64,000 bases of DNA from Allocoleopsis franciscana PCC 7113 (GTDB taxonomy: Bacteria > Cyanobacteriota > Cyanobacteriia > Cyanobacteriales > Coleofasciculaceae). The stretch spans positions 3,870,001 to 3,934,000 of the forward strand of contig NC_019738.1 of the NCBI RefSeq assembly GCF_000317515.1. The letters run 5' to 3'. The number at the start of each line of letters is the position of its first letter. Position 1 is the first letter of the stretch. The notes beneath the pieces are model-generated. The model did not search any database. It was given only the letters and a program-made list of their open reading frames with translations, and was not told the DNA's origin. Positions 1 to 64,000 of the stretch are shown here, piece after piece. A program made the translations under genes and the position numbers.

Positions 1-1486
1 CACCCGGAAGACGGTTTGAGAAAGCTTGTACCTTTGTTCCCGGTGGCATTTTGTTAGAAATCAATTCATCGACCTGAGCAGAAGTTGCTCCCAAAGAACA
101 ACGCTGGCGCGGATTTGCCTCAACATAAGCAGTCAGTTCTGCAAACCTTTTCCAATCTGTTACACTAGAAAAATTTAGTAATCGCCTAACCGCTATTATC
201 AAATCCTCTGAAACATCAACGTCTTCAGTTTGTCGGAGTTGAAACGAATCTTGTAAAGTGGCGCGAACGCTCTCTATTCCACGCGCCACAGCTTTAACCG
301 CAAACAAACTACGCCCGTATTGAGCGTTGAATGGTTCCAAAGCAGTACGTTGTTCAGGAGAAAGTCCAACATGGGTAGCAATGTGATCCCAGGCAGCTTT
401 AGGACTGAGTTCGGCTTCTCGATAGCTGAGATACGCCGCTTTCATTCCTTCCGAAAGCGCAAACTCATCAGCCGTTGCCACAGGAGTTAATCCAACTGAT
501 TGAGCAGCAGCGATCGCGTCTTCTCCCGCATCTCTACCATACTTCTCAATGTCTTGTGCGACTTTATCAGATTTGTAGCCGCTTAGCTTTCTGGTCAGTA
601 GGATTTCGACTTGCTCAAGCGCAGCTTCTGGATTCTGTTGAATCGCTTGCGGATCGACTTTAATTCCATCTTTAGTGGCTTTAACGAGTTGCTCAACGTT
701 TCCGCTAAAAACGCGATCAATCCGTTTCTGCCATTGTCTTGCAATCTCGACGGTTAAATCTTCTTCAGGAAATGCTTCACCTTCAAAAATTTGCCCATCG
801 GGGTCAATGGCAAGAGTATGCAAGCTGCGCTTATGCAAGACTTCTTCACAGGCAGATAGTAACAGTGAAGTCAGATAACCCCGCTCTTCTGACAGCGTTA
901 CCTTAAACAGCCGACTAGCGCGACTGAAGACAACCGTTAATTCATTTTCTACTTTACGAATACGCTTTTCTTCTTCAATTCCCAAATCAAACAAATCGCC
1001 ACCAATGAGCATTGCCGCCCATCGTTTGATTTGATCTTTAATTTTGGGATCTTCCGCAACAAAACGCATTCCATCGGTATTACCGTGACCAGAATGGCTT
1101 TCAATCAGACGGCGAATCAGTTCAAGATCGGCATCTGTTTTGATCAGTGTACTTACACCAGCACCCTCAAGTTGTTCTGTTAGAAAGTTGCGATCGCGTG
1201 CTAGGGTTTTGACATTGCGCCCATCTTCTGTCAGTTTGTTCAAATCGTGAACAGCAGTTGCAGCAAGAATGCAAGCTCGCTTATCTTCAGGGACTTCAGC
1301 AATTTTGCTAACAGTGAGAACAAATTGACAGGCTGAGTCGAGGTGTTCAGCGAGAGTCCGTCCTTTGCGGGAGCCATGCTGTCCATGAGTTGCATGTAAC
1401 TCGTACAGTCTGGGGCGAATCTCCTTAAAATAATGCTCGTCTAAACTTTCCGGCTCACCGTTTAGAAGCCAACGGCGTTTTGACAT
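1..1486 (-). CDS. cas10d: Type I-D CRISPR effector Cas10d/Csc3, N-terminal half (cut by window edge)
   Basis: About 495 uninterrupted codons read leftwards from an ATG at 1486 and run off the window. The purine-rich AGAGGAAAG just upstream is a good ribosome site. Near the N-terminus are a conserved-looking HGQHGSRKGRTLAEH stretch and an HD motif in TAVHDLNKL (His80-Asp81), as expected of the HD nuclease domain of Cas10d. Near the window edge is RQRCSLGATS followed by VQAFSNRLPG, which I recognise from Csc3 proteins around their degenerate zinc-finger region; here only one of the expected Cys residues is seen. Family knowledge: Cas10d is the large subunit of the type I-D Cascade-like complex and carries an HD nuclease. 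Family members are usually about 950-1050 residues, so roughly half is missing here. csc2, csc1, cas6 and the array would be expected left of the window. Identification is from memory of the family, not from a search. Confidence 0.87.
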   Translation of the reverse strand, partial: MSKRRWLLNGEPESLDEHYFKEIRPRLYELHATHGQHGSRKGRTLAEHLDSACQFVLTVSKIAEVPEDKRACILAATAVHDLNKLTEDGRNVKTLARDRNFLTEQLEGAGVSTLIKTDADLELIRRLIESHSGHGNTDGMRFVAEDPKIKDQIKRWAAMLIGGDLFDLGIEEEKRIRKVENELTVVFSRASRLFKVTLSEERGYLTSLLLSACEEVLHKRSLHTLAIDPDGQIFEGEAFPEEDLTVEIARQWQKRIDRVFSGNVEQLVKATKDGIKVDPQAIQQNPEAALEQVEILLTRKLSGYKSDKVAQDIEKYGRDAGEDAIAAAQSVGLTPVATADEFALSEGMKAAYLSYREAELSPKAAWDHIATHVGLSPEQRTALEPFNAQYGRSLFAVKAVARGIESVRATLQDSFQLRQTEDVDVSEDLIIAVRRLLNFSSVTDWKRFAELTAYVEANPRQRCSLGATSAQVDELISNKMPPGTKVQAFSNRLPG

Positions 1487-1674
1487 CTTGCTTTCCTCTC
1501 ATTTTGGAGTAGGTATAAACAGTGTGCCCAATACGACGCAAAATTGAACACCGTCAAGATTTGCGACAGCACCCACACTTAAACTTTATGGTTAGGTAGT
1601 AGAATGTAATTACAAAAAATAGAATGGCATAAATAAAAAAATAGTGCAAGTACATTTCTGTCTCTATTCCTAGA
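1487..1674. promoter_or_regulatory. Divergent promoter region between cas10d and the WYL regulator
   Basis: This 188-bp AT-rich gap separates two head-to-head genes, so it must hold both promoters and any operator. TAGAAT near 1600 would suit a cyanobacterial -10 box for the rightward gene. I see no clear palindrome. A regulatory role is inferred from the arrangement. Confidence 0.45.
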
Positions 1675-2547
1675 ATGCCCAGAAAAAAGGAAACCCTAAC
1701 ACTGTCTGTTCCGCCAGGAACCAAGGAGCAGCTAGAAGCGATCGCACGTCGCCTGAATATCTTTTGGGGAAAAAGCCCTAGCCCATCGGGATTGATAGCT
1801 GCGATCGCTCAAGCCAAACTAGAAATCGGAAAGTCCTTCACCTTAGCACCCGATCAAGTGAAAGCCCTCCAACAAGCCACCAAAATCCTCTATGATTCAG
1901 GGCAGATTACAGAAGCTCAAACCCTCATAGGTTTGTTGTTAGAGCGAGGAAACCTAGAGGTTAGCCAGCGTCAAGCCCTCTTGCAACAGGCTAGTCAACT
2001 TGCCGAAGCATGGCGCATCATCGTCGATCAACACCGCAGTAACCAGCAACCATTTCTCTTGCTATACCGTGACGCTCAAGACCAAGATTTAGAGTACACC
2101 GTTCGTTACGCCGAGATTAGCTTTGAAGAAAAGCGCTTTTACCTCAACATCTGGTGCGAAGAAACGGAAGATATCAAAGACACAGACTTTCCCGAACTCA
2201 TCCACAATCGCTGTCTGCGCTTGGATCGGATTAAAGCGATCGTACCTACTAGCGGACTATGGCGTGAAGAAGGGTTAGACTTCCTAAAAGTGTACTTGCA
2301 CTTTAAAAAGGGAATGATAAAAGCCTACGAACTGAGAAACACAGACATTACTAGTGAAGTCGTAGTCGTTGGAGAAGAAACAGTACGACAAGTTGTGCGG
2401 CGTGTATCTAATCCTTTCTGGCTAGAGCGAGAAGTCTTGCGGTACGGGGGAGATTGCGTGGTGATGTCGCCAGAGAGTGTGCGCGATCGCCTCAAGCAGA
2501 AGCTACTCAGCCTCTGCCATTTGTACAACATCGACACTAGGAGTTAA
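1675..2547 (+). CDS. WYL-domain transcriptional regulator, probable CRISPR I-D regulator
   Basis: This is a 290-residue protein from an ATG at 1675. The first 50 residues start with a basic stretch and TLTLSVPPGTKEQLEAIARR, reminiscent of a ribbon-helix-helix DNA-binding segment. Residues about 120-235 look like a WYL ligand-sensing domain (LLLYRDAQDQDLEYTVRYAE, then FYLNIWCEE), followed by a C-terminal WCX-like part. Family knowledge: in Synechocystis 6803 the WYL protein Sll7009 represses transcripts of the subtype I-D CRISPR system and its gene lies beside that locus. The divergent position next to cas10d here suggests the same job. The start lacks a strong ribosome site, but no better start is seen. 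The DNA target and ligand cannot be read from sequence. Confidence 0.82.
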   Translation: MPRKKETLTLSVPPGTKEQLEAIARRLNIFWGKSPSPSGLIAAIAQAKLEIGKSFTLAPDQVKALQQATKILYDSGQITEAQTLIGLLLERGNLEVSQRQALLQQASQLAEAWRIIVDQHRSNQQPFLLLYRDAQDQDLEYTVRYAEISFEEKRFYLNIWCEETEDIKDTDFPELIHNRCLRLDRIKAIVPTSGLWREEGLDFLKVYLHFKKGMIKAYELRNTDITSEVVVVGEETVRQVVRRVSNPFWLEREVLRYGGDCVVMSPESVRDRLKQKLLSLCHLYNIDTRS

Positions 2548-2570
2548 CTCCGAACTCATGTCTGCCAATT

Positions 2571-2598
2571 CTCCCTACGGAGACGCTAGCCGATCGCG
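2571..2598. repeat. Small dispersed cyanobacterial repeat at a gene 3' end
   Basis: CTCCCTACGGAGACGCTAGC followed by CGATCGCG matches a short palindromic repeat type I know from Nostoc-like genomes. It contains CTCCctacGGAG. It supplies the last codons and the stop codon of the kinase gene read leftwards (C-terminus RDRLASP). Assignment to the family is from memory. Confidence 0.5.
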
Positions 2599-4476
2599 AA
2601 AATAGAGCCGATACAAATCACACAAAGGTCTCACCGTATTCCCCTGAAACTTAACCAACCCCATGCTGCGTAATTTAAACGCCTCTGCCGTCCTAATCTC
2701 AATTGGACTTTCTGCTGCAACCACTTGTTTAACAGCAGCCACCAACTCCGTATTTTCATGTAAATTCAACAAATGGCGGCGAAGATGGTCATAATATGGC
2801 CCTTCTTCCGTAGGAGCCACTTTCAGTAGTTGTTCTAACGTCATTCTTCCCCGTGCAATTTGATAGAGCGCCACCCGCACCAGATAAGGATGCCCACCCA
2901 CCATTGCCATCAGGCGATCGAATTGGTGGGCTGAAAAACTCAATCCGTGCCGCCTGACTAAATCTTCTACTTGTGCGTGATTCAACTCCGGCAACTCAAT
3001 CGGTAATCCCACATTAAACGGTGATTGATTAATATTTAAGGGAATATAAACTTCCTTAGAATGTACAATCACCAACCTCAGCTTTTGCCAAACAGCCTCA
3101 TTCTTCCCCCGCTCATGCCATGCTCTAAGCAGGCCAAAAAAATCTGTCGCAATATCAGGATGTTGGAAAATTTGATCAACTTCATCTAAGCCTAAAACCA
3201 TGGGACTGGTCAGCTCAGATAACAAATAGCGTTGGAAATAATTGGTACATTTATTCTTACTGCCAAGAATCCCCTTCCAATAAATCTCCAGCTTATCTTC
3301 TCGATTCAATTCCCAAGAAATACTGGCACAGAACCACTGCAAAAATTGGTCTAAATTGGTGAGAAACTCAGCATCGGCTGACTGAAAGTTCAACGAGGCG
3401 GTATGATAACCCTGCTCGTTGGCGCGATCGAGAATTCGGCTCATGAGGGAGGTTTTACCCATCTGCCGAGGCGCTTTGACCCGAATGAGTGCCCCTGGCT
3501 TGATAATCGCTTCGTAGCAGTCCGCTTCAATCGGCGGACGCTCAACATAAAAAGCTGACTCTAAACCCACTTGACCCTCCGGTTCGTCCAATGTCGGAAG
3601 TCCCAGAGGCTGCCAGAGGATTGTTGATTCTGACTGCCCAGGCTGTTGGTGGAGCAGCCTCTCCAATGCTTGCAAAGCTTCTATGGCACTTTGGTAGCGC
3701 TGACGATAATCATAGCGCACCATCTTATCTAAAATTGCCGCAAAACCGGGGCTGACGGGAGCTCGGTCTTTGAATAATGCACAACTAAACTCCCCTGTCA
3801 ATGAATCGTGGGGTAATTCTCTAGGATTCATCCCCGTCAAGGCTTGCAGACAAACCATGCCAACCGCAAAGATATCGCTACTAAACTGAGGTCTACCAGC
3901 CACTTGTTCGCTAGGCATATAACCCGGAGAGCCGATGACAATGGTTAAGCTCGTTTGTCCAGGGGTATTCCTGACTTGGGCACTAACTTCTTTAACGGCT
4001 CCAAAGTCGATGAGAACAATCTTGCCATCTTGGCTGCGTCTAATTAAGTTAGCGGGTTTGATATCGCGGTGGATCACATGTTGCTGATGGACAAACACCA
4101 GCACCTCTAAGATGTCCTGCAAAAGGGGTATTACAGAGGCTTCACTCAACGGCCTGCGCTCAGCAAATTCTCGGTCTAAAGGCTGACCTTCGATATATTC
4201 TTGAACCAAATAAAACTCATCGTCTTGTTCAAAGTGAGCCAACAGGCGGGGGAGCTGGTCATGATCGCCCAAGCGATATAAGGTTTGAGCTTCGCGATTA
4301 AATAAACGTTTTGCCATTTCTAAGGTGGCATTATCCGCTGCTTTGGGCTTGAGTTGCTTAACGACACATAGGGGTTCGCCGGGTAAATGGCTGTCTTTAG
4401 CCAGAAATGTCTGACCAAATCCACCGCCGCCTAGATGTCGGACGATTTGATAGTGACCCGCCAGTGTTGTTTCCAT
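2575..4476 (-). CDS. Ser/Thr protein kinase fused to an AAA-like ATPase domain
   Basis: This 633-residue two-part protein starts with a eukaryotic-type kinase. It has a glycine loop LGGGGFGQTF (15-24), Lys40, catalytic HRDIKPANL (136-144) and DFG (157-159), so it should be active. From about residue 290 comes an AAA-like domain with a Walker A-type PRQMGKTS near 337-344 and a Walker B-type MVLGLDEVD near 440. This architecture (Pkinase plus AAA_35-like) is common in multicellular cyanobacteria, where its substrates are mostly unknown. No transmembrane segment is seen, so it is probably cytoplasmic. It is transcribed alone, convergent with the WYL gene. The last codons lie in a dispersed repeat, so the natural C-terminus may have been altered. 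Confidence 0.92.
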   Translation of the reverse strand: METTLAGHYQIVRHLGGGGFGQTFLAKDSHLPGEPLCVVKQLKPKAADNATLEMAKRLFNREAQTLYRLGDHDQLPRLLAHFEQDDEFYLVQEYIEGQPLDREFAERRPLSEASVIPLLQDILEVLVFVHQQHVIHRDIKPANLIRRSQDGKIVLIDFGAVKEVSAQVRNTPGQTSLTIVIGSPGYMPSEQVAGRPQFSSDIFAVGMVCLQALTGMNPRELPHDSLTGEFSCALFKDRAPVSPGFAAILDKMVRYDYRQRYQSAIEALQALERLLHQQPGQSESTILWQPLGLPTLDEPEGQVGLESAFYVERPPIEADCYEAIIKPGALIRVKAPRQMGKTSLMSRILDRANEQGYHTASLNFQSADAEFLTNLDQFLQWFCASISWELNREDKLEIYWKGILGSKNKCTNYFQRYLLSELTSPMVLGLDEVDQIFQHPDIATDFFGLLRAWHERGKNEAVWQKLRLVIVHSKEVYIPLNINQSPFNVGLPIELPELNHAQVEDLVRRHGLSFSAHQFDRLMAMVGGHPYLVRVALYQIARGRMTLEQLLKVAPTEEGPYYDHLRRHLLNLHENTELVAAVKQVVAAESPIEIRTAEAFKLRSMGLVKFQGNTVRPLCDLYRLYFRDRLASP

Positions 4477-4864
4477 GAAGGTGTCTTAGCTATTGACCCG
4501 ATAACCTATTGTCCATTGATCCAGCTTAGACCTAGTAAATCACGAGTTCCTCAACACCACCATTGATGAGATACTGATAAAAAAAAGATTTTGTCAAGCA
4601 TTAAATTAAATTCTTAATAGGGGCACGGATAAACGTGATTAAGCGGATGTGTCTGGAAATTGCCAAATCCGCTCTTCTTGGGAAAAGAAACCTCTCACCG
4701 CCCCTAGACAACACCTCTACACCCATGGAAGAAACAGGCAGAAAATGAAGCTTCAACAGGAGTTACACACGAACACCACTGGTAGGGGTCATCTCTCACT
4801 CTCATCTCTGACCATAATTGCCTTACTTTCACTCGTTACGTTGATAATTGATATCTCATTGAAT
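4477..4864. other. Gene-poor gap of about 390 bp
   Basis: AT-rich sequence upstream of the kinase-AAA gene and downstream of the DUF4388 gene. It should hold the kinase promoter. An 87-codon reading frame on the + strand from 4649 runs into the opposite gene and has no family look; I do not accept it. Confidence 0.5.
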
Positions 4865-5596
4865 TTATTGGCTTGTACAACACATTCTTTGAGGCTTTAT
4901 CGATTTTGGTAAATCGTAGGGACGCTCAGATAAATCAAGAACTTGGTAGAGTTTATTCAGGCTATTATCTGGGTCAAATAAAGATATGTTTAAAGAATGA
5001 AAAAAAGCAGTGTTCAAAATTAATTCAAGTTGTTGACAAAAATCCGGATAAACCCTGTTTTTTTGATTTTCCTGGAGATTGAATTTCCTGGATTCAAAAA
5101 TTCCTTTCAAAATTACCAATTTTCTCAATACGGCTACTAATACGGCAGAAGAAACACTTAAACCTGTCATTTCTTCCATGGGTGCAGGCACATTCTGGTC
5201 GAATACAAAATGAGCATCCTTAAGTTGAAAAACAGCACAAATCTGCTGAATAATCTGAACTTGAAATAGATGTTCTATGTGTTCAACCTGTAAAGCTCCT
5301 TGGCTCCTTAGGTACAAACCCAGCGGTTTATTCGCAGGACAAAACTGAGCTAGCTTGGTAACGACGCGCTGACTGACCCACGGATATTGATGAATCAGCG
5401 AAATTAAACCTTGCCCATTTAATTGATTAGCGGCTGCCACAATTCTTCCTTGGTTCATCCAGAGATAATGCACAGAGCTTCGTGTTGTTGATTCTGGTAA
5501 AACCCGCAGTGTCAGCAATCCAGTTTTATGTCCTTTCTCGACAAACTGAAAAATTTCAGGTAAAGAAAAATCTGTTAAAGCACCAGTAATAGACAT
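4865..5596 (-). CDS. DUF4388 (PatA N-terminal type) protein
   Basis: This 243-residue protein starts MSITGALTDFSLPEIFQFVE and continues with KGHKTGLLTL, the signature opening of DUF4388 domains, which occur at the N-terminus of cyanobacterial PatA-type response regulators and related gliding or phototaxis proteins. The domain covers about residues 1-100. A receiver domain, which would follow in true PatA proteins, is absent. The rest is helical with no recognisable motif. Such proteins are thought to mediate protein-protein contacts in signalling. It lies 168 bp upstream of, and divergent from, trpB, with no evident functional link. The ATG at 5596 has only a weak ribosome site. Confidence 0.85.
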   Translation of the reverse strand: MSITGALTDFSLPEIFQFVEKGHKTGLLTLRVLPESTTRSSVHYLWMNQGRIVAAANQLNGQGLISLIHQYPWVSQRVVTKLAQFCPANKPLGLYLRSQGALQVEHIEHLFQVQIIQQICAVFQLKDAHFVFDQNVPAPMEEMTGLSVSSAVLVAVLRKLVILKGIFESRKFNLQENQKNRVYPDFCQQLELILNTAFFHSLNISLFDPDNSLNKLYQVLDLSERPYDLPKSIKPQRMCCTSQ

Positions 5597-5764
5597 AGTT
5601 GTTTAATGAAAAGCCAAAAACTCAAAGTTTGATACTGTTATTGTCTCTATTGTGGGTATACAAGCAATATAAGGACAATAAACCTTTTTTAAATCAAGCT
5701 TTAAGCTCTCTCTATAGAGACAGGGATTTATAATGGGTTTTGTCCTGTATGCTTTCTGTTCGCT

Positions 5765-7027
5765 GTGACTACCACTCCTGTGCCTCATAGTTCCCAATCT
5801 GATGCCAATACCGCAACCCAGCAACCCGATGCTTTAGGGCGCTTTGGGAAGTTTGGCGGTAAATATGTGCCTGAGACACTGATGCCTGCTCTGTTTGAGC
5901 TGGAGCAGGCTTTTCAGCAATACTCTAAGGATTCGGGTTTTCAGACGGAACTACAACAGTTACTGCGAGACTATGTCGGACGCCCCAGTCCACTCTATTT
6001 TGCTGAGCGCCTGAGTGCTTATTATGCCAGACCGGATGGCACTGGGCCGCAAATTTATCTAAAACGGGAAGACTTAAATCACACCGGTGCCCACAAAATC
6101 AATAATGCCTTAGCTCAGGTGTTATTGGCGAAACGGATGGGAAAGCGGCGGATTATTGCTGAGACAGGTGCCGGTCAGCATGGCGTCGCCACCGCAACGG
6201 TGTGTGCCCGGTTTGGACTGGAATGCATTGTCTATATGGGCGTCCAGGATATGGAACGGCAGGCGCTGAATGTGTTCCGGATGCGGCTGATGGGCGCTAA
6301 GGTGCAACCGGTCTCTGCGGGTACAGGTACCCTAAAAGATGCCACCTCAGAAGCAATTCGAGACTGGGTGACGAATGTGGAAACCACCCATTACATCCTC
6401 GGTTCAGTGGCAGGCCCCCATCCTTACCCGATGATGGTACGCGATTTCCATGCCGTGATTGGTCAAGAGACTCGCGCACAGTGTCAGGAAAAATGGAGCG
6501 GTTTGCCGGATATTCTGTTGGCTTGTGTCGGCGGTGGCTCCAATGCGATGGGATTGTTTTATGAGTTTGTGAACGAATCGACGGTGCGGCTGATTGGTGT
6601 TGAGGCTGCCGGGGAAGGTGTGGATTCGGAAAAACACGCGGCAACGCTGACCCGTGGGCGTCCTGGGGTGTTGCATGGTGCCATGAGTTATTTGCTGCAA
6701 GATGATGATGGGCAGGTGGTCGAGGCACATTCCATTAGTGCAGGACTGGACTATCCCGGTGTTGGCCCTGAACATAGTTATTTGAAGGATAGTGGTCGGG
6801 CAGAATATTATGCGGTCACAGACCAAGAGGCGATCGCCGCACTTCGCAGGTTATCCGAGTTAGAAGGCATTATCCCAGCTTTGGAAACGGCTCATGCGAT
6901 CGCGTATCTGGAAACTCTCTGTCCTCAACTCACGGACAATCCCCGTATTGTGATTAATTGTTCAGGACGTGGTGATAAGGATGTTCAGACGGTGGCTAAG
7001 TTCATTAACTTAGAGACTGGGCAATAG
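5765..7027 (+). CDS. trpB: Tryptophan synthase beta subunit
   Basis: TrpB makes L-tryptophan from indole and L-serine with pyridoxal phosphate, normally as an alpha2-beta2 complex with TrpA. The 420-residue protein has the PLP lysine in [15 protein letters not shown] (Lys111) and the phosphate-binding loop [10 protein letters not shown]. The start of the fold, [17 protein letters not shown], is typical. The start is a GTG at 5765; the nearby ATG at 5749 is out of frame. Length and motifs match the standard TrpB1 type rather than TrpB2. trpA is not adjacent, which is usual in cyanobacteria. The gene appears intact. Confidence 0.97.
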
Positions 7028-7188
7028 AAGGGAACGTTGGCAACCGTAACTGTTTGTCGTAAACGCTTCAGCGCTTTATCGGTTACTACCAGCAACAAAC
7101 CGTACAACGACAAACGCTAAAGTAGAAGGGTAGGTAGTACCTATGTATTGTCAAGTAGGGACACGACCGACCCTATCTACGGAGCAAG

Positions 7189-7728
7189 ATGCAAAAACGT
7201 TTAACAAAGTTTATCTTCGGACTCCTCGTGCTGACGGCTGGACTAAGTAGCTGTGATTATTCTACGATTATGGGTCAATCTGTGCCATCTCAGAGTACAC
7301 CAACCTCAACCGGAACTCAAAGTTCTAAGCCCGCTGAATTCGCAGCAATGGAGGAGTCGGTTCATCAACAGGTGAATCAATATCGCCAGTCCCGGAACTT
7401 GCCACCGCTAAAATTAGATGCCCGGATTAGCGAAGAGTCCAGAATTCACTCTCAGGCGATGGCGAGTGGTGAGGTGCCTTTTAGCCATAACGGATTTGAA
7501 GGGCGGGTAAAAGCGATCGCTAAATCCATCTCCTATCGCAAGGCGGCGGAAAATCTTGCCTACAACATGGGTTACTCTAAACCAAGCGAACAGGCGGTTG
7601 ACGGCTGGATCAAAAGCCCTGGTCATCGTAAAAATATGGAAGGGGATTTTGACACAACGGGCGTTGGTATTACCAAAAATGCCAAGGGCGAGTATTACTT
7701 CACGCAAATTTTCATCAAACGCCGATAA
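7189..7728 (+). CDS. CAP-domain (SCP-like) lipoprotein
   Basis: This is a 179-residue exported protein. Residues 1-22 form a lipoprotein signal (basic start, hydrophobic FIFGLLVLTAGL, lipobox LSSC). A Ser/Thr/Pro-rich linker follows to about residue 50. The rest is a CAP domain: LPPLKLDARISEESRIHSQ, FSHNGFEGR, AENLAYNMG and SPGHRKNMEGDFDTTGVGI. The two histidines of the CAP cavity (in IHSQAMA and SPGHR) are both present. Bacterial CAP proteins are extracytoplasmic and of largely unknown activity. It probably sits in the outer membrane or periplasm. The 160-bp gap upstream contains a loose inverted pair (TTTGTCGT near 7050, ACGACAAA near 7110) that I do not interpret further. Confidence 0.9.
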   Translation: MQKRLTKFIFGLLVLTAGLSSCDYSTIMGQSVPSQSTPTSTGTQSSKPAEFAAMEESVHQQVNQYRQSRNLPPLKLDARISEESRIHSQAMASGEVPFSHNGFEGRVKAIAKSISYRKAAENLAYNMGYSKPSEQAVDGWIKSPGHRKNMEGDFDTTGVGITKNAKGEYYFTQIFIKRR

Positions 7729-7826
7729 TTGGGTTGAAGGTTAGCCGATGAGTCGGTTGACAGTTCTAAGCTATCCTATCCTTCGGGTTCTGCTCCCAAG
7801 TACAACCTTCAACCTTCAACTGTGGT

Positions 7827-8456
7827 ATGGAATTGAAAGATTTTCAAGTTTGCGAACGCGACCTTCCCGACAGCTTATATCAAGAGTATCTTCAAGCTGA
7901 GGCAATCGCTGTTGATACAGAAACAATGGGGCTAATTTACCTGCGCGATCGCTTATGTCTCGTACAATTGTGTGACCCTCAAGGCAGAGTCACGGTGATT
8001 CGCATTGTCAAGGGACAAGCTGACGCCCCTAACTTAAAAAATTTACTAGAAGCGCGTCAAGTCCTAAAAGTCTTTCACTTTGCTCGTTTCGATTTAGCCA
8101 CCTTACAGCAACATCTCGACATCCAAGTCAGGCCGATATTTTGCACAAAAATTGCCAGCAAGCTAGCCCGCACTTATACTAACCGCCACGGACTCAAGGA
8201 ATTAGTCTTGGAATTAGAACAGGTAGAACTGGATAAAACGTCTCAAAGTTCTGACTGGGGGAATGTTGCTAACCTTTCCGACGAGCAATTGCGCTACGCG
8301 GCTAATGATGTCCGTTATTTACTTAGTGCACAGCAAAAACTCATCACTATGCTCCAACGAGAAGAACGCTGGGAACTGGCTCAACAATGCTTCGAGGCTT
8401 TGCCGGTGATTGTGACTTTAGACTTGTTGCAATACAAAGATATTTTTGAACATTGA
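7827..8456 (+). CDS. RNase D-like 3'-5' exonuclease
   Basis: This 209-residue protein consists of a single DEDDy exonuclease domain. Exo I is IAVDTETMGL (Asp30, Glu32), Exo II is FHFARFDLATL and Exo III is YAANDVRYLL, with both Tyr and Asp present. Full-length RNase D also carries HRDC domains, which are absent here. This short form is usual in cyanobacteria and is annotated as ribonuclease D or a 3'-5' exonuclease domain protein. It should act on RNA 3' ends (tRNA maturation or turnover) in the cytoplasm. It follows the CAP gene by 98 bp in the same direction. Confidence 0.92.
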   Translation: MELKDFQVCERDLPDSLYQEYLQAEAIAVDTETMGLIYLRDRLCLVQLCDPQGRVTVIRIVKGQADAPNLKNLLEARQVLKVFHFARFDLATLQQHLDIQVRPIFCTKIASKLARTYTNRHGLKELVLELEQVELDKTSQSSDWGNVANLSDEQLRYAANDVRYLLSAQQKLITMLQREERWELAQQCFEALPVIVTLDLLQYKDIFEH

Positions 8457-8465
8457 GAGGGGAGG

Positions 8466-8486
8466 TAATGGGTAATGGGTAATGGG
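8466..8486. repeat. Heptanucleotide tandem repeat, TAATGGG x3
   Basis: Three exact copies of TAATGGG lie 10 bp after the exonuclease stop codon. This matches the short tandemly repeated heptamers known from cyanobacterial intergenic DNA. Confidence 0.75.
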
Positions 8487-8533
8487 TCATTTAAGAGCCA
8501 TAAATTTTACCTTTTACCTTCTGTTTGACCGAC

Positions 8534-8896
8534 TCACAGGAGGGTGGTTGTTGACATCGGTTCCACCGGATAGCCAACCGCTTTCCATGCTGCCAAGCCT
8601 CCTCGGATTTCAGAGACATTCCGATATCCAGCCTCACGTAATCGAGTTGCGCCAACCGCCGTCTCTTCATCGGTTTCGCCGTAAACATAAATATCGCGCC
8701 CCAGTTCCAGTTTGTTCAAAACTCGGTCTGCGGATTCATTGAGCGGCATCGGCACAGCGCCCATAATATGGCTGAGATTAAACTCTGTGCGATCGCGGAC
8801 ATCAATAATGGTTAAGGCCGGTTCTCCCCAGTCCAACCGCGCCTTCAAATCGTACACCAGGGACTGTGTTTGCAGGGGGCGGGAGATAGGATTCAT
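8534..8896 (-). CDS. Rhodanese-fold protein lacking the catalytic cysteine
   Basis: A rhodanese domain of about 120 residues: IIDVRDRTEFNLSHIMGAV, then AVGATRLREAGYRNVSEIRGG and LAAWKAVGYPV. At the active-site loop, where sulfurtransferases have a Cys after VVY, this protein reads YVYGETDEETA, so sulfur transfer is unlikely. I take the ATG at 8896. A GTG at 8914 or a start at 8956 would add residues without family resemblance, and no start has a strong ribosome site. A paralogue at 14688-15173 has the same loss. The shared core (LDWGEPALTIIDVRDR against LEWGEVAFTILDVRDR) shows they are related. A binding or sensing role is an inference. Confidence 0.85.
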   Translation of the reverse strand: MNPISRPLQTQSLVYDLKARLDWGEPALTIIDVRDRTEFNLSHIMGAVPMPLNESADRVLNKLELGRDIYVYGETDEETAVGATRLREAGYRNVSEIRGGLAAWKAVGYPVEPMSTTTLL

Positions 8897-9224
8897 ATCA
8901 AAAAGATTGCTCACGACTCCATACCATATTTGGTAGCATATCCTGCAATGTAGCAATAAAATTTCTAAATTTCAAATTTTATGGAAAAACCTTGACTTAT
9001 TGACCAATTTTTGAATAAACCCTAGTTCCATTCGTTGGGCTGACGGCTTTCCTCATCTCTCCAAGCTAGCCAGTAAGATTGTTTCAGGACTGACGAAGAG
9101 CGCCCCACTTCAGCCTCTCAATCTCCGTAAGAAGGAAGCTCAACGAGAGCCATGCATGAAAGAACACATGAGGGGACAGCTAACAGAGGACGCCTTGTGG
9201 ATAACACCCTAGGAAATCCAAAAT
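8897..9224. other. Divergent intergenic region
   Basis: About 330 bp between the rhodanese-fold gene and the cyclase gene, carrying both promoters. I see no strong palindrome, tRNA or small gene here. Confidence 0.4.
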
Positions 9225-12200
9225 ATGAAGTTTGTAGTTAGTTGGACTCATACTCGCATGGCCTGGTTTATAGGCGCTCTCATGGTGGTTTTGCTGAGTA
9301 TCCTGCCATTCACCCTAGCGCCTAGTCAGGCACCAACTCAAGCCGCGACATCCCCGGTAGAACTCACGCAAGGATGGCAATATCGCTGGGACGAGTCTCC
9401 AGTCGATGAAACGGGTATTCCTCTTTGCGCTCAAGAAACGATTTCAAGTCCTAATTGGCAATCATTTCGGTTTCCCAAAAAACTGGATAAGCCACAAGAA
9501 GCAAAAATTCTTTGGTTGCGTGTACCCTTACCCGCAGGCCAATGGCAATATCCAGCCGTTTATTTACGGTCTATTCCCTACATTTTAGGGGCTTATATTC
9601 AGAATCAACGGATTTATAGCCAATATTATCTGACACCTTTTGGTCAAGCTCAGTTGAGCCATTATCAATGGCCTATCGTTACTCTTCAGTCCGATTTTTC
9701 CAATCAATTCCTGTGTTTTCAAGTTTATGCTAATAATTCTGATTCTCTGTATATTGGATTGTTTGATCGGGTTACGGTTGGTTCGCAGGTAGACTTACTT
9801 AAGCGATTGCTTCAGCAAGAATTAGATGAAATACTAGGAGTATTTTTTGCTTTTTTAGGTTTAATTTCCATTCTTCTAGCCTCCAATCGACAAGAGAAGA
9901 AATCTTACCTATCTTTTGGGGTCTTAGCCATACTTATTGCTTTGTACACTATTGCTCGTTCTGATTTAATTACTTTATTCATCAAAAATTATATTTTGTT
10001 GGATTATACCCATTACATCTCTTTTTACTTGATGCCGATTAGTGCTTGCTTCTTTTTTGAAGAAATGTTTGGGTTCCGTTACAAAAGAGTTATTCAGGGG
10101 TTATGGAAAATTCATCTGATTTACGCTGTAATCGCATTACCGTTAGTGGTATTCCAAGTTGTCTCTTGGAGTTCTACAGTTCTTCCGGCGCAAATTTTAT
10201 TATTATCAAGCGCTTTGATTTTATTAACCATTTCTATAAAAAATTCTCACCAAGGCAACTGGGATGCCAAATTGTTTACAACTGGCTTCTCTACGCTTAC
10301 CCTCTGTGTCATTCATGATGTTTTAATTTACATATTTGAACCCGTAAACTGGTATCAAAAATTCTATCCTTGGGGAACTCTAATTTTTATTTTGTGTTTA
10401 GGATTTATTTTAGAGCGACGGTTCAGTGAAGCGCGGAAGCGATTACAGGCTTATGCGATAGAACTAGAGAAGAAAAATGCAGATTTGCAGAAAATCAATC
10501 AACTTAAGGATGAATTTTTAGCCAATACCTCTCACGAACTTAAAACTCCGCTGAATGGAATTATCGGCATTGCTGAGTCATTAATCGATGGCGCAACAGG
10601 CCCGTTATCTCAAAAAACTTTATTTAATCTTTCTTTGATTGCCTCTAGTGGTAAGCGTCTCTCTCAGTTAGTTAACGACTTATTGGATTTCTCCCAATTA
10701 AAACATAAAAATCTTGAGCTAAAAATTCAAGTTGTGGGAATCAGAGAGATTACTAATGTTGTATTAATGCTCTCTCAACCCCTTGTCGGTAAAAAAGATT
10801 TACGGCTGGTGAATAAAATTGATCCAGATCTTCCTACTGTCAAGGCTGATGAAAACCGATTACAACAGATTTTGTACAATCTAGTTGGCAACGCAATTAA
10901 ATTTACCCCCAGTGGAACAGTTGAAGTTTCGGCGGCTGCGGTGAATCAGGAACTGGAAATTACAGTGGCGGATACGGGTATTGGTATCCCAACGGATAAG
11001 TTAGACCGAGTTTTTGAATCCTTTGAACAAGCGGATGGCTCAATTGCTAGAGAATACGGGGGAGCAGGTTTAGGTTTGGCGGTTACCAAACAGTTGGTAC
11101 AGTTGCACAATGGCAGAATTTGGGTGGAGTCTACGGTGGGAGTAGGTTCTCGTTTCATTTTTACTTTACCCATATCCCAAGGCCAGGTAGAGCGAAAACG
11201 GCAAAAAGAAGTTTCAAAATTTCAAATGTCCTCTGTTATTAAAGAGGCTCCTAATAATTTCCTAATAGAACCAGAAAAGTTAGCCCCCGCGAACAAAGGG
11301 TTTCAAATCTTAATTGTGGATGATGAACCCGTTAATCTTCAGGTTCTCGTCAATCATCTTTCTCTGCAAAATTATGCAATTACTCAAGCTGCCAACGGGA
11401 TGGAGGCATTAGAACTGATTGATCGGGGATTTAAGCCAGACCTGATTTTACTAGATATTATGATGCCCAAAATGACTGGGTATGAACTTTGTCAAAAAAT
11501 TCGCGAACGGTTTCCCGCAAATGAGTTGCCAGTGGTTTTGTTAACAGCGAAAAATCAAGTGTCTGATTTAGTCGAAGGGTTTAGTGCGGGTGCAAATGAC
11601 TATTTGACTAAGCCTGTGTTGAAAAATGAACTATTAGCACGGATTAAAACTCATATTCGCTTAGCGAAGATTAATGAAGCTTACGGACGTTTTGTCCCTC
11701 ATGAGTTTTTACAATTTTTGGAACGAGAGAGCATTATTGATGTTCAGTTAGGCGACCAAGTGCAGAAAGAAATGACCGTTCTTTTTGCAGATATTCGCTC
11801 GTTTACCAATCTATCGGAGAAGATGTCTCCGAAAGAAAATTTTGACTTTCTCAATGCTTACTTAAGCCGAGTCAGTCCAGTGATTCGTAAGTATCATGGT
11901 TTTATTGATAAATATATAGGTGATGCCGTGATGGCGCTGTTTCCCCAATCCGCTGATGATGCTGTGCAGGCGGCAATAGAGATGCAAAAGCAAGTTTCTC
12001 TTTATAATGTTTATCGACAACAGACGGGTGAAGAACCAATTGCGATCGGGATTGGTTTACATACAGGCAGTTTAATGCTTGGTACAGTGGGAGAACCCGA
12101 ACGGATGGAAGGCACGGTGATTGCAGATGCTGTAAATCTAGCGTCTCGTTTAGAAGGGTTAACGAAGCTTTATGGCGTCGATATTTTAATCAGCGAAAAA

Positions 12201-12524
12201 ACTCTGTATGGTTTAGATGACTCCCAAAAATATCATTATCGCTTTCTCGGTCGCGTCCGAGTGAAGGGTAAAAGCCAACCGGTAGATGTGTTTGAAGTTT
12301 ATGAGGCTAACCCTGAACCTGTGATTCATCTAAAGAGACAAACCCGCACTGAATTTGAGCGAGGAGTGGCTCTTTATGTTGACAAAAACTTTGCCGAGGC
12401 GCAGGACGTTTTTCAGGACGTTTTGCAACGCAATGAGCAAGATAAGGTCGCTCGATTGTATATAGAGCGCTGTATCAAAGCTCAAAGATTTGGTGTCTCT
12501 GAACTTGATATTGTAATTAACTAA
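9225..12524 (+). CDS. Membrane histidine kinase - receiver - adenylate/guanylate cyclase fusion
   Basis: This 1099-residue receptor runs from signal input to cAMP-type output in one chain. A membrane helix lies at about 12-36. An extracytoplasmic beta-rich domain (about 45-190) and then several helices (about 200-400) resemble the 7TMR-DISM arrangement. The kinase part has ANTSHELKTPLNGI with His437, an ATPase N-box near 540 (RLQQILYNLVGNAIKF) and a glycine box EYGGAGLGLAV. The receiver begins ILIVDDEPVNL near 695, with Asp744 in LLDIMMP. A class III cyclase domain follows: VLFADIRSFTNL (Asp856) and KYIGDAVMALF (Asp900), the two metal-binding aspartates. Known biology: CyaC-type cyanobacterial cyclases combine histidine kinase and receiver with cyclase. 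The ligand is unknown. It ends 16 bp from the convergent HD-like gene. Confidence 0.93.
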   Translation: MKFVVSWTHTRMAWFIGALMVVLLSILPFTLAPSQAPTQAATSPVELTQGWQYRWDESPVDETGIPLCAQETISSPNWQSFRFPKKLDKPQEAKILWLRVPLPAGQWQYPAVYLRSIPYILGAYIQNQRIYSQYYLTPFGQAQLSHYQWPIVTLQSDFSNQFLCFQVYANNSDSLYIGLFDRVTVGSQVDLLKRLLQQELDEILGVFFAFLGLISILLASNRQEKKSYLSFGVLAILIALYTIARSDLITLFIKNYILLDYTHYISFYLMPISACFFFEEMFGFRYKRVIQGLWKIHLIYAVIALPLVVFQVVSWSSTVLPAQILLLSSALILLTISIKNSHQGNWDAKLFTTGFSTLTLCVIHDVLIYIFEPVNWYQKFYPWGTLIFILCLGFILERRFSEARKRLQAYAIELEKKNADLQKINQLKDEFLANTSHELKTPLNGIIGIAESLIDGATGPLSQKTLFNLSLIASSGKRLSQLVNDLLDFSQLKHKNLELKIQVVGIREITNVVLMLSQPLVGKKDLRLVNKIDPDLPTVKADENRLQQILYNLVGNAIKFTPSGTVEVSAAAVNQELEITVADTGIGIPTDKLDRVFESFEQADGSIAREYGGAGLGLAVTKQLVQLHNGRIWVESTVGVGSRFIFTLPISQGQVERKRQKEVSKFQMSSVIKEAPNNFLIEPEKLAPANKGFQILIVDDEPVNLQVLVNHLSLQNYAITQAANGMEALELIDRGFKPDLILLDIMMPKMTGYELCQKIRERFPANELPVVLLTAKNQVSDLVEGFSAGANDYLTKPVLKNELLARIKTHIRLAKINEAYGRFVPHEFLQFLERESIIDVQLGDQVQKEMTVLFADIRSFTNLSEKMSPKENFDFLNAYLSRVSPVIRKYHGFIDKYIGDAVMALFPQSADDAVQAAIEMQKQVSLYNVYRQQTGEEPIAIGIGLHTGSLMLGTVGEPERMEGTVIADAVNLASRLEGLTKLYGVDILISEKTLYGLDDSQKYHYRFLGRVRVKGKSQPVDVFEVYEANPEPVIHLKRQTRTEFERGVALYVDKNFAEAQDVFQDVLQRNEQDKVARLYIERCIKAQRFGVSELDIVIN

Positions 12525-12540
12525 GATTGGACAGCTCAAT

Positions 12541-13941
12541 TTAGTGAGGTTTTGTTTGACTAAACGTAGTGTCTAAACTCAATTCCCGCAAAGCTTCAAT
12601 CCGATTGGTAAAAACTTGCTCCACCGCGTTGATAATCGTGCTGAGTACCTCAGATTTGAGTTCGCGGAGAAAATCTGTTGCCGAAATAGCTCCAGCAAAG
12701 AAGGCTTTAGCTTGCTTCAATAAGTATCCCACTGAATCAAACCCAATGGATCTAATAATATAGGTAGCAACGGGCGAGTTTTTTAGGTCATAAACCGACT
12801 CTTGATTTCGTCCTTGAATTAACAGATCTAACACCTCAGCTTCTAAGGTGGTTTTAGGCTCTAGAGGAATGAGAAGATCGGGGAGAAACTGAGCTAAGGT
12901 GGGTGTAATGGTTCCTGGTCTAGGTAATTCTCCCATCAAAGTGGACAAGGGAATATTCCGTCCCAGGCGATAGCTGATCGCTTCTAAAATAGCGATCGTA
13001 ATTACCTTGATGGCTAAATAGAGTCTGGCTACTTCTAAGTTTTTTTGCGTTCGAGAAATCAATATCCGATAAGTTGGATCATCGGGTTCTTCCATAAATT
13101 GCTGGAACACTATTTCTGGCTTGAGGAAGTTCATAAACTCTTCCATCTTGTGCAGAGAGCGGCGGTATCCCTGCACGGTGTAAGAATCAGCATGACTCAG
13201 CTCATGGTTCGTTTCAGGCATGAGGTTCCAGGTATTGTCCAAGAAATCAGCGGAATTGGGAAAGGCAAAATTCTCCACATCCCGGTTAACCAAACGCACT
13301 GAACGCTTGACAACAGCAATGGTTTGAGCTTCATCCCAACCAAAGTTAAAGTGATGATTGGCGGCTATCAAACGCTCGTAGAGCCGCTCACTGGGCGTTA
13401 AGCCTGATTCTGATAAGCCCCGGAAGGGAATGGTTGCTTCAATACAAGCGGCAATCTGAGCGATCAAACTCGGTGACAACAAAGGCTCTAAAGCCATGGC
13501 AGCAATGACTGCACTTAAGAATTCGTTTTGGCCTTTGAAGGGAGAAAGAGTTTCACCAGGAACCAACCCAAATACTGCCATGACAATTTCAAACATCAAA
13601 TCATTGGGTAGTGTGGCAGGTTTTTCGATTACTAGCTTGCCTTTATCTTCCAAAATAAAAGGTGCTAAGTAACGACTGATGTTGAGATTCATGCCATGAT
13701 CGACTTGCACATAGACGATGTCATGAAATAAAGCCGCCAAAATTTCAATGGCATCAACGGAGCCACCGACCTCAAAAATGTGTTCAGTGGTATGAAAATA
13801 GCGCCAAGGGCCGGTCATTGTTTGAATAATCAACTCAGTGATCTTCTCAATTTGAACCGGATCACTTTTTCCTTCTAACTGGGCTATTGCCCAAACCAAA
13901 CGATCTTTGCAACGAGTACGAGCAACTTGTAGCTCCATCAT
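12541..13941 (-). CDS. HD-like superfamily protein (predicted phosphohydrolase)
   Basis: The 466-residue product begins at the ATG at 13941, which has GAGGTGG five bases upstream; an upstream TTG at 13959 is open but poorer. Residues about 20-90 hold WRYFHTTEHIFEV followed by ILAALFHDIVYVQ, which fits the metal-binding H...HD core of HD-domain phosphohydrolases. A further His-containing stretch is IAANHHFNFGWDEA. The C-terminal half is helical with no motif I recognise. Cyanobacteria carry proteins of this type as conserved hypotheticals. Whether it hydrolyses a nucleotide is not shown. Its leader contains a strongly paired region (13986-14057), so RNA-level control is possible. Confidence 0.7.
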   Translation of the reverse strand: MMELQVARTRCKDRLVWAIAQLEGKSDPVQIEKITELIIQTMTGPWRYFHTTEHIFEVGGSVDAIEILAALFHDIVYVQVDHGMNLNISRYLAPFILEDKGKLVIEKPATLPNDLMFEIVMAVFGLVPGETLSPFKGQNEFLSAVIAAMALEPLLSPSLIAQIAACIEATIPFRGLSESGLTPSERLYERLIAANHHFNFGWDEAQTIAVVKRSVRLVNRDVENFAFPNSADFLDNTWNLMPETNHELSHADSYTVQGYRRSLHKMEEFMNFLKPEIVFQQFMEEPDDPTYRILISRTQKNLEVARLYLAIKVITIAILEAISYRLGRNIPLSTLMGELPRPGTITPTLAQFLPDLLIPLEPKTTLEAEVLDLLIQGRNQESVYDLKNSPVATYIIRSIGFDSVGYLLKQAKAFFAGAISATDFLRELKSEVLSTIINAVEQVFTNRIEALRELSLDTTFSQTKPH

Positions 13942-13985
13942 TACCACCTCATTCCCCAATTTAAACAGTCACAGAAGGTGCGGAC

Positions 13986-14057
13986 ACAGGCAGCACTTAT
14001 GACGGACATCGGTTCAAAGCCGAATGGTGCTGATCTAGGGTGCTGATAGTTGCCTGT
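13986..14057. ncRNA. Candidate structured leader RNA with two competing pairings
   Basis: ACAGG at 13986 can pair with CCTGT ending at 14057. CAGCAC at 13991-13996 can pair with either of two identical GTGCTG copies (14027-14032 and 14040-14045). Inside is a small hairpin CGG(TT)caa(AG)CCG near 14010. The element lies 45-115 bases upstream of the ATG at 13941, in the leader of that leftward gene. The mutually exclusive pairings are read directly from the sequence. That it is an RNA switch is inference, and it matches no class I recognise. Confidence 0.35.
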
Positions 14058-14576
14058 TGCGCTTGCAAGTACGCTCCATGCTACTACGAACTTCAGTTAT
14101 TCAGTACCACTCGTCTAAAGACCCTTAGCCGCGTGCGGCTGTTCACCCCAAAGTGCCACCGCAATTGGTCATCACCCTTTACTTTACCTGGGAGAGAGAA
14201 GATTTGGCTTTAACTTTTTGAGCAAAAATTTGCACTATTGTCTGATCTGTGGATGAAAGCCTGACTTTATTACACGGCGACTCTTTGTTTTTAATACTGA
14301 GTTGCATTCAAGCCGATCAGTTTCTCTCCCCTTCGGGCAGGGTATTTGCTGACTCATCCGTGTGAAAAAGTTTGTTGCTCCAGCAACACATCTATAGTTT
14401 TTTTGTAACAAAGTCAAGCTATACTCATTCGCTTCGCCTTCCTGAGACTGGGAAAATTGCGATCGCGTAATGTCCTCAATCCCAGAAGCGGCTGCTGATT
14501 GTAACGCCTCAGCATTACCGCAGAACATGGCAAAGACGAACAGAATTTAAGAAATTAATCAGAGTCAGTCCGAACA
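14058..14576. other. Gap without an accepted gene
   Basis: About 520 bp. It contains a short perfect hairpin AGCCGCgtGCGGCT near 14130. A 97-codon leftward frame at 14235-14528 has mixed composition and no recognisable domain, so I do not call it. Confidence 0.4.
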
Positions 14577-14611
14577 CTAAAAAAGTCGGGGCAAGCTAAA
14601 AAGATTGCCCC
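14577..14611 (-). terminator. Rho-independent terminator of the second rhodanese-fold gene
   Basis: GGGGCAA (14588-14594) pairs perfectly with TTGCCCC (14605-14611). Read leftwards, the stem is followed by GACTTTTTTAG. It lies 77 bp past the stop codon at 14688. Confidence 0.75.
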
Positions 14612-14687
14612 ATTTTACTGTTATCTTGCGTATCTTATGAGGTGAACCCGATTAAGGCACATAGTTCCTTAATTTGCCTATCAAACG

Positions 14688-15173
14688 TTATAGGTTTTTT
14701 GACGTAACTTGTGCGTGCTTATCTAACCGAGATTTAACATTGTACTCGGCGCTGCTGGCATCATATCCAGTTTCAGCATTGCCTTCGGTCGGCCCACCAA
14801 TCGCTTTCCAAGCGGCAAGTCCACCTCTTAACTCTGATACGCTCTCAAACCCAGCTTGGCGCAGTTGGTTGGCGGCTTGAGCCGATTGTTCGTCGCTGTC
14901 ACCGTAAACATAGATTTCGCGCCGAGGCTCAAGACTATCTAATGCCATCTGTGGCAAGTCTCCCATCGGCATTGCCACAGCGCCCATGATGCGAGAGGCA
15001 TTGAAAGCTCCGCGATCACGTACATCTAGAATGGTAAATGCCACTTCACCCCATTCAAGGCGTTGTTTGAGAGCTTGAGCGCTCGACTGCGGCGTTTGCT
15101 GGCTGGGCGGAGTAGGCGTAACGTTAGGAAGCTTGTCTTTGGCATTAAGTATTGTATTTTCAACGTCTGGCAT
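14688..15173 (-). CDS. Second rhodanese-fold protein lacking the catalytic cysteine
   Basis: This 161-residue paralogue of the protein at 8534-8896 starts at an ATG at 15173. A Pro/Gln/Ser-rich N-terminal stretch (about 1-32) precedes the domain: EWGEVAFTILDVRDRGAF, ASRIMGAVAMP, then QAANQLRQAGFESVSELRGG and LAAWKAIGGP. The active-site loop reads YVYGDSDEQSA, again without Cys. A 30-residue charged tail follows. Two copies with the same loss within 6 kb suggest a retained non-enzymatic function, perhaps binding; this is inference. It is monocistronic with its own terminator at 14577-14611. Confidence 0.87.
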   Translation of the reverse strand: MPDVENTILNAKDKLPNVTPTPPSQQTPQSSAQALKQRLEWGEVAFTILDVRDRGAFNASRIMGAVAMPMGDLPQMALDSLEPRREIYVYGDSDEQSAQAANQLRQAGFESVSELRGGLAAWKAIGGPTEGNAETGYDASSAEYNVKSRLDKHAQVTSKNL

Positions 15174-15683
15174 AAAGATTTATCACCGAATTACATCAAT
15201 TGCAATTTAACAAGGTATTCATACTCAACCGTCCTTCTAGAGAGGGAGGATTGAGTAAATCTTCCTTAAGACAGAATGGTTTTCCCAAAAGGCTAGCTGG
15301 CTTGAAAATCAGCAGTTTTCAACTGTACAAAAGCCTCTTTCAGCTTTTGTATCAGTAATTGAGAGAGATTTACTAAAAAATAGCCGGATTGCTCAATACT
15401 CAAAGGCGTTTTGTGATTTTTTATTCCCCATGATATAAGGTTTTTAGCCATTTCTCTATCCTTAGAGAGATGCAGTAGTCTTTGATGTCTTGACAGGTCA
15501 AAATTATTGTTAAAAAATCTGAAGTTAGATAGATTTTATTTTCTTTTTATAAGTGAATTGAGCGACAGGTAATGAAATCAAGATAAGAGTAATAAATCTG
15601 TCTGACCTAAAAAGGCTCAGTATGCCTAAGGTATGAATTAAATACCGCAGGTCAGATTTTCCTATCAATCTCCCTTGATAAAG
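15174..15683. promoter_or_regulatory. Divergent 510-bp regulatory region upstream of the sugar transporter
   Basis: A perfect nine-base inverted repeat, TACAAAAGC (15326-15334) and GCTTTTGTA (15343-15351), with an eight-base loop, stands mid-gap. It could be an operator or an RNA hairpin. The rest is AT-rich, with no gene. Confidence 0.4.
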
Positions 15684-17069
15684 ATGAAAGATATGAAAGT
15701 ACGAGGCGTCCGATCAAGACGCCTGCAAAGACTGATAAAAAAACTGGGAGTCCCTCGTCTTTTAGGAATCCTTGTTGCATGGATTCTCATCTTCCAAGTT
15801 TGGATACTGCCCGCGCTGACGCAACAGCCTGTCGTCATCACAATGATGTCGCAAGGTCAGGATTTGGCAAATTGGACACCCTTTTTTCAAGAATTTCAAC
15901 AGAAAAATCCCGACATTCGGATCAATGTTGTAGAAGGGCCATTTGATACTAACCTACAAGAGAACCTCCTCACCTCTGCCTTTCTCTTAGGAGACTCGCC
16001 CTACGATGTTCTTAACCTTGATATTGTCTGGGTACCAAAATTTGCCGCCGCAGGCTGGCTAAGGCCTTTGGACGACCGAGTTTCTGCGGAACAACTGGCA
16101 GAAATGGTTGAGAACAACATCGACGGTGGGCGCTATCAAGGTAAACTTTATCGGATGCCGACAAACTCCGATGCGGGAGTGCTTTACTACCGCACAGATC
16201 TGTTAAAGCAAATTGGTGCGAAACCGCCAGAAACCTTTAGCGAGATGGTGGGAATTCTTCAGAACTTGCAGAAATCAGGCGCAAAAGATAATGAGTGGGG
16301 TTATCTCTGGCAAGGCAGGCAGTACGAAGGTGTATCTGCAATGTTTATCGAGGTTCTTGAAGGCTTCGGTGGCTTCTGGGTTAATCCAGATACCCTTGAA
16401 GTCGGTCTCGATCAACCACAGGCCATCGAGGCGGTTAATTTTTTACGCAACACGATTACCCAAGGCATTTCTCCTCGTGGTGTCACTACCTATGGAGAAG
16501 AAGAAACACGCCAAATCTTTCAAAGTGGTGGCGCAGTTTTCTTGCGTAATTGGCCTTATGTCTGGAAATTGGTGAATCAAGAAGACTCAAAAATTCGCGG
16601 TAAAGTTGGCATCCGACCCATGCTTCAGGGCGCAGGTCAAACGGGTGGTTCTTGCTTAGGTGGATGGGGTTTAGGAATATCCACGACGACTAAACACCCA
16701 GAGGAAGCATGGCGACTCATTCAGTACATGACGAGTAAAGATACGATGCGCCGATTTGTTTTAGAAACGGGGTTAATTTCTAGTTACAAATCCCTGTTTA
16801 CAGAGCCGGAAATTATGGCAAAATACCCTCACTTTCCGCAACTTCTAGAAGCCGTTCAACAATCGGTTTTACGGCCTCCTGTTGCCCAATATGCCCAAGC
16901 TTCAGATATTTTGCAACGCTATCTCAGTGCGGCTTTTACGAATGGCATGAATCCACAAGATGCGATGCAGGCCGCAGCAAGAGAAACCCGGAATTTATTG
17001 GGTCGTTTGCAGCGTACTCAAACGTCTCAAGACTCAGCACCTGCCCAAAAGGTAGCAATTCACTCTTAA
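15684..17069 (+). CDS. Sugar ABC transporter substrate-binding protein (CUT1, MalE-like)
   Basis: About 461 residues from the ATG at 15684; an upstream TTG at 15675 is less likely. A basic N-terminus and one hydrophobic helix (LLGILVAWILIFQVWILPAL) form a signal anchor or uncleaved signal, placing the protein in the periplasm. The mature part has the family-1 solute-binding pattern: WTPFFQEFQQKNPDIRINVV, YDVLNLDIVWVPKFAAAGWL, YRMPTNSDAGVLYYRTDLL and the C-terminal EEAWRLIQYMTS. It heads an operon of two permeases and an ATPase. Known cyanobacterial relatives import glucosylglycerol, sucrose or trehalose (GgtBCD/GgtA type). The actual sugar cannot be told from sequence. Confidence 0.9.
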   Translation: MKDMKVRGVRSRRLQRLIKKLGVPRLLGILVAWILIFQVWILPALTQQPVVITMMSQGQDLANWTPFFQEFQQKNPDIRINVVEGPFDTNLQENLLTSAFLLGDSPYDVLNLDIVWVPKFAAAGWLRPLDDRVSAEQLAEMVENNIDGGRYQGKLYRMPTNSDAGVLYYRTDLLKQIGAKPPETFSEMVGILQNLQKSGAKDNEWGYLWQGRQYEGVSAMFIEVLEGFGGFWVNPDTLEVGLDQPQAIEAVNFLRNTITQGISPRGVTTYGEEETRQIFQSGGAVFLRNWPYVWKLVNQEDSKIRGKVGIRPMLQGAGQTGGSCLGGWGLGISTTTKHPEEAWRLIQYMTSKDTMRRFVLETGLISSYKSLFTEPEIMAKYPHFPQLLEAVQQSVLRPPVAQYAQASDILQRYLSAAFTNGMNPQDAMQAAARETRNLLGRLQRTQTSQDSAPAQKVAIHS

Positions 17070-17097
17070 GACGCACACTTCATCCTTCACACTTCTA

Positions 17098-18018
17098 ATG
17101 ACTACTGCACAGGTAAGAGACGTAATTCGAGAACGAGAACAGCGAACTGGATGGTTTTTACTATTACCCGCGATCATCCTGCTGTTATTGGTATTTGCTT
17201 ATCCCATTGGACGGGCTTTCTGGTTAAGTTTATTCACCCAAAATTTAGGCACCCAACTCCAAACAGAATTTTCCGGCTTGTACAACTACGGACGCATGGC
17301 GGGCGATGGCCGTTTCTGGCGAAGTATGTTGAACACGAGCATCTTTACCGCCGCCTCTGTTTTACTGGAATTAGTACTAGGAATGGGCGTGGCTTTGGTA
17401 CTCAATCAATCCTTTAAAGGACGTGGACTAGTCCGAACGATTACCCTCATTCCTTGGGCGTTGCCAACTGCTTTAATGGGACTCGCTTGGGCTTGGATTT
17501 TTAATGACCAATTCGGTGTGGTTAATGACATCCTCATGCGCTTGGGAATCATTAATACGGGAATTACCTGGTTAGGCGATCCCACATTGGCTATGGTGGC
17601 TGTTGTGCTTGCCGATGTTTGGAAAACAACACCCTTTATTGCCATCCTTTTGTTGGCTGGGTTGCAATCGATTTCCACTGACCTTTATGAAGCTCATTCT
17701 ATTGATGGGGCGACTCCCTGGCAGAGTTTTTGGAAAATTACCATTCCCCTATTGATGCCTCAAATTGTGATTGCTGTGTTGTTCCGATTTGCCCAGGCGT
17801 TCGGCATTTTTGACCTCATTCAGGTGATGACTGGGGGTGGCCCAGGGGGAGCTACGGAAACGGTTTCTCTCTATATTTATGGTACCGTGATGCGTTACTT
17901 GGATTTTGGTTATGGGGCGGCACTCGTGGTTGTAACCTTTGTTTTACTCGTCGCTGCTGTGGCAATCGCCGCTTATTTCTTGTCCAGATCCCGTGCTAAT
18001 GCCGCAGGAGCAAGATAG
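17098..18018 (+). CDS. Sugar ABC transporter permease, MalF-like
   Basis: This 306-residue inner-membrane protein has six predicted membrane helices, beginning WFLLLPAIILLLLVFAYPIG. The EAA loop that contacts the ATPase is EAHSIDGATPWQSFWKITIP near residue 200. GGGPGGATETVSLYIY is a common MalF/UgpA-type motif. It starts 28 bp after the binding-protein gene, so it is co-transcribed. It should form the channel with the permease at 18077-18946. The length is standard for CUT1 permeases without the large periplasmic loop of E. coli MalF. Confidence 0.94.
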   Translation: MTTAQVRDVIREREQRTGWFLLLPAIILLLLVFAYPIGRAFWLSLFTQNLGTQLQTEFSGLYNYGRMAGDGRFWRSMLNTSIFTAASVLLELVLGMGVALVLNQSFKGRGLVRTITLIPWALPTALMGLAWAWIFNDQFGVVNDILMRLGIINTGITWLGDPTLAMVAVVLADVWKTTPFIAILLLAGLQSISTDLYEAHSIDGATPWQSFWKITIPLLMPQIVIAVLFRFAQAFGIFDLIQVMTGGGPGGATETVSLYIYGTVMRYLDFGYGAALVVVTFVLLVAAVAIAAYFLSRSRANAAGAR

Positions 18019-18076
18019 TTAATCGTTAAAAGTTCCAGCTTTTTTTGCACTTTCAATCCTTGAATTTTTCAATCCT

Positions 18077-18946
18077 ATGACTATCGCACACGAGCAACCC
18101 GCTGAAAAAGCCTCTACTTTCAACTGGCGGAAAATTCTTTTGCCTATCTCGGTTTTTTTGGTGGTTATTTTCTTCCTGGGGCCAGTTCTCTGGCAGGTAT
18201 TAACTTCCTTCAAAGTCAATTCAGATATCTCTGCTGTTCCCGCTGTTTACTTTCCCACGCGGCTTACCCTCGAACACTATCTGTCTTTATTCGTTCGCCG
18301 CCCATTTACTCTCTATATCATCAATAGTGCGTTTGTTTCCATCACTTCAACACTGCTAGCATTAGCCTTAGGTGCTCCGGCGGCTTATGTCTTGGCACGG
18401 ATGCGTCTACCGGGCGAAAAAATCATTCTTGCCGCTGTCTTAATCGTCACACTATTTCCAGCGGTTCTACTCTTTTTGGGACTGTTAGAAGTAGTCAGAA
18501 TTACCCATTTAGGCAATAACTACTTGGCTCTAATTCTTCCTTACACGGCGATTAATTTGCCGTTAACGATTTTGGTCATGCGGAGTTTTTTCCAACAACT
18601 GCCCAAAGATTTGGAAGATTCGGCAAAAGTCGATGGCTACAATACGGTGGAAATGCTAGTTAGGATTGTGTTGCCGATGACGCTGCCTGCACTGGTAACA
18701 ACTGGCATTCTCACCTTTATCTCTGCCTGGAATGAATTCATTTTTGCCCTAACCTTTATCACCCGTGAATCGATGAAGACGATACCCGTTGCAACCGCTC
18801 AGTTAAGTGGGGCGTCGGCTTTTGAAATTCCCTATGGGCCGATTGCTGCTGCTACAGTATTAGGAACCTTACCTTTAGTTATACTGGTGCTGTTGTTCCA
18901 GCGTAAGATTGTCCAGGGTTTAACCGCTGGTGCTGTCAAAGGATAG
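18077..18946 (+). CDS. Sugar ABC transporter permease, MalG-like
   Basis: This 289-residue second permease has six membrane helices. The periplasmic entry region YFPTRLTLEHYLSLF and the EAA loop EDSAKVDGYNTVEMLVRIVL are characteristic of the MalG branch. It starts 58 bp after the first permease, in the same operon. It is followed by a 289-bp gap before the ATPase gene, unusual spacing within such an operon; a weak hairpin (CCTGA/TCAGG) lies in that gap around 19170-19193, so the ATPase may have its own promoter. Confidence 0.94.
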   Translation: MTIAHEQPAEKASTFNWRKILLPISVFLVVIFFLGPVLWQVLTSFKVNSDISAVPAVYFPTRLTLEHYLSLFVRRPFTLYIINSAFVSITSTLLALALGAPAAYVLARMRLPGEKIILAAVLIVTLFPAVLLFLGLLEVVRITHLGNNYLALILPYTAINLPLTILVMRSFFQQLPKDLEDSAKVDGYNTVEMLVRIVLPMTLPALVTTGILTFISAWNEFIFALTFITRESMKTIPVATAQLSGASAFEIPYGPIAAATVLGTLPLVILVLLFQRKIVQGLTAGAVKG

Positions 18947-19235
18947 TTGGGAGCAAGGCTTTTCTCAGGGTTCGGCTAAGTAAGCGGATATCAATAAAAT
19001 TGCCATCATTTGTAGTCAAACTTTACATAGAAAAGCTCGTGGTATTGCCTGTTACCAACCTACTTATCAAGGCATTCTGCCGACAGCAGGAAGACTCAAC
19101 TGGAGTTTTAAGACATGATTAATTCACCTTTGATTCTTTTCCTTAACTCGTAAATTTTTTGAAAATAGCCCTGAATTGATGGCAGAATCAGGCTTTAATC
19201 TACCTCAAATTTGTGTGAAATAAGTAATAAAAACT

Positions 19236-20384
19236 ATGGCAAACCTTGAACTCATAAATCTCAACAAAACCTACACCCCTAAAGTAATTCCTGTTAAAGA
19301 CATCAGTATAGATGTTGAGGAAGGGGAGTTTCTTACCCTGCTAGGCCCATCGGGATGTGGGAAATCAACCTTACTACGCTTAATTGCTGGGCTGGAGCCG
19401 CCGACCCGTGGCAAAGTGGTGATTAATGGGCGCGATGTTAGCCGTGTTGGCCCTGGCAAGCGCAACATTGCCATGGTATTCCAAAGCTACGCTCTCTACC
19501 CCCACATGACGGTTGCTGACAACATCGCCGCTGGTTTAAAGCTACGCAAAATGCCATCCGATGAAATCCGGCGGCGCGTCGATGATGTAGCCCAGAAACT
19601 GGGGCTACAAAGTTTAATGGATCGTAAACCCGGTCAGATGTCGGGGGGACAGAGGCAACGGGTTGCTCTCGCTCGTGCTCTGGTGCGCCAACCCGATGTC
19701 TTTTTGTTGGATGAACCCTTGAGTAACTTGGATGCTTTGTTACGGGAGCAAGTGCGGGCGGATTTAAAACAGTTATTCGAGAAGCAACAGGCACCTGTGG
19801 TTTATGTGACTCACGACCAGACGGAAGCCATGACCCTTTCTAGCAAAGTGGCTGTACTCTACGACGGGAACTTGCAACAGTTGGCACCGCCCCAGGAAAT
19901 CTACACCCGACCGGCAAATCAATTTGTGGCGGGTTTCGTCGGTAGCCCCCAAATGAACCTATTGACTCTCTCCTGCCAAGGCAACCAGGCGGTCTTAGGT
20001 GAGTTTAGGATTCCGATGCCCAACTTACCCACACCGCCTTCACAGGTTGTTCTGGGCATTCGTCCAGAAGATGTTCACCTTGCTACTCCAGAGGATCGAG
20101 TGACGGTTCAAGGTCGAATTTTCCTGGTGGAAAACTTGGGGATGCAGAATTTAATCAGCGTTATGGTGAAGGGTTCAGAGGTGAGGATACGGGCTTTGTT
20201 GCCGGCGCATCAGGCGTGGGAAGGAGAAGAGGTGAGCCTATCCATGTCACCCCAAGCGATTCATTGGTTTGATGTTCAGACCGGCGATCGCATCCAAAAT
20301 CACTCTTCCGAACAAACCCCTCAGTCTCTCGGTCTTCCTTCCATCGAAAACGGCTCCATTCCATCCCAACGTCAATTGACCTAG
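19236..20384 (+). CDS. Sugar ABC transporter ATPase, MalK/UgpC-like
   Basis: This 382-residue ATP-binding subunit drives import through the MalF/MalG-like pair. Walker A is GPSGCGKSTLL, the signature is MSGGQRQRVALARALVRQP, Walker B is VFLLDEPLSNLD and the switch His is in YVTHDQTEAM. Residues about 235-350 form the regulatory TOBE/OB part (VVLGIRPEDVHLA). Several sugar importers may share such an ATPase in cyanobacteria, so it might serve more than the adjacent permeases. The C-terminal 30 residues are poorly conserved in character. The 3' end abuts a MITE-like element. Confidence 0.95.
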   Translation: MANLELINLNKTYTPKVIPVKDISIDVEEGEFLTLLGPSGCGKSTLLRLIAGLEPPTRGKVVINGRDVSRVGPGKRNIAMVFQSYALYPHMTVADNIAAGLKLRKMPSDEIRRRVDDVAQKLGLQSLMDRKPGQMSGGQRQRVALARALVRQPDVFLLDEPLSNLDALLREQVRADLKQLFEKQQAPVVYVTHDQTEAMTLSSKVAVLYDGNLQQLAPPQEIYTRPANQFVAGFVGSPQMNLLTLSCQGNQAVLGEFRIPMPNLPTPPSQVVLGIRPEDVHLATPEDRVTVQGRIFLVENLGMQNLISVMVKGSEVRIRALLPAHQAWEGEEVSLSMSPQAIHWFDVQTGDRIQNHSSEQTPQSLGLPSIENGSIPSQRQLT

Positions 20385-20403
20385 CTCTGCCACAAGACTC
20401 CCG

Positions 20404-20595
20404 CTAGTGCATCCCGGCAAAAGTTTCTGACCACCTCTGTGCAAGCAGGGGAGCGGGGGTGCAGGGGAGCGGGGGTGCAGGGGAGCGGGGGTGCAGGGGT
20501 GCAGGGGTGCAGGGGTGCAGGGATGCAGGGGTGCAGGGGTGCAGGGGTGCAGGGGAGATTTTAGCGGGTCAGTTATTTCTGCCATGCTGCACTAG
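20404..20595. mobile_element. MITE-like element with G-rich internal tandem repeats
   Basis: The ends are imperfect inverted repeats: CTAGTGCATCCCGGCAAAAG at the left, and at the right, read on the opposite strand, CTAGTGCAGCATGGCAGAAA. Between them, at about 20445-20556, are tandem units GCAGGGGAGCGGGGGT and GCAGGGGT. No transposase is encoded. A related end with the same G-rich motif lies at 52011-52083, so this is a dispersed family. It sits between the ATPase stop codon and the terminator at 20638. Confidence 0.72.
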
Positions 20596-20637
20596 AGTCC
20601 GTCCACACCATCGAACTCATACAAGTTGCACTATCTT

Positions 20638-20672
20638 AGGCGCTTCTATATCAGGAAGCGCCTGTTTATTTT
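20638..20672 (+). terminator. Rho-independent terminator of the sugar transporter operon
   Basis: AGGCGCTTC (20638-20646) pairs perfectly with GAAGCGCCT (20655-20663), followed by GTTTATTTT. It lies 254 bp beyond the ATPase stop codon, with the MITE-like element in between. The following 430 bp to 21098 hold no gene I can support. Confidence 0.7.
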
Positions 20673-21098
20673 GGGATGAAATCCGGCTGAAAGGTGCGAT
20701 CGCGATTTTAGAGCAATTACAGGGTTGCTGAAACCGAAATTTTAACTAGAGACTTCATAAATCCTGAGAGAGTAAAATTAATTTATCCAGTGAAACCTCT
20801 CTTTAGATAGAGAGTTAGCTGACTAATTTCTATAAAGATCTTTGGTGTACAACTGTGAGCACTTCTTCTCAGTAAACCTCGCTGTAGAGTATCCATCCCA
20901 ACGCAGTGACTCTGGTTTAAGGTTACAACTTGTAGTAAATGTATTACATTTTTAACAAATAAAAATAAAAATTAAAGAGTTTTTTTAAATATCACAAATA
21001 TTTTTATTTAAAAAATCCCGCTTTTTCCAGTCAGATCACCAATAACCTGAAGTGGTAGGCCACCTTGTGGCAGATCGAGAAAACAGAAGGAGGTAGCC

Positions 21099-24000
21099 TT
21101 GCAAGTGAAAGAATTTGCTGACCAAATAGCAGCCATGCGCGATCAGCTTCGTCAGTGCGCGGAGCGCACGGCGGCATTAAAGGCGACCAACGAGCAATTA
21201 TTGAGGGAGGTGATTCAACGTCAACGAGCAGAAGAAGAACTAGAGCAATTGCTCTCTCTACTGCGTGGGACGCTTGAAGCAACTGCTGACGGCATTATTG
21301 TCAGCCAAAACGGGAAACACATCGCCACGGTTAATCGAAAGTTTGTCGAAATGTGGAGTATCCCGGAATCGGTCATTACTGCACGAGACTTAAGCCTTGT
21401 GCTGCCATTGATTTTGGAACAACTCAAAGACCCAGACGCTTTTCTTCGTGAAACACAAGGCTTATTATCTCATCTAGACGCAGAAGGTCATGGGATCTTT
21501 GAGCTGAAAGATGGGAGAATCTTTGAGCGTTATTCGCTGCCGCATCGGATCGGGGGAAATATTGTTGGCAGAGTTTGTAGCTTTCGGGATGTCACTCTCG
21601 CCAAAAGAAAAGAGGCGGAACTCGCAGAAAGCCAACGCCGGCTTGCCTCACTTATTAATTCACTTCCAGGCATTGCTTTCTCCTGCTCAAACGACCCGGA
21701 ATGGTCAATGCGATACCTCAGCGAAGGCTGCCTTAACTTGACTGGTTATACCAATGAAGAACTCTTAGAAAGTGGGGTAAATTCGTATAACTCTATTACA
21801 CATCCCGAAGACTTACCAAAAGTTCTCAGTACGCTGGAGCAAGCTGTTGCCAACAAGCAACCTTATGTGGTTGAGTATCGTATTCATACCCAATCAGGTG
21901 AAGAGAAATGGGTCTGGGAAAAAGGAAGCGGAGTATTTGACAACAATGGACAGGTCATAGGAATCGAAGGGTTCATCACTGATATTAGCGATCGCAAGCA
22001 AAGCGAAAAAGCCTTTCAAGAAAAAGAGGAGTTTCTAGAGTTAGTTCTGGAAAATATCCCTCAGTTCATCTTTTGGAAAGACAGAAATTCAGTCTACTTT
22101 GGTTGCAATCGCAACTTCGCCCTAGCGGCTGGCTGCTCTACTCCAGAGGAGATTGTTGGCAAAACCGACTACGATTTGCCTTGGAAGCAGGAGGAATCCG
22201 ACTTTTTCCGGGAATGCGACGCTCGTGTGATGGAGACGGATACAGCCGAATATCACATTATTGAACCCCAACTCCAAGCCAATGGCAAACAGGCTTGGCT
22301 GGACACGAACAAGGTTCCACTTCATGATGCACAAGGAAAGGTAGTCGGCGTTCTTGGTACTTACGAAGATATTACTGAACGCAGACTCTCAGAGCTAGAA
22401 CTTCAACAAAGCGAACAAAAGTACAGAAATCTCTTCCACAATTCCTTAGTAGGGATATTTCGCAATAGCCTCGTTGATGGTACAGTTTTGGATGCGAACG
22501 AGGCTGTATTAAAGATGTTTGGCTTCGATGCTTATGAAGGAGTAAAATCGGTTGATTTGTATGCCAATCCAGCCGATAGAGAGATTCTTAAACAGCAGCT
22601 ACTTGAGAAAAGATTTGTTGAAAATTTTGAAGTGCAAGCTCGCCGAAAAGACGGTTCTTTATTTTGGGTTTCTTACTCTGGCAAACTATATGCCAAAGAG
22701 GGTTACTTGGAAGGTGTGATGATTGACATCACCGAACGCAAGCAGGCAGAAGAAGCACTTAAGACAGCCAAACAAGAGCTAGAAATTCGAGTTGAAGAGC
22801 GTACCACCGAATTAAGGCAAGCGATTCGGAAATTGCAAGGTGAGATTGAGGAGCGCAAGCGGACTGAGGCGGAACTACAGCGAAGTGAAGCGAGATTTCG
22901 GGACTTAGCCTGTCAGGAAGCACTACTCAACCGCCTTGCCAGTCAGATTCGCAACTCCCTGGCTTTGGAGACGATTTTGGAAACCGCCGTACAGGAAATT
23001 TACAACCGATTAGCGATTGATGTCTGTGTCTTTGCCTGGTACAGGAAAGACGGAACTTCTTCCGGTTGGGATGTGGTTAAAGAGGCCAAAAATCCCGATC
23101 TGCCCAGCTTTTTAGGTTTATATCCCTTAGAAAGCTGGCGTCCATTCACCTGTAAACTGGTTGATCGCGAAGAGTTCCAAGTCGATCAGGTTACTCAAAA
23201 CCATGAGACCGTGCAGCAGACGCGACTCCCCTATGGGACGACGGCTCTATTATCACTGCCCGTTGAAACGCAATCGGGTCAACTGGGAACCCTAACTTGT
23301 GGGCGTTTGGTTTCTTGGCAATCTTGGACGGACGAAGAACTGGAACTGTTACAAGCGGTTGCGAACCAACTGGCGATCGGGATAAACCAAGCACAACTTT
23401 ACGAACAAAGTCGCATTGCCGCAACTACAGCTCAAACCAAAGCGACTCAGCTTGAAGCGGCACTGCGCGAACTCCAACAAACTCAATCGCAACTGATTCA
23501 ATCGGAAAAAATGTCCTCTCTAGGGCAGCTAGTGGCAGGTGTTGCCCATGAAATTAACAATCCCCTAAACTTCATCCACGGCAATCTCACCCATATTAAT
23601 CAGTATGCCAAAGACTTACTCAATCTCATTCAACTTTATCAGGAATACTACCCCCACCCTGCACGAGAAATTCAAGCTGAAATAGAAGCCATTGACGTAG
23701 ATTTCCTCAAAGAAGACTTACCTAAAATTTTGTCTTCGATGACGATGGGAACCGATCGCATTCGCCAAATCGTTTTATCTTTACGTAACTTCTCCAGGGC
23801 TGAACAAACTGACAGAAAATGGGTTGACATTCATGAAGGTCTTGATAATACCCTACTGATTCTTGGTCATCGTCTGAAAGATAAAGCGCATCGTCCTAGC
23901 ATCGAAATCATTAAAGAGTATGGCAACTTGCCTTTAGTGAGGTGTTACCCCGGACAACTCAATCAGGTATTCATGAATATCCTCACCAATGCGATTGATG

Positions 24001-24428
24001 CCCTAGAAATGAGGCATGAGTCATGGGAACTGGGTGATGAGCGTGGGAGTTCCTATTTTCAATTGCCAACTCCCCAATCCCAATTACCCAAGATTTGGAT
24101 TCGTACCGAAGTGAACGGAAGTCATCAGTTAGTCATTCGGATCGCTGACAACGGTCTAGGGATGACGCAGGAGATACAGCGAAGAATTTTTGACCCGTTT
24201 TTTACAACGAAACCCATTGGTTCAGGTACAGGTTTAGGCATGTCCATTAGCTACCAAATTGTTGTACAAAAACATGGGGGTCAATTGAAATGTATTTCTG
24301 CACCGGATCAGGGCACAGAGTTCTTGATTTATATTCCCATTCAGCCGCCAAAAAGTAGTGGATTACTTCAGGAAGGATTGGCAGGGACTTTGACTCATCA
24401 AGAGGTCATCAACTTGACAGCTTGCTAA
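21099..24428 (+). CDS. Multi-PAS, GAF sensor histidine kinase
   Basis: This 1109-residue soluble kinase starts at a TTG with a strong AGGAGG six bases upstream, which decides the start. An N-terminal coiled coil is followed by about four PAS-type sensor domains (starting near 50, 185, 312 and 440), a coiled coil near 560-605 and a GAF domain near 615-775. The transmitter has [13 protein letters not shown] (His817), an ATPase N-box [16 protein letters not shown] and a glycine box [16 protein letters not shown]. There is no transmembrane segment, so the signal is intracellular (redox, light or small molecule; not readable here). No receiver is attached; the next gene, 145 bp downstream, supplies one. 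It is probably the first gene of a four-kinase cluster. Confidence 0.93.
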
Positions 24429-24573
24429 AGCGCAGATTCAGTAAGAATGTACTACATAAGGTTGACAACTTATGAAGAAAATTATTTGATGAACCTTGTA
24501 GCAGATTATAGTCAAAATATAGCGGTTTTCATACACTGAGCATAGCCAGCTAATCGCCAAATAACCTCCTGCC

Positions 24574-25680
24574 ATGACCAAGATTCTAGTGATTGAAGAC
24601 GAGGACGATATCCGTGAAAGCTTAGAGGACATACTCACGGCTGAGAATTTTGAAGTCATTACAGCAGAAAATGGCCGCATCGGGATGCAATTAGCACAGG
24701 AGAATGTACCCGATTTGATTATTTGCGACATTATGATGCCAGACCTTGATGGTTACGGTGTTGTAGAACAACTGCGTCAGTCCCCATCTACTGCAACAGT
24801 TCCCTTCATTTTTCTCACAGCCAAAGCGACACCAGTAGATCGCCGTCAGGGAATGGAACTTGGAGCGGACGATTTTCTAACCAAGCCATTTACGATTCAA
24901 GAACTGCTCAGAGCTATCTCTGCTCGATTGAAAAAGCAGGTAGCTTTTGAAAGAAAAGCTCAAAGCCAACTCGATGAGTTACGCGGCAACATTACCCACG
25001 CACTGCCGCACGAACTGAATACCCCGTTGAATGGCATCCTCAGTTACTCAGGACTCCTCTTTGATGACTACGATTCATTTGAGCGTGAGGAAGTCTTGGA
25101 AATGTTGCAAGGCATTCACACCTCTGCTCAGCGTTTGTATCGACTAACCCAAAATTTTCTCCTCTCAGCCGAGCTAGAACTCATCGCAACAAATCCAGAG
25201 CGAGTTAGATCGTTGCGTAGTAGTGGGATGAATTGCAATACCCAAAGGATTATTACAGATATCGCCACTCAAACCGCTAAAAGTGCCAAAAGAGAATCCG
25301 ATTTACAATTAGAACTGCAAGAGGCGATCGCTCAAATTTCGGAACTAAGATTTAAGAAAATTGTGGAAGAGATAGTGGATAACGCCTTCAAATTTTCAAC
25401 GCCTGGAACCTCGGTTCGTGTTATCAGTTTTTCTGACAATAATACCTATAACCTCCACATTATTGATCAAGGACGAGGGATGACACAAGAACAGATTGCT
25501 AACATGGGCGTCTATATGCAATTTGAGCGCAAACTCTACGAACAGCAAGGCTTTGGGTTAGGTCTGAGTCTGGCTAAACGGTTGATCGAATTGTACGGTG
25601 GAAAATTAATAATCGATAGTATTCCAGAGCAACAGACTAGTATGAATGTGGCTCTGCCAATGGCAACTTCCAGCCTGTGA
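24574..25680 (+). CDS. Response regulator - histidine kinase hybrid (REC-HK)
   Basis: A 368-residue protein with an N-terminal receiver (KILVIEDEDDI; phospho-acceptor Asp52 in ICDIMMPDLDG; Lys in FLTKPF), then a kinase part with LPHELNTPLNG (His146) and an ATPase domain (EEIVDNAFKFSTPG, FGLGLSLAKRLIELYGGK). The residue before the phospho-His is Pro rather than the usual Ser. This layout fits a phosphorelay intermediate that takes phosphate on its receiver and controls its own kinase. It lies between two large sensor kinases on the same strand, so signalling within the cluster is likely but unproven. Confidence 0.92.
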   Translation: MTKILVIEDEDDIRESLEDILTAENFEVITAENGRIGMQLAQENVPDLIICDIMMPDLDGYGVVEQLRQSPSTATVPFIFLTAKATPVDRRQGMELGADDFLTKPFTIQELLRAISARLKKQVAFERKAQSQLDELRGNITHALPHELNTPLNGILSYSGLLFDDYDSFEREEVLEMLQGIHTSAQRLYRLTQNFLLSAELELIATNPERVRSLRSSGMNCNTQRIITDIATQTAKSAKRESDLQLELQEAIAQISELRFKKIVEEIVDNAFKFSTPGTSVRVISFSDNNTYNLHIIDQGRGMTQEQIANMGVYMQFERKLYEQQGFGLGLSLAKRLIELYGGKLIIDSIPEQQTSMNVALPMATSSL

Positions 25681-25885
25681 GCTTATAGGAGACGGCTGAT
25701 CGAGGAATGAGCCAGTCCATTTGCAGCGAAGGCTGAACCATCGGTAGTGATCGCACCCCCTCATGAGCCGTTGTTCTATCGATATCCGTAAATTCTCGGA
25801 TGCGATCGCCTGAGCGTTTGAGGTTACATAAAAGATTCTACACTTGACATCCTCCTTGCTAACCCAGCATCGGGACATTGGCGCT
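25681..25885. other. Short gap before the ethylene-receptor-like kinase
   Basis: About 200 bp without a gene. An in-frame TTG at 25844 is a possible earlier start for the next gene but has no ribosome site. Confidence 0.35.
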
Positions 25886-28800
25886 ATGCAGCGATTCCTT
25901 CAAGCATTCTTTGTTTCTAATCCCTTTATTCCTCACGGGCATTGCTATCTGTGGAAACCTGGACTAGTAGGACTTCATCTCATTTCTGATGTCCTGATTG
26001 CGATCGCCTACTTTTCCATTCCTCTCACACTCATCTACTTTATTCGCAAGCGGCAGGATATACCGTTCAATAAGATTTTTCTGCTGTTTAGCGCCTTTAT
26101 TGTTGCCTGTGGCACCACTCATCTAATGGAAGTGTGGACACTTTGGCATCCTATCTACTGGCTATCTGGGTTGCTTAAAGCAATCACAGCTATTGTCTCA
26201 CTCTATACCGCTTTAATGCTGGTCTCTCTTTTGCCCAAAGCGCTTGAGCTACCCAGTTTAGCGGCTACTAATCAGGCACTACAGACTGAAATTGTTGAGC
26301 GCCAGAAAAGTGAAGCCAAAAGCCGAGCCATATTGGCAACCATCCCCGACTTAATGTTCAAAACCAATGCTGAAGGTGTTTATCTAGAGTATTTTACTCC
26401 TCACCGAACAGGTGACCTTCTGCCTCAAACCGTCGATCCGATCGGTAGACGGATGTCAGAATTGTTACCACCAGATATTGCCCAGCGGCATATAGAACAC
26501 ATTCAGCGGGCGATTGCAACCAATGAACTGCAAACCTATGAACAACAGATTCAGATCGGGGATAGGTTTCAGGATGAGGAAGTTAAAGTGATGAAATGTG
26601 GGGATGACAAAGTCTTGTTTATGTTCCGCGATATTAGCGATCGCAAACAAGCCGAGAAAGAACGAGAGCGATCACAAATGCTGCGGCTTGAGTTACATCT
26701 ATTGGAGAACATCCTGGAAATCTCCCTCGCTGGTTACTTCGACTGGGATATTCCGGGTGATCGGGAGTACTTAAGCCCAACCTTCAAGCGGATGTTTGGC
26801 TATGATGACGATGAATTGCCCAATACACCCCAGACGTGGCAAAGTCTGATTTTGCCAGAGGATTTGCCGGGGGTTCTTGAAAGCTTCGACCAACATGTCA
26901 CAAGTCGTGGACAGATACCCTATTACAACGAGGTGAGATATCGACATAAGAATGGTTCTACCATTTGGGTCATCTGTTCGGGTCGCGTTATTGAGTGGGA
27001 TAGGGACGGTAACCCACTCCGGATGATTGGTTGCCACATTGATATTACCGAACGTAAACAAATAGAAAAAGCCCTGAAAAGCAGTGAAGCTCGTTACCGT
27101 GCCATTCTTGAAGATCAAACAGAACTGATTGTTCGGTTTTTGCCAGATACCACCATTGTGTTTGTAAATGAAGCATACTGCCGCTACTTTGGGATACAGC
27201 GAGAGGAGTTGATTGGCAAGAGCTATGCACCCATAATCTTTGAAGACGATCAGGAAACTGTTGCTCAAGCAATACAATCCATGAGTGCCGAAAATCCTAC
27301 CGTCACCATCGAAAATCGGGTCATCATCAATGGTGAAATTCGCTGGACTCAGTGGATTAACCGCATGTTATTTGACGAACTGGGGCAGTTTGTGAAGTTG
27401 CAATCTGTTGGGCGAGATATCACCGAACTCAAGAAAACTGAAGAAGCTCTGCGAATCAGTGAGGAACAACTGGGGAACCTCTCAGATCGGCTGGCACTGG
27501 CGATCAAGTCAGGCGCGATCGGCATTTGGGAATGTCATGTTGGCTGTCATGTACCGATCTGGGATGACCGCATGTATGAATTGTACGGACTGCAAACCTC
27601 TGACTTCAGCGGCCCCCTCGACGAGGCATGGAGAAAAGCAGTCCATCCAGACGATCTGGCTCCAGTTAGAGCTGCTGTTCGTCTTACATGGCAAGGCAAG
27701 AAGGAATTTGATACAGAATTTCGCGTCGTTCATCCAGATGGCACCATCCGTTTTCTCAAAGCTCACGCTCTCGTTCAGCGCAATGAGCAGGGGGAACCGC
27801 AATGCATGGTGGGCATCAACTATGACATTACGGATCGCAAGCAAGCCGAACAGGCTTTGCAAGAACTCAATACGGCGATGCAGAATGCTGTTGAAGGTAT
27901 TTCTCGTATCGATATCAATGGATACTATATATCTATGAACCGGGCATACGCCAATCTGTGTGGTTACGAACCGGAAGAACTGATTGGGCAACTGTGGCAG
28001 CAAACCGTACATTCAGACGATCTCCCCGATATGATCGCGGTTTATCAACAAATGCTGGAAACAGGCAAAGTTGAGGCAGAAACCAGAGGCGTTCGCAAAG
28101 ACGGTTCCATTTTCTACAAACAAGTGACGATGATTACGGCTTACGATCAGCAGGGCAATGTCACAGGAAATCATTGTTTCATGAAAGACATTAGCGATCG
28201 CAGATACGCAGAAGCCCAACTGCGGCAAACCAACGTCCAACTTGCCCGCGCCACCCGCCTCAAAGATGAATTTCTGGCGAATATGAGCCATGAACTGAGA
28301 ACTCCCCTCAATTCCATTCTGGGTATGTCTGAAAGTTTTCAGGAAGGCGTATTCGGTTCTATCAATGAGCGGCAGGCCAAGGCAATTGCTACTATCGAGC
28401 GCAGTGGCAAGCATCTGCTCGAGCTGATCAACGACATCTTAGACTTATCTAAAATCGCATCCGGCAAACTGGAACTGGAAATCAGCAATGCTCCCGTCAA
28501 GAGTTTGTGTGAGTCTAGTCTGGCCTTTATCAGACAGATGGCACTCAAGAAAAACATTCGCCTGAATACCCGCATTCCCAAAACCCTTGGCAGCATCCAA
28601 GTCGATGAGCGCCGCCTGCGTCAGGTGCTGATTAACCTACTCAGCAACGCCGTCAAGTTCACCCTGGAAGGGGGTACTGTGACGCTAGAAGTCCGGCTTG
28701 AAGCTGGGGAAGCTGAAGAAGCAACTTCTCCTGTGTCCCCCTCATCTCCCTCATCCTCCCCGCACCTCTGCTTTTCCATCATTGATACCGGCATCGGTAT

Positions 28801-29833
28801 TTCCCCTGAAGACATTGGTAAGCTATTTCAGCCCTTTATCCAACTTGACAGTCGCCTCAACCGCCAATACACCGGGACGGGTTTAGGTCTAGCACTAGTA
28901 CAGCAGATTATGGCTCTGCATGGAGGAACAGTCTCGGTGAGCAGTGAAGTAGGACAGGGCAGTTGTTTTACCGTCCGCCTTCCCTACCGTACCAGCGATA
29001 GTACGCCAGCGACGCCGATCACAGCTTCATGTCCCTCCCCTAAATTAGCCAGCGATAATGTTCAAGTTCTAATTATCGAAGACTCAATTCCCGCCACAGA
29101 TCAAATTATCCGCTACCTCAGCGAACTGGGTATGCAATCTATTGTCTATCCACGCGGTGAAGGAGCAGTAGGAAAAGTAAAGCGGGTTCAGCCTGCTCTA
29201 GTCATTCTAGACCTGCTACTGCCGAATATGTCAGGGTGGGATGTACTCGCTCAACTCAAAACCAATCCACAAACCCAAAAAATTCCCGTTATCATCATTT
29301 CAGTGATGGACGAGCGCAGTAAAGGACTGAGTCAAGGAGCGTTTGAACATCTGGTTAAACCGATTACTCGCGCTCAATTTCAGGCAACTTTAGAGAAATT
29401 GCGATATCCTGCTCCTGCCGGATCACCGAGTTTGATAGGAGTATCGACCCCTGCACGGGAGAAGCCTCTAATTCTGGTAGCAGAAGATAATCAGGCAAAC
29501 ATTGATACAATGTCCGACTATCTGGAAAACCGAGGCTATCAACTCCTGCTCGCCAAAAATGGACAAGAAGCGATCAACTTAGCCAAAAGCCAACGACCCG
29601 ATCTAATTTTGATGGATATTCAAATGCCAGGAATGGATGGTCTGGAAGCGATACGCCGCCTCCGTGATGAAGAGCAGCTTACTCGCTTGCCCATTATTGC
29701 CTTAACAGCACTAGCAATGCGGCATGATCGAGAAAAATGCCTAAGCGCTGGTGCGAATGAATATTTGGCTAAACCTGTAAAACTAAAACAACTGACAGCA
29801 ATGATACAACAACTTTTAAAAGGTAATATCTAG
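25886..29833 (+). CDS. Ethylene-receptor-like hybrid histidine kinase (EBD-PAS-HK-REC-REC)
   Basis: About 1315 residues from the ATG at 25886 (a TTG at 25844 would add 14). Residues 1-125 contain three membrane helices matching the ethylene-binding domain of plant ETR1 and Synechocystis Slr1212: LISDVLIAIAYFSIPLTLIY and IVACGTTHLMEVWT. The key residues are Asp35, Tyr42, Cys75 and His79, with spacings identical to ETR1 Asp25, Tyr32, Cys65 and His69; Cys and His hold the copper that binds ethylene. Several PAS domains follow (about 130-780), then [15 protein letters not shown] with His802, the ATPase domain, and two receivers (Asp near 1110 in ILDLLLP; Asp1244 in LMDIQMP). It should sit in a membrane and respond to ethylene or a similar ligand. 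Confidence 0.93.
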   Translation: MQRFLQAFFVSNPFIPHGHCYLWKPGLVGLHLISDVLIAIAYFSIPLTLIYFIRKRQDIPFNKIFLLFSAFIVACGTTHLMEVWTLWHPIYWLSGLLKAITAIVSLYTALMLVSLLPKALELPSLAATNQALQTEIVERQKSEAKSRAILATIPDLMFKTNAEGVYLEYFTPHRTGDLLPQTVDPIGRRMSELLPPDIAQRHIEHIQRAIATNELQTYEQQIQIGDRFQDEEVKVMKCGDDKVLFMFRDISDRKQAEKERERSQMLRLELHLLENILEISLAGYFDWDIPGDREYLSPTFKRMFGYDDDELPNTPQTWQSLILPEDLPGVLESFDQHVTSRGQIPYYNEVRYRHKNGSTIWVICSGRVIEWDRDGNPLRMIGCHIDITERKQIEKALKSSEARYRAILEDQTELIVRFLPDTTIVFVNEAYCRYFGIQREELIGKSYAPIIFEDDQETVAQAIQSMSAENPTVTIENRVIINGEIRWTQWINRMLFDELGQFVKLQSVGRDITELKKTEEALRISEEQLGNLSDRLALAIKSGAIGIWECHVGCHVPIWDDRMYELYGLQTSDFSGPLDEAWRKAVHPDDLAPVRAAVRLTWQGKKEFDTEFRVVHPDGTIRFLKAHALVQRNEQGEPQCMVGINYDITDRKQAEQALQELNTAMQNAVEGISRIDINGYYISMNRAYANLCGYEPEELIGQLWQQTVHSDDLPDMIAVYQQMLETGKVEAETRGVRKDGSIFYKQVTMITAYDQQGNVTGNHCFMKDISDRRYAEAQLRQTNVQLARATRLKDEFLANMSHELRTPLNSILGMSESFQEGVFGSINERQAKAIATIERSGKHLLELINDILDLSKIASGKLELEISNAPVKSLCESSLAFIRQMALKKNIRLNTRIPKTLGSIQVDERRLRQVLINLLSNAVKFTLEGGTVTLEVRLEAGEAEEATSPVSPSSPSSSPHLCFSIIDTGIGISPEDIGKLFQPFIQLDSRLNRQYTGTGLGLALVQQIMALHGGTVSVSSEVGQGSCFTVRLPYRTSDSTPATPITASCPSPKLASDNVQVLIIEDSIPATDQIIRYLSELGMQSIVYPRGEGAVGKVKRVQPALVILDLLLPNMSGWDVLAQLKTNPQTQKIPVIIISVMDERSKGLSQGAFEHLVKPITRAQFQATLEKLRYPAPAGSPSLIGVSTPAREKPLILVAEDNQANIDTMSDYLENRGYQLLLAKNGQEAINLAKSQRPDLILMDIQMPGMDGLEAIRRLRDEEQLTRLPIIALTALAMRHDREKCLSAGANEYLAKPVKLKQLTAMIQQLLKGNI

Positions 29834-30077
29834 GGCAACTTTGATGGCGATTTCTGAGCGGGTGAAGGAGGCTTTAGCCTCTAACTGTCGCTCCCAATAT
29901 ACCCTCCCACCTCAACCAATATTCCCCGTATCTGATTGATACCTAATCTGGTTAACTCCTCCTTTTGAAGAAAGCTGGGGGAATTGGCACAGAACAATCC
30001 TTGAGATTGAAACAGGGATATATAGACCACCAGATTTGGGATGAAACAGCTTGTTAAAGCGGTAGTAGAGATATCTA

Positions 30078-31214
30078 ATGGACATTCAACCCTCTATCTT
30101 AGTCATTGATGATGAAGTGGATAACTTCGATGTGATTGAAGCTCTGCTGGATAGTGAAAACTATCAGTTACATTATGCTTCTAGTGGTCAACAAGCTCTT
30201 GCGCGACTCAATAATTTTCAGCCTGATGTAATTTTGCTGGATGTAATGATGCCAGAACTCGATGGCATGGAAGTCTGTCGGCGCATCAAAGCGAACCCAC
30301 AATGGAAAGTCGTTCCTATCATTATGGTGACGGCACTAACAGCAAAGGAAGACCTCGCTCTGTGTTTAGCGGCAGGCGCAGATGACTTTATTAGTAAGCC
30401 CGTCAATGGCATCGAATTACGAGCTAGAGTTCATTCCATGTTGCGGATAAAGCAGCAGTATGACAACGTACAAGCCCTGCTAATCCTGCGGGAGGATATG
30501 GTTAACTCACTGGTGCATGACCTACGAAACCCCCTCACCAGTATTGTCCTATCTACTGATAGTCTGCAACTCTTTGGTGTGTTATCTGAAAAGCAAGAAC
30601 GAAAGGTCGGTCAAATTGCGAACAATGCCCGAAAACTACAATCGTTAATTGATAATCTGCTGATAATGGCAAAGCTAGAATCCGGTAAAATGGTTCTCAA
30701 TTACAAAGAATTAGATCTGGATGAACTTTGTCAGTCCGCCATAGCAGAGTTTGAGTCAATTGCTGCTAAAAAGGATGTGGCTCTTGTCAGTGAATTGCCC
30801 AAAAGCGTGAGGGAAGCGGGACAAAGTTCAGCGGCAATAAACTTAAGATCGTCACCGAGTAGACTGGTTCAAGTAGATACCGCTATTTTTCGTCGAGTAC
30901 TAGACAATTTACTCTCTAATGCCATTAAATTCTCGCCATCAAACAGTCAAGTGGTTCTCAAAACTACATATTTAGGAGTAGGAGGAGCCAAAGTTCAAGT
31001 GATCGATTCTGGGCCGGGAGTTCCTAATCACTTAAGGGAAAGTATTTTTGAGAAGTATGAGATTGGGACTCCGATGCCAGGGCTTTCACAACTAGGTTTA
31101 GGATTAGCGTTCTGTAAAATGGCAATCGAAGCCCATCACGGCAGCATTACTGTTGAAAATAGTCATCCACAAGGCGCTATATTTACAGTATTTATTCCAT
31201 TCAATTCGAGGTAA
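30078..31214 (+). CDS. Response regulator - histidine kinase hybrid (REC-HK)
   Basis: A 378-residue protein with the same order as the one at 24574-25680. The receiver has ILVIDDEVDN, Asp55 in LLDVMMPELDG and Lys in FISKPV. The kinase part has NSLVHDLRNPLTSIVL (His147), an N-box FRRVLDNLLSNAIKFSPS and LGLGLAFCKMAIEAHHG. HDLRNP is the HWE/HisKA variant common in cyanobacterial phosphorelay kinases. It follows the ethylene-receptor-like kinase by 244 bp and may be its partner; this is inferred from position only. No DNA-binding output domain is present anywhere in the cluster. Confidence 0.92.
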   Translation: MDIQPSILVIDDEVDNFDVIEALLDSENYQLHYASSGQQALARLNNFQPDVILLDVMMPELDGMEVCRRIKANPQWKVVPIIMVTALTAKEDLALCLAAGADDFISKPVNGIELRARVHSMLRIKQQYDNVQALLILREDMVNSLVHDLRNPLTSIVLSTDSLQLFGVLSEKQERKVGQIANNARKLQSLIDNLLIMAKLESGKMVLNYKELDLDELCQSAIAEFESIAAKKDVALVSELPKSVREAGQSSAAINLRSSPSRLVQVDTAIFRRVLDNLLSNAIKFSPSNSQVVLKTTYLGVGGAKVQVIDSGPGVPNHLRESIFEKYEIGTPMPGLSQLGLGLAFCKMAIEAHHGSITVENSHPQGAIFTVFIPFNSR

Positions 31215-31263
31215 TTAAAATCTTAAAAATTTTAGATTCTGTATTTCTACTGAACCGACGCTC

Positions 31264-31466
31264 TAGTCCGAAGTTAGGTTAGCCAAAATCGCCAAAAAGA
31301 TTGACCTGAGCTGAATCCAGGCAATCCTCTCTGCTCGTTTACTGAGTACACTACAAGTGAAGACCCAGTAAATCGAACGCTTGTTGTTGTACAAGAGTCA
31401 GTTGGGTAATCTTCTCAAAAGATGGCACAGAATAGGACTCTAATTATACCACCTAACTTCGGTCTA
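31264..31466. mobile_element. MITE-like element whose end supplies the porin stop codon
   Basis: The left end TAGTCCGAAGTTAGGT (31264-31279) matches the right end read on the opposite strand, TAGACCGAAGTTAGGT (31466-31451), with one difference in 16. The 203-bp unit has no reading frame of note. The first three bases of the right end are the TAG stop of the porin gene. Confidence 0.65.
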
Positions 31467-33260
31467 AAAGCTGAATGTCGTTAGCAATGTTCCTACAAAA
31501 ATTGAATCATTGGCATTGTTGTGTTCGGGATTGAGAATGACAAAGAAACTGGGAGTGAGAAAAATGTTGTTGGTTAGCTTGTAACGAAAGAAACTTTCTA
31601 CACGATAAGAGGTATTCAAATCTCTACGGCTGATCACATCATTCCCACGCGCCCTCGGCGGCATTCCGAAAATAAAGCCCAAGGCATTGCCTTCTTTGCC
31701 AAAGTCTCGAAACGCCATCGCTATGGCATAGTTCCAAATCTCTGCCTCATCTCCTTTGTTGACCAACGAACCATTCACCAGTGCCCCCCCTGTTTCTGCT
31801 TGCGCCGTGGTTAGACCGACCCAACCTCCAATAGCAAAACGAGGAGTAAATCGATATTGGGCTTCGATGCCATAAGCATTGGCTGAAGTTGCGATATCAT
31901 CCCCAAAGGGCGTTTGAGCAAAGCCACTGCCGGTATTCCCGGTGATATTCGTTCCCTCTCCCGGTTGAGGTGAGTAATAACGCACGTAAGTAAAAGCAAT
32001 ATCAAAACTCTTGGTGGGAGAGAAAGATAGCTGAGCTAAGGCTCCAAATTGACCTTCAAAGATGCCCCTCTCTAAGGTTGGACTAGAGAAATTTCCTGGA
32101 CTCCCTAAATAAGTAAACGTGGCTAAAAGTGCTTCGCTCAATCGAACATTCAGTCCCACACCTGCACCATCACTGAGGCGATAAATGGGGTTGCGTTGCC
32201 CAAACCGGGAAAGACCCCCTCCAGCCGGATTCAATTGGGGAGCAATGTCAGGAGACCCTAACCCTTGGGCAGCAATGAAGGCTTCCATGCGATCGCCGAT
32301 CAGGAAACGGTAGGACAACGAACCCAGAACAATATCGTTGCCCGTCGGGCCAGTACGGGTATCAAAGTCATACAAGGTCATGTCTGTACCCGTGACTGAG
32401 GCATCCAAGGGCGTGAAGTTTCCCGCTTCCAACTTGACGCGCAGTAGGTCTTTCCCCGTGAAACTGCTGTCAAAATTCAAACCCACCCGACCTGGGGCGA
32501 AGGTGTTGACATTTAAATCTTCAGTGGGTTCTTGTCCAGAAGGGACAGCCTTTTTGTCACCCCAAGCGTCAATTAAACCAATGTCTGCTGACCCCGTTAG
32601 CTTGGTTGTGGTGGAAAACTGATGGTCTTCCAGAACGGCAACACGACCTTCTAGGGTATCGATTCGTGTACCCAAAGAAGCGAGTTCGGTTTTAAATTCC
32701 TGAACGATGCGTTGCAGAATTTCTAAGTCCTCTCGCCGAACTAACACACTCGTCGAAGAAGCAATCAAACGCTCAAATTGTTGCAAACAAGCATTCAAGC
32801 CAGCCGCAAACTCATAGCGTGTCATGGGGCGATTGCCCCGGAAGGTGCCGTCAGGATATCCTGCAATACAGCCGTAACGTTCCACTAGCGATCGCAAGGC
32901 TTCATAAGCCCAGTCTTCGGGTGAGACATCGCTGAGTTGGGTAACATTCGTAATTTGTCCCATCGAGTCATCCGCACTCGGATCAGGACTATCGTCGTTG
33001 ACGAGTTCTACATCCTCAGACATTGATTCAGCGGTTACCGATTCTGAGGATAACTGTGGTTCATCCAGAGTTTGGTTTGCCAAATCTTCAGGGAGACTCA
33101 TCTCTAAAGGTGTTAAAGCCGTGAAGGTGGGTTCCTCAACTCCTACAAAAACAGATTCTCTATTATGATTTTGAGCCGCAAAAGTACTATTTGCCACCAA
33201 AAAGGAAGCACCCAAAACAACTGGACTCGCCGTCCAAGCGCTCCAGATAAATCTGAACAT
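31464..33260 (-). CDS. SLH-domain outer-membrane porin (cyanobacterial iron-uptake porin type)
   Basis: A 598-residue outer-membrane protein with an N-terminal signal (cleavage probably after NSTFA, about residue 28), an acidic linker to about 105, one SLH domain (VSPEDWAYEALRSLVERYGC, IAGYPDGTFRGNRPMTRYEF) that anchors to peptidoglycan-linked polymer, a short coiled coil near 170-205, and a beta barrel from about 215 to the end. The C-terminal Phe (TTFSF) is the expected assembly signal. Cyanobacterial members are annotated iron uptake porin or OprB-type; they pass small solutes and inorganic iron. The gene is monocistronic, with a long AT-rich upstream region. Confidence 0.93.
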   Translation of the reverse strand: MFRFIWSAWTASPVVLGASFLVANSTFAAQNHNRESVFVGVEEPTFTALTPLEMSLPEDLANQTLDEPQLSSESVTAESMSEDVELVNDDSPDPSADDSMGQITNVTQLSDVSPEDWAYEALRSLVERYGCIAGYPDGTFRGNRPMTRYEFAAGLNACLQQFERLIASSTSVLVRREDLEILQRIVQEFKTELASLGTRIDTLEGRVAVLEDHQFSTTTKLTGSADIGLIDAWGDKKAVPSGQEPTEDLNVNTFAPGRVGLNFDSSFTGKDLLRVKLEAGNFTPLDASVTGTDMTLYDFDTRTGPTGNDIVLGSLSYRFLIGDRMEAFIAAQGLGSPDIAPQLNPAGGGLSRFGQRNPIYRLSDGAGVGLNVRLSEALLATFTYLGSPGNFSSPTLERGIFEGQFGALAQLSFSPTKSFDIAFTYVRYYSPQPGEGTNITGNTGSGFAQTPFGDDIATSANAYGIEAQYRFTPRFAIGGWVGLTTAQAETGGALVNGSLVNKGDEAEIWNYAIAMAFRDFGKEGNALGFIFGMPPRARGNDVISRRDLNTSYRVESFFRYKLTNNIFLTPSFFVILNPEHNNANDSIFVGTLLTTFSF

Positions 33261-33582
33261 TATTTTCTCTCGTCTAAACTTAAAATGAATTAAGTAAGTG
33301 CTTTTAACTCAGATAAGTAGGTTATAAAACACTCTCAAAATATTTAATGTTTATATTCTCATAAGAAATTTAATAAATAGCCTTTTGTTATACAAACTGT
33401 ATGATTTTTAAAATTTCCATGTTAACTAGATTACTGAAACTCATTTCTTAGAGTTTGTCAATCCCTATAAAGAAGGAAAATTAAGCTTTAGGCTTGAGTG
33501 ATTTGCTGTTAATTATTATAAATAAACTTAATAGTTTAAAATCCATCTTTAATGTGGCAATGTCAGCACAGACGGGAAATAT
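33261..33582. promoter_or_regulatory. AT-rich promoter region of the porin gene
   Basis: About 320 bp, strongly AT-rich, between the porin start and the mnmH stop. The leader of the porin mRNA and its control sites must lie here. I cannot point to a convincing Fur box. Confidence 0.4.
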
Positions 33583-34632
33583 TCAAACGCCCAAAGTATC
33601 CAGCAAGCCGTTAATACTAGCCTGGGATAAATCAGGTATCTGCAACTGGCGTTCTACATGGACATAGCATTGACCGAGCGATCGCTGGTAAGCGGGGTCA
33701 TAGTGATAGTTCAGTAAATCGCCGACTAAAGTGTGCCACTGAGCCGCGTCGATGAGGCTATACCACTCGTTGATTTTGTCTCGACCATATCGAGATTTCA
33801 GCCACTTGAGTTTTTGTTTGAGCAGGTCGGGATGGTTGATTAAGTGAGGATATTCCTGCAACAGCCATTCGATTCTGGTGGCTTGTGGGAACTGAACTTC
33901 AATACAGTTCGCCTGCTTCATTTGTTGCCAAAGGGATGGGGGTAAATAAACTTGTCCAATTTTGTTACTTTCAGCTTCCACCCACACAGGTTTGCTTACA
34001 TCAAAGCTTTGCAATTTTTGAACGAGCTGCGATTCAAAGGATTTTTGCGAGGGTTGAGGTGAAAGCTTCCCTTCCCACTGTTGACCGAGGAGGGAACCAC
34101 GATGATTGGCTAAACCTTCCAAATCCAGCACCTGAACACCTCGCTGGGCTAACTGGTGTAGGATATGGGTTTTACCACTACCCGTGAGTCCACATAAGAC
34201 CTGGTAAGTCAATTGTTGTGGTAACTGTTCTAGTTGATCACGCACATAAGTTCGGTAAGTTTTGTATCCTCCTTGAAGGACTGTAACCTGCCAACCAATT
34301 TGACTCAAGACCAATGCCATACTGTTGGAGCGCTGACCCCCACGCCAGCAGTAGACGAGGGGATGGTAGTCTTTCGCTTTGGTGGCAAAGTGGTCATCCA
34401 GATGCCGAGCAATATTTTGCGCCACTAGGGAGGCACCGACTTTGCGAGCCTCAAAGGAGCAGACTTGTTTGTAAATTGTGCCGACTTTGGCACGTTCCGC
34501 ATCATTCAGAACAGGTCGGTTAATGGCACCAGGGATATGATCTTCGGCAAACTCACTTTCACTGCGAACATCAATAATCTCGCTGTAAGTTTCTGTCCAA
34601 GGTTGCTCGGTATAGTTAGGCGATCGCATCAT
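33583..34632 (-). CDS. mnmH: tRNA 2-selenouridine synthase
   Basis: MnmH (SelU/YbbB) replaces sulfur by selenium at 2-thiouridine 34 of tRNAs for Lys, Glu and Gln, by way of a geranylated intermediate and using selenophosphate. The 349-residue protein has an N-terminal rhodanese domain (EIIDVRSESEFAEDHIPGAI) with the catalytic Cys95 in YCWRGGQRSNSMA, then a P-loop domain CGLTGSGKTHIL (148-155). Unlike the two small rhodanese-fold proteins in this window, its Cys is intact. The substrate thiolation is made by MnmA, encoded at 62397-63458. No selD for selenophosphate is in the window. The gene starts 98 bp from the divergent FHA-cyclase gene. Confidence 0.95.
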   Translation of the reverse strand: MMRSPNYTEQPWTETYSEIIDVRSESEFAEDHIPGAINRPVLNDAERAKVGTIYKQVCSFEARKVGASLVAQNIARHLDDHFATKAKDYHPLVYCWRGGQRSNSMALVLSQIGWQVTVLQGGYKTYRTYVRDQLEQLPQQLTYQVLCGLTGSGKTHILHQLAQRGVQVLDLEGLANHRGSLLGQQWEGKLSPQPSQKSFESQLVQKLQSFDVSKPVWVEAESNKIGQVYLPPSLWQQMKQANCIEVQFPQATRIEWLLQEYPHLINHPDLLKQKLKWLKSRYGRDKINEWYSLIDAAQWHTLVGDLLNYHYDPAYQRSLGQCYVHVERQLQIPDLSQASINGLLDTLGV

Positions 34633-34730
34633 AAAGTTAATTTTATTTAATCATCCATGAGAGGTAATTTGGGTTGCTCCCTAATCTTCGCTATCTTCAT
34701 AGTTAATTCCTTGTAGCGTGAGGATGGGGT

Positions 34731-36338
34731 GTGCCTTATCTGATCTACGATCCTGAGACTCCTAACGAAAGCATTCAAGAATTATGCCTGGGTACAAACA
34801 CCATCGGACGCGATGAGGACAGCCGTATCTTTGTCCAAGATCAGAGTCTTTCTCGTTACCATGCAGAGATTGCGATCGGCTACCATCAGGCGTTTATTAC
34901 CGATCTGCACAGTCGCAACGGTACCTTTGTCAACGAGATTCAAATTGACCATTGCGAACTCAAGGATGGGGACAGCATTCGTTTTGGGAAGGTGGTTTGC
35001 CAATTTGTTGAGCGACTTAGAAGCGATCAACAAGGGTGTTTGGGAGAGGAAGACTCGACGATCTCTATTGTTAAACAAGTTTCGCCCCAACCCAGCGTTA
35101 CAGCGATCCAACACTTACTCGATGAGGATGGAGTCAGTGGCTCAGTCATTCGCCTACAACAGCAGGATACAACGCAGCGGGCCGTCGATAAGTTGAAAAT
35201 TTTGCTAGAAGTGAGTAAACAGCTTTCCACTCCTGAAGAACTTGAGCGACTGCTCAATAAAATTCTCGGCCTCCTGCTGGAAATTATGAAGGTCGATCGA
35301 GTAGCAATCCTCCTCGTCAATGAGTATACCGGATGTCTTGAACACAAAGCTGTCAAATTACAGCCGCGTATTCCACCGGATGAGCAGTTTTATAGCCGCA
35401 GAATTACTAATTTGGTACGCCACAGTGGAGAGGCTATCTTAATCACGGATGCCTGTATTGATCAGCGATTTAGTGACTCGGACTCAATTCTGGGACAAAA
35501 GATTCATGCATCGATGTGCGTACCCCTAAAACCGAGGGAAGAAGTAATTGGGGTGTTATATGTAGATAATTTATCGTTGTCCAATATTTATTTAGACGAA
35601 GATTTGGAATTTTTGACGGCTCTTGCCAACCAATCTGCGATCGCGATTGATAATTCCCGTCTCTACAAAAAGATCCAAGAAGAAGCTGTCATCCGTGATA
35701 AATTAGAACGCTTTTTTCCTCAAAGTGTCAGTAAAAAACTGAGGGAAGAAGGCAATTTAGAGATTGTGGAAACAGAAGTAACAGCCCTATTTGCTGATAT
35801 TAGTGACTTCACAAAAATGTCTTCCCTGATGGAACCGCATCAAGTCATTGAGATGCTCAATGAGTACTTTAAAGTTATGGTAGAGGAGATTGTGTTTCCC
35901 TATGAAGGCACGCTCGAAAAATATATAGGGGATGCCTTACTCGCGATTTGGGGTGCGCCTTATCGCAAAGAAGATGATGCACAACGAGCTGTTCGAGCCG
36001 CCATTGAGATGCAATGGGCGGTTTGCCGTCTGAATGAGGACTGGCTCAATCGGCGCAACTTACAAATTCAAATTCATATTGGCATCAATACAGGAAAAGT
36101 GGCAGCCGGAAATATTGGCTCAGAACGATTGATTCAATATGCAGCGATCGGGGATACGACGAATGTAACGAGTCGAATTTGTAGTGTGGCTCAAGCGGGC
36201 GAAATTCTAATTTCTCAAAGTACATTTGACAAAATTAGAGATTGGGAATTGCCTCTTGAACAACTCGATCTGATTTCGGTAAAAGGTAAAGATCAGCCCT
36301 TACAACTTTATCGCCTCCTCTGGGAAAATTGGCCATGA
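34731..36338 (+). CDS. FHA-GAF-adenylate/guanylate cyclase
   Basis: A 535-residue soluble cyclase from a GTG at 34731. Residues 1-95 are an FHA phosphothreonine-binding domain with all signature residues (Gly26-Arg27, SRYH at 41-44, Asn63-Gly64). A GAF domain spans about 155-315 (ELERLLNKILGLLLEIMKVD to NQSAIAIDNSRLY). The class III cyclase domain has VTALFADISDFTKM (Asp356) and KYIGDALLAIWG (second metal Asp near 401), so catalysis is likely. cAMP is the expected product in cyanobacteria; substrate choice was not settled from residues. The FHA domain suggests recruitment by a Ser/Thr kinase, of which three types are encoded in this window. Confidence 0.95.
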   Translation: MPYLIYDPETPNESIQELCLGTNTIGRDEDSRIFVQDQSLSRYHAEIAIGYHQAFITDLHSRNGTFVNEIQIDHCELKDGDSIRFGKVVCQFVERLRSDQQGCLGEEDSTISIVKQVSPQPSVTAIQHLLDEDGVSGSVIRLQQQDTTQRAVDKLKILLEVSKQLSTPEELERLLNKILGLLLEIMKVDRVAILLVNEYTGCLEHKAVKLQPRIPPDEQFYSRRITNLVRHSGEAILITDACIDQRFSDSDSILGQKIHASMCVPLKPREEVIGVLYVDNLSLSNIYLDEDLEFLTALANQSAIAIDNSRLYKKIQEEAVIRDKLERFFPQSVSKKLREEGNLEIVETEVTALFADISDFTKMSSLMEPHQVIEMLNEYFKVMVEEIVFPYEGTLEKYIGDALLAIWGAPYRKEDDAQRAVRAAIEMQWAVCRLNEDWLNRRNLQIQIHIGINTGKVAAGNIGSERLIQYAAIGDTTNVTSRICSVAQAGEILISQSTFDKIRDWELPLEQLDLISVKGKDQPLQLYRLLWENWP

Positions 36339-36405
36339 ATACAACATCTAATTTTGCCGATGAATATCCAATCGGAAGGGGACGCACCCTGAAGACTTTC
36401 TACGA

Positions 36406-37095
36406 TTAACTCACGGTACTGGGTTCGGAACTTATCGCCACATTCAGGATAGTTCCTTCCAGATTGGCGTTCTCCAAATTAGCATCAGTCAAGTCAGTCT
36501 TAGCTAAATTGGCATCACTGAAATCGGCATTACTTAAGTTAGCCCCATTTAACTTGGCATGTGCCAGGTTGGCTCGATACAACCGAGCGCCATTTAAGTT
36601 AGCCCCGTTCAGGTTGGCCTCTATCAAGTTGGCACCACTGAGGTTGGCACCAATCAAGTTGGCACCACTGAGGTTGGCACCAATTAAGTTGGAAATGCTC
36701 AAATTGGCACCGTTTAAGTTGGCTGCATGTAGCTTGGCTCGAATCAAAATGGCACCAATCAGGTTGGCAGCCCCTAACATTGCCTCATTCAGGTTGGCAC
36801 CACTGAGTTCAGCACCACTGAGGTTGGCACCCACTAAATTGACATTACTCAAGATGGCAACACTGAGTTTGGCACCAATCAGGTTGGCATCCCTTAAATC
36901 TGCATCACTTAAGTTGGCATCAGTGAGGCTGGAACCAATTAAGTCTGCACCGCTAAGGTTGGCACCACTGAGGTTGGCTTCTCGTAGGTCGGCTTCACTC
37001 AGGTTAGCACCACTGAGATCTGCACCAGGTAGCTCGGCGTCCCGAAAGTCTCTTTCTCCTGCGGCATAACGGGACAGAAGTTCGTTGGCATCCAT
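36406..37095 (-). CDS. Pentapeptide repeat protein
   Basis: About 229 residues, almost entirely pentapeptide repeats of A(D/N)LXX form (ADLSGANLSEADLREANLSG onward), which fold as a right-handed beta helix. The first 15 residues, NELLSRYAAGERDFRDAEL, match the paralogue at 37164-38399 (DELLERYAAGERCLRGADL). That alignment supports the ATG at 37095 over the one at 37110. Family proteins have varied or unknown roles. There is no signal peptide, so it is probably cytoplasmic. It is 53 bp downstream of its paralogue and may share its transcript. It reads as a tandem duplication that lost, or never had, the C-terminal nuclease-like domain. Confidence 0.92.
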   Translation of the reverse strand: MDANELLSRYAAGERDFRDAELPGADLSGANLSEADLREANLSGANLSGADLIGSSLTDANLSDADLRDANLIGAKLSVAILSNVNLVGANLSGAELSGANLNEAMLGAANLIGAILIRAKLHAANLNGANLSISNLIGANLSGANLIGANLSGANLIEANLNGANLNGARLYRANLAHAKLNGANLSNADFSDANLAKTDLTDANLENANLEGTILNVAISSEPSTVS

Positions 37096-37163
37096 AGGTT
37101 CATTCCCCATTTTGAAAACTCAGTTGTAGCAAAATTTTTCTGAATTTTCCTTTCAGAAGTAAA

Positions 37164-38399
37164 CTAGGGGACGTTTGACGCCTGAGTCAAAATCTCCAGA
37201 AATTCTTGCACAACAGTGTCCGGTTCATCCCAGCATCGGGTCGCCTCATAATGCTCAACAATACTGATGTGAGGAATTTTAAACAAACGAAGCTCTTGTG
37301 GCGCAACAATGCTGCGCTCTGCGCTTCGCAGTGATGCTGGATTTAGCCCCCCAACGCTTTCGTGATCGCCGCTTAAAGACGTGGTCACAATGTTAGGAGC
37401 GTCCGTCGCGCACAGACTGATACGTTCTGGCTCATACAGAGTGCAGACGGGTGGCTCAGATGGCTCACCATTGACTTCCAGAATGCCCCACTTACTCTGG
37501 TAAAAAACCAGAAAGTCAATTTCCTTACTATCGATGTGTTGAGTACTGTGAATGCGAGTCCAGCCATTTAAGTAGAACGGAACGCCAGCACGGTCAAACG
37601 CTTCCGCGATTTTTAGCTCTGTTTTTGAGTGGAGGTAAAGACCATTCCATTCGTAAGGAGCCGTCTGATCTGGATTCCGGATATTCAAGCTTATCCCCAA
37701 ACTCAGGATAGTTCCTTCTAGATTCGTGTTATCCAGATCGGCATTGGTTAAGTTTGTTCCTGCCAAGTTAGAGTCACTTAAGTCGGCGTTAGACAGGTCA
37801 GAATTAGCAAGATTGACGTAAGCTAAATTTGAACGGCTTAATTTAGCTCCTTGTAAATTGGCTCCTCCCAGATCCGCCTCAATCAGATTGGCTCCGCCGA
37901 GGTTGGCTCCTTGCAAATTAGCACCACTGAGGTCGGCACCAATCATGTTAGTTACACTCAAGTTCGCACCCTGTAGGTTCGCTCTACTGAGTTTGGCTTT
38001 AATCAAATTCGCACCACTAATATAGGCACCATTCAAGTTACTACAAGTCAAATCAGTACAACTCAGTTCGGCACCACTCAGGTTGGCACCACTCAGGTCA
38101 GCATCTCGTAGGTTGGCAACACCCAGCTTGGCACCAATCAGGTTGGCATCATGGAGGTTGGCATCCCGGAGGTCGGCAGCACTCAGACTAGCAACAATCA
38201 GGTCTGCACCGCGCAAGTTAGCGCCAATTAAGTCAGCATCCCGCAAGTCAGCATCACTCAAATCGGTATCACTCAAATTGGCGTCACTCAGGTCAATACC
38301 ACGCAAGTCAACACCGCGCAAGTCGGCACCATGCAGGTCGGCACCACGCAGACATCTCTCTCCTGCTGCATAGCGTTCCAGCAGTTCGTCGGCATTCAT
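37164..38399 (-). CDS. Pentapeptide repeat protein with C-terminal PD-(D/E)XK nuclease-like domain
   Basis: A 411-residue fusion. Residues 1-235 are pentapeptide repeats like those of the neighbour. From about 255 the sequence changes to SKTELKIAEAFDRAGVPFYL, then KEIDFLVFYQSKWGILEVNG. This has the shape of a restriction-like fold: a Glu in the first helix, an Asp in the second strand (EIDF) and Glu in EVNG, where DUF559-type proteins usually have EVDG or ExK. The tail VEHYEATRCWDEPDTVVQEF and LEIL closes the fold. Between these lies a stretch (about 325-370) rich in Ser and Arg that looks inserted. Nuclease activity is uncertain because the third motif is altered. Confidence 0.85.
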   Translation of the reverse strand: MNADELLERYAAGERCLRGADLHGADLRGVDLRGIDLSDANLSDTDLSDADLRDADLIGANLRGADLIVASLSAADLRDANLHDANLIGAKLGVANLRDADLSGANLSGAELSCTDLTCSNLNGAYISGANLIKAKLSRANLQGANLSVTNMIGADLSGANLQGANLGGANLIEADLGGANLQGAKLSRSNLAYVNLANSDLSNADLSDSNLAGTNLTNADLDNTNLEGTILSLGISLNIRNPDQTAPYEWNGLYLHSKTELKIAEAFDRAGVPFYLNGWTRIHSTQHIDSKEIDFLVFYQSKWGILEVNGEPSEPPVCTLYEPERISLCATDAPNIVTTSLSGDHESVGGLNPASLRSAERSIVAPQELRLFKIPHISIVEHYEATRCWDEPDTVVQEFLEILTQASNVP

Positions 38400-38741
38400 A
38401 AGTATATTGGGTTATTTGTGAACTCAGTTTCAACAAAATTTTTTTTAAGCTAATCCAAGACCATGATAGGGTCAATTTTTATCTGAAGTTCAGCCCCCAA
38501 GTTTTGGAACGTTACCACTGAACCTCGCTCGCCGGATTAGCCGTCCGATGAGAGCTTTTTGCTTTGACGGAAGTTACCCAGACCCTGGTGAGAGTATCCT
38601 ATAAATTCTTGAGTAAACTTTCAGGAATTGCTGTAAAAGACCTTGTAGAAAGAATTAACAACGTAGATTTGCTAGAGCTTGTCAAATCTAAAGTCAGTTT
38701 TTAGACTCAAGTGTCTAGGATTTCCTCCCTTCTTTATATAC
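38400..38741. other. Gap with a possible small open frame
   Basis: Upstream region of the pentapeptide gene pair. On the + strand an open frame at 38564-38704 (TTG start, 46 codons) runs towards a strong terminator. It has no ATG and no clear ribosome site, so I leave it as a possibility only. Confidence 0.3.
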
Positions 38742-38780
38742 TCGGCGGTTGTCTATACTTGACAGCCGCCGATTTTTTTT
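38742..38780 (+). terminator. Strong rho-independent terminator
   Basis: TCGGCGGTTGTC (38742-38753) pairs over 12 positions (one G-U) with GACAGCCGCCGA (38761-38772), followed by eight T residues on the + strand. No accepted + strand gene precedes it within 2 kb, which hints at an unannotated short transcript. Confidence 0.85.
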
Positions 38781-38883
38781 GAGCCGTTTACCTAGAATCA
38801 CTCGTTCAGCATGGAGCAACATCGAGCAAGCCAGTTCCAATCTTGAGTAAGGTGCGTCGCGACGCACCCTACTACTGCCATCC

Positions 38884-39696
38884 TTAAACGAAGACCCGAT
38901 GTTGTAGACAAGGCATCTGACGACGGACTTGTTCCAGACGAATGGGATTGATTTCTGCGATCGCAACTCCTGGTTTTTCTCCAGCATCCGATAAAATCAC
39001 TCCCCAGGGATCAATAATCATGGCGTGACCATGAGTGCGTCGTGTGGCATAATGACGCCCGGTTTGCGCTGGAGCAATCACATAGCAAGTGTTTTCAATA
39101 GCTCTAGCTTGGAGGAGGACTTGCCAGTGGTCTTTGCCGGTATAAGCCGTGAAGGCCGCAGGCACAAACAAAATGTCTGCGCCCTTATACGCCAAATGTC
39201 GGTAAAGTTCTGGGAAGCGAACGTCATAACAGACAGAAAGACCCAAGGTACCTAACTGCTCTGAATGGTAAACGGCTGGCAAGTCATTACCGGCCATCAC
39301 CGTACTCGATTCGCGATAGGTGTTACCATCGGGGACGTTGACATCAAAGAGATGAACTTTCTGATAACGAGTGAGTTCAGTTCCGTTGGGATCAATGAGG
39401 AGAGCCGTGTTGTAGACTTTTTCCTGGTTAACCGGAACCGGGAAACCGCCGCCGAGGATAGTGACTTGAAAGCGCTGTGCCATTGTTTTGAGGAATTTCT
39501 CGCTTTTTAATGCGATCTCCTTGGCCTGAGCAATCTTGTCTTCCTCTGTACCCAGAAAGGAGAAGTTTTCGGGTAAACTGACGAGTTCGGCACCCTGGCG
39601 CACGGCAAGTTCTATGAGTTCTTCTGCCTCAACCAGGTTTTTTTCGAGGTCGGGCAAGCTAGTCATTTGAATTGCAGCGGCAATATAGGACTTCAT
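38884..39696 (-). CDS. Carbon-nitrogen hydrolase, Nit-type amidase
   Basis: A 270-residue nitrilase-superfamily enzyme from the ATG at 39696 (a TTG two codons upstream is less likely). The catalytic triad is complete: Glu43 in LPENFSFLG, Lys113 in YQKVHLFDVNVPD and Cys156 in LSVCYDVRFPELYR. The pattern is that of the Nit1/Nit2 branch, whose members hydrolyse deaminated glutathione or act as omega-amidase on alpha-ketoglutaramate, a metabolite-repair task. Which substrate applies is not decided here. It is cytoplasmic and monocistronic. Confidence 0.93.
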   Translation of the reverse strand: MKSYIAAAIQMTSLPDLEKNLVEAEELIELAVRQGAELVSLPENFSFLGTEEDKIAQAKEIALKSEKFLKTMAQRFQVTILGGGFPVPVNQEKVYNTALLIDPNGTELTRYQKVHLFDVNVPDGNTYRESSTVMAGNDLPAVYHSEQLGTLGLSVCYDVRFPELYRHLAYKGADILFVPAAFTAYTGKDHWQVLLQARAIENTCYVIAPAQTGRHYATRRTHGHAMIIDPWGVILSDAGEKPGVAIAEINPIRLEQVRRQMPCLQHRVFV

Positions 39697-39702
39697 TTGC
39701 AA

Positions 39703-40262
39703 TGTAGGGCGGAGACTTGTATAGCTAAGTTTTGGTCAATATAGCAGGCAGAGTCGTTAAAAGCTACACACTCCTTTCTAGGAGAAGCATTGGTTTTACA
39801 CCTACCCTGATTGCTTTATACAGCGTTACACAAAAGAAAAAATTACTCCTACCAAGCAGCCGCACTTGTTTTGACAAGGTGTAACGAAGTTCAGCTTTAA
39901 AGGCGTAAGTACCAGAGAGCTGCCTGTCACTGAATTACACTGACGTGAGCCTCTCTTACTGGGCAAGAGCGTTAAGATTGTTCTTTTGTTTTGGCAGAAT
40001 ATCGTCTCTAATCTTACCCCAGGCAGATAATGTACTGCCGATTCCTATGTAAACTTCCGATGAATACTTCTGAATTTAGAAATAGTGTAGGCTTAAAACT
40101 GTAAATGGATGTAACAAAAACAGCAATCAGGGACAAGAATCCGGAAATGCGAAACAAAACTTAAGTTGATGCGTCCGTAGTGCTATACATGTTGCTTGAG
40201 TTTGAATGAGTCCAAGAATTCTTGTATTGCCTTTGTTTAGCAAGCGAATAAGGAAATCTACC
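39703..40262. other. Long 560-bp gap
   Basis: No gene is accepted here. It has short local pairings (for example GAGAG/CTCTC enclosing about 31 bases near 39920-39960) but nothing as strong as the element at 40628-40746. Promoters for the genes on both sides must lie here. Confidence 0.35.
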
Positions 40263-40502
40263 ATGAATCTAATCCGTGAAATTGCCCAACAAGCACTGAC
40301 AACCGGCTATCTGACGGTAGAAGCCGAAAACCAACTACGCCAGCTTCTAGCTAAGAAGTATGAGTGGGAAGACTTTAGAGCGTTTATCAGATTACAACAG
40401 GAGGCGATGGAAGGCCGAGTGAGGCAAGAGTCTCGTGAACTTTTATACTCTGGAGAGCTTTCGGGTGACGGTGTCAATCAAGAAGTTGCGCTTGCTTCTT
40501 AA
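40263..40502 (+). CDS. Small conserved-type hypothetical protein
   Basis: A 79-residue protein from the ATG at 40263, which has AAGGAAA at proper spacing; an upstream in-frame start at 40206 lacks this. The sequence MNLIREIAQQALTTGYLTVE is followed by NQLRQLLAKKYEWEDFRAFI and LQQEAMEGRVRQESREL. It is helical, soluble and charged, of a kind often seen as short conserved proteins in filamentous cyanobacteria. No function is known to me. It is followed by a short hairpin GCCCTttAGGGC, 24 bp after the stop, which could end the transcript. Confidence 0.7.
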   Translation: MNLIREIAQQALTTGYLTVEAENQLRQLLAKKYEWEDFRAFIRLQQEAMEGRVRQESRELLYSGELSGDGVNQEVALAS

Positions 40503-40627
40503 GGTAAAATCTGTGTTAATCAGCCCTTTAGGGCAATGGCGATCCAGAAGTGTGCTGCTGCGACCGTAGAGTCAATCAAGTTAATCTTCCATACATATCT
40601 GTCTGTTTGATGTTCTGTCTTAGATGA

Positions 40628-40746
40628 ACCTACCTAAGAAGCCATAACTTGGAGCTATCCCTTGAGTAGCACGCCCTCCGTTTTGCTGGTATCGTTCGCG
40701 TCACGTCTCCAAGAGAAAGAAATGGCTTCTTGCCCATGAGGTAGGT
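40628..40746. ncRNA. Long nested inverted repeat, candidate structured RNA upstream of marC
   Basis: Three perfect nested stems: ACCTACCT (40628-40635) with AGGTAGGT (40739-40746), AAGAAGCCAT (40636-40645) with ATGGCTTCTT (40722-40731), and CTTGGAG (40648-40654) with CTCCAAG (40707-40713). That is 25 pairs around a 52-base apical region containing GAGTAGC and CGCGTCACG. It lies 180 bp upstream of marC on the same strand as both flanking genes. It could be a leader RNA, a small RNA or a foldback element; I cannot tell which. I do not assign a known riboswitch class. Confidence 0.5.
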
Positions 40747-40927
40747 GATTGGCTTGCCGCCGCGATTGCACAATAGCCACGTTGATTTTATTTATTCCAG
40801 AACAGATGGCACCGAATTAAACGACCACACTAATATACAAATTACATCGAGAACACAGTCTGTAGATGTGGGTCACAGGAGAATATGATGATTAAAGTTA
40901 CAGTGGAGAAAAGCTCCCTAAACTCCA

Positions 40928-41524
40928 GTGGTCGATCTTTCTATCCTGATCAAGACGTTTGTTGCGGTGTTTGTCCTCGTTGATGCTTTGGGCAATGTCC
41001 CGATTTTATTGGTTCTGACGAAGGGCATGGAACCTGAGGAAAGACACAATGTAGTCGATCGAGCCATGACGATAGCGACATCGGTTCTGCTAGCCTTTGC
41101 CTTTGCAGGTCAATGGGTTTTGAAGTATTTAGATATCAGTATGGGGTCTTTGCGAGTAGCTGGGGGGCTACTCTTACTGATCATTGCTTTACGGATGTTA
41201 GAGGGAGAAATGGATACACCGATGGTTGAACAGGGACGTGATGTTGCCATTACTCCATTGGCTTTGCCTTTGTTAGCCGGACCTGGAACACTCACCACTG
41301 TCATGCTATTGATGTCTGAATCGCCTACAGCTCATTTGAGTGTAGTGATTGGTATTGTTGCTGCTATGCTGGTAAGCTGGCTAATTGTACGTTTGGCCGG
41401 TCGAATTGATGCTTGGATTGGCCCAGAAGGTGCGTTGATTATTATTAAACTTCTAGGTTTTCTGTTGGCAGCCTTGGCAGTGGAAATCGGCAGTGCTGGA
41501 ATTCGTGAACTTTTTCTGAGCTGA
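40928..41524 (+). CDS. MarC-family integral membrane protein
   Basis: A 198-residue inner-membrane protein with about six helices, of standard MarC/UPF0056 length. Typical motifs are FVLVDALGNVPILLVLTKGM near the N-terminus, the repeat LRVAGGLLLLIIALRMLEG, and TPLALPLLAGPGTLTTVMLL in the second half. The start is a GTG at 40928 without a good ribosome site. A 32-codon frame (40885-40983) with a strong AGGAG overlaps this start in another frame and could couple translation. Despite the name, MarC proteins are not shown to give antibiotic resistance; their transport role is unclear. Confidence 0.92.
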   Translation: MVDLSILIKTFVAVFVLVDALGNVPILLVLTKGMEPEERHNVVDRAMTIATSVLLAFAFAGQWVLKYLDISMGSLRVAGGLLLLIIALRMLEGEMDTPMVEQGRDVAITPLALPLLAGPGTLTTVMLLMSESPTAHLSVVIGIVAAMLVSWLIVRLAGRIDAWIGPEGALIIIKLLGFLLAALAVEIGSAGIRELFLS

Positions 41525-41633
41525 AAATGAATTACCCGAAAAATAACTAAGATACCCAGATTTGCTATTAAGACTCTGGATATCCTAGTGAAGCTATAAT
41601 CCTACAAGCCTTATCAGATATGGATTTGCTAAA

Positions 41634-41705
41634 AGCCCGTGACGAGGATTGAACTCGTGACCTCACCCTTACCAAGGGTGTGCTCTACCACTGAGCTACA
41701 CGGGC
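41634..41705 (-). tRNA. tRNA-Thr (GGT)
   Basis: 72 bases read leftwards fold as a cloverleaf: acceptor stem GCCCGTG with CACGGGC, D-arm GCTCAGTGGTAGAGC, anticodon loop CTTGGTAA with anticodon GGT, and T-loop GTTCAATCC. CCA is not encoded. It stands 67 bp after tRNA-Tyr, probably on one transcript. Confidence 0.97.
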
Positions 41706-41772
41706 GTTGGAGAAGTAAAAGGTAAGAGAAAAACTTTATTTGTTTTCTTTTTTCCTTTTACTTGTGTGGGAG

Positions 41773-41854
41773 TGGGCCGGGCTGGATTTGAACCAGCGTA
41801 GGCGTAGCCAGCGGATTTACAGTCCGCCCCCATTAACCACTCGGGCACCGACCC
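41773..41854 (-). tRNA. tRNA-Tyr (GTA)
   Basis: 82 bases with acceptor GGGTCGG and CCGGCCC (one T-G pair), anticodon loop CTGTAAA with anticodon GTA, a long class II variable arm (TGGCTACGCCTA) and T-loop GTTCAAATC. The Tyr-Thr order is common in cyanobacteria. Confidence 0.97.
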
Positions 41855-42026
41855 ATTTTCGCCCACGAATATTGATAATAGCACAAGTCTTGTCGAATAC
41901 CAAGAATTTTTTTTGAATCCAGAATTTTCGTCAGCTTTGCCTCCCAAGAGGCAGTCAGGAGAACTTTTAGGGGCGACCCTAGATAGAATCCCACATCACA
42001 GCGTCGCTTTCCGTGGGCGTGTCACA

Positions 42027-42965
42027 TTAAGTTAATTGATTGACAGCCGCGATAACTTGCTGGGAAATAAAGGGAAGAATGGCTCGATTTTTGCTGTGAG
42101 CTTTGCCTTCAGTAAAGACGACTAACAGGTAGGGACTTAGGGAAGGAATCTCAATATAGGCGGCGTCGTGGCGTACCTGAGAAGTCCAACCGGCTTTAGA
42201 CCAAAGTTGAGCGTCTTGGGGAAGGGCTTCACCCAAAAATCCTGTAACTTGATTTTCTTCGTCTGGCGCTAAATTACCTGAGTTGAGGTTACGTTGCATT
42301 AAACTCATCATGGCCTGCGATCGCACAGAAGAAACCGCCACCCCCCCAATAATGCTGTGCAATAGCCGCGCCGTAGCCTCAGTCGTCAGCATATTGCGAT
42401 TTTCCATCATTTCTCCCAAAAACGCCCGTTCCCGCCCATAGGAGCCATCTCCCCAGGTTTTTTGGTTCACATTGATCGATTCCAGTTCTTGCCACCCTAG
42501 AGATTGAAAGTAACGATTGACAATATTGCGCTGGAACTTCCAGGTTTCAAAGGGACCATTGGGCAACTCTGGGCCGCTGGTGGTGCCGCTCAAGATATCA
42601 ACGACTAAGCTTGTGGCATCATTACTGGAATCAACAATCATATCCCGCATAGCTCTGTCCAACTCAGTCGAGGGGGGAGTCATGCCGCTTTCTAACCATT
42701 CCGCGATCGCAACCAAGTAGAAGAGTTTTACCACACTGGCGGGGTAAATTCGCTCCACACCTCGATAGCTAAAACCTCGGACTTGGTGTTTCCAGAATTC
42801 CTCTGCTGAAAGGGCACCCCCCGTATTGACAGGCACGGGTGGGTCGTAGACAATCCAAGTCAGCGCAAGTTGATGGCGAGCAAGTCCTGGAAACTCAGCC
42901 CAAGTGGCTTCAAGGATTTCAGTACCGAGTTTTTCTAGTGGTTCGTCTTTCCGGAAAAAGGTCAT
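42027..42965 (-). CDS. Class A beta-lactamase-like serine hydrolase
   Basis: A 312-residue protein of the penicillin-recognising serine hydrolase fold. The SxxK motif is PASVVKLF (Ser77, Lys80), the SDN-like motif is DSSND (113-116), and SKAGW takes the KTG place. There is no obvious signal peptide, which is unusual for a true periplasmic beta-lactamase. Cyanobacterial members of this group (COG2367 type) are usually of unknown substrate, so antibiotic resistance should not be assumed. It is divergent from the NlpC/P60 gene 104 bp away, another cell-wall-type enzyme. Confidence 0.88.
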   Translation of the reverse strand: MTFFRKDEPLEKLGTEILEATWAEFPGLARHQLALTWIVYDPPVPVNTGGALSAEEFWKHQVRGFSYRGVERIYPASVVKLFYLVAIAEWLESGMTPPSTELDRAMRDMIVDSSNDATSLVVDILSGTTSGPELPNGPFETWKFQRNIVNRYFQSLGWQELESINVNQKTWGDGSYGRERAFLGEMMENRNMLTTEATARLLHSIIGGVAVSSVRSQAMMSLMQRNLNSGNLAPDEENQVTGFLGEALPQDAQLWSKAGWTSQVRHDAAYIEIPSLSPYLLVVFTEGKAHSKNRAILPFISQQVIAAVNQLT

Positions 42966-43069
42966 TAGTGGCAGTTGAGTGATTAGAAATGGTGTTTAGA
43001 CTTTGGAATTTTGCCGTTTAAGGTTAAAGTCTTTCCCAGATTACTGCTTATCTATCACGAATAACTCAA

Positions 43070-43759
43070 ATGACTCATGACTCCTCGTATCAAGCTGATG
43101 AGTACTGCTGCCTTGTTAATCTAAACCTGTATGATTCTCCTAGCTGCCAGGGTTTGGCAACCCAGGCGGCTGTAGGGCGTCACTTGCAGATTGTGTCAAA
43201 AAATTCTGTCGAGGAGGCGTTAGAGGTGCGTTTGTGTGAAGATGGCTATTGTGCTTGGTTGCCCGTGCAGGAGTTTGCTGGACTGGAGCAGGCGCAAACG
43301 AGGTATCGTGCGATCGCACTTTCTCCAGAGCAAATTCAAGAACGTATTCCCGCTATTATTGCCTTTACAAAAGCGGCGATGCAACAACCGAACTACTACC
43401 TCTGGGGCGGTACGGTAGGGCCAAATTACGATTGTTCGGGATTGATCCAGGCGGCATTTGCGGCATCGGGAATTTGGCTACCCAGAGACTCTTATCAGCA
43501 AGCTGATTTTACCCATGAAATTGAGTTTAAAGAACTGCGTACAGGGGATTTGGTTTTCTTCGCCAAAGCTGAGCGAGTGAGTCATGTGGGATTACATTTA
43601 GGTGATGGATATTACATCCATAGTTCGGGTCAAGAAACAGGACGCAATGGGATTGCTGTTGACTGCCTATCAGAAGACGGAGATGAGATAGCGCGATCGT
43701 ATTTTCGGCAGTTTTTTAAGGCGGGGAGAGTGGTTGCTAGTTATCAGAATAGGGATTAG
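43070..43759 (+). CDS. NlpC/P60 cell-wall peptidase with SH3-like domain
   Basis: A 229-residue cysteine peptidase. Residues about 10-80 form a bacterial SH3-like substrate-binding domain. The catalytic domain has NYDCSGLIQAAFAASGIWLP (Cys122), RVSHVGLHLGDG (His172) and a polar His in YYIHSSG (184). The layout matches the structurally known Anabaena/Nostoc endopeptidases that cut gamma-D-Glu to diaminopimelate bonds in murein stem peptides (recycling of fragments in the cytoplasm). No signal peptide is present, in line with that role. The gene seems complete, from an ATG at 43070. Confidence 0.93.
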   Translation: MTHDSSYQADEYCCLVNLNLYDSPSCQGLATQAAVGRHLQIVSKNSVEEALEVRLCEDGYCAWLPVQEFAGLEQAQTRYRAIALSPEQIQERIPAIIAFTKAAMQQPNYYLWGGTVGPNYDCSGLIQAAFAASGIWLPRDSYQQADFTHEIEFKELRTGDLVFFAKAERVSHVGLHLGDGYYIHSSGQETGRNGIAVDCLSEDGDEIARSYFRQFFKAGRVVASYQNRD

Positions 43760-43813
43760 GTTTTTCTGGTTCTTCTTTCTATTTTTCGTCAGGCATCAAC
43801 GGAGGAACTACCG

Positions 43814-44473
43814 ATGAGCGTTACTATTCCCATTCGTGCTATTGAACTGACTCCGGGTAGCATGATTAGCATTCATAACCTTTCTTGGCAGGATTTTGAA
43901 CAACTTCTTGCTGAACTGGGAGAACAGCACAACACCCGCCTAGCGTATTACCGAGGAACTCTTGAAATTATGTCTCCTCTGGCATTACATGTTAGCGAAG
44001 CTTGGCCGAAGGGCATAAGACCTCATCGAATTATTGCTGATCTTGTCAAAGCTATCTTGGATTTCCAAGGGCGAGATTGGGAAGATTTTGGTTCAACGAC
44101 TTTGAAGCAACCCGAAGTTGCCGGAGTTGAACCTGATACCTGCTTTTACATCCAGAATGCCGGTCGTGTTCGAGGCTGTACCGACATGGATTTGGCGGTT
44201 TATCCACCCCCCGATCTTGCCATCGAGTCTGATGTCACTTCAAAGACTACTCTGGATGCTTATGAAAGTTTGCGTGTTCCGGAAGTGTGGATTTATCGGA
44301 ATCGCCAACTCAAGATTTACATCCTTCAGAAGGGTGACTACACTGAATCATCCGTCAGCCACATTTTTCCCAAGCTGCCCATCATCCAAATGATTCCCCA
44401 ATTGGTGCAAAAAGCAATTGATGAGGGAACCAGTCGGATGCTGCGCGAACTGAAAATACAACTAGATGAATGA
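43814..44473 (+). CDS. Uma2 family (DUF820) PD-(D/E)XK-fold protein
   Basis: A 219-residue protein with a strong GGAGG before the ATG at 43814. Family features are MISIHNLSWQDFEQLLAELG, YYRGTLEIMSPL, the conserved VEPDTCFYIQ, and PPDLAIESDVTSKTTLDAYE followed by VPEVWIYR. The Asp of PPDLAIE and the Glu in IESD match the restriction-like core. Uma2 proteins are greatly expanded in cyanobacteria and annotated as putative endonucleases; their biological role is not established. It is 54 bp downstream of the peptidase gene. Confidence 0.92.
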   Translation: MSVTIPIRAIELTPGSMISIHNLSWQDFEQLLAELGEQHNTRLAYYRGTLEIMSPLALHVSEAWPKGIRPHRIIADLVKAILDFQGRDWEDFGSTTLKQPEVAGVEPDTCFYIQNAGRVRGCTDMDLAVYPPPDLAIESDVTSKTTLDAYESLRVPEVWIYRNRQLKIYILQKGDYTESSVSHIFPKLPIIQMIPQLVQKAIDEGTSRMLRELKIQLDE

Positions 44474-44491
44474 AAAGCTCCACAAACCAGG

Positions 44492-44800
44492 TTAGTTAAC
44501 CAAGGCTTCTACATTCTGTCGGAAAGCCATTAAGGCTTGTTTCCCCGGATAGTCTTTTATAGACAAAAAGATAGCATCAGATACTTCTTGTGAGACTATG
44601 GCCTTGATTTCAATATTGGTATTGTAGCCTGCCATATCTCCCATGCGTTTGCCGTGGCTACCTTCACCTTGTACTTGATTAACGGTATAGCCGCTTACGC
44701 TATAGCTTTTCAACAACTGGACAAGAGCATCTTTTAGTACTGTTTCAGCAATAACAGTGAGTAGGACGGCGGATTGAACTGGGGCGGCTTCAGAGGGCAT
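44492..44800 (-). CDS. PII-like small signalling protein
   Basis: About 102 residues from the ATG at 44800, which has GGAG six bases upstream; a GTG at 44812 is the alternative. The pattern is that of the PII superfamily: VLLTVIAETVLKDALVQLLK as the first strand-helix, SGYTVNQVQGEGSHGKRMGD leading into a T-loop-like region, NTNIEIKAIVSQEVSDAIFL as the second core. The tyrosine or serine modified in classical GlnB is not evident. It could be a PII-like nucleotide sensor of the SbtB or carboxysome type, but no transporter partner is adjacent. Assignment rests on pattern only. Confidence 0.65.
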   Translation of the reverse strand: MPSEAAPVQSAVLLTVIAETVLKDALVQLLKSYSVSGYTVNQVQGEGSHGKRMGDMAGYNTNIEIKAIVSQEVSDAIFLSIKDYPGKQALMAFRQNVEALVN

Positions 44801-44896
44801 GGGGAACTCCACAGAATAGGTTTGGGGTTATCGAGGTAGTTGAGAGGGGTTTGCTGCCAAAATGGTATTGTCAACGCGTCCTTGAGTTCATCATAC

Positions 44897-44941
44897 CTAC
44901 GGCAGCGTAAATTGAACCTCAATCGCAGAATCTTCAGACAT
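44897..44941 (-). pseudogene. Stump of a RelE-type toxin gene
   Basis: An ATG at 44941 overlaps the antitoxin stop by eight bases (ATGTCTGA), the classic toxin-antitoxin junction. The frame encodes only MSEDSAIEVQFTLP before a TAG. That beginning resembles cyanobacterial RelE/ParE-type toxins (SEDSxIEVxFTPEF). The rest is absent from all frames before the PII-like gene. I infer a truncated toxin. Confidence 0.45.
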
Positions 44942-45188
44942 CAATTCCAGCCCATAATTCAGAAATAGGGAATGTTGGTCCTGCTTTTACTTGGCGCAGG
45001 GAATCTTTCAAATCTGCCAGAATTTGCTCGTTAGGTTCCGCTTCATCTACTTGCCTAAGCTCGTCTGTAAGAGCCTGCCACGATTTCAGAAGTTCTTCCC
45101 AAACCTCTAGAGGGACTAATACGCTTATCGTTTTACCCTGAGCATTAGTAACGTATTCCACTAGTTCACGAACGTCCGAGAGCGTCAT
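44934..45188 (-). CDS. Type II antitoxin-like protein (Phd/RelB-type)
   Basis: An 84-residue protein from the ATG at 45188; an upstream in-frame start at 45269 adds a stretch with no family look. The N-terminus MTLSDVRELVEYVTNAQGKT followed by ISVLVPLEVWEELL has the helix-strand-helix pattern of antitoxins of this class. The acidic C-terminal part (LRQVDEAEPNEQILADLKDS) would wrap a toxin. The toxin gene next to it is reduced to a 14-codon stump, so the antitoxin seems to be an orphan. Confidence 0.72.
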   Translation of the reverse strand: MTLSDVRELVEYVTNAQGKTISVLVPLEVWEELLKSWQALTDELRQVDEAEPNEQILADLKDSLRQVKAGPTFPISELWAGIDV

Positions 45189-45264
45189 TTCGCTATCCCT
45201 ATTGCTACTCCGAATATGATAGCAACCGCAGTTTGTAAGCTGATGTGCATAAAACATCGCTCTT

Positions 45265-45345
45265 CTCAATCTCCCCGACTGGTGGTTGTCCGGTTGTGCG
45301 GTACGGAATACGGTTTGGCTTTGGCGATTGCCGGCGAGGCAATGA
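45265..45345 (+). pseudogene. Relic of a COG3575-type nucleotidyltransferase
   Basis: Read on the + strand, this 27-codon piece encodes LNLPDWWLSGCAVRNTVWLW. This resembles the LPDWWxxxGxVRNTVWD motif of a nucleotidyltransferase family I know from bacteria (DUF925). It has no start and is closed by a TGA. The following 260 bp up to 45611 show no continuation and no other gene. Confidence 0.4.
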
Positions 45346-45611
45346 TCGGTTGTGAGTTGCTAGGTGAATTTCCACATTGGAATTGCCGCTAGCGGTGGAA
45401 TTAAAAGAAAGCCTATTCCTGTGCTGATGTTTGGGTGCTTCTTGATGAACTGTGTCGCTTTACTGAGCGTTGAGTGTTTCTCAACAGAATCTTTAGGTTG
45501 GGTTGACATTCCGTAGATTAGGCAATTTTCCTGTATCCACGATACATAATCTTCCCAAGCTCTGTACGTTCTACAAGGTTGGAGCAGAGCGATCGCACTT
45601 TCTTCCCTACG

Positions 45612-45851
45612 CTACTCCTCATCCTCGCCTGACTCATACATGTAGAACATGACAAATTCCTCAGCAGCAGCCGGATCGAGTTTCTGAAGTCCCCGCTTAA
45701 TCTCAACTGCCGCCTCCGCTGAAGGATCTCTACTCTCGCTGACCCAACGACTTACGTTCGTGGGGTTGATTCCCATTGCGATCGCTAGTTGGTTTTGGCT
45801 AATGCCGTAAGTTTTCAACACCTGCCTGAGTGCTTTGCCTGCTTTTCCCAT
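45612..45851 (-). CDS. XRE-type helix-turn-helix regulator
   Basis: A 79-residue protein with GAGG just before the ATG at 45851. MGKAGKALRQVLKTYGISQN, QLAIAMGINPTNVSRWVSES is a Cro/C1-type helix-turn-helix filling residues 5-55. The acidic tail (EEFVMFYMYESGEDEE) resembles that of its paralogue at 46363-46602. The two share the pattern MGKxGKALxQVLxTYGIxQN. It belongs to a leftward run of three small XRE genes that reads away from a palindromic operator pair. Confidence 0.88.
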   Translation of the reverse strand: MGKAGKALRQVLKTYGISQNQLAIAMGINPTNVSRWVSESRDPSAEAAVEIKRGLQKLDPAAAEEFVMFYMYESGEDEE

Positions 45852-45894
45852 GCCTCAGATTCTGTCAGTATTACAACAGAGCGATCGCCCCATT

Positions 45895-45994
45895 AATTTC
45901 CCTCTTGAGGAGGGTTCTTCTCCATAGCTGCAACCAGTTCATCAATTTCCCTCTTGAGGAGGGTTCTTCTCCATAGCTGCAACCAGTTGATCAA
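45895..45994. repeat. Tandem direct duplication, period 49 bp
   Basis: A 45-bp unit (45895-45939) recurs exactly at 45944-45988, and the match continues with one mismatch. It starts with AATTTCCCTCTTGAGGAGGG. It covers the 3' end of the XRE gene at 45942 and the spacer after it. Near-identity suggests a recent event. Confidence 0.9.
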
Positions 45995-46313
45995 GACTGC
46001 ATTGAAGAATTTCCATCAGACGCTTAGTTTGAGTAAAGCTGAGGCGTGGCTCATCTTCCCCTATTGAAGATTGCTTTCCCGTTGCGGCAATCAGTTCATC
46101 AAGAGAGCATTGCAACCCATCCACCAGGTTTTTAGTCTGAATCAAGGTCAAATATGGCTCGTGTTCTCCTCTCTCCCAAGCGCTAACAGTCTTCACCGTC
46201 ACGTCAAGAATATCAGCTAGCTTTCGCTGTGTCAGATTAGCACGCTGTCTTAGCTGTGCCAGCGTCAGTTGCTCATGCTTATTTTTTGATTGATCATCTT
46301 TATTTTTTACCAT
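45942..46313 (-). CDS. XRE-type helix-turn-helix regulator with repeated C-terminal segment
   Basis: About 123 residues from the ATG at 46313. Residues about 15-75 are a helix-turn-helix: LTLAQLRQRANLTQRKLADI and LDVTVKTVSAWERGEHEP. After it comes an internal repeat: QTKNLVDGLQCSLDELIAAT and QTKRLMEILQCSLDQLVAAM. A lysine-rich start (MVKNKDDQSKNKHEQ) is unusual. The 3' end lies in a 49-bp tandem duplication that leaves the encoded C-terminus QEGN unchanged in either copy. It is the middle gene of the leftward XRE trio. Confidence 0.87.
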   Translation of the reverse strand: MVKNKDDQSKNKHEQLTLAQLRQRANLTQRKLADILDVTVKTVSAWERGEHEPYLTLIQTKNLVDGLQCSLDELIAATGKQSSIGEDEPRLSFTQTKRLMEILQCSLDQLVAAMEKNPPQEGN

Positions 46314-46362
46314 GCCCAGCTTATATGTTGCAGTTGAGCGATCGCACTTTCTTCCCCTATCC

Positions 46363-46602
46363 CTACTCCTCATTCTCAATCGACTCACCCAGATAAAGGC
46401 TAATAAACTCCTCAGCGGCAGATGGTTCGATTTTCCTTAAAGCTGCAACGATATCAGCAATGGTGTCACCCGTTGGGTCTATCTGTTCGTGATACCAGCG
46501 ACCAACATTTGAGCGTCTAGTTTCCATTACTACTGCCAACCTATTTTGCGTAATTCCGTAGGTTTCTAAAACCTGCTTAAGGGCTTTGCCTACTTTTCCC
46601 AT
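46363..46602 (-). CDS. XRE-type helix-turn-helix regulator
   Basis: A 79-residue protein from the ATG at 46602, paralogous to the one at 45612-45851: MGKVGKALKQVLETYGITQN, RLAVVMETRRSNVGRWYHEQ, and the acidic end EEFISLYLGESIENEE. It is the operator-proximal gene, divergent from the small gene pair at 46742. Autoregulation through the palindromes at 46661-46717 is the simplest reading, but that is inference. A small dispersed repeat (TTCGCGAAGCGTGTCCCAAG) lies right upstream of the start. Confidence 0.88.
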   Translation of the reverse strand: MGKVGKALKQVLETYGITQNRLAVVMETRRSNVGRWYHEQIDPTGDTIADIVAALRKIEPSAAEEFISLYLGESIENEE

Positions 46603-46660
46603 GCCCCTCTTCGCGAAGCGTGTCCCAAGGACATCGTGTCAGAGGCTGATGACTCCGTAA

Positions 46661-46717
46661 ATGTCTCGTTTATGGAGACATGATGTAGACTTACAATGTC
46701 TCCATATGTGAGACATT
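46661..46717. promoter_or_regulatory. Paired palindromic operator in a divergent promoter
   Basis: Two inverted repeats share one half-site. Site 1 is ATGTCTC-7-GAGACAT (46661-46681) and site 2 is AATGTCTC-7-GAGACATT (46695-46717); their centres are 35 bp apart. The inner halves also form an 11-bp perfect inverted repeat, TATGGAGACAT (46671-46681) with ATGTCTCCATA (46696-46706). They lie between the XRE gene starting at 46602 and the gene starting at 46742. Confidence 0.8.
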
Positions 46718-46741
46718 CTTGTTAAGTAGAAACCATTACCC

Positions 46742-47029
46742 ATGAAAAAATCCAAAGCGACGGAAGCACTCCGAGTCGCCGCAGAAATTGCTGCCATCAA
46801 AACAGCACTCCACAAACGCGGCTACCGACTTCGCAAACAACCCAAACAACCCGTCTGGAAAGTCATCATCACCCCCGAAATCTTCTACACGCTGACTTAT
46901 CAACCAGCACCGATCAGCGCTTGGGTACTTCACCCGCAAGACAACGACACCCGACGCCACACACTTGAAAGCATCATTCAAAGCACCCTAAAAAAGCAAC
47001 CTGCAAACCCGATTGGGAGGGCGTCATGA
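46742..47029 (+). CDS. Small hypothetical protein
   Basis: A 95-residue basic protein from an ATG at 46742. It starts MKKSKATEALRVAAEIAAIK, a likely helix, followed by a region with alternating strands (WKVIITPEIFYTLTYQPAPI). I recognise no domain. Its stop codon overlaps the next start in an ATGA-type junction (47026-47029), so the pair is one translation-coupled operon. It is divergent from an XRE regulator across the palindromic operator pair, so repression by that regulator is likely. Confidence 0.72.
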   Translation: MKKSKATEALRVAAEIAAIKTALHKRGYRLRKQPKQPVWKVIITPEIFYTLTYQPAPISAWVLHPQDNDTRRHTLESIIQSTLKKQPANPIGRAS

Positions 47030-47235
47030 CTTACTTAGAACGACTCAATCCCTGGTGTATCGTCCGCCCCTTCCCCAATATGCGAACCCTCATCGTCGGA
47101 CGCTTTCGCCGTCGAGTAGATGCAGAAGGACACCTGCGAATTCTCAAGCAAATGATGCCAACCGTTCCCTTTGAAGTTGTTTTTGACGTAATGCCAGATG
47201 AGCTAGAAACCTGTGCCCTCAAGTCACCGGAGTAA
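47026..47235 (+). CDS. Small conserved-type hypothetical protein
   Basis: A 69-residue protein starting within the stop codon of the gene before it. The core NPWCIVRPFPNMRTLIVGRF and RRRVDAEGHLRILKQMMP resembles short proteins that recur in cyanobacterial accessory regions (NPWCVxRxLPNMQxxxVARF type, from memory). It has an RxRxRxDA basic segment and no membrane helix. The function is unknown. It may act with the 95-residue product encoded just upstream. Confidence 0.72.
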   Translation: MTYLERLNPWCIVRPFPNMRTLIVGRFRRRVDAEGHLRILKQMMPTVPFEVVFDVMPDELETCALKSPE

Positions 47236-47238
47236 CCT

Positions 47239-47458
47239 CCTCACTAAAGCTCCGGCTCAATCCCCCCGAAAACGGCCGGGCTGATTCCTTCTTGTCCAAA
47301 CTGCGAGGGACTTAAGTCCCTCGCTCATAGCCCAAGTCGTCTGAAGACGACTCAAAGAGGGATTGATAGTCCTCTTTATAGGACTTTCGCTATGAGACAG
47401 GGGTTTTAACCCCTGGCAGACTGCGCCACTCCCCTCGCTAACCGCAGCTTTAGTGAGG
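47239..47458. mobile_element. MITE-like element with multiple internal hairpins
   Basis: The end CCTCACTAAAGCTCCGG (47239-47255) matches the opposite-strand reading of 47442-47458, CCTCACTAAAGCTGCGG, at 16 of 17 positions. Inside are a perfect 22-bp palindrome at 47303-47324 (GCGAGGGACTT and its complement), AGTCGTCT/AGACGACT at 47335-47352, AGTCCT/AGGACT at 47368-47385, CAGGGGTT/AACCCCTG at 47398-47415, and an enclosing pair CTCATAGC/GCTATGAG. No transposase is encoded. The 220 bp from here to 47681 hold no gene. Confidence 0.75.
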
Positions 47459-47681
47459 GGAGGGGTTCTTCCCAGATTCAAACCAGACTGCACCGACTCC
47501 ACAACAACCATGAACGTCCTGCGCCACCACCGACTTGTCGAAATTCACGCACAACAACAAGCGTACTTACATCGTCACTCATCTAGATAACTTTTTCTTT
47601 TCCACGTCAGTCATTTGTAATAGAGTCTGTAAGATCAGACCCTCACTCACTTAAACCCTGGCGCGAATTTTTCTATCAAGT

Positions 47682-48713
47682 ATGAACCCTTCATTGTTAC
47701 CTCAAACCACTCAATCCCCTATAGATTCTGCCTTCAACCCTCTCCCGGATGTCTCCGTCGTTGTGCCAATCTACAATGAGGTGGAGAGTTTGCCTCACCT
47801 GATTGAGGCGATCGCATCCGCACTTAGCCCCACAGCACTCAACTACGAACTCATCTGTGTGGATGATGGCTCTAAAGATGGCTCAGCTGAACTGCTTAAA
47901 CAACTAGCCCTAACCCATCCTCATTTACGTGCTGTCATTCTACGTCGCAACTACGGTCAAACCGCAGCCATGGCAGCCGGGTTTAAACATGCACGAGGTC
48001 GCACCCTTGTTACCTTAGATGGTGACTTGCAAAATGACCCGGCTGACATCCCCATGCTCATTGCCAAGCTAGACGAAGGCTATGACTTAGTCACCGGCTG
48101 GCGCAAGAATCGCCAGGATGCAGCCTTAACTCGATTACTACCGTCCAAAATTGCCAACTGGCTGATTCGACAAATTACTGGGGTACATGTTCAAGACTAC
48201 GGCTGTTCTCTCAAAGCCTACCGTGCAGAACTCATCGCCGATATGAACCTCTACGGTGAGTTGCACCGATTCTTACCCGCCTTGGCGTTTATCGAAGGAG
48301 CAAGAATTACCGAGTTACCCGTGCGCCACCATGCTCGCCGTCACGGTAGCAGTAAATATGGATTAGGGCGTACCTTCCGGGTGGTACTGGATTTATTCAC
48401 AATTTATTTTATGAAAAAATTCCTGACGCGACCCATGCATGTTTTTGGGTTATTAGGAATTATTTCAACAATGTCAGGGATCGGTTTAGGCGTGTATCTC
48501 ACTATTCTCAAGCTGGGTTTTGGTGAAGACATTGGCAATCGACCCTTACTCATTTTGGCAGTCGTTTTGCTCTTAACCGGTATCCAACTGTTTTGCTTTG
48601 GTCTGTTGGGTGAGCTATTAATGCGAACTTATCACGAATCTCAAGGAAGACCAATCTATCGGGTGAGGGAAGTGGTTGAGTCTAATGTTACAAAATATAA
48701 AGAGGGAGAATAA
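47682..48713 (+). CDS. Family 2 glycosyltransferase, polyprenyl-phosphate sugar transferase type
   Basis: A 343-residue enzyme. The GT-A domain has VSVVVPIYNEVESLPHLIEA, ICVDDGSKDGSAELL, RRNYGQTAAMAAGFKHARG and the DxD-like LDGDLQNDPADIP, then HHARRHGSSKYGLGRTFRVV. Two C-terminal membrane helices (near 240-265 and 280-310) anchor it. This is the DPM1/GtrB-like layout that makes undecaprenyl-phosphate sugar for later transfer outside the membrane. The sugar is not readable. It is 32 bp upstream of an MFS gene and probably co-transcribed. Confidence 0.93.
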   Translation: MNPSLLPQTTQSPIDSAFNPLPDVSVVVPIYNEVESLPHLIEAIASALSPTALNYELICVDDGSKDGSAELLKQLALTHPHLRAVILRRNYGQTAAMAAGFKHARGRTLVTLDGDLQNDPADIPMLIAKLDEGYDLVTGWRKNRQDAALTRLLPSKIANWLIRQITGVHVQDYGCSLKAYRAELIADMNLYGELHRFLPALAFIEGARITELPVRHHARRHGSSKYGLGRTFRVVLDLFTIYFMKKFLTRPMHVFGLLGIISTMSGIGLGVYLTILKLGFGEDIGNRPLLILAVVLLLTGIQLFCFGLLGELLMRTYHESQGRPIYRVREVVESNVTKYKEGE

Positions 48714-48745
48714 ACCCGCTTGAAGTTTGCGGGAAAACCAGGTGT

Positions 48746-50008
48746 GTGAAAATTTTTAGTACCCTTGAACCGCAAGCCCGAAAAAATTTAGTCTTTTTAT
48801 TTGTTGCTGGTCTCCTGTTTTGGGCGAGTTTGGCTAGTTTACTGCCGACACTGCCCCTTTATGTGGAAGATGTAGGCGGTACAAAGCAGCAAATTGGTGT
48901 GGTGATCGGTGCGTTTGCGATCGGGCTACTGCTGTTTCGTCCGTGGTTGGGCAAGTTATCGGATCGCCGCAGTCGCAAGCTAGTGCTGCTGATTGGTTAT
49001 GTGGTAGTTGCTATCGCGCCGTTAGGCTACTTAGTTGCCAAATCAATTCCTCTATTAATGTTGATTCGGGTGTTTCACGGCATTAGCATTGCAGCTTATA
49101 CTACCGGTAGCAGTGCTCTCGTCGTGGACTTGTCGCCCGTGGAAAAGCGAGGGGAGGTGATTGGCTACATGAGTTTAACCAATCCCATTGGGATGGCAAT
49201 TGGGCCTGCGATGGGCACCTTTCTCCAAGCCAGAATGGGCTACATGCCTTTGTTTCTGTTCTCGTTTGCGATGGGATTGCTTGGTTTATTCGTGGCGTTC
49301 CAGGTTCAAGAACCTCGCCTGATTCAGCCGCCTGGTGGGAAACTGAGCATGGATGCTCCAACTAACGCCTCGTCAGTGAAGCCTGATGACGATCAATTCT
49401 GGCAACTCCTCGGCAGTCCTCGTCTGCGGATTCCTACCTTGGTTATGCTGCTGACCGGTTTAGTTTTTGGGGCACTCGGCACCTTTGTGGCGCTGTATAT
49501 CCGAGAATCCGGGATTGATTTTGATGCGGGATGGTTTTATACTGCCGCTGCCATGTCCAGTTTTTGCAGTCGCTTTTTCACGGGACAGGCGAGCGATCGC
49601 TATGGTCGAGGATTATTTATCACAGTAAGCTTAGTATTTTATAGCCTGTCGATGCTGCTACTTTCCCAAGCACAGAGTCCAGTTTCCTTTTTGCTGGCCG
49701 GTTTTTTAGAGGGGGTGGCGAGTGGAACCTTGATTCCCAGTATGATTGCCCTGATTTCTGACCGTTCTCAAGCTCATGAACGCGGACGAGTTTTCTCCTT
49801 ATGCCTGGGTGGACTGGATATGGGAATTGCGATCGCAGGACCAGTTCTGGGTACGTTTGCCCAACAGATAGGCTATCAAGGTATCTTTGCCCTTACCTGC
49901 GGTATAGCTTTCCTCGCTCTGCTCATTTTCATTACCCAGAATAGTAAGGATTTACGCCATTCTCTCCGATTTGCTACGGGGCGCGAACGGGATATTTATG
50001 CTTTATAG
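48746..50008 (+). CDS. Major facilitator superfamily transporter
   Basis: A 420-residue carrier with 12 predicted membrane helices, from a GTG at 48746. The cytoplasmic loop motif GKLSDRRSRKLVLLIGY after helix 2 and its partner GQASDRYGRGLFI in the second half are standard MFS signatures. The pattern of drug:proton antiporter-like MFS proteins (LPLYVEDVGGTKQQIGVVIG) fits, but the substrate is unknown. It follows the glycosyltransferase closely. Its stop is one base from an array of heptamer repeats. Confidence 0.92.
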   Translation: MKIFSTLEPQARKNLVFLFVAGLLFWASLASLLPTLPLYVEDVGGTKQQIGVVIGAFAIGLLLFRPWLGKLSDRRSRKLVLLIGYVVVAIAPLGYLVAKSIPLLMLIRVFHGISIAAYTTGSSALVVDLSPVEKRGEVIGYMSLTNPIGMAIGPAMGTFLQARMGYMPLFLFSFAMGLLGLFVAFQVQEPRLIQPPGGKLSMDAPTNASSVKPDDDQFWQLLGSPRLRIPTLVMLLTGLVFGALGTFVALYIRESGIDFDAGWFYTAAAMSSFCSRFFTGQASDRYGRGLFITVSLVFYSLSMLLLSQAQSPVSFLLAGFLEGVASGTLIPSMIALISDRSQAHERGRVFSLCLGGLDMGIAIAGPVLGTFAQQIGYQGIFALTCGIAFLALLIFITQNSKDLRHSLRFATGRERDIYAL

Positions 50009-50009
50009 C

Positions 50010-50065
50010 AGAAGGTAGAAGGTAGATGGCAGATGGTAGATGGCAGATGGCAGATGGCAGATGGG
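50010..50065. repeat. Heptanucleotide tandem repeat, eight units
   Basis: Eight 7-bp units in a row: AGAAGGT twice, then six AGATGG(C/T/G). They begin right after the MFS stop codon. This is the cyanobacterial STRR type. Confidence 0.9.
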
Positions 50066-50164
50066 AAAGAATTGACGGGTATTAGTTTGAGTATGTGGCG
50101 AGTGTCAAGAGTCGCCTTGGCAACTGACTATAGCTATGTAAGCTGTATTTTGCCGTGAACGACT

Positions 50165-51877
50165 TCAGCGCCAGCCAAACCAACGCAGGACAGGCACTAG
50201 GATGTAATAACTTACTCCCATCCAGAAGGCTAGGATGACGCCCCAGAGACCAAAAAAAGCAACGGTATAAATGAAATTCCCAGAGTGAGAGAATATATCA
50301 ATCAGCAAGGCCGCAGGTAATACATTGAACCAGACTAAACCCCCAAATAGGGTTCCTGTACCCAAGGCGGCAACGAAGGCGTGAACGAGGTAATGGCTGG
50401 GTAATCCCAGTCCTAGTACTAAAGGCAGAACCCCAACCGCCGTCACCAATCCTAGCAAGCGTTCTGGTAATGCAACAGTTCCTGTAGCTTGCCAAATAAA
50501 CCAACTTATGGTATATCCGACAATGCCGGTAATAGCAGATACGATAAAGCGTCGCTCTTGACCAAAGCCCCCTGCGAGGGTCAACCCCCAGGCAGTAGAC
50601 CATCCGGCGATCGCAAACATCAGCATTCCTCGCCATTCTGTAATTTGCAGTTGGGGAAAGAAAAGCCACTGTTGGGAGGCGATCCAAGTTGCCAAGCGAT
50701 CGCCGACGATAGTCCCATTGATCAAAGCAAACCCAAGGGCAGCACCTGTAGTCGCACCAAGTCCCCCTAACACCATCTCCAAGGTAGTGTCCAGACAGGC
50801 GAAGACGATGCGAGTGACTACACCAAACACAAAACGCACGAGGCTGATTGTGCCTTGACCGAATGCACTAAGCACACTTTCCGCTATCGCCAGTCCCTGA
50901 GCGAGGGTCGTTGTGACCAAATCCGAGAAGGACACGGCGGGTCGTGAAGTGGACGGCCTCCTGATCGGAGCACTCCAATCCAAACGCCGCTGAATTTCAG
51001 CCACTGTGGCTGGGCGTTGTTGGGGGTCGAGGCGTACCAGGTCATCGAGTAAGCCAGCCAGGGCAGGGGTTACGACCGCTTGAGAGCGCCAGCGCAACTC
51101 TCCCGTTTCCGGGTCTTGTAAATCCTCCAATTCCTGACCTGTGAGTAACTGAATCATGGTTCGACCCAGTGCGTAGAAATCCGCCGTTGGCCCGACGGCT
51201 TCCCCTGTAATCTGCTCCGGTGGACTATAACCGGGAGAAACCAAACGTGTCGAAACCTTCTGAGAACCCAGCGACATCGAGCCGAATTGTTTTGCACCCC
51301 CAAAATCAATCGTCACCAACTGACCCGTTCCCTCACGCAGCATCAAGTTGGAGGGTTTGATATCCCGGTGAATAATTCCACAACGGTGTAACTCTCCTAA
51401 AATCTCCACAGCTTGGCCAATCCAATCCCGCACGACTTGCTCCGAACACCCTTGAGGGTGGTCGTTGAAAACATCCTGCAACGTCTGACCGTTGATTTTT
51501 TCCATCACCAGGCAGGAGAGTAATCGCTCTGAGGAATATCCCAGGCTCACCGTAAAATAGCTATCTGGCTCAACTCTGGGGATACCAGGATGCTTCAAAC
51601 GTTGTAAAACCGATGCCTCTTGCTCGAATAGCTGTAATGCCTTGGGGGCAGTTTCGACTAAAACCTTCAGCACCTGCTCCTTGTTCCGTGCCATATCCCA
51701 GATGGTGTAGATGGCAGCAAAACCTCCTGTCCCCAACTTCTGGAGAGGAATGTAGCGATTATTCAACAGCAGAGCAGCTCCACAGCCATTACAAAACTTA
51801 TTCCCCCAAGGCTGTGGATAGGGGCGGGGACAATCAGGGTTAATACAGTGAACCGCCTGGGCAACAGACTGATGCAC
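50165..51877 (-). CDS. Membrane Ser/Thr protein kinase with N-terminal zinc ribbon
   Basis: A 570-residue protein from a GTG at 51877. Residues 11-35 hold a Cys-rich zinc ribbon (CINPDCPRPYPQPWGNKFCN then GCG). The kinase domain (about 42-300) has LGTGGFAAIY, HRDIKPSNLML and IDFGGAKQF, so the HRD and DFG motifs are intact. Residues about 330-570 contain several hydrophobic helices (LVRFVFGVVTRIVFACL onward), which should place the kinase on the inner membrane. This matches the SpkB/zinc-ribbon type of cyanobacterial kinases in outline. The target is unknown. Confidence 0.92.
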   Translation of the reverse strand: MHQSVAQAVHCINPDCPRPYPQPWGNKFCNGCGAALLLNNRYIPLQKLGTGGFAAIYTIWDMARNKEQVLKVLVETAPKALQLFEQEASVLQRLKHPGIPRVEPDSYFTVSLGYSSERLLSCLVMEKINGQTLQDVFNDHPQGCSEQVVRDWIGQAVEILGELHRCGIIHRDIKPSNLMLREGTGQLVTIDFGGAKQFGSMSLGSQKVSTRLVSPGYSPPEQITGEAVGPTADFYALGRTMIQLLTGQELEDLQDPETGELRWRSQAVVTPALAGLLDDLVRLDPQQRPATVAEIQRRLDWSAPIRRPSTSRPAVSFSDLVTTTLAQGLAIAESVLSAFGQGTISLVRFVFGVVTRIVFACLDTTLEMVLGGLGATTGAALGFALINGTIVGDRLATWIASQQWLFFPQLQITEWRGMLMFAIAGWSTAWGLTLAGGFGQERRFIVSAITGIVGYTISWFIWQATGTVALPERLLGLVTAVGVLPLVLGLGLPSHYLVHAFVAALGTGTLFGGLVWFNVLPAALLIDIFSHSGNFIYTVAFFGLWGVILAFWMGVSYYILVPVLRWFGWR

Positions 51878-52010
51878 AACGACCTAGATACACAGTGCCC
51901 CTCGATTCTACACAACCAGGAGGGGGCAATGAAGGTTAAAGGATGAAGTCTGTTAGCGTAGCGCGGCGTTAGCCCCGGATGAAAAAATATTTTCTTTCAC
52001 GTTGGTGCTG

Positions 52011-52083
52011 TTCCCCTGCGCCCCCGCTCCCCTGCATGAAAAATAGGTAGAGGTAGTTACAAACTTTTGCCAAGCTGCACTAG
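52011..52083. mobile_element. Partial relative of the G-rich MITE-like element
   Basis: On the opposite strand this reads CTAGTGCAGCTTGGCAAAAG and, further in, GCAGGGGAGCGGGGGCGCAG, matching the left end and the G-rich unit of the element at 20404-20595. I find no second inverted end. A short dispersed repeat (TAGCGTAGCGCGGCGTTAGC) lies beside it at about 51956. The end overlaps the stop codon of the kinase gene at 52080. Confidence 0.62.
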
Positions 52084-54047
52084 TGGGTGCTGAGAACGGT
52101 TTGTAGATTCTTCAACAATTCATTTGACGTGTAAGGTTTGGGCAAAAAAGTTTTGACACAACTCCCAACAAGCTCAATCATTTTATGGTTTGATACCAAT
52201 CCACTGACACCAATAATCTTGACCTGGGGATTCATTTTTTGTAGCACCCGAATGGTTGTTGGCCCATCCATCGACGGCATCATCATATCAATCAAAACCG
52301 CCCTGATTTCTTCCTTATGTTCCGTATACAGAGCAAGAGCTTCAATCCCATCACTTGCGACTAAAACTTTGTAGCCATTGGCTTCTAGCAAGGTTTTACT
52401 AACCTCACGAATCGATTCTTCGTCATCCACCAAGAGAATTAATTCTCCATGCCCTGCTAATAATTCATGATGATCGGTTTGTATCCCATCAGTTTCCCTG
52501 CTTTGTGTAACGGGTAAGTAGACCTTAAACTCTGTTCCTTTCCCGACTTGGCTATCGACATTCACGAAACCACCGTGGCTTTTGATAATGCCGATCGCGG
52601 TTGAAAGACCCAGTCCTGTTCCTTTACCCAAATCTTTGGTTGTGAAAAAAGGCTCAAAAATTTTATCAATGATTTCTCTAGAAATACCGCTTCCTGTATC
52701 CGTTACTGTAATGACCACATAAGGCCCAACTTTAGCATCCAAATTGATCCGGGCATAACTCTCATCAACCCACAAATTGGCAGCCGAAATCTTCAGAATC
52801 CCGCCTTCTGACATGGCGTCACGGGCATTAACGCAGAGGTTCATGAGTACCTGATGCAATTGAGTTGCTTCTCCCCGAATCGTCCAAAGATTTTGCGCGG
52901 GTAGATCGGTGTGAATCTCAATCGCTCTGGAAAAGGTTTGTTTGACAATCTGCTCAATTTCTGAAATTAATTTCTCTACCTTTAGAGTGCTGCGCCGACC
53001 TTCAAGTCCTCGTGAAAACAATAGGACTTGTCTAACCAAATCTGCCCCCCGTCTAACATTGGTTTCCATGATGGAAAGCCACTCTTGGCTCTGCTCGTCG
53101 TGAAGTTTGGTTTCTAACAGTTGAACGGTCATCATAATCGGGGTCAGGGCATTGTTGAGGTCGTGGGCAATGCCACTGGCTAAGGTTCCCAGACTCTCCA
53201 TGCGCTGAGCTCGGAGAAACTGGGCTTCGAGTTGTTTTTTCTCGGTAACGTCGGTGTTGACGGTGAGGATGGATGTGGGTACCCCCTGTTCATCACAGAC
53301 TAAAGTCCAGCGTGTCGCCACGACAATTTCCTTCCCTTGTTTGGTGACATGACGTAACTCACCCTGCCAAGAGCCACACTCAGCCAGAAGTTGCGAGGGA
53401 TTTTCAATATCACATAGTGCTTCCCGATACAAGAGTTTCAGGGCATGTTTGCCGATCGCTTCTTCGGCTGTCCAACCATAAACTTGTTCCGCCCCTTTGT
53501 TCCAAAATAGAATTTGGTTATCCAAGTCTTGAACAAGAATCGCATCCGTGGTGATATCAAGCAAGGCGGCTTGTTCACGGATTTTCTGTTCCGAGAGATG
53601 GCGCTGTTGGATTTCTTTTTCCAGACGCTGATTTTGTTCTTGGAGGGTTTTCATCAAGTTACGCAGACGCAACTGGAGCTGGACACGCGCTAAAACCTCT
53701 TCATGCTGAAGCGGTTTGGTAATGTAATCCACCGCACCCAGATTTAACCCCTTCACCTTATCCGTCGTCTCCGATAGCGCCGTCATGAAAATCACAGGGA
53801 TGTCTTTGGTGAGTTCATTGGCTTTCAAGCGGCGGCAGGTTTCAAATCCGTCCATTTCTGGCATGAGTACGTCCAATAAAATCAGGTCGGGTGGGGCATA
53901 TTCAGCTCGCTCGATCGCACTTTCGCCATCTTCCGCAATCAAAACCTTAAACCCGGCAAGACCTAAGAAATCAAACAGCATTTCTAAATTCGTGGGCGTG
54001 TCATCGACGATGAGAATGACACTTTGATTCGTCGGATCAGCACTCAT
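52080..54047 (-). CDS. Hybrid histidine kinase (REC-PAS-HK-REC)
   Basis: A 655-residue soluble protein. The first receiver (VILIVDDTPTNLEML; Asp59 in LLDVLMPEMDG) is followed by a coiled coil, a PAS domain (about 160-270), a kinase core with GIAHDLNNALTPIM (His near 295) and an ATPase domain (LHQVLMNLCVNARDAM, GKGTGLGLSTAIGI). A C-terminal receiver has VLIDMMMPSMDG (Asp near 590). The ATG at 54047 lies inside the end of the giant kinase gene, an 11-bp overlap that implies coupled translation and a shared pathway. The stop codon is in a MITE-like end. Confidence 0.94.
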   Translation of the reverse strand: MSADPTNQSVILIVDDTPTNLEMLFDFLGLAGFKVLIAEDGESAIERAEYAPPDLILLDVLMPEMDGFETCRRLKANELTKDIPVIFMTALSETTDKVKGLNLGAVDYITKPLQHEEVLARVQLQLRLRNLMKTLQEQNQRLEKEIQQRHLSEQKIREQAALLDITTDAILVQDLDNQILFWNKGAEQVYGWTAEEAIGKHALKLLYREALCDIENPSQLLAECGSWQGELRHVTKQGKEIVVATRWTLVCDEQGVPTSILTVNTDVTEKKQLEAQFLRAQRMESLGTLASGIAHDLNNALTPIMMTVQLLETKLHDEQSQEWLSIMETNVRRGADLVRQVLLFSRGLEGRRSTLKVEKLISEIEQIVKQTFSRAIEIHTDLPAQNLWTIRGEATQLHQVLMNLCVNARDAMSEGGILKISAANLWVDESYARINLDAKVGPYVVITVTDTGSGISREIIDKIFEPFFTTKDLGKGTGLGLSTAIGIIKSHGGFVNVDSQVGKGTEFKVYLPVTQSRETDGIQTDHHELLAGHGELILLVDDEESIREVSKTLLEANGYKVLVASDGIEALALYTEHKEEIRAVLIDMMMPSMDGPTTIRVLQKMNPQVKIIGVSGLVSNHKMIELVGSCVKTFLPKPYTSNELLKNLQTVLSTH

Positions 54048-57000
54048 TTTGCCTCTTCATATTTTTTAATAATTCGAGGATTTGTTTTCCTTTAAAGCTT
54101 TTGGCAAGTTGACGAAGATGGGTGGCTAAGGGCAGCCATTGGGGGTCTAATGCCTCAAGGTGTGAGGTTTGTTCGGTAATGCCTCTGAGGTCACCCATCA
54201 TCGCCAGATCGAGTAAAACGTCCAGTTCCTCTGCTGGCAGATTGATGAATTCTGGATAAGTCAGGTGCTTATTGCCATTGAGCAGTGACTCTTGACTCAT
54301 GACGGCTGACGCCTGTACGAGAGGCGCAGGTGTCGTTCCTACGCCTGACTCTTCATAAACCCATTCCAGCCCCAAGTAAACTCGTAATTTTTCTAAAAGC
54401 TCTGCCTCTCGGAGGGGTTTGGGGAGAAAATCATCACAACCGACTTCCTGACTTTGTTGGCGATCAAAGTCAAACACACTAGCTGAGATGGCAATCACAA
54501 CGACTCCCTGCAACTCGGGCAACAGCCGGATGCGACGGGTGCTTTCAAAGCCATCCAGTACGGGCATGACTAAATCCATAAATATTAAATCGGGCTTAAA
54601 CTGACGCACTTGGGCAAGACACTCTAAGCCATTCGTTGCTTCCAGCACTTCAAACCCCAACGGTTCTAGCAGATTGATCAGAACTAAGCGATTCGTCCAC
54701 TTGTCATCGACCACCAGAACTTTCCGTTTGGAGCCTTTGAACCCAATGATATGGCGTTCATCTACCTTGACAGTATCCGCTCCTTGGTCAACTTCAGGCA
54801 AATCTAAATCCAACCAGAAAACGCTTCCTTCTCCTAGGGTACTCCTTACCTCCAGTGACGCGCCCATCATCTCAACAAATTGACGGCTGATGGCTAGTCC
54901 TAAGCCGGTACCTTCTGTTTCGCGGCTGTGTTCGCCCACTTGTTGGAAGGGTAAAAAGATTTCTTCTAATTGGTTGGGTGCAATGCCAATTCCTGTGTCT
55001 TCCACCTGAAATCGGAGTTTCCCCTGCTGATAGCCGATTTTGAACGTGACACGACCCTTTGGTGTAAATTTAACGGCATTACCGAGTAAGTTAATCAAAA
55101 CTTGCCGCAGTCGTTTCTCATCGGCTCTAATCACTTTGGGTAATGGAGTCAAGGTCTCGTAAACCAACACAAGACCCTTTTGTTCGGCACGAATTCGGCA
55201 AATTTCTGTAATTCCTTCTAGAAATTCAGAAAGATGGAAATCTTTCGGGTAAAGCTCCATTTTTCGGGCTTCGATTTTAGAGAGGTCTAAAATATCGTTA
55301 ATCAGCGTCAGCAGATGTTCGCCGCACTGATGAATAATCCCAATTCCATTTTTTTGCTGCTCGGTTAAGATTTTGTCTTTTTTAAAGATTTGGGTATAAC
55401 CTAAAATGCCATTGAGCGGGGTGCGGAGTTCGTGGCTCATGTTCGCGAGGAATTCGCTCTTGGCCTGGTTGGCGGCGTCGGCGGCTTGTTCGGCTCGTTG
55501 GCGTTCACGAATTTCTTGGTGCAGATGAAAGTTTTTATCTTGTAACTCTAGGGTTCGCTCTTTAACTTTGGCTTCCAAAGTTCGGCTGTACTCTGCTAAT
55601 TGTTCGTGAGATCGTTTCAGGTTGGCATTAGCCTCTTCTATATCCTGATACAGACGAGCATTTTCAATGGAGATGGCGGCTTGAGAGGATAACAATTGTA
55701 AAACTTCCAATCGTTCCGGCGTAAAGGCACCTGTTGTCAGGTTATTTTCCAAGTAAAGAAGACCGATGAGTTTCCCTTGATGGACGATTGGTGTACATAA
55801 AATAGATTTAGGGTGATGCTGAACGATGTAGGGGTCAGTAGTAAATACTCCCTCACTCGTGGCATTGTTGAGTACAACATTTTTCTGGGTTCTAGCTACA
55901 TAGTTAATAACTGAGCGAGGGAGTTTATCGCTGGTCTCTATAGGAGTAGACTGATAAATTAGTCTCTTATCTTTATCTACCATTTTTGAGACTTTTATAA
56001 CTAACTTATTGGATTTTTCAAGCAGAATAAATCCCTTTTCAGCTCCAGCATTTTCTATCACAATCTGCATCAATCTTGACAACAGATTTTCCAAGACAAT
56101 TTCACTCGAAAGAGCTTGTGAGGCTTTAATAACTGTAGCTATATCTAGGACACCAGAACTCCCAGTACTCATAGAGCTAATTGTCCGATTTACCTCTAGA
56201 TCTGGATGTTTTTGCGGTGAATTCCGAGAAAAAAGGTGAGGATATCTTGCATCCAAATCCTGAACCTTTGCGGTGGCTCCCCAGCGAACATATCCATAGT
56301 AAGATTCGGTCAGATAAATCTCAGCAAACTTCTCTTTACCCAAGGAAAAATAAAACTCTGCCGTTAATTCATTCGCGATGGCTTCTTCTTGGATATATCC
56401 ATACTCTTTTGCTCCCGCAATCGCCTGGTCATAAAGCTCCATTGCTGCCAATTTTTGCCCTAAAACACGAGCTTTCTCAGCTTCTACCAATTCATACTTA
56501 TGCTGGAAGTTTTCCGGAGCATGTTCTGCCCACTGCTTCATTTTTTCTTGATTGGATGACACTTGTACTAAATATTGTTCTTGTTCGCTACTGTCGGCAT
56601 AGAAGTAATGAGCAAGAAGAGCTAGAGAATAATAAAAATTATGTTCGCTAAAACTAATTAGTCCAGTAACTGTACTAACATATTGTCCAGACAGAATTGC
56701 GGCATTAACTGCCTCTTTAGGACGCTTAAAAATATAGTAAATTAACGTTTTTAGTAAATAAATTAAAACCAATCCTATGAAATTATTCGTTTTTTGAAGA
56801 ACTAAAATCATTTCATTCTCATTGATGATTTCACCAATGAGTAAATATTTATCTTTTACATGACCTTGTAGATTTGATATCGTCTGACGCAATAAATTGA
56901 GAGAGGTAACCGCCCACTCGTGTTTAATTTTCTGCATTAATTCAGTATAGTATTCTAATTTATTAGAAATTGAGTCTAAATAGACTCCACTGAAAAAGTA

Positions 57001-60000
57001 ATGTGTACAAAAGTTATAAGCACAATAACTCGCATACTCCAATTCCCCTGTTTCTAGGCCAATGTGTACCCCATCTTGTAGAAAATCTAGAGTTGAGGAA
57101 ATTGGTTTTTTCCACTGAGCAATTCCAGCGTAGAAGATGTTAAGGAGTTTACATTTAAATTCTCTAGTATCTAATTGATCTGATAATTCCAAAGCCAATT
57201 GACCGTAGCGGTATCCAGAATCAATATCTGTCAAACTGCCGCATAGAAGCATACCGTAGAAACCATAGCCAACGGTTGAAGCGCGAGCATTACCATATTT
57301 AGCCGATAAATGAACTAAGGTATATACAACTTTTGGATACAAACTTGGGTCTGTAAAATAAACAGAGCTCACGAGGGTAATTAATATTTGAGTGGCGGCA
57401 ATTTTATCAGGTGCAGTCATTTCTGGCAACGTGAGTAGTTTCTCAATGTTGGGTAAACTGGGTGGTAATTCTTCTAAGGGAATTCCCAACATTTCTAGAA
57501 CTTGTAACCCAGTTTCTACTGTCTCTTTCATCAGAATTTGAGACATATACATCAGCATTTTTATCTGCATGATTTTTACTCGATCAAGCAGACTAGTTGC
57601 TTGTTGCAGGACGATTTCGGCGTATTCATTAGCCCGGTCAAAGTGAGTACTTAAATATTCTGATTCTGTGATTTCTATATAGAGTTTGAGAGTCAGCTCA
57701 TATTGATGAGTCCAAGAGGATTTTGACAGTAACCCTAGACCCACCAATAGATAGTTGACAGCTGCTTCATAAGCGGCAGCCGCTTTGGCTTTTTGTCCTG
57801 CAATCAGATTGAGTTGTGCTAGCTCATATTTTTCCACCTCAGAAGCCAGTAAGTCCGTCCCGTAATTAAGTTGGTTAACCAGAGCAAAAATATTTTCTTG
57901 TCTTTCTGCTTCTATGGTATTTTTGAGCAGCAATTGACCGATTTGTAGGTGAGTTTGTTTTTTGCGATCATTAGGGATAAGAGAATAGGTCGCTTGCTGT
58001 ACTCGGTCGTGTAAGAATTTGTAAGTAATTCGATTTAGAGAAGCCGTAGAAACGTTAGCAACATCTTGACCAAAAACATCATTGTTAAGGGAAATTACGG
58101 ATTGGATAGAGCCTTGCCCCACTCTAGTTATATCTTGCTCCAATGCCAGAGGAATTTTGTAGGAATTGTTCAATGGAACCACTAAATCCGCTTGAAGAGC
58201 CTCCCATAAATCGGTAGCGGTTTCGGAGAGAGATTTCTCATTGACAATGGCTAAAATATCTAAGGTAAATTTATCACCGATACAGGCCGCTAACTTTAAG
58301 ACATTCTGCGTCTTTGGCGACAGCTTTTGAATTTGCCTTACCATTAACTCAACAATATTTTCTGTAATATCAATGCCTGTTAAATTTTCAATATTCCACT
58401 GCCATTTCCCTTTGATGAAATCAAACAAGAAAAAACCCTCTTGGTAAAGAGATTTAATTAATTGAGTTAAAAAGAAGGGATTCCCCTGAGTTTTATTAAA
58501 TAATAAATCAGCTAGTAAGCTGGACTGCTCTGTATCTGTACGCAGGGTATCATTGACTAGTTGATTGACATGAGTGAGCTGTAGGGGTTGGAGAACGATA
58601 TTGTGTATAACCCGGTCTGTTTTTTGAATCTCATCCAAAGTCAATATTAACGGATGAGTGGCACTGACTTCGTTGTCACGATAGGCTCCAATCAACAAGA
58701 GATATTGACTATCAACATCACATGCAAGCAACTGAATTAATTTGAGGGAAGCTAAATCAGCCCACTGTAAGTCATCGAGAAACAAAACAAGGGGATGTTC
58801 CGGTTTGGTAAAGACATGAATGAATTGCTTAAATACTCGATTAAAGCGATTTTGAGACTCAGTTGCGCCTAATTGAGGTATAGGAACTTGAGACCCGATA
58901 ATCTCCTCAACTTCGGGAATAACATCAATAATGACTTGACCGTTAGTACCTAAAGCTTCTAAAAGTTTGGCTTTCCAAACGGATATCTGATCAGAACTTT
59001 CGGTGAGTAACTGACCCATTAATTCTTGAAAGGCTTGAATCAGAGAAACATAAGGGATATTTCGTTTGAATTGGTCAAACTTACCGGAAATAAAATACCC
59101 ACGTTGGCGGACAATAGGTTTATGTACTTCCTTGACTAAGGAAGATTTCCCAATCCCTGAATAGCCGCTAACTAACATCATTTCAGTGGCCCCAATGCTG
59201 ACTCGTTCAAAGGCATCCATGAGCAGCGCAACTTCTTTTTCGCGACCGTAAAGCTTTTGGGGAATAAGAAATTGACTGTATAAATCGAGTTGACCAACAG
59301 GGAAGGGGGAAATCTGACCGAACTCCTCTAGCATCTTCAGGCAAGTTTCTAAGTCAGCCTTTAATCCCAAGGCACTTTGATATCGTTCCTCAGCCGTTTT
59401 CGCTAATAATTTCATCACGATATCTGAAACGGTTTGGGGAATTTCTGAATTGACTTCTATAGGAGAGACAGGTGTTTTAGCAATATGACAGTGAACTAAT
59501 TCCAGGGGATCGGTAGCTTGAAAAGGTAGTTGTCCTGTCAGCAATTCATAAAAGGTAACGCCTAAAGAATAAAAGTCTGTTCGGTAGTCAATGGAGCGGT
59601 TCATTCTCCCCGTTTGCTCCGGTGACATGTAGGCGAGAGTCCCTTCAATTAAATTGGGATTACTAACGGCCTGATTTTCATTTGATAAGCATGATGAAAT
59701 ACTAAAATCAATAAGTTTTACTTGATAGGTTTTAGGATTAATTAAGATATTGTAGGGCTTAATATCTTTATGGACGATATTCTCGTGATGTAACTGTTCG
59801 AGAATTGAAGTTAGCTGAATTATTATTTGAAATAAATGGGTTAGTTCAAATTTTTGGCTAGTGAAATGTTTTTTTAGAGTTTCTCCACCAAAATCTGATA
59901 AAATTAACGCTACTCCATTTTTATATCTTTCCAAAGATAAGGGTTTAACAATTCCTTCTATTTCCAAGGATTGGAGAATTTTATATTCATGTCTTAACCG

Positions 60001-60150
60001 AGCGATCTGTTCTATAGTAGGATACTCAGCTTTGATCGTTTTTATAATCACTGAAAGGGATTCTCTCTCTTGCGTCGCACGATAAACACGAGTGGTGGAA
60101 CCTTCATAAATGACTTCAATCAGGTTGTAACCTGCAATTGTTAAACTCAT
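54037..60150 (-). CDS. Giant multi-domain kinase (Pkinase-AAA-GAF-HK-REC)
   Basis: About 2037 residues from the ATG at 60150, which has GAGAGG six bases upstream; a start at 60270 is longer but unsupported. Order: a Ser/Thr kinase domain (1-270; [10 protein letters not shown], with DFS instead of DFG), an AAA/NTPase region (Walker [11 protein letters not shown] near 335, Walker [13 protein letters not shown]), a long helical TPR-like stretch (about 700-1250), a GAF domain (about 1330-1470), a coiled coil, [14 protein letters not shown] (His near 1573), an ATPase domain, and a receiver (Asp near 1858 in IFMDLVMP). This is the multi-sensor multi-kinase family of filamentous cyanobacteria (Anabaena Hik/Pkn type). 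It overlaps the downstream hybrid kinase gene by 11 bp. Confidence 0.94.
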
Positions 60151-60453
60151 TTTCATCCTCTCAATAAAGAATCTTTTGGAGCTGTGTGCGAGCATCCTCC
60201 AGCCATCACGTAAGATGTACTTGAATGATATAAACGATAACCCTCCGGGATGCTTCGCTATAGCCGTCAAAGTATAGATTAGGATGCTAGGTGAACGGCT
60301 GTAGCTCCTTATTTTTATCTATTTCTATTGTGTCTTAACCTATGCTTTGTTTGCTATAACCGATTACGCCGGATGTATTCTGGTTCTGCCAATCCAGTTA
60401 ACCCCGGCCTAAGCAATCTAATGGAGGATAACGATTAAATAAGTTCAATTAAG
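60151..60453. promoter_or_regulatory. Upstream region of the giant kinase
   Basis: About 300 bp between the kinase start and the MFS stop codon, both genes reading leftwards. It should carry the kinase operon promoter. I see no gene or strong repeat. Confidence 0.35.
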
Positions 60454-61971
60454 TTAAGATTGCTCGCATGAGCTTTCAGGTGGAGAATCCAACTCTTCAA
60501 CGATCAAGGGTTGAAACCGGATATCTCCAGGTTCAATCGGCACTCTTCTCCACCAAGCTGGCAACAGCAGGAGCCAAAACTTACCCAAAGAAACAGAACG
60601 CTGCTCGTGAACAAAAACTAAGAACAGGAGAGCCACCAGTCTTAAGATAGCTGAGAGGGCAAATACTCCTGGCAATCCACCGAAATTGGTCAAAGTAGCG
60701 AGAAAGCCACCTGTCGTGATTCCTATCGCCCCAGTGACACCCGGAACCGCTGCCGCGATCGCAAAATAAATCGACTGATGCAACAATGGTGCCACCCCCA
60801 TCAAAAGATTGTTGCTACACAAGTCAATCGCTGCCCACGTCCCACCACCGATGATGTGTAACAGAGGGAACCACACCCATAAGAAAATCGGAGCCGTTCC
60901 AGCTTCTAGCCAGAGTAGAGGTGTCAGAGCCACCAAAATCCCCACAACTAGCATAATTGGGCGATTTCCAACTCGGTCAGCCAGCTTTCCCCAAAACACC
61001 AACATCAGTAAGTTAGCACCCGCTCCGATGCTGTTATAGAGCGTTACTACGCTGACATCTATACTCAGGTCATCCAGCAAGTAGAGGTTAAAGAAGGGAG
61101 CGCAGACATTAACCGCAAAACTCCATAAGCCCGAATAAAGCAAAAACTTCAAAAAATTAGCATCCTCCAGGAAGCTAAAAATTGTTTTGAGGGACGACCT
61201 TTCCCCTAAATCTGAATGCGTGGCGTGTACCCGCTTGGGGTTTACATCGGTCATAAAGAACTGACAAACCAGACTGGTTACGCCAAGCCCAATGCCTAAA
61301 GCCAAGATGGCACCGTAACCTTGAAGCCTTCCACCAGGCCAGTTCGATACGACTAAAGCCAACAACGGCACACCGATCAGATTTGTCAAACTAACAGCAC
61401 TATTGCGAAAGCCAAAATATCGTCCCCGCACCCGTTGAGGGACTAAAGCCGCCATCCAGCTCAGCCAAGAAGCACGACCAAAAGATTCTAAGAGTTGAGT
61501 TACCCAAATGATCGCCAATGTCAACTGCACGAGCTGATGCCCAGGGATATGAAACGAGCCTGCCAACCCAATGGCTAGCACGAGAATCAACCACAGCAGC
61601 CGCGACGGCCCAAAAATGGAGAGAGAATACCGATAGCGGCTCTGCATTTGATCGGCTAAATAAGCTCCGAAGGGTTGGAGTAAATTCACCAACTGAGGAA
61701 TAGAGGCGAGCATCCCAATTTCCACCGGACCCGCACCCAGATCCAATAAGAAATTACTCAGCAACGCGCCGCCAATGATACTGTAAAAAAGCGTACCGAA
61801 GACACCTTCGAGCGTTAATGCTCTAAGAGTTGAGCGCGTTTCCGGCTTGGAAAGTTTTAGAGGCGGGTTGGTCAGAAGTACCGTCTCTAAAGAAGCTATA
61901 TCCTCTTGGATTTCTTCAAGATAAAGCGATTTTGTTTCAAGTAAATTACGATTTTCTTCTTTTTCGAGCAT
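60454..61971 (-). CDS. Major facilitator superfamily transporter
   Basis: A 505-residue carrier with about 12 membrane helices and a 50-residue charged cytoplasmic N-terminus (MLEKEENRNLLETKSLYLEE). The membrane part starts LEGVFGTLFYSIIGGALLSN; a loop LADQMQSRYRYSLSIFGPSR follows helix 2 and GKLADRVGNRPIMLVVG the mid-protein helix. This long-N-terminus MFS type is widespread in cyanobacteria without known substrate. It is transcribed alone, separated by 300 bp from the giant kinase. Confidence 0.92.
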   Translation of the reverse strand: MLEKEENRNLLETKSLYLEEIQEDIASLETVLLTNPPLKLSKPETRSTLRALTLEGVFGTLFYSIIGGALLSNFLLDLGAGPVEIGMLASIPQLVNLLQPFGAYLADQMQSRYRYSLSIFGPSRLLWLILVLAIGLAGSFHIPGHQLVQLTLAIIWVTQLLESFGRASWLSWMAALVPQRVRGRYFGFRNSAVSLTNLIGVPLLALVVSNWPGGRLQGYGAILALGIGLGVTSLVCQFFMTDVNPKRVHATHSDLGERSSLKTIFSFLEDANFLKFLLYSGLWSFAVNVCAPFFNLYLLDDLSIDVSVVTLYNSIGAGANLLMLVFWGKLADRVGNRPIMLVVGILVALTPLLWLEAGTAPIFLWVWFPLLHIIGGGTWAAIDLCSNNLLMGVAPLLHQSIYFAIAAAVPGVTGAIGITTGGFLATLTNFGGLPGVFALSAILRLVALLFLVFVHEQRSVSLGKFWLLLLPAWWRRVPIEPGDIRFQPLIVEELDSPPESSCEQS

Positions 61972-62396
61972 GGTGGATAGCCAATATTTACGGCTTGCGC
62001 GGCAGAAGAATCTTTCATCTATCTTCTGGCTTCGAGAGCCATTGGACAGTCACGACGGTAGAATCTAAATTCCCTATTTTTAGCTTTTTTTATAGAGGCA
62101 ACTATTATTAGTTAAGCTTGTTAATTGATTATCTAAATTCAGTAGATATGAAAAAATGGTAGAGATGAATTTATATATAATTGCAAAATTAAATTTAATT
62201 AAAACTAACCTTACGATAGAGGTTTATCCAGTGATTAGGGACAGTACGTTCTGCGTCACTAGAGATGATTCGGTTCAACCTATTTCCACGAAGATTCCCT
62301 TGGGCATTGATCCATGCTCAGGTTTTCAACCGTATTCAGCACATAGATGTTAGCCTATAAGAAGAATTGTATTTCAAGCATACTACGTGTGATTTC
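61972..62396. promoter_or_regulatory. Divergent 425-bp region upstream of mnmA
   Basis: AT-rich, with runs of A and T around 62100-62230. It must hold promoters for the MFS gene and mnmA. A 65-codon frame from 62156 has no domain or ribosome site and is not accepted. Confidence 0.4.
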
Positions 62397-63458
62397 ATGA
62401 ACAGAGTCGTCGTCGGCCTCTCTGGTGGAGTAGACAGTTCTGTCGCCGCCGCTACCCTACATCGTCAAGGATACGAAGTTGTTGGTCTAACCCTGTGGTT
62501 AATGAAAGGGAAAGGTCAATGTTGCTCTGAGGGGATGGTCGATGCGGCGTTCATCTGTGAACAATTGGGGATTCCCCATCATATTGTGGATAGCCGCGAT
62601 GTTTTTCAGCATTATATTGTGGATTATCTGGTATCGGGGTACGAGGCCGGAATCACGCCTTTGCCTTGTTCGCAGTGCAATCGGGCGGTGAAGTTTGGCC
62701 CGATGCTGAGTTATGCTCGCGAACAATTGGGAATTGACCAAATTGCCACAGGTCACTACGCCCGAATTCAGTATGAGGCAACGAGCGCTCGCTATCAATT
62801 GCTCAGAGCCGTGGACTTGACAAAAGACCAATCTTACTTTCTCTACGACTTAACTCAAGACCAGCTAGCGGGAACCGTCTTTCCCTTGGGAGAACTCAAG
62901 AAAACAGAAACGCGACGCCTTGCGGCTGAATATAACCTCAAGACAGCCGATAAGCCAGAAAGCCAAGACTTATGCTTGATTGAATCTCATGGTTCTATGA
63001 AAGCCTTTCTGGACAAGTACATCAGCCAAAGCTCAGGTAATATTGTGGACGTGGATGGGAAGGTTTTAGGGCAGCATAACGGCATTCACCATTACACAAT
63101 TGGACAGCGTAAGGGCATTGGGATTGCGGCGGCTCAACCCTTGTATGTGATTGGCATAGACGCGGGACGGAACCAAGTGATTGTTGGCGATCGCACCCAT
63201 GCCACTCAGCCAGAATGTACAGTAGGACGAGTAAACTGGGTCTCGATCCCTGAACCCACAGCGCCTATTCGAGCGACCGCGCAAGTCCGCTATCGTTCCC
63301 CTGCTGTACCAGTGACTGTGATTCCTTTAGAAGGAAACCGCATGAAATTGGTCTTTGATGAGCCGCAATTTAGCGTCACCCCAGGACAAGCCGCTGTGTT
63401 GTACGAGGGCGATATCGTGCTCGGGGGTGGCATTATCGAACGACCGACGGCGGGTTAA
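62397..63458 (+). CDS. mnmA: tRNA-uridine 2-sulfurtransferase
   Basis: MnmA (TrmU) adenylates and thiolates U34 of tRNAs for Lys, Glu and Gln. The 353-residue protein starts at the ATG at 62397 (an upstream TTG at 62367 is in frame but has no support). It has the PP-loop [12 protein letters not shown] at the N-terminus, the first catalytic Cys in [35 protein letters not shown], and the second Cys in ESQDLCLI. The C-terminal barrel with [19 protein letters not shown] completes it. Its product is the substrate of MnmH, also in this window. Confidence 0.97.
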
Positions 63459-63593
63459 AGTAACGGTTCCTAGGAGAGTTGGTCTTCCCCCAACAGAGAC
63501 TACTTCTCAGAGGAGGGCAACTATCAGTAAAATTGCCGTTGTATAGAAAGAAGATTAATTTGGAATTACAGTCTACGTAGAAAGGGGATCATT

Positions 63594-64000
63594 TTGAGTC
63601 AGCATCCAGAGAGCATTGCCCCCCACGGCGGTCAGCTCATTCACCGTATTGCTTCGCACAACCAGCGGCATGAATTTTTAGATAAAGCCGACTTTCTCCC
63701 CAGAGTCCAACTCGACAAACGGGCAACCTCCGATTTAGAAATGATTGCCATTGGGGCATTTAGTCCCCTGATTGGCTTCATGGAGCAAGCCGACTACGAC
63801 ACAGTGGTTGAGACGATGCGGCTAGCCAACGGTTTGCCTTGGTCAATTCCGGTCACACTGTCTGTGGATGAGGCCGTAGCAGAACCGTTAAAAGAAGGCA
63901 GTTTGGTACGTTTGGATGACCCGAACGGGAACTTTGTTGGTGTTTTAGAGCTGACTCAGAAGTATCGTTACGACAAAGTTCGGGAAGCGGTGAATGTTTA
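63594..64000 (+). CDS. sat: Sulfate adenylyltransferase (ATP sulfurylase), N-terminal part (cut by window edge)
   Basis: ATP sulfurylase activates sulfate to adenosine 5'-phosphosulfate, the first step of sulfate assimilation. Here 135 codons run off the window. The start is a TTG at 63594 with AAGGGGATCATT upstream. The N-terminus [20 protein letters not shown] leads into the PUA-like domain with [20 protein letters not shown] and [13 protein letters not shown], well-known in Sat. The active-site motifs (QxRN, HxxH) lie beyond the edge. It follows mnmA by 135 bp; both enzymes handle sulfur, but a shared operon is not shown. Confidence 0.95.

Follow-up and report, generated by a model that had tools for sequence, protein, structure and literature searches.

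Does the gene at 25886-29833 of Allocoleopsis franciscana PCC 7113 encode an ethylene receptor and, if so, how did it acquire its sensor and to which protein does it pass the signal? The gene lies in the window, the whole 64,000-nucleotide stretch that was analysed (NC_019738.1, positions 3,870,001 to 3,934,000), and coordinates are window positions unless a locus is named. We consider it quite probable that the product is a cyanobacterial-type membrane ethylene receptor signalling through its hybrid kinase to the 30078-31214 protein, with an ethylene-binding domain (EBD) that was joined to an existing module.

Domain organization of the 25886-29833 protein

The domain order EBD-PAS4-HisKA-HATPase-REC-REC was called with our own HMMs beside Pfam, and the features are as follows.

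25886..29833, + strand: EBD-PAS(4-5)-HisKA-HATPase-REC-REC hybrid histidine kinase, 1315 aa, single intact ORF
25964..26251, + strand: EBD (ETR1_N), aa 27-122 (Pfam 149.6 bits, residue check, AF2 helices)
26765..28198, + strand: four clear PAS domains, aa ~294-387, 403-512, 556-660 and 676-771 (Pfam PAS-fold matches, own HMMs)
28262..28990, + strand: HisKA (793-860) and HATPase_c (907-1035), aa 793-1035 (Pfam, above cut-off)
29066..29809, + strand: two receivers, aa 1061-1166 and 1196-1308 (Pfam, motif check)

The ORF starts with ATG, and an alternative TTG is located 42 bases upstream. The several PAS domains and two receivers announced by the sequence-only reading were all found: in addition to the four clear PAS domains there is a probable fifth at aa ~130-290, with a weaker match than the others, and both receivers keep the acidic pocket, the phospho-Asp and the Lys. 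The HisKA domain has the H-box SHELRTP at 801 and HATPase_c has its N and G boxes, so that the protein possesses the cytoplasmic histidine-kinase output of ETR1-type receptors. Pfam searches up to E 0.001 found no GAF domain, which sets the protein apart from plant subfamilies 1 and 2, and no GAF/PHY match of the kind that would define a SynEtr1/UirS-type light receptor.

The ethylene-binding domain

The profile search of the N-terminal domain that had been proposed as a check gave a clear answer. Residues 27-122 matched ETR1_N with 149.6 bits (E = 3e-44, Pfam cut-off 27), the best-scoring match of the genome, while the same model had no matches in 14 control genomes. The residues required for ethylene binding by AtETR1 are D25, Y32, I35, P36, I62, C65 and H69 (PMC6586836, PMC11819568), and when the sequences were aligned all seven were identical (D35, Y42, I45, P46, I72, C75 and H79); the equivalent of Lys91 is also kept, as K98. 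The positions and ETR1-like spacings reported before for Asp35, Tyr42, Cys75 and His79 were exact. Core identity to AtETR1 was 43 of 89 aligned positions, calculated with an AtETR1 N-terminus checked by its published residue numbers only, and identity to most of the intact cyanobacterial EBDs aligned was 65-76%. Bacterial EBDs with the same residues, SynEtr1 and AzoEtr1, bind ethylene (PMC6682694, PMC11819568), and in AzoEtr1 the residue numbers D35, C75 and H79 coincide with those found here (PMC11819568).

An AlphaFold2 monomer model of the domain, built on 37 related EBDs, was of moderate confidence (mean pLDDT 78, pTM 0.55, block pLDDT mostly 77-88). It placed helices at 25-55, 62-87 and 91-120, and hydropathy also indicated three helices. 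D35 and Y42 are on helix 1, C75 and H79 on helix 2, and K98 on helix 3. The Cys/His pair had been pictured as facing each other across helices; this picture has to be given up, for in the model both residues lie on the second helix, one turn apart (i, i+4, from helix positions only). In published ETR1 models the pair lies where the two monomers meet, and each monomer holds one copper (PMC6586836). A Foldseek comparison of the model with the PDB returned nothing significant, in agreement with a PDB sequence search that found no EBD structure. The profile match, the seven residues and the three modelled helices all support the original expectation that the receptor is likely to bind copper and ethylene. 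As far as its sequence can tell, the protein is a membrane sensor kinase that carries a complete plant-type EBD.

Distribution of the family

Of 386 genomes sampled from the whole phylum, 90 have the ETR1_N domain, in up to nine copies, as do 49 of the 57 closer relatives. Both A. franciscana (7.97 Mb) and its sister species have eight copies; the eight A. franciscana proteins differ in domain architecture, and seven keep the Cys/His pair. The double-receiver architecture was described in the sequence-only reading as less described, which holds for the literature only. In genomes, two receivers were present in 14 of the 97 EBD proteins examined, seven of which also have at least three PAS domains; EBD-PAS kinases with two receivers recur in Chlorogloeopsis and Amazonocrinis, with the same domain order in Chlorogloeopsis fritschii. 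These counts led us to reject the view that no other protein has this architecture. SynEtr1, GeiEtr1, GeiEtr2, AzoEtr1 and fungal and plant relatives have already been described (PMC6682694, PMC6508509, PMC11819568, PMC5285503). Since the family is widespread, the architecture recurrent and relatives published, the 25886-29833 protein is an ordinary cyanobacterial member of the known ethylene-receptor family.

Other members of the family have different outputs. EBDs with intact residues are fused directly to GGDEF or GGDEF-EAL in four loci (L020, L045, L046 and L061), which suggests that ethylene may control c-di-GMP in some cyanobacteria. In two loci (L101:7883-13071 and L102:3952-9311) a gene for a 517-520 aa EBD-HATPase protein stands directly before a long gene that encodes EBD-GAF-PAS-GAF-kinase-REC, and both products keep their copper ligands; gene coordinates suggest this tandem pair in two more genomes, which belong to the same family.

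Loss of the copper ligands was observed as well. Cys, His or both were absent in 21 of 124 sampled EBDs, a sample in which low scorers were deliberately over-represented. The low-scoring homologues, found on kinases and GGDEF-EAL proteins (L133, L171-L190), often do not have the equivalents of Cys65 and/or His69. One paralogue on (GAF-PAS-PAS-)GGDEF-EAL, present in A. franciscana (C1:1899053-1899337), at L095:6970-10689 and also in L166, L182 and L184, retains neither the copper ligands, Cys and His, nor the Asp (H/A-Y-I-S-T-S/N-E/Y), and its Lys91 is replaced by Glu. The A. franciscana copy of this EBD is 80% identical to that of the sister species, indicating that the domain is kept rather than decaying, and perhaps it feeds another signal into c-di-GMP.

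Gene neighbourhood and the probable REC-kinase partner

Three more kinase genes adjoin 25886-29833 on the same strand, which bears out the kinase cluster noted before.

21099..24428, + strand: PAS-PAS-PAS-GAF-HATPase kinase; a homologue precedes the pair in one genome (G008, L126)
24574..25680, + strand: second REC-HisKA-HATPase protein; 51-55% identical homologues beside the pair in L139, L142 and L148
30078..31214, + strand: REC-HisKA-HATPase protein, 378 aa, conserved neighbour of the kinase core

The intergenic gaps of 25886-29833 are 245 bases to 30078 and 205 bases upstream, and promoter and terminator scans gave results at chance level. With the full-length protein as query, the top matches in relatives covered aa ~770-1312 (kinase and receivers, up to 58% identity) and had no counterpart of the EBD. 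In all 13 of the loci L113-L125, a homologue of 30078-31214 (51-56% identity) followed the hybrid kinase. A search with the 30078 family led to 51 loci, window included, and in 37 of them the gene immediately upstream encodes a HATPase-REC hybrid kinase. The hybrid kinase had an EBD at its N-terminus in only three of these 37 linked loci (the window, Pantanalinema L011 and L133), and the L133 domain does not have the equivalents of Asp25 and Cys65. In the six N-termini that were scanned there was CHASE3 in four (L113, L119, L121 and L123) and HAMP in two (L115 and L124); that of L130 carries CBS. The loci were picked partly by similarity to the window and sampling was uneven, so that these fractions are not population frequencies. 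Because its family adjoins this type of kinase core across relatives, 30078-31214 is proposed as the probable phosphorelay partner of the 25886-29833 kinase. More generally, of 92 EBD genes whose downstream sequence was long enough, 48 have a receiver-bearing gene next on the same strand, and in 21 of these cases it is a REC-kinase of some sort; many Nostocales EBD kinases are of the HisKA_2 type with a REC-PAS-kinase neighbour.

Two other features are close to the cluster. Sugar-type ABC transporter genes lie upstream (15675-20384), and in Nostoc foliaceum genes 62-77% identical to them (L037:12210-16378) are close to an EBD kinase, on the other strand, maybe by coincidence. An FHA-GAF-adenylate/guanylate cyclase gene is located at 34731-36338.

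Origin of the receptor

In a tree of 94 kinase-core sequences the window core fell in the module-kinase clade (37 members, 99/97), and with the REC-kinase orthologue 30078-31214 directly downstream the locus is a member of this module. The nearest sequence was L131, with 79% identity over aligned columns and no EBD. The other 55 EBD kinases, with A. franciscana's own among them, fell outside the module clade. This placement led us to reject the candidate explanation that the window kinase is a plain paralogue of the other EBD kinases of its genome. Best matches also differed by segment: the EBD matched L009-L013, one PAS domain L128 (72%), another PAS domain other EBD proteins (~60%) and the kinase L131. 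At the level of sequence, the protein is a mosaic made by domain exchange. As 34 of the 37 linked modules are without an EBD, and the seven N-termini examined have CHASE3, HAMP or CBS, the ethylene sensor is best read as having been swapped onto an existing hybrid-kinase/REC-kinase relay. We give about even chances to a wider generalization, in which cyanobacteria use the EBD as a plug-in sensor, interchangeable on a conserved hybrid-kinase/REC-kinase relay with inputs such as CHASE3, HAMP-linked or CBS, and ligand-less sister EBDs have turned to another signal.

Proposed mechanism and alternatives

By homology, the three transmembrane helices would bind ethylene with Cu(I) coordinated by Cys75 and His79, and this would alter the activity of the cytoplasmic hybrid histidine kinase; by analogy with SynEtr1, ethylene may inhibit it. 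The PAS domains probably bring further inputs. The conserved linkage suggests a route by which phosphate could travel from the H-box His (aa 802) via both attached receivers to the REC-kinase 30078-31214. Tree and gene order show a past joining of the EBD to a kinase/REC-kinase module that bears other sensors in most relatives. A search of the genome for an ethylene-forming enzyme, run without a positive control, gave no match and carries no weight.

Three other readings were weighed. The ETR1_N homologue could have moved away from ethylene, binding copper or another small ligand or serving as a mere membrane anchor or dimerisation element. Such drift exists, as seen in the 21 of 124 EBDs devoid of Cys or His, among them a paralogue of the same genome and one of the three EBD modules. 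However, the window EBD keeps all seven residues and the Lys, stays within 65-76% identity of most intact cyanobacterial EBDs and is the top ETR1_N scorer of its genome, and we regard this reading as very unlikely. The EBD may instead have been ancestral to the module, inherited in the window and lost in relatives. The grouping of the three EBD modules with L131 (93/55) would allow one gain followed by one loss, and the EBD tree, built on an alignment too short to place the window's EBD, recovered a single origin in 41% of bootstraps. Yet, with 34 module kinases lacking an EBD versus three having it, many losses would be needed, and ancestral inheritance appears quite unlikely when compared with gain by domain swap.

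Finally, ethylene could be bound and the signal passed to 24574-25680, 21099-24428 or an unlinked regulator, the 30078 REC-kinase being a mere neighbour. Two further kinases do adjoin the gene, some relatives have a REC-kinase like 24574-25680 next to the pair, and the sister species (G386) has no 30078 orthologue at the threshold used. Against this, 37 of the 51 loci have the 30078 family right behind this type of core, irrespective of the sensor at the N-terminus, and we judge a different partner to be rather unlikely. The preferred reading is a receptor assembled by sensor swap that would signal to 30078-31214.

Comparison with known systems

Bacterial ethylene receptors are little studied and their downstream partners largely unknown; here, a partner is proposed from gene linkage. 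A genome with seven copper-competent receptors, as judged by Cys/His, and one ligand-less copy is suitable for tests of the role of multiple receptors in a bacterium.

SynEtr1 (Slr1212) of Synechocystis sp. PCC 6803 is also cyanobacterial and, like the protein described here, couples an EBD at its N-terminus, binding residues included, to a histidine kinase in the cytoplasm, but it contains a photosensory domain of phytochrome-like type and nothing follows its kinase domain (PMC6508509), whereas no GAF was found here and two receivers follow. GeiEtr2 of Geitlerinema sp. PCC 7105 shares the EBD with the seven binding residues, PAS, kinase and a C-terminal receiver; it differs in having one receiver, a GAF domain and 1025 aa (PMC6682694) as opposed to two receivers and 1315 aa. 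The Chlorogloeopsis fritschii PCC 6912 protein (L009, EBD 75% identical) and its relatives L018 and L080 have the same or a very similar domain order, but their kinase cores belong to a separate clade and a lone REC gene follows instead of a REC-kinase. The Pantanalinema sp. GBBB05 protein (L011, EBD-PAS-PAS-HisKA-HATPase-REC) has the same module, with a 64% identical REC-kinase downstream and an intact EBD, but two PAS domains and one receiver by domain search compared with four to five PAS domains and two receivers. Arabidopsis ETR1 has the same EBD residue spacings, with a GAF domain in place of the PAS repeats and one receiver, and acts at the ER membrane in the plant pathway. The CHASE3 (L113, L119, L121 and L123), HAMP (L115 and L124) and CBS (L130) kinases have the same core and a downstream REC-kinase (51-64% identical) without the EBD. 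Owing to the sensor swap, this kinase and its partner occur in nature both with the ethylene domain and without it, which offers ready-made controls.
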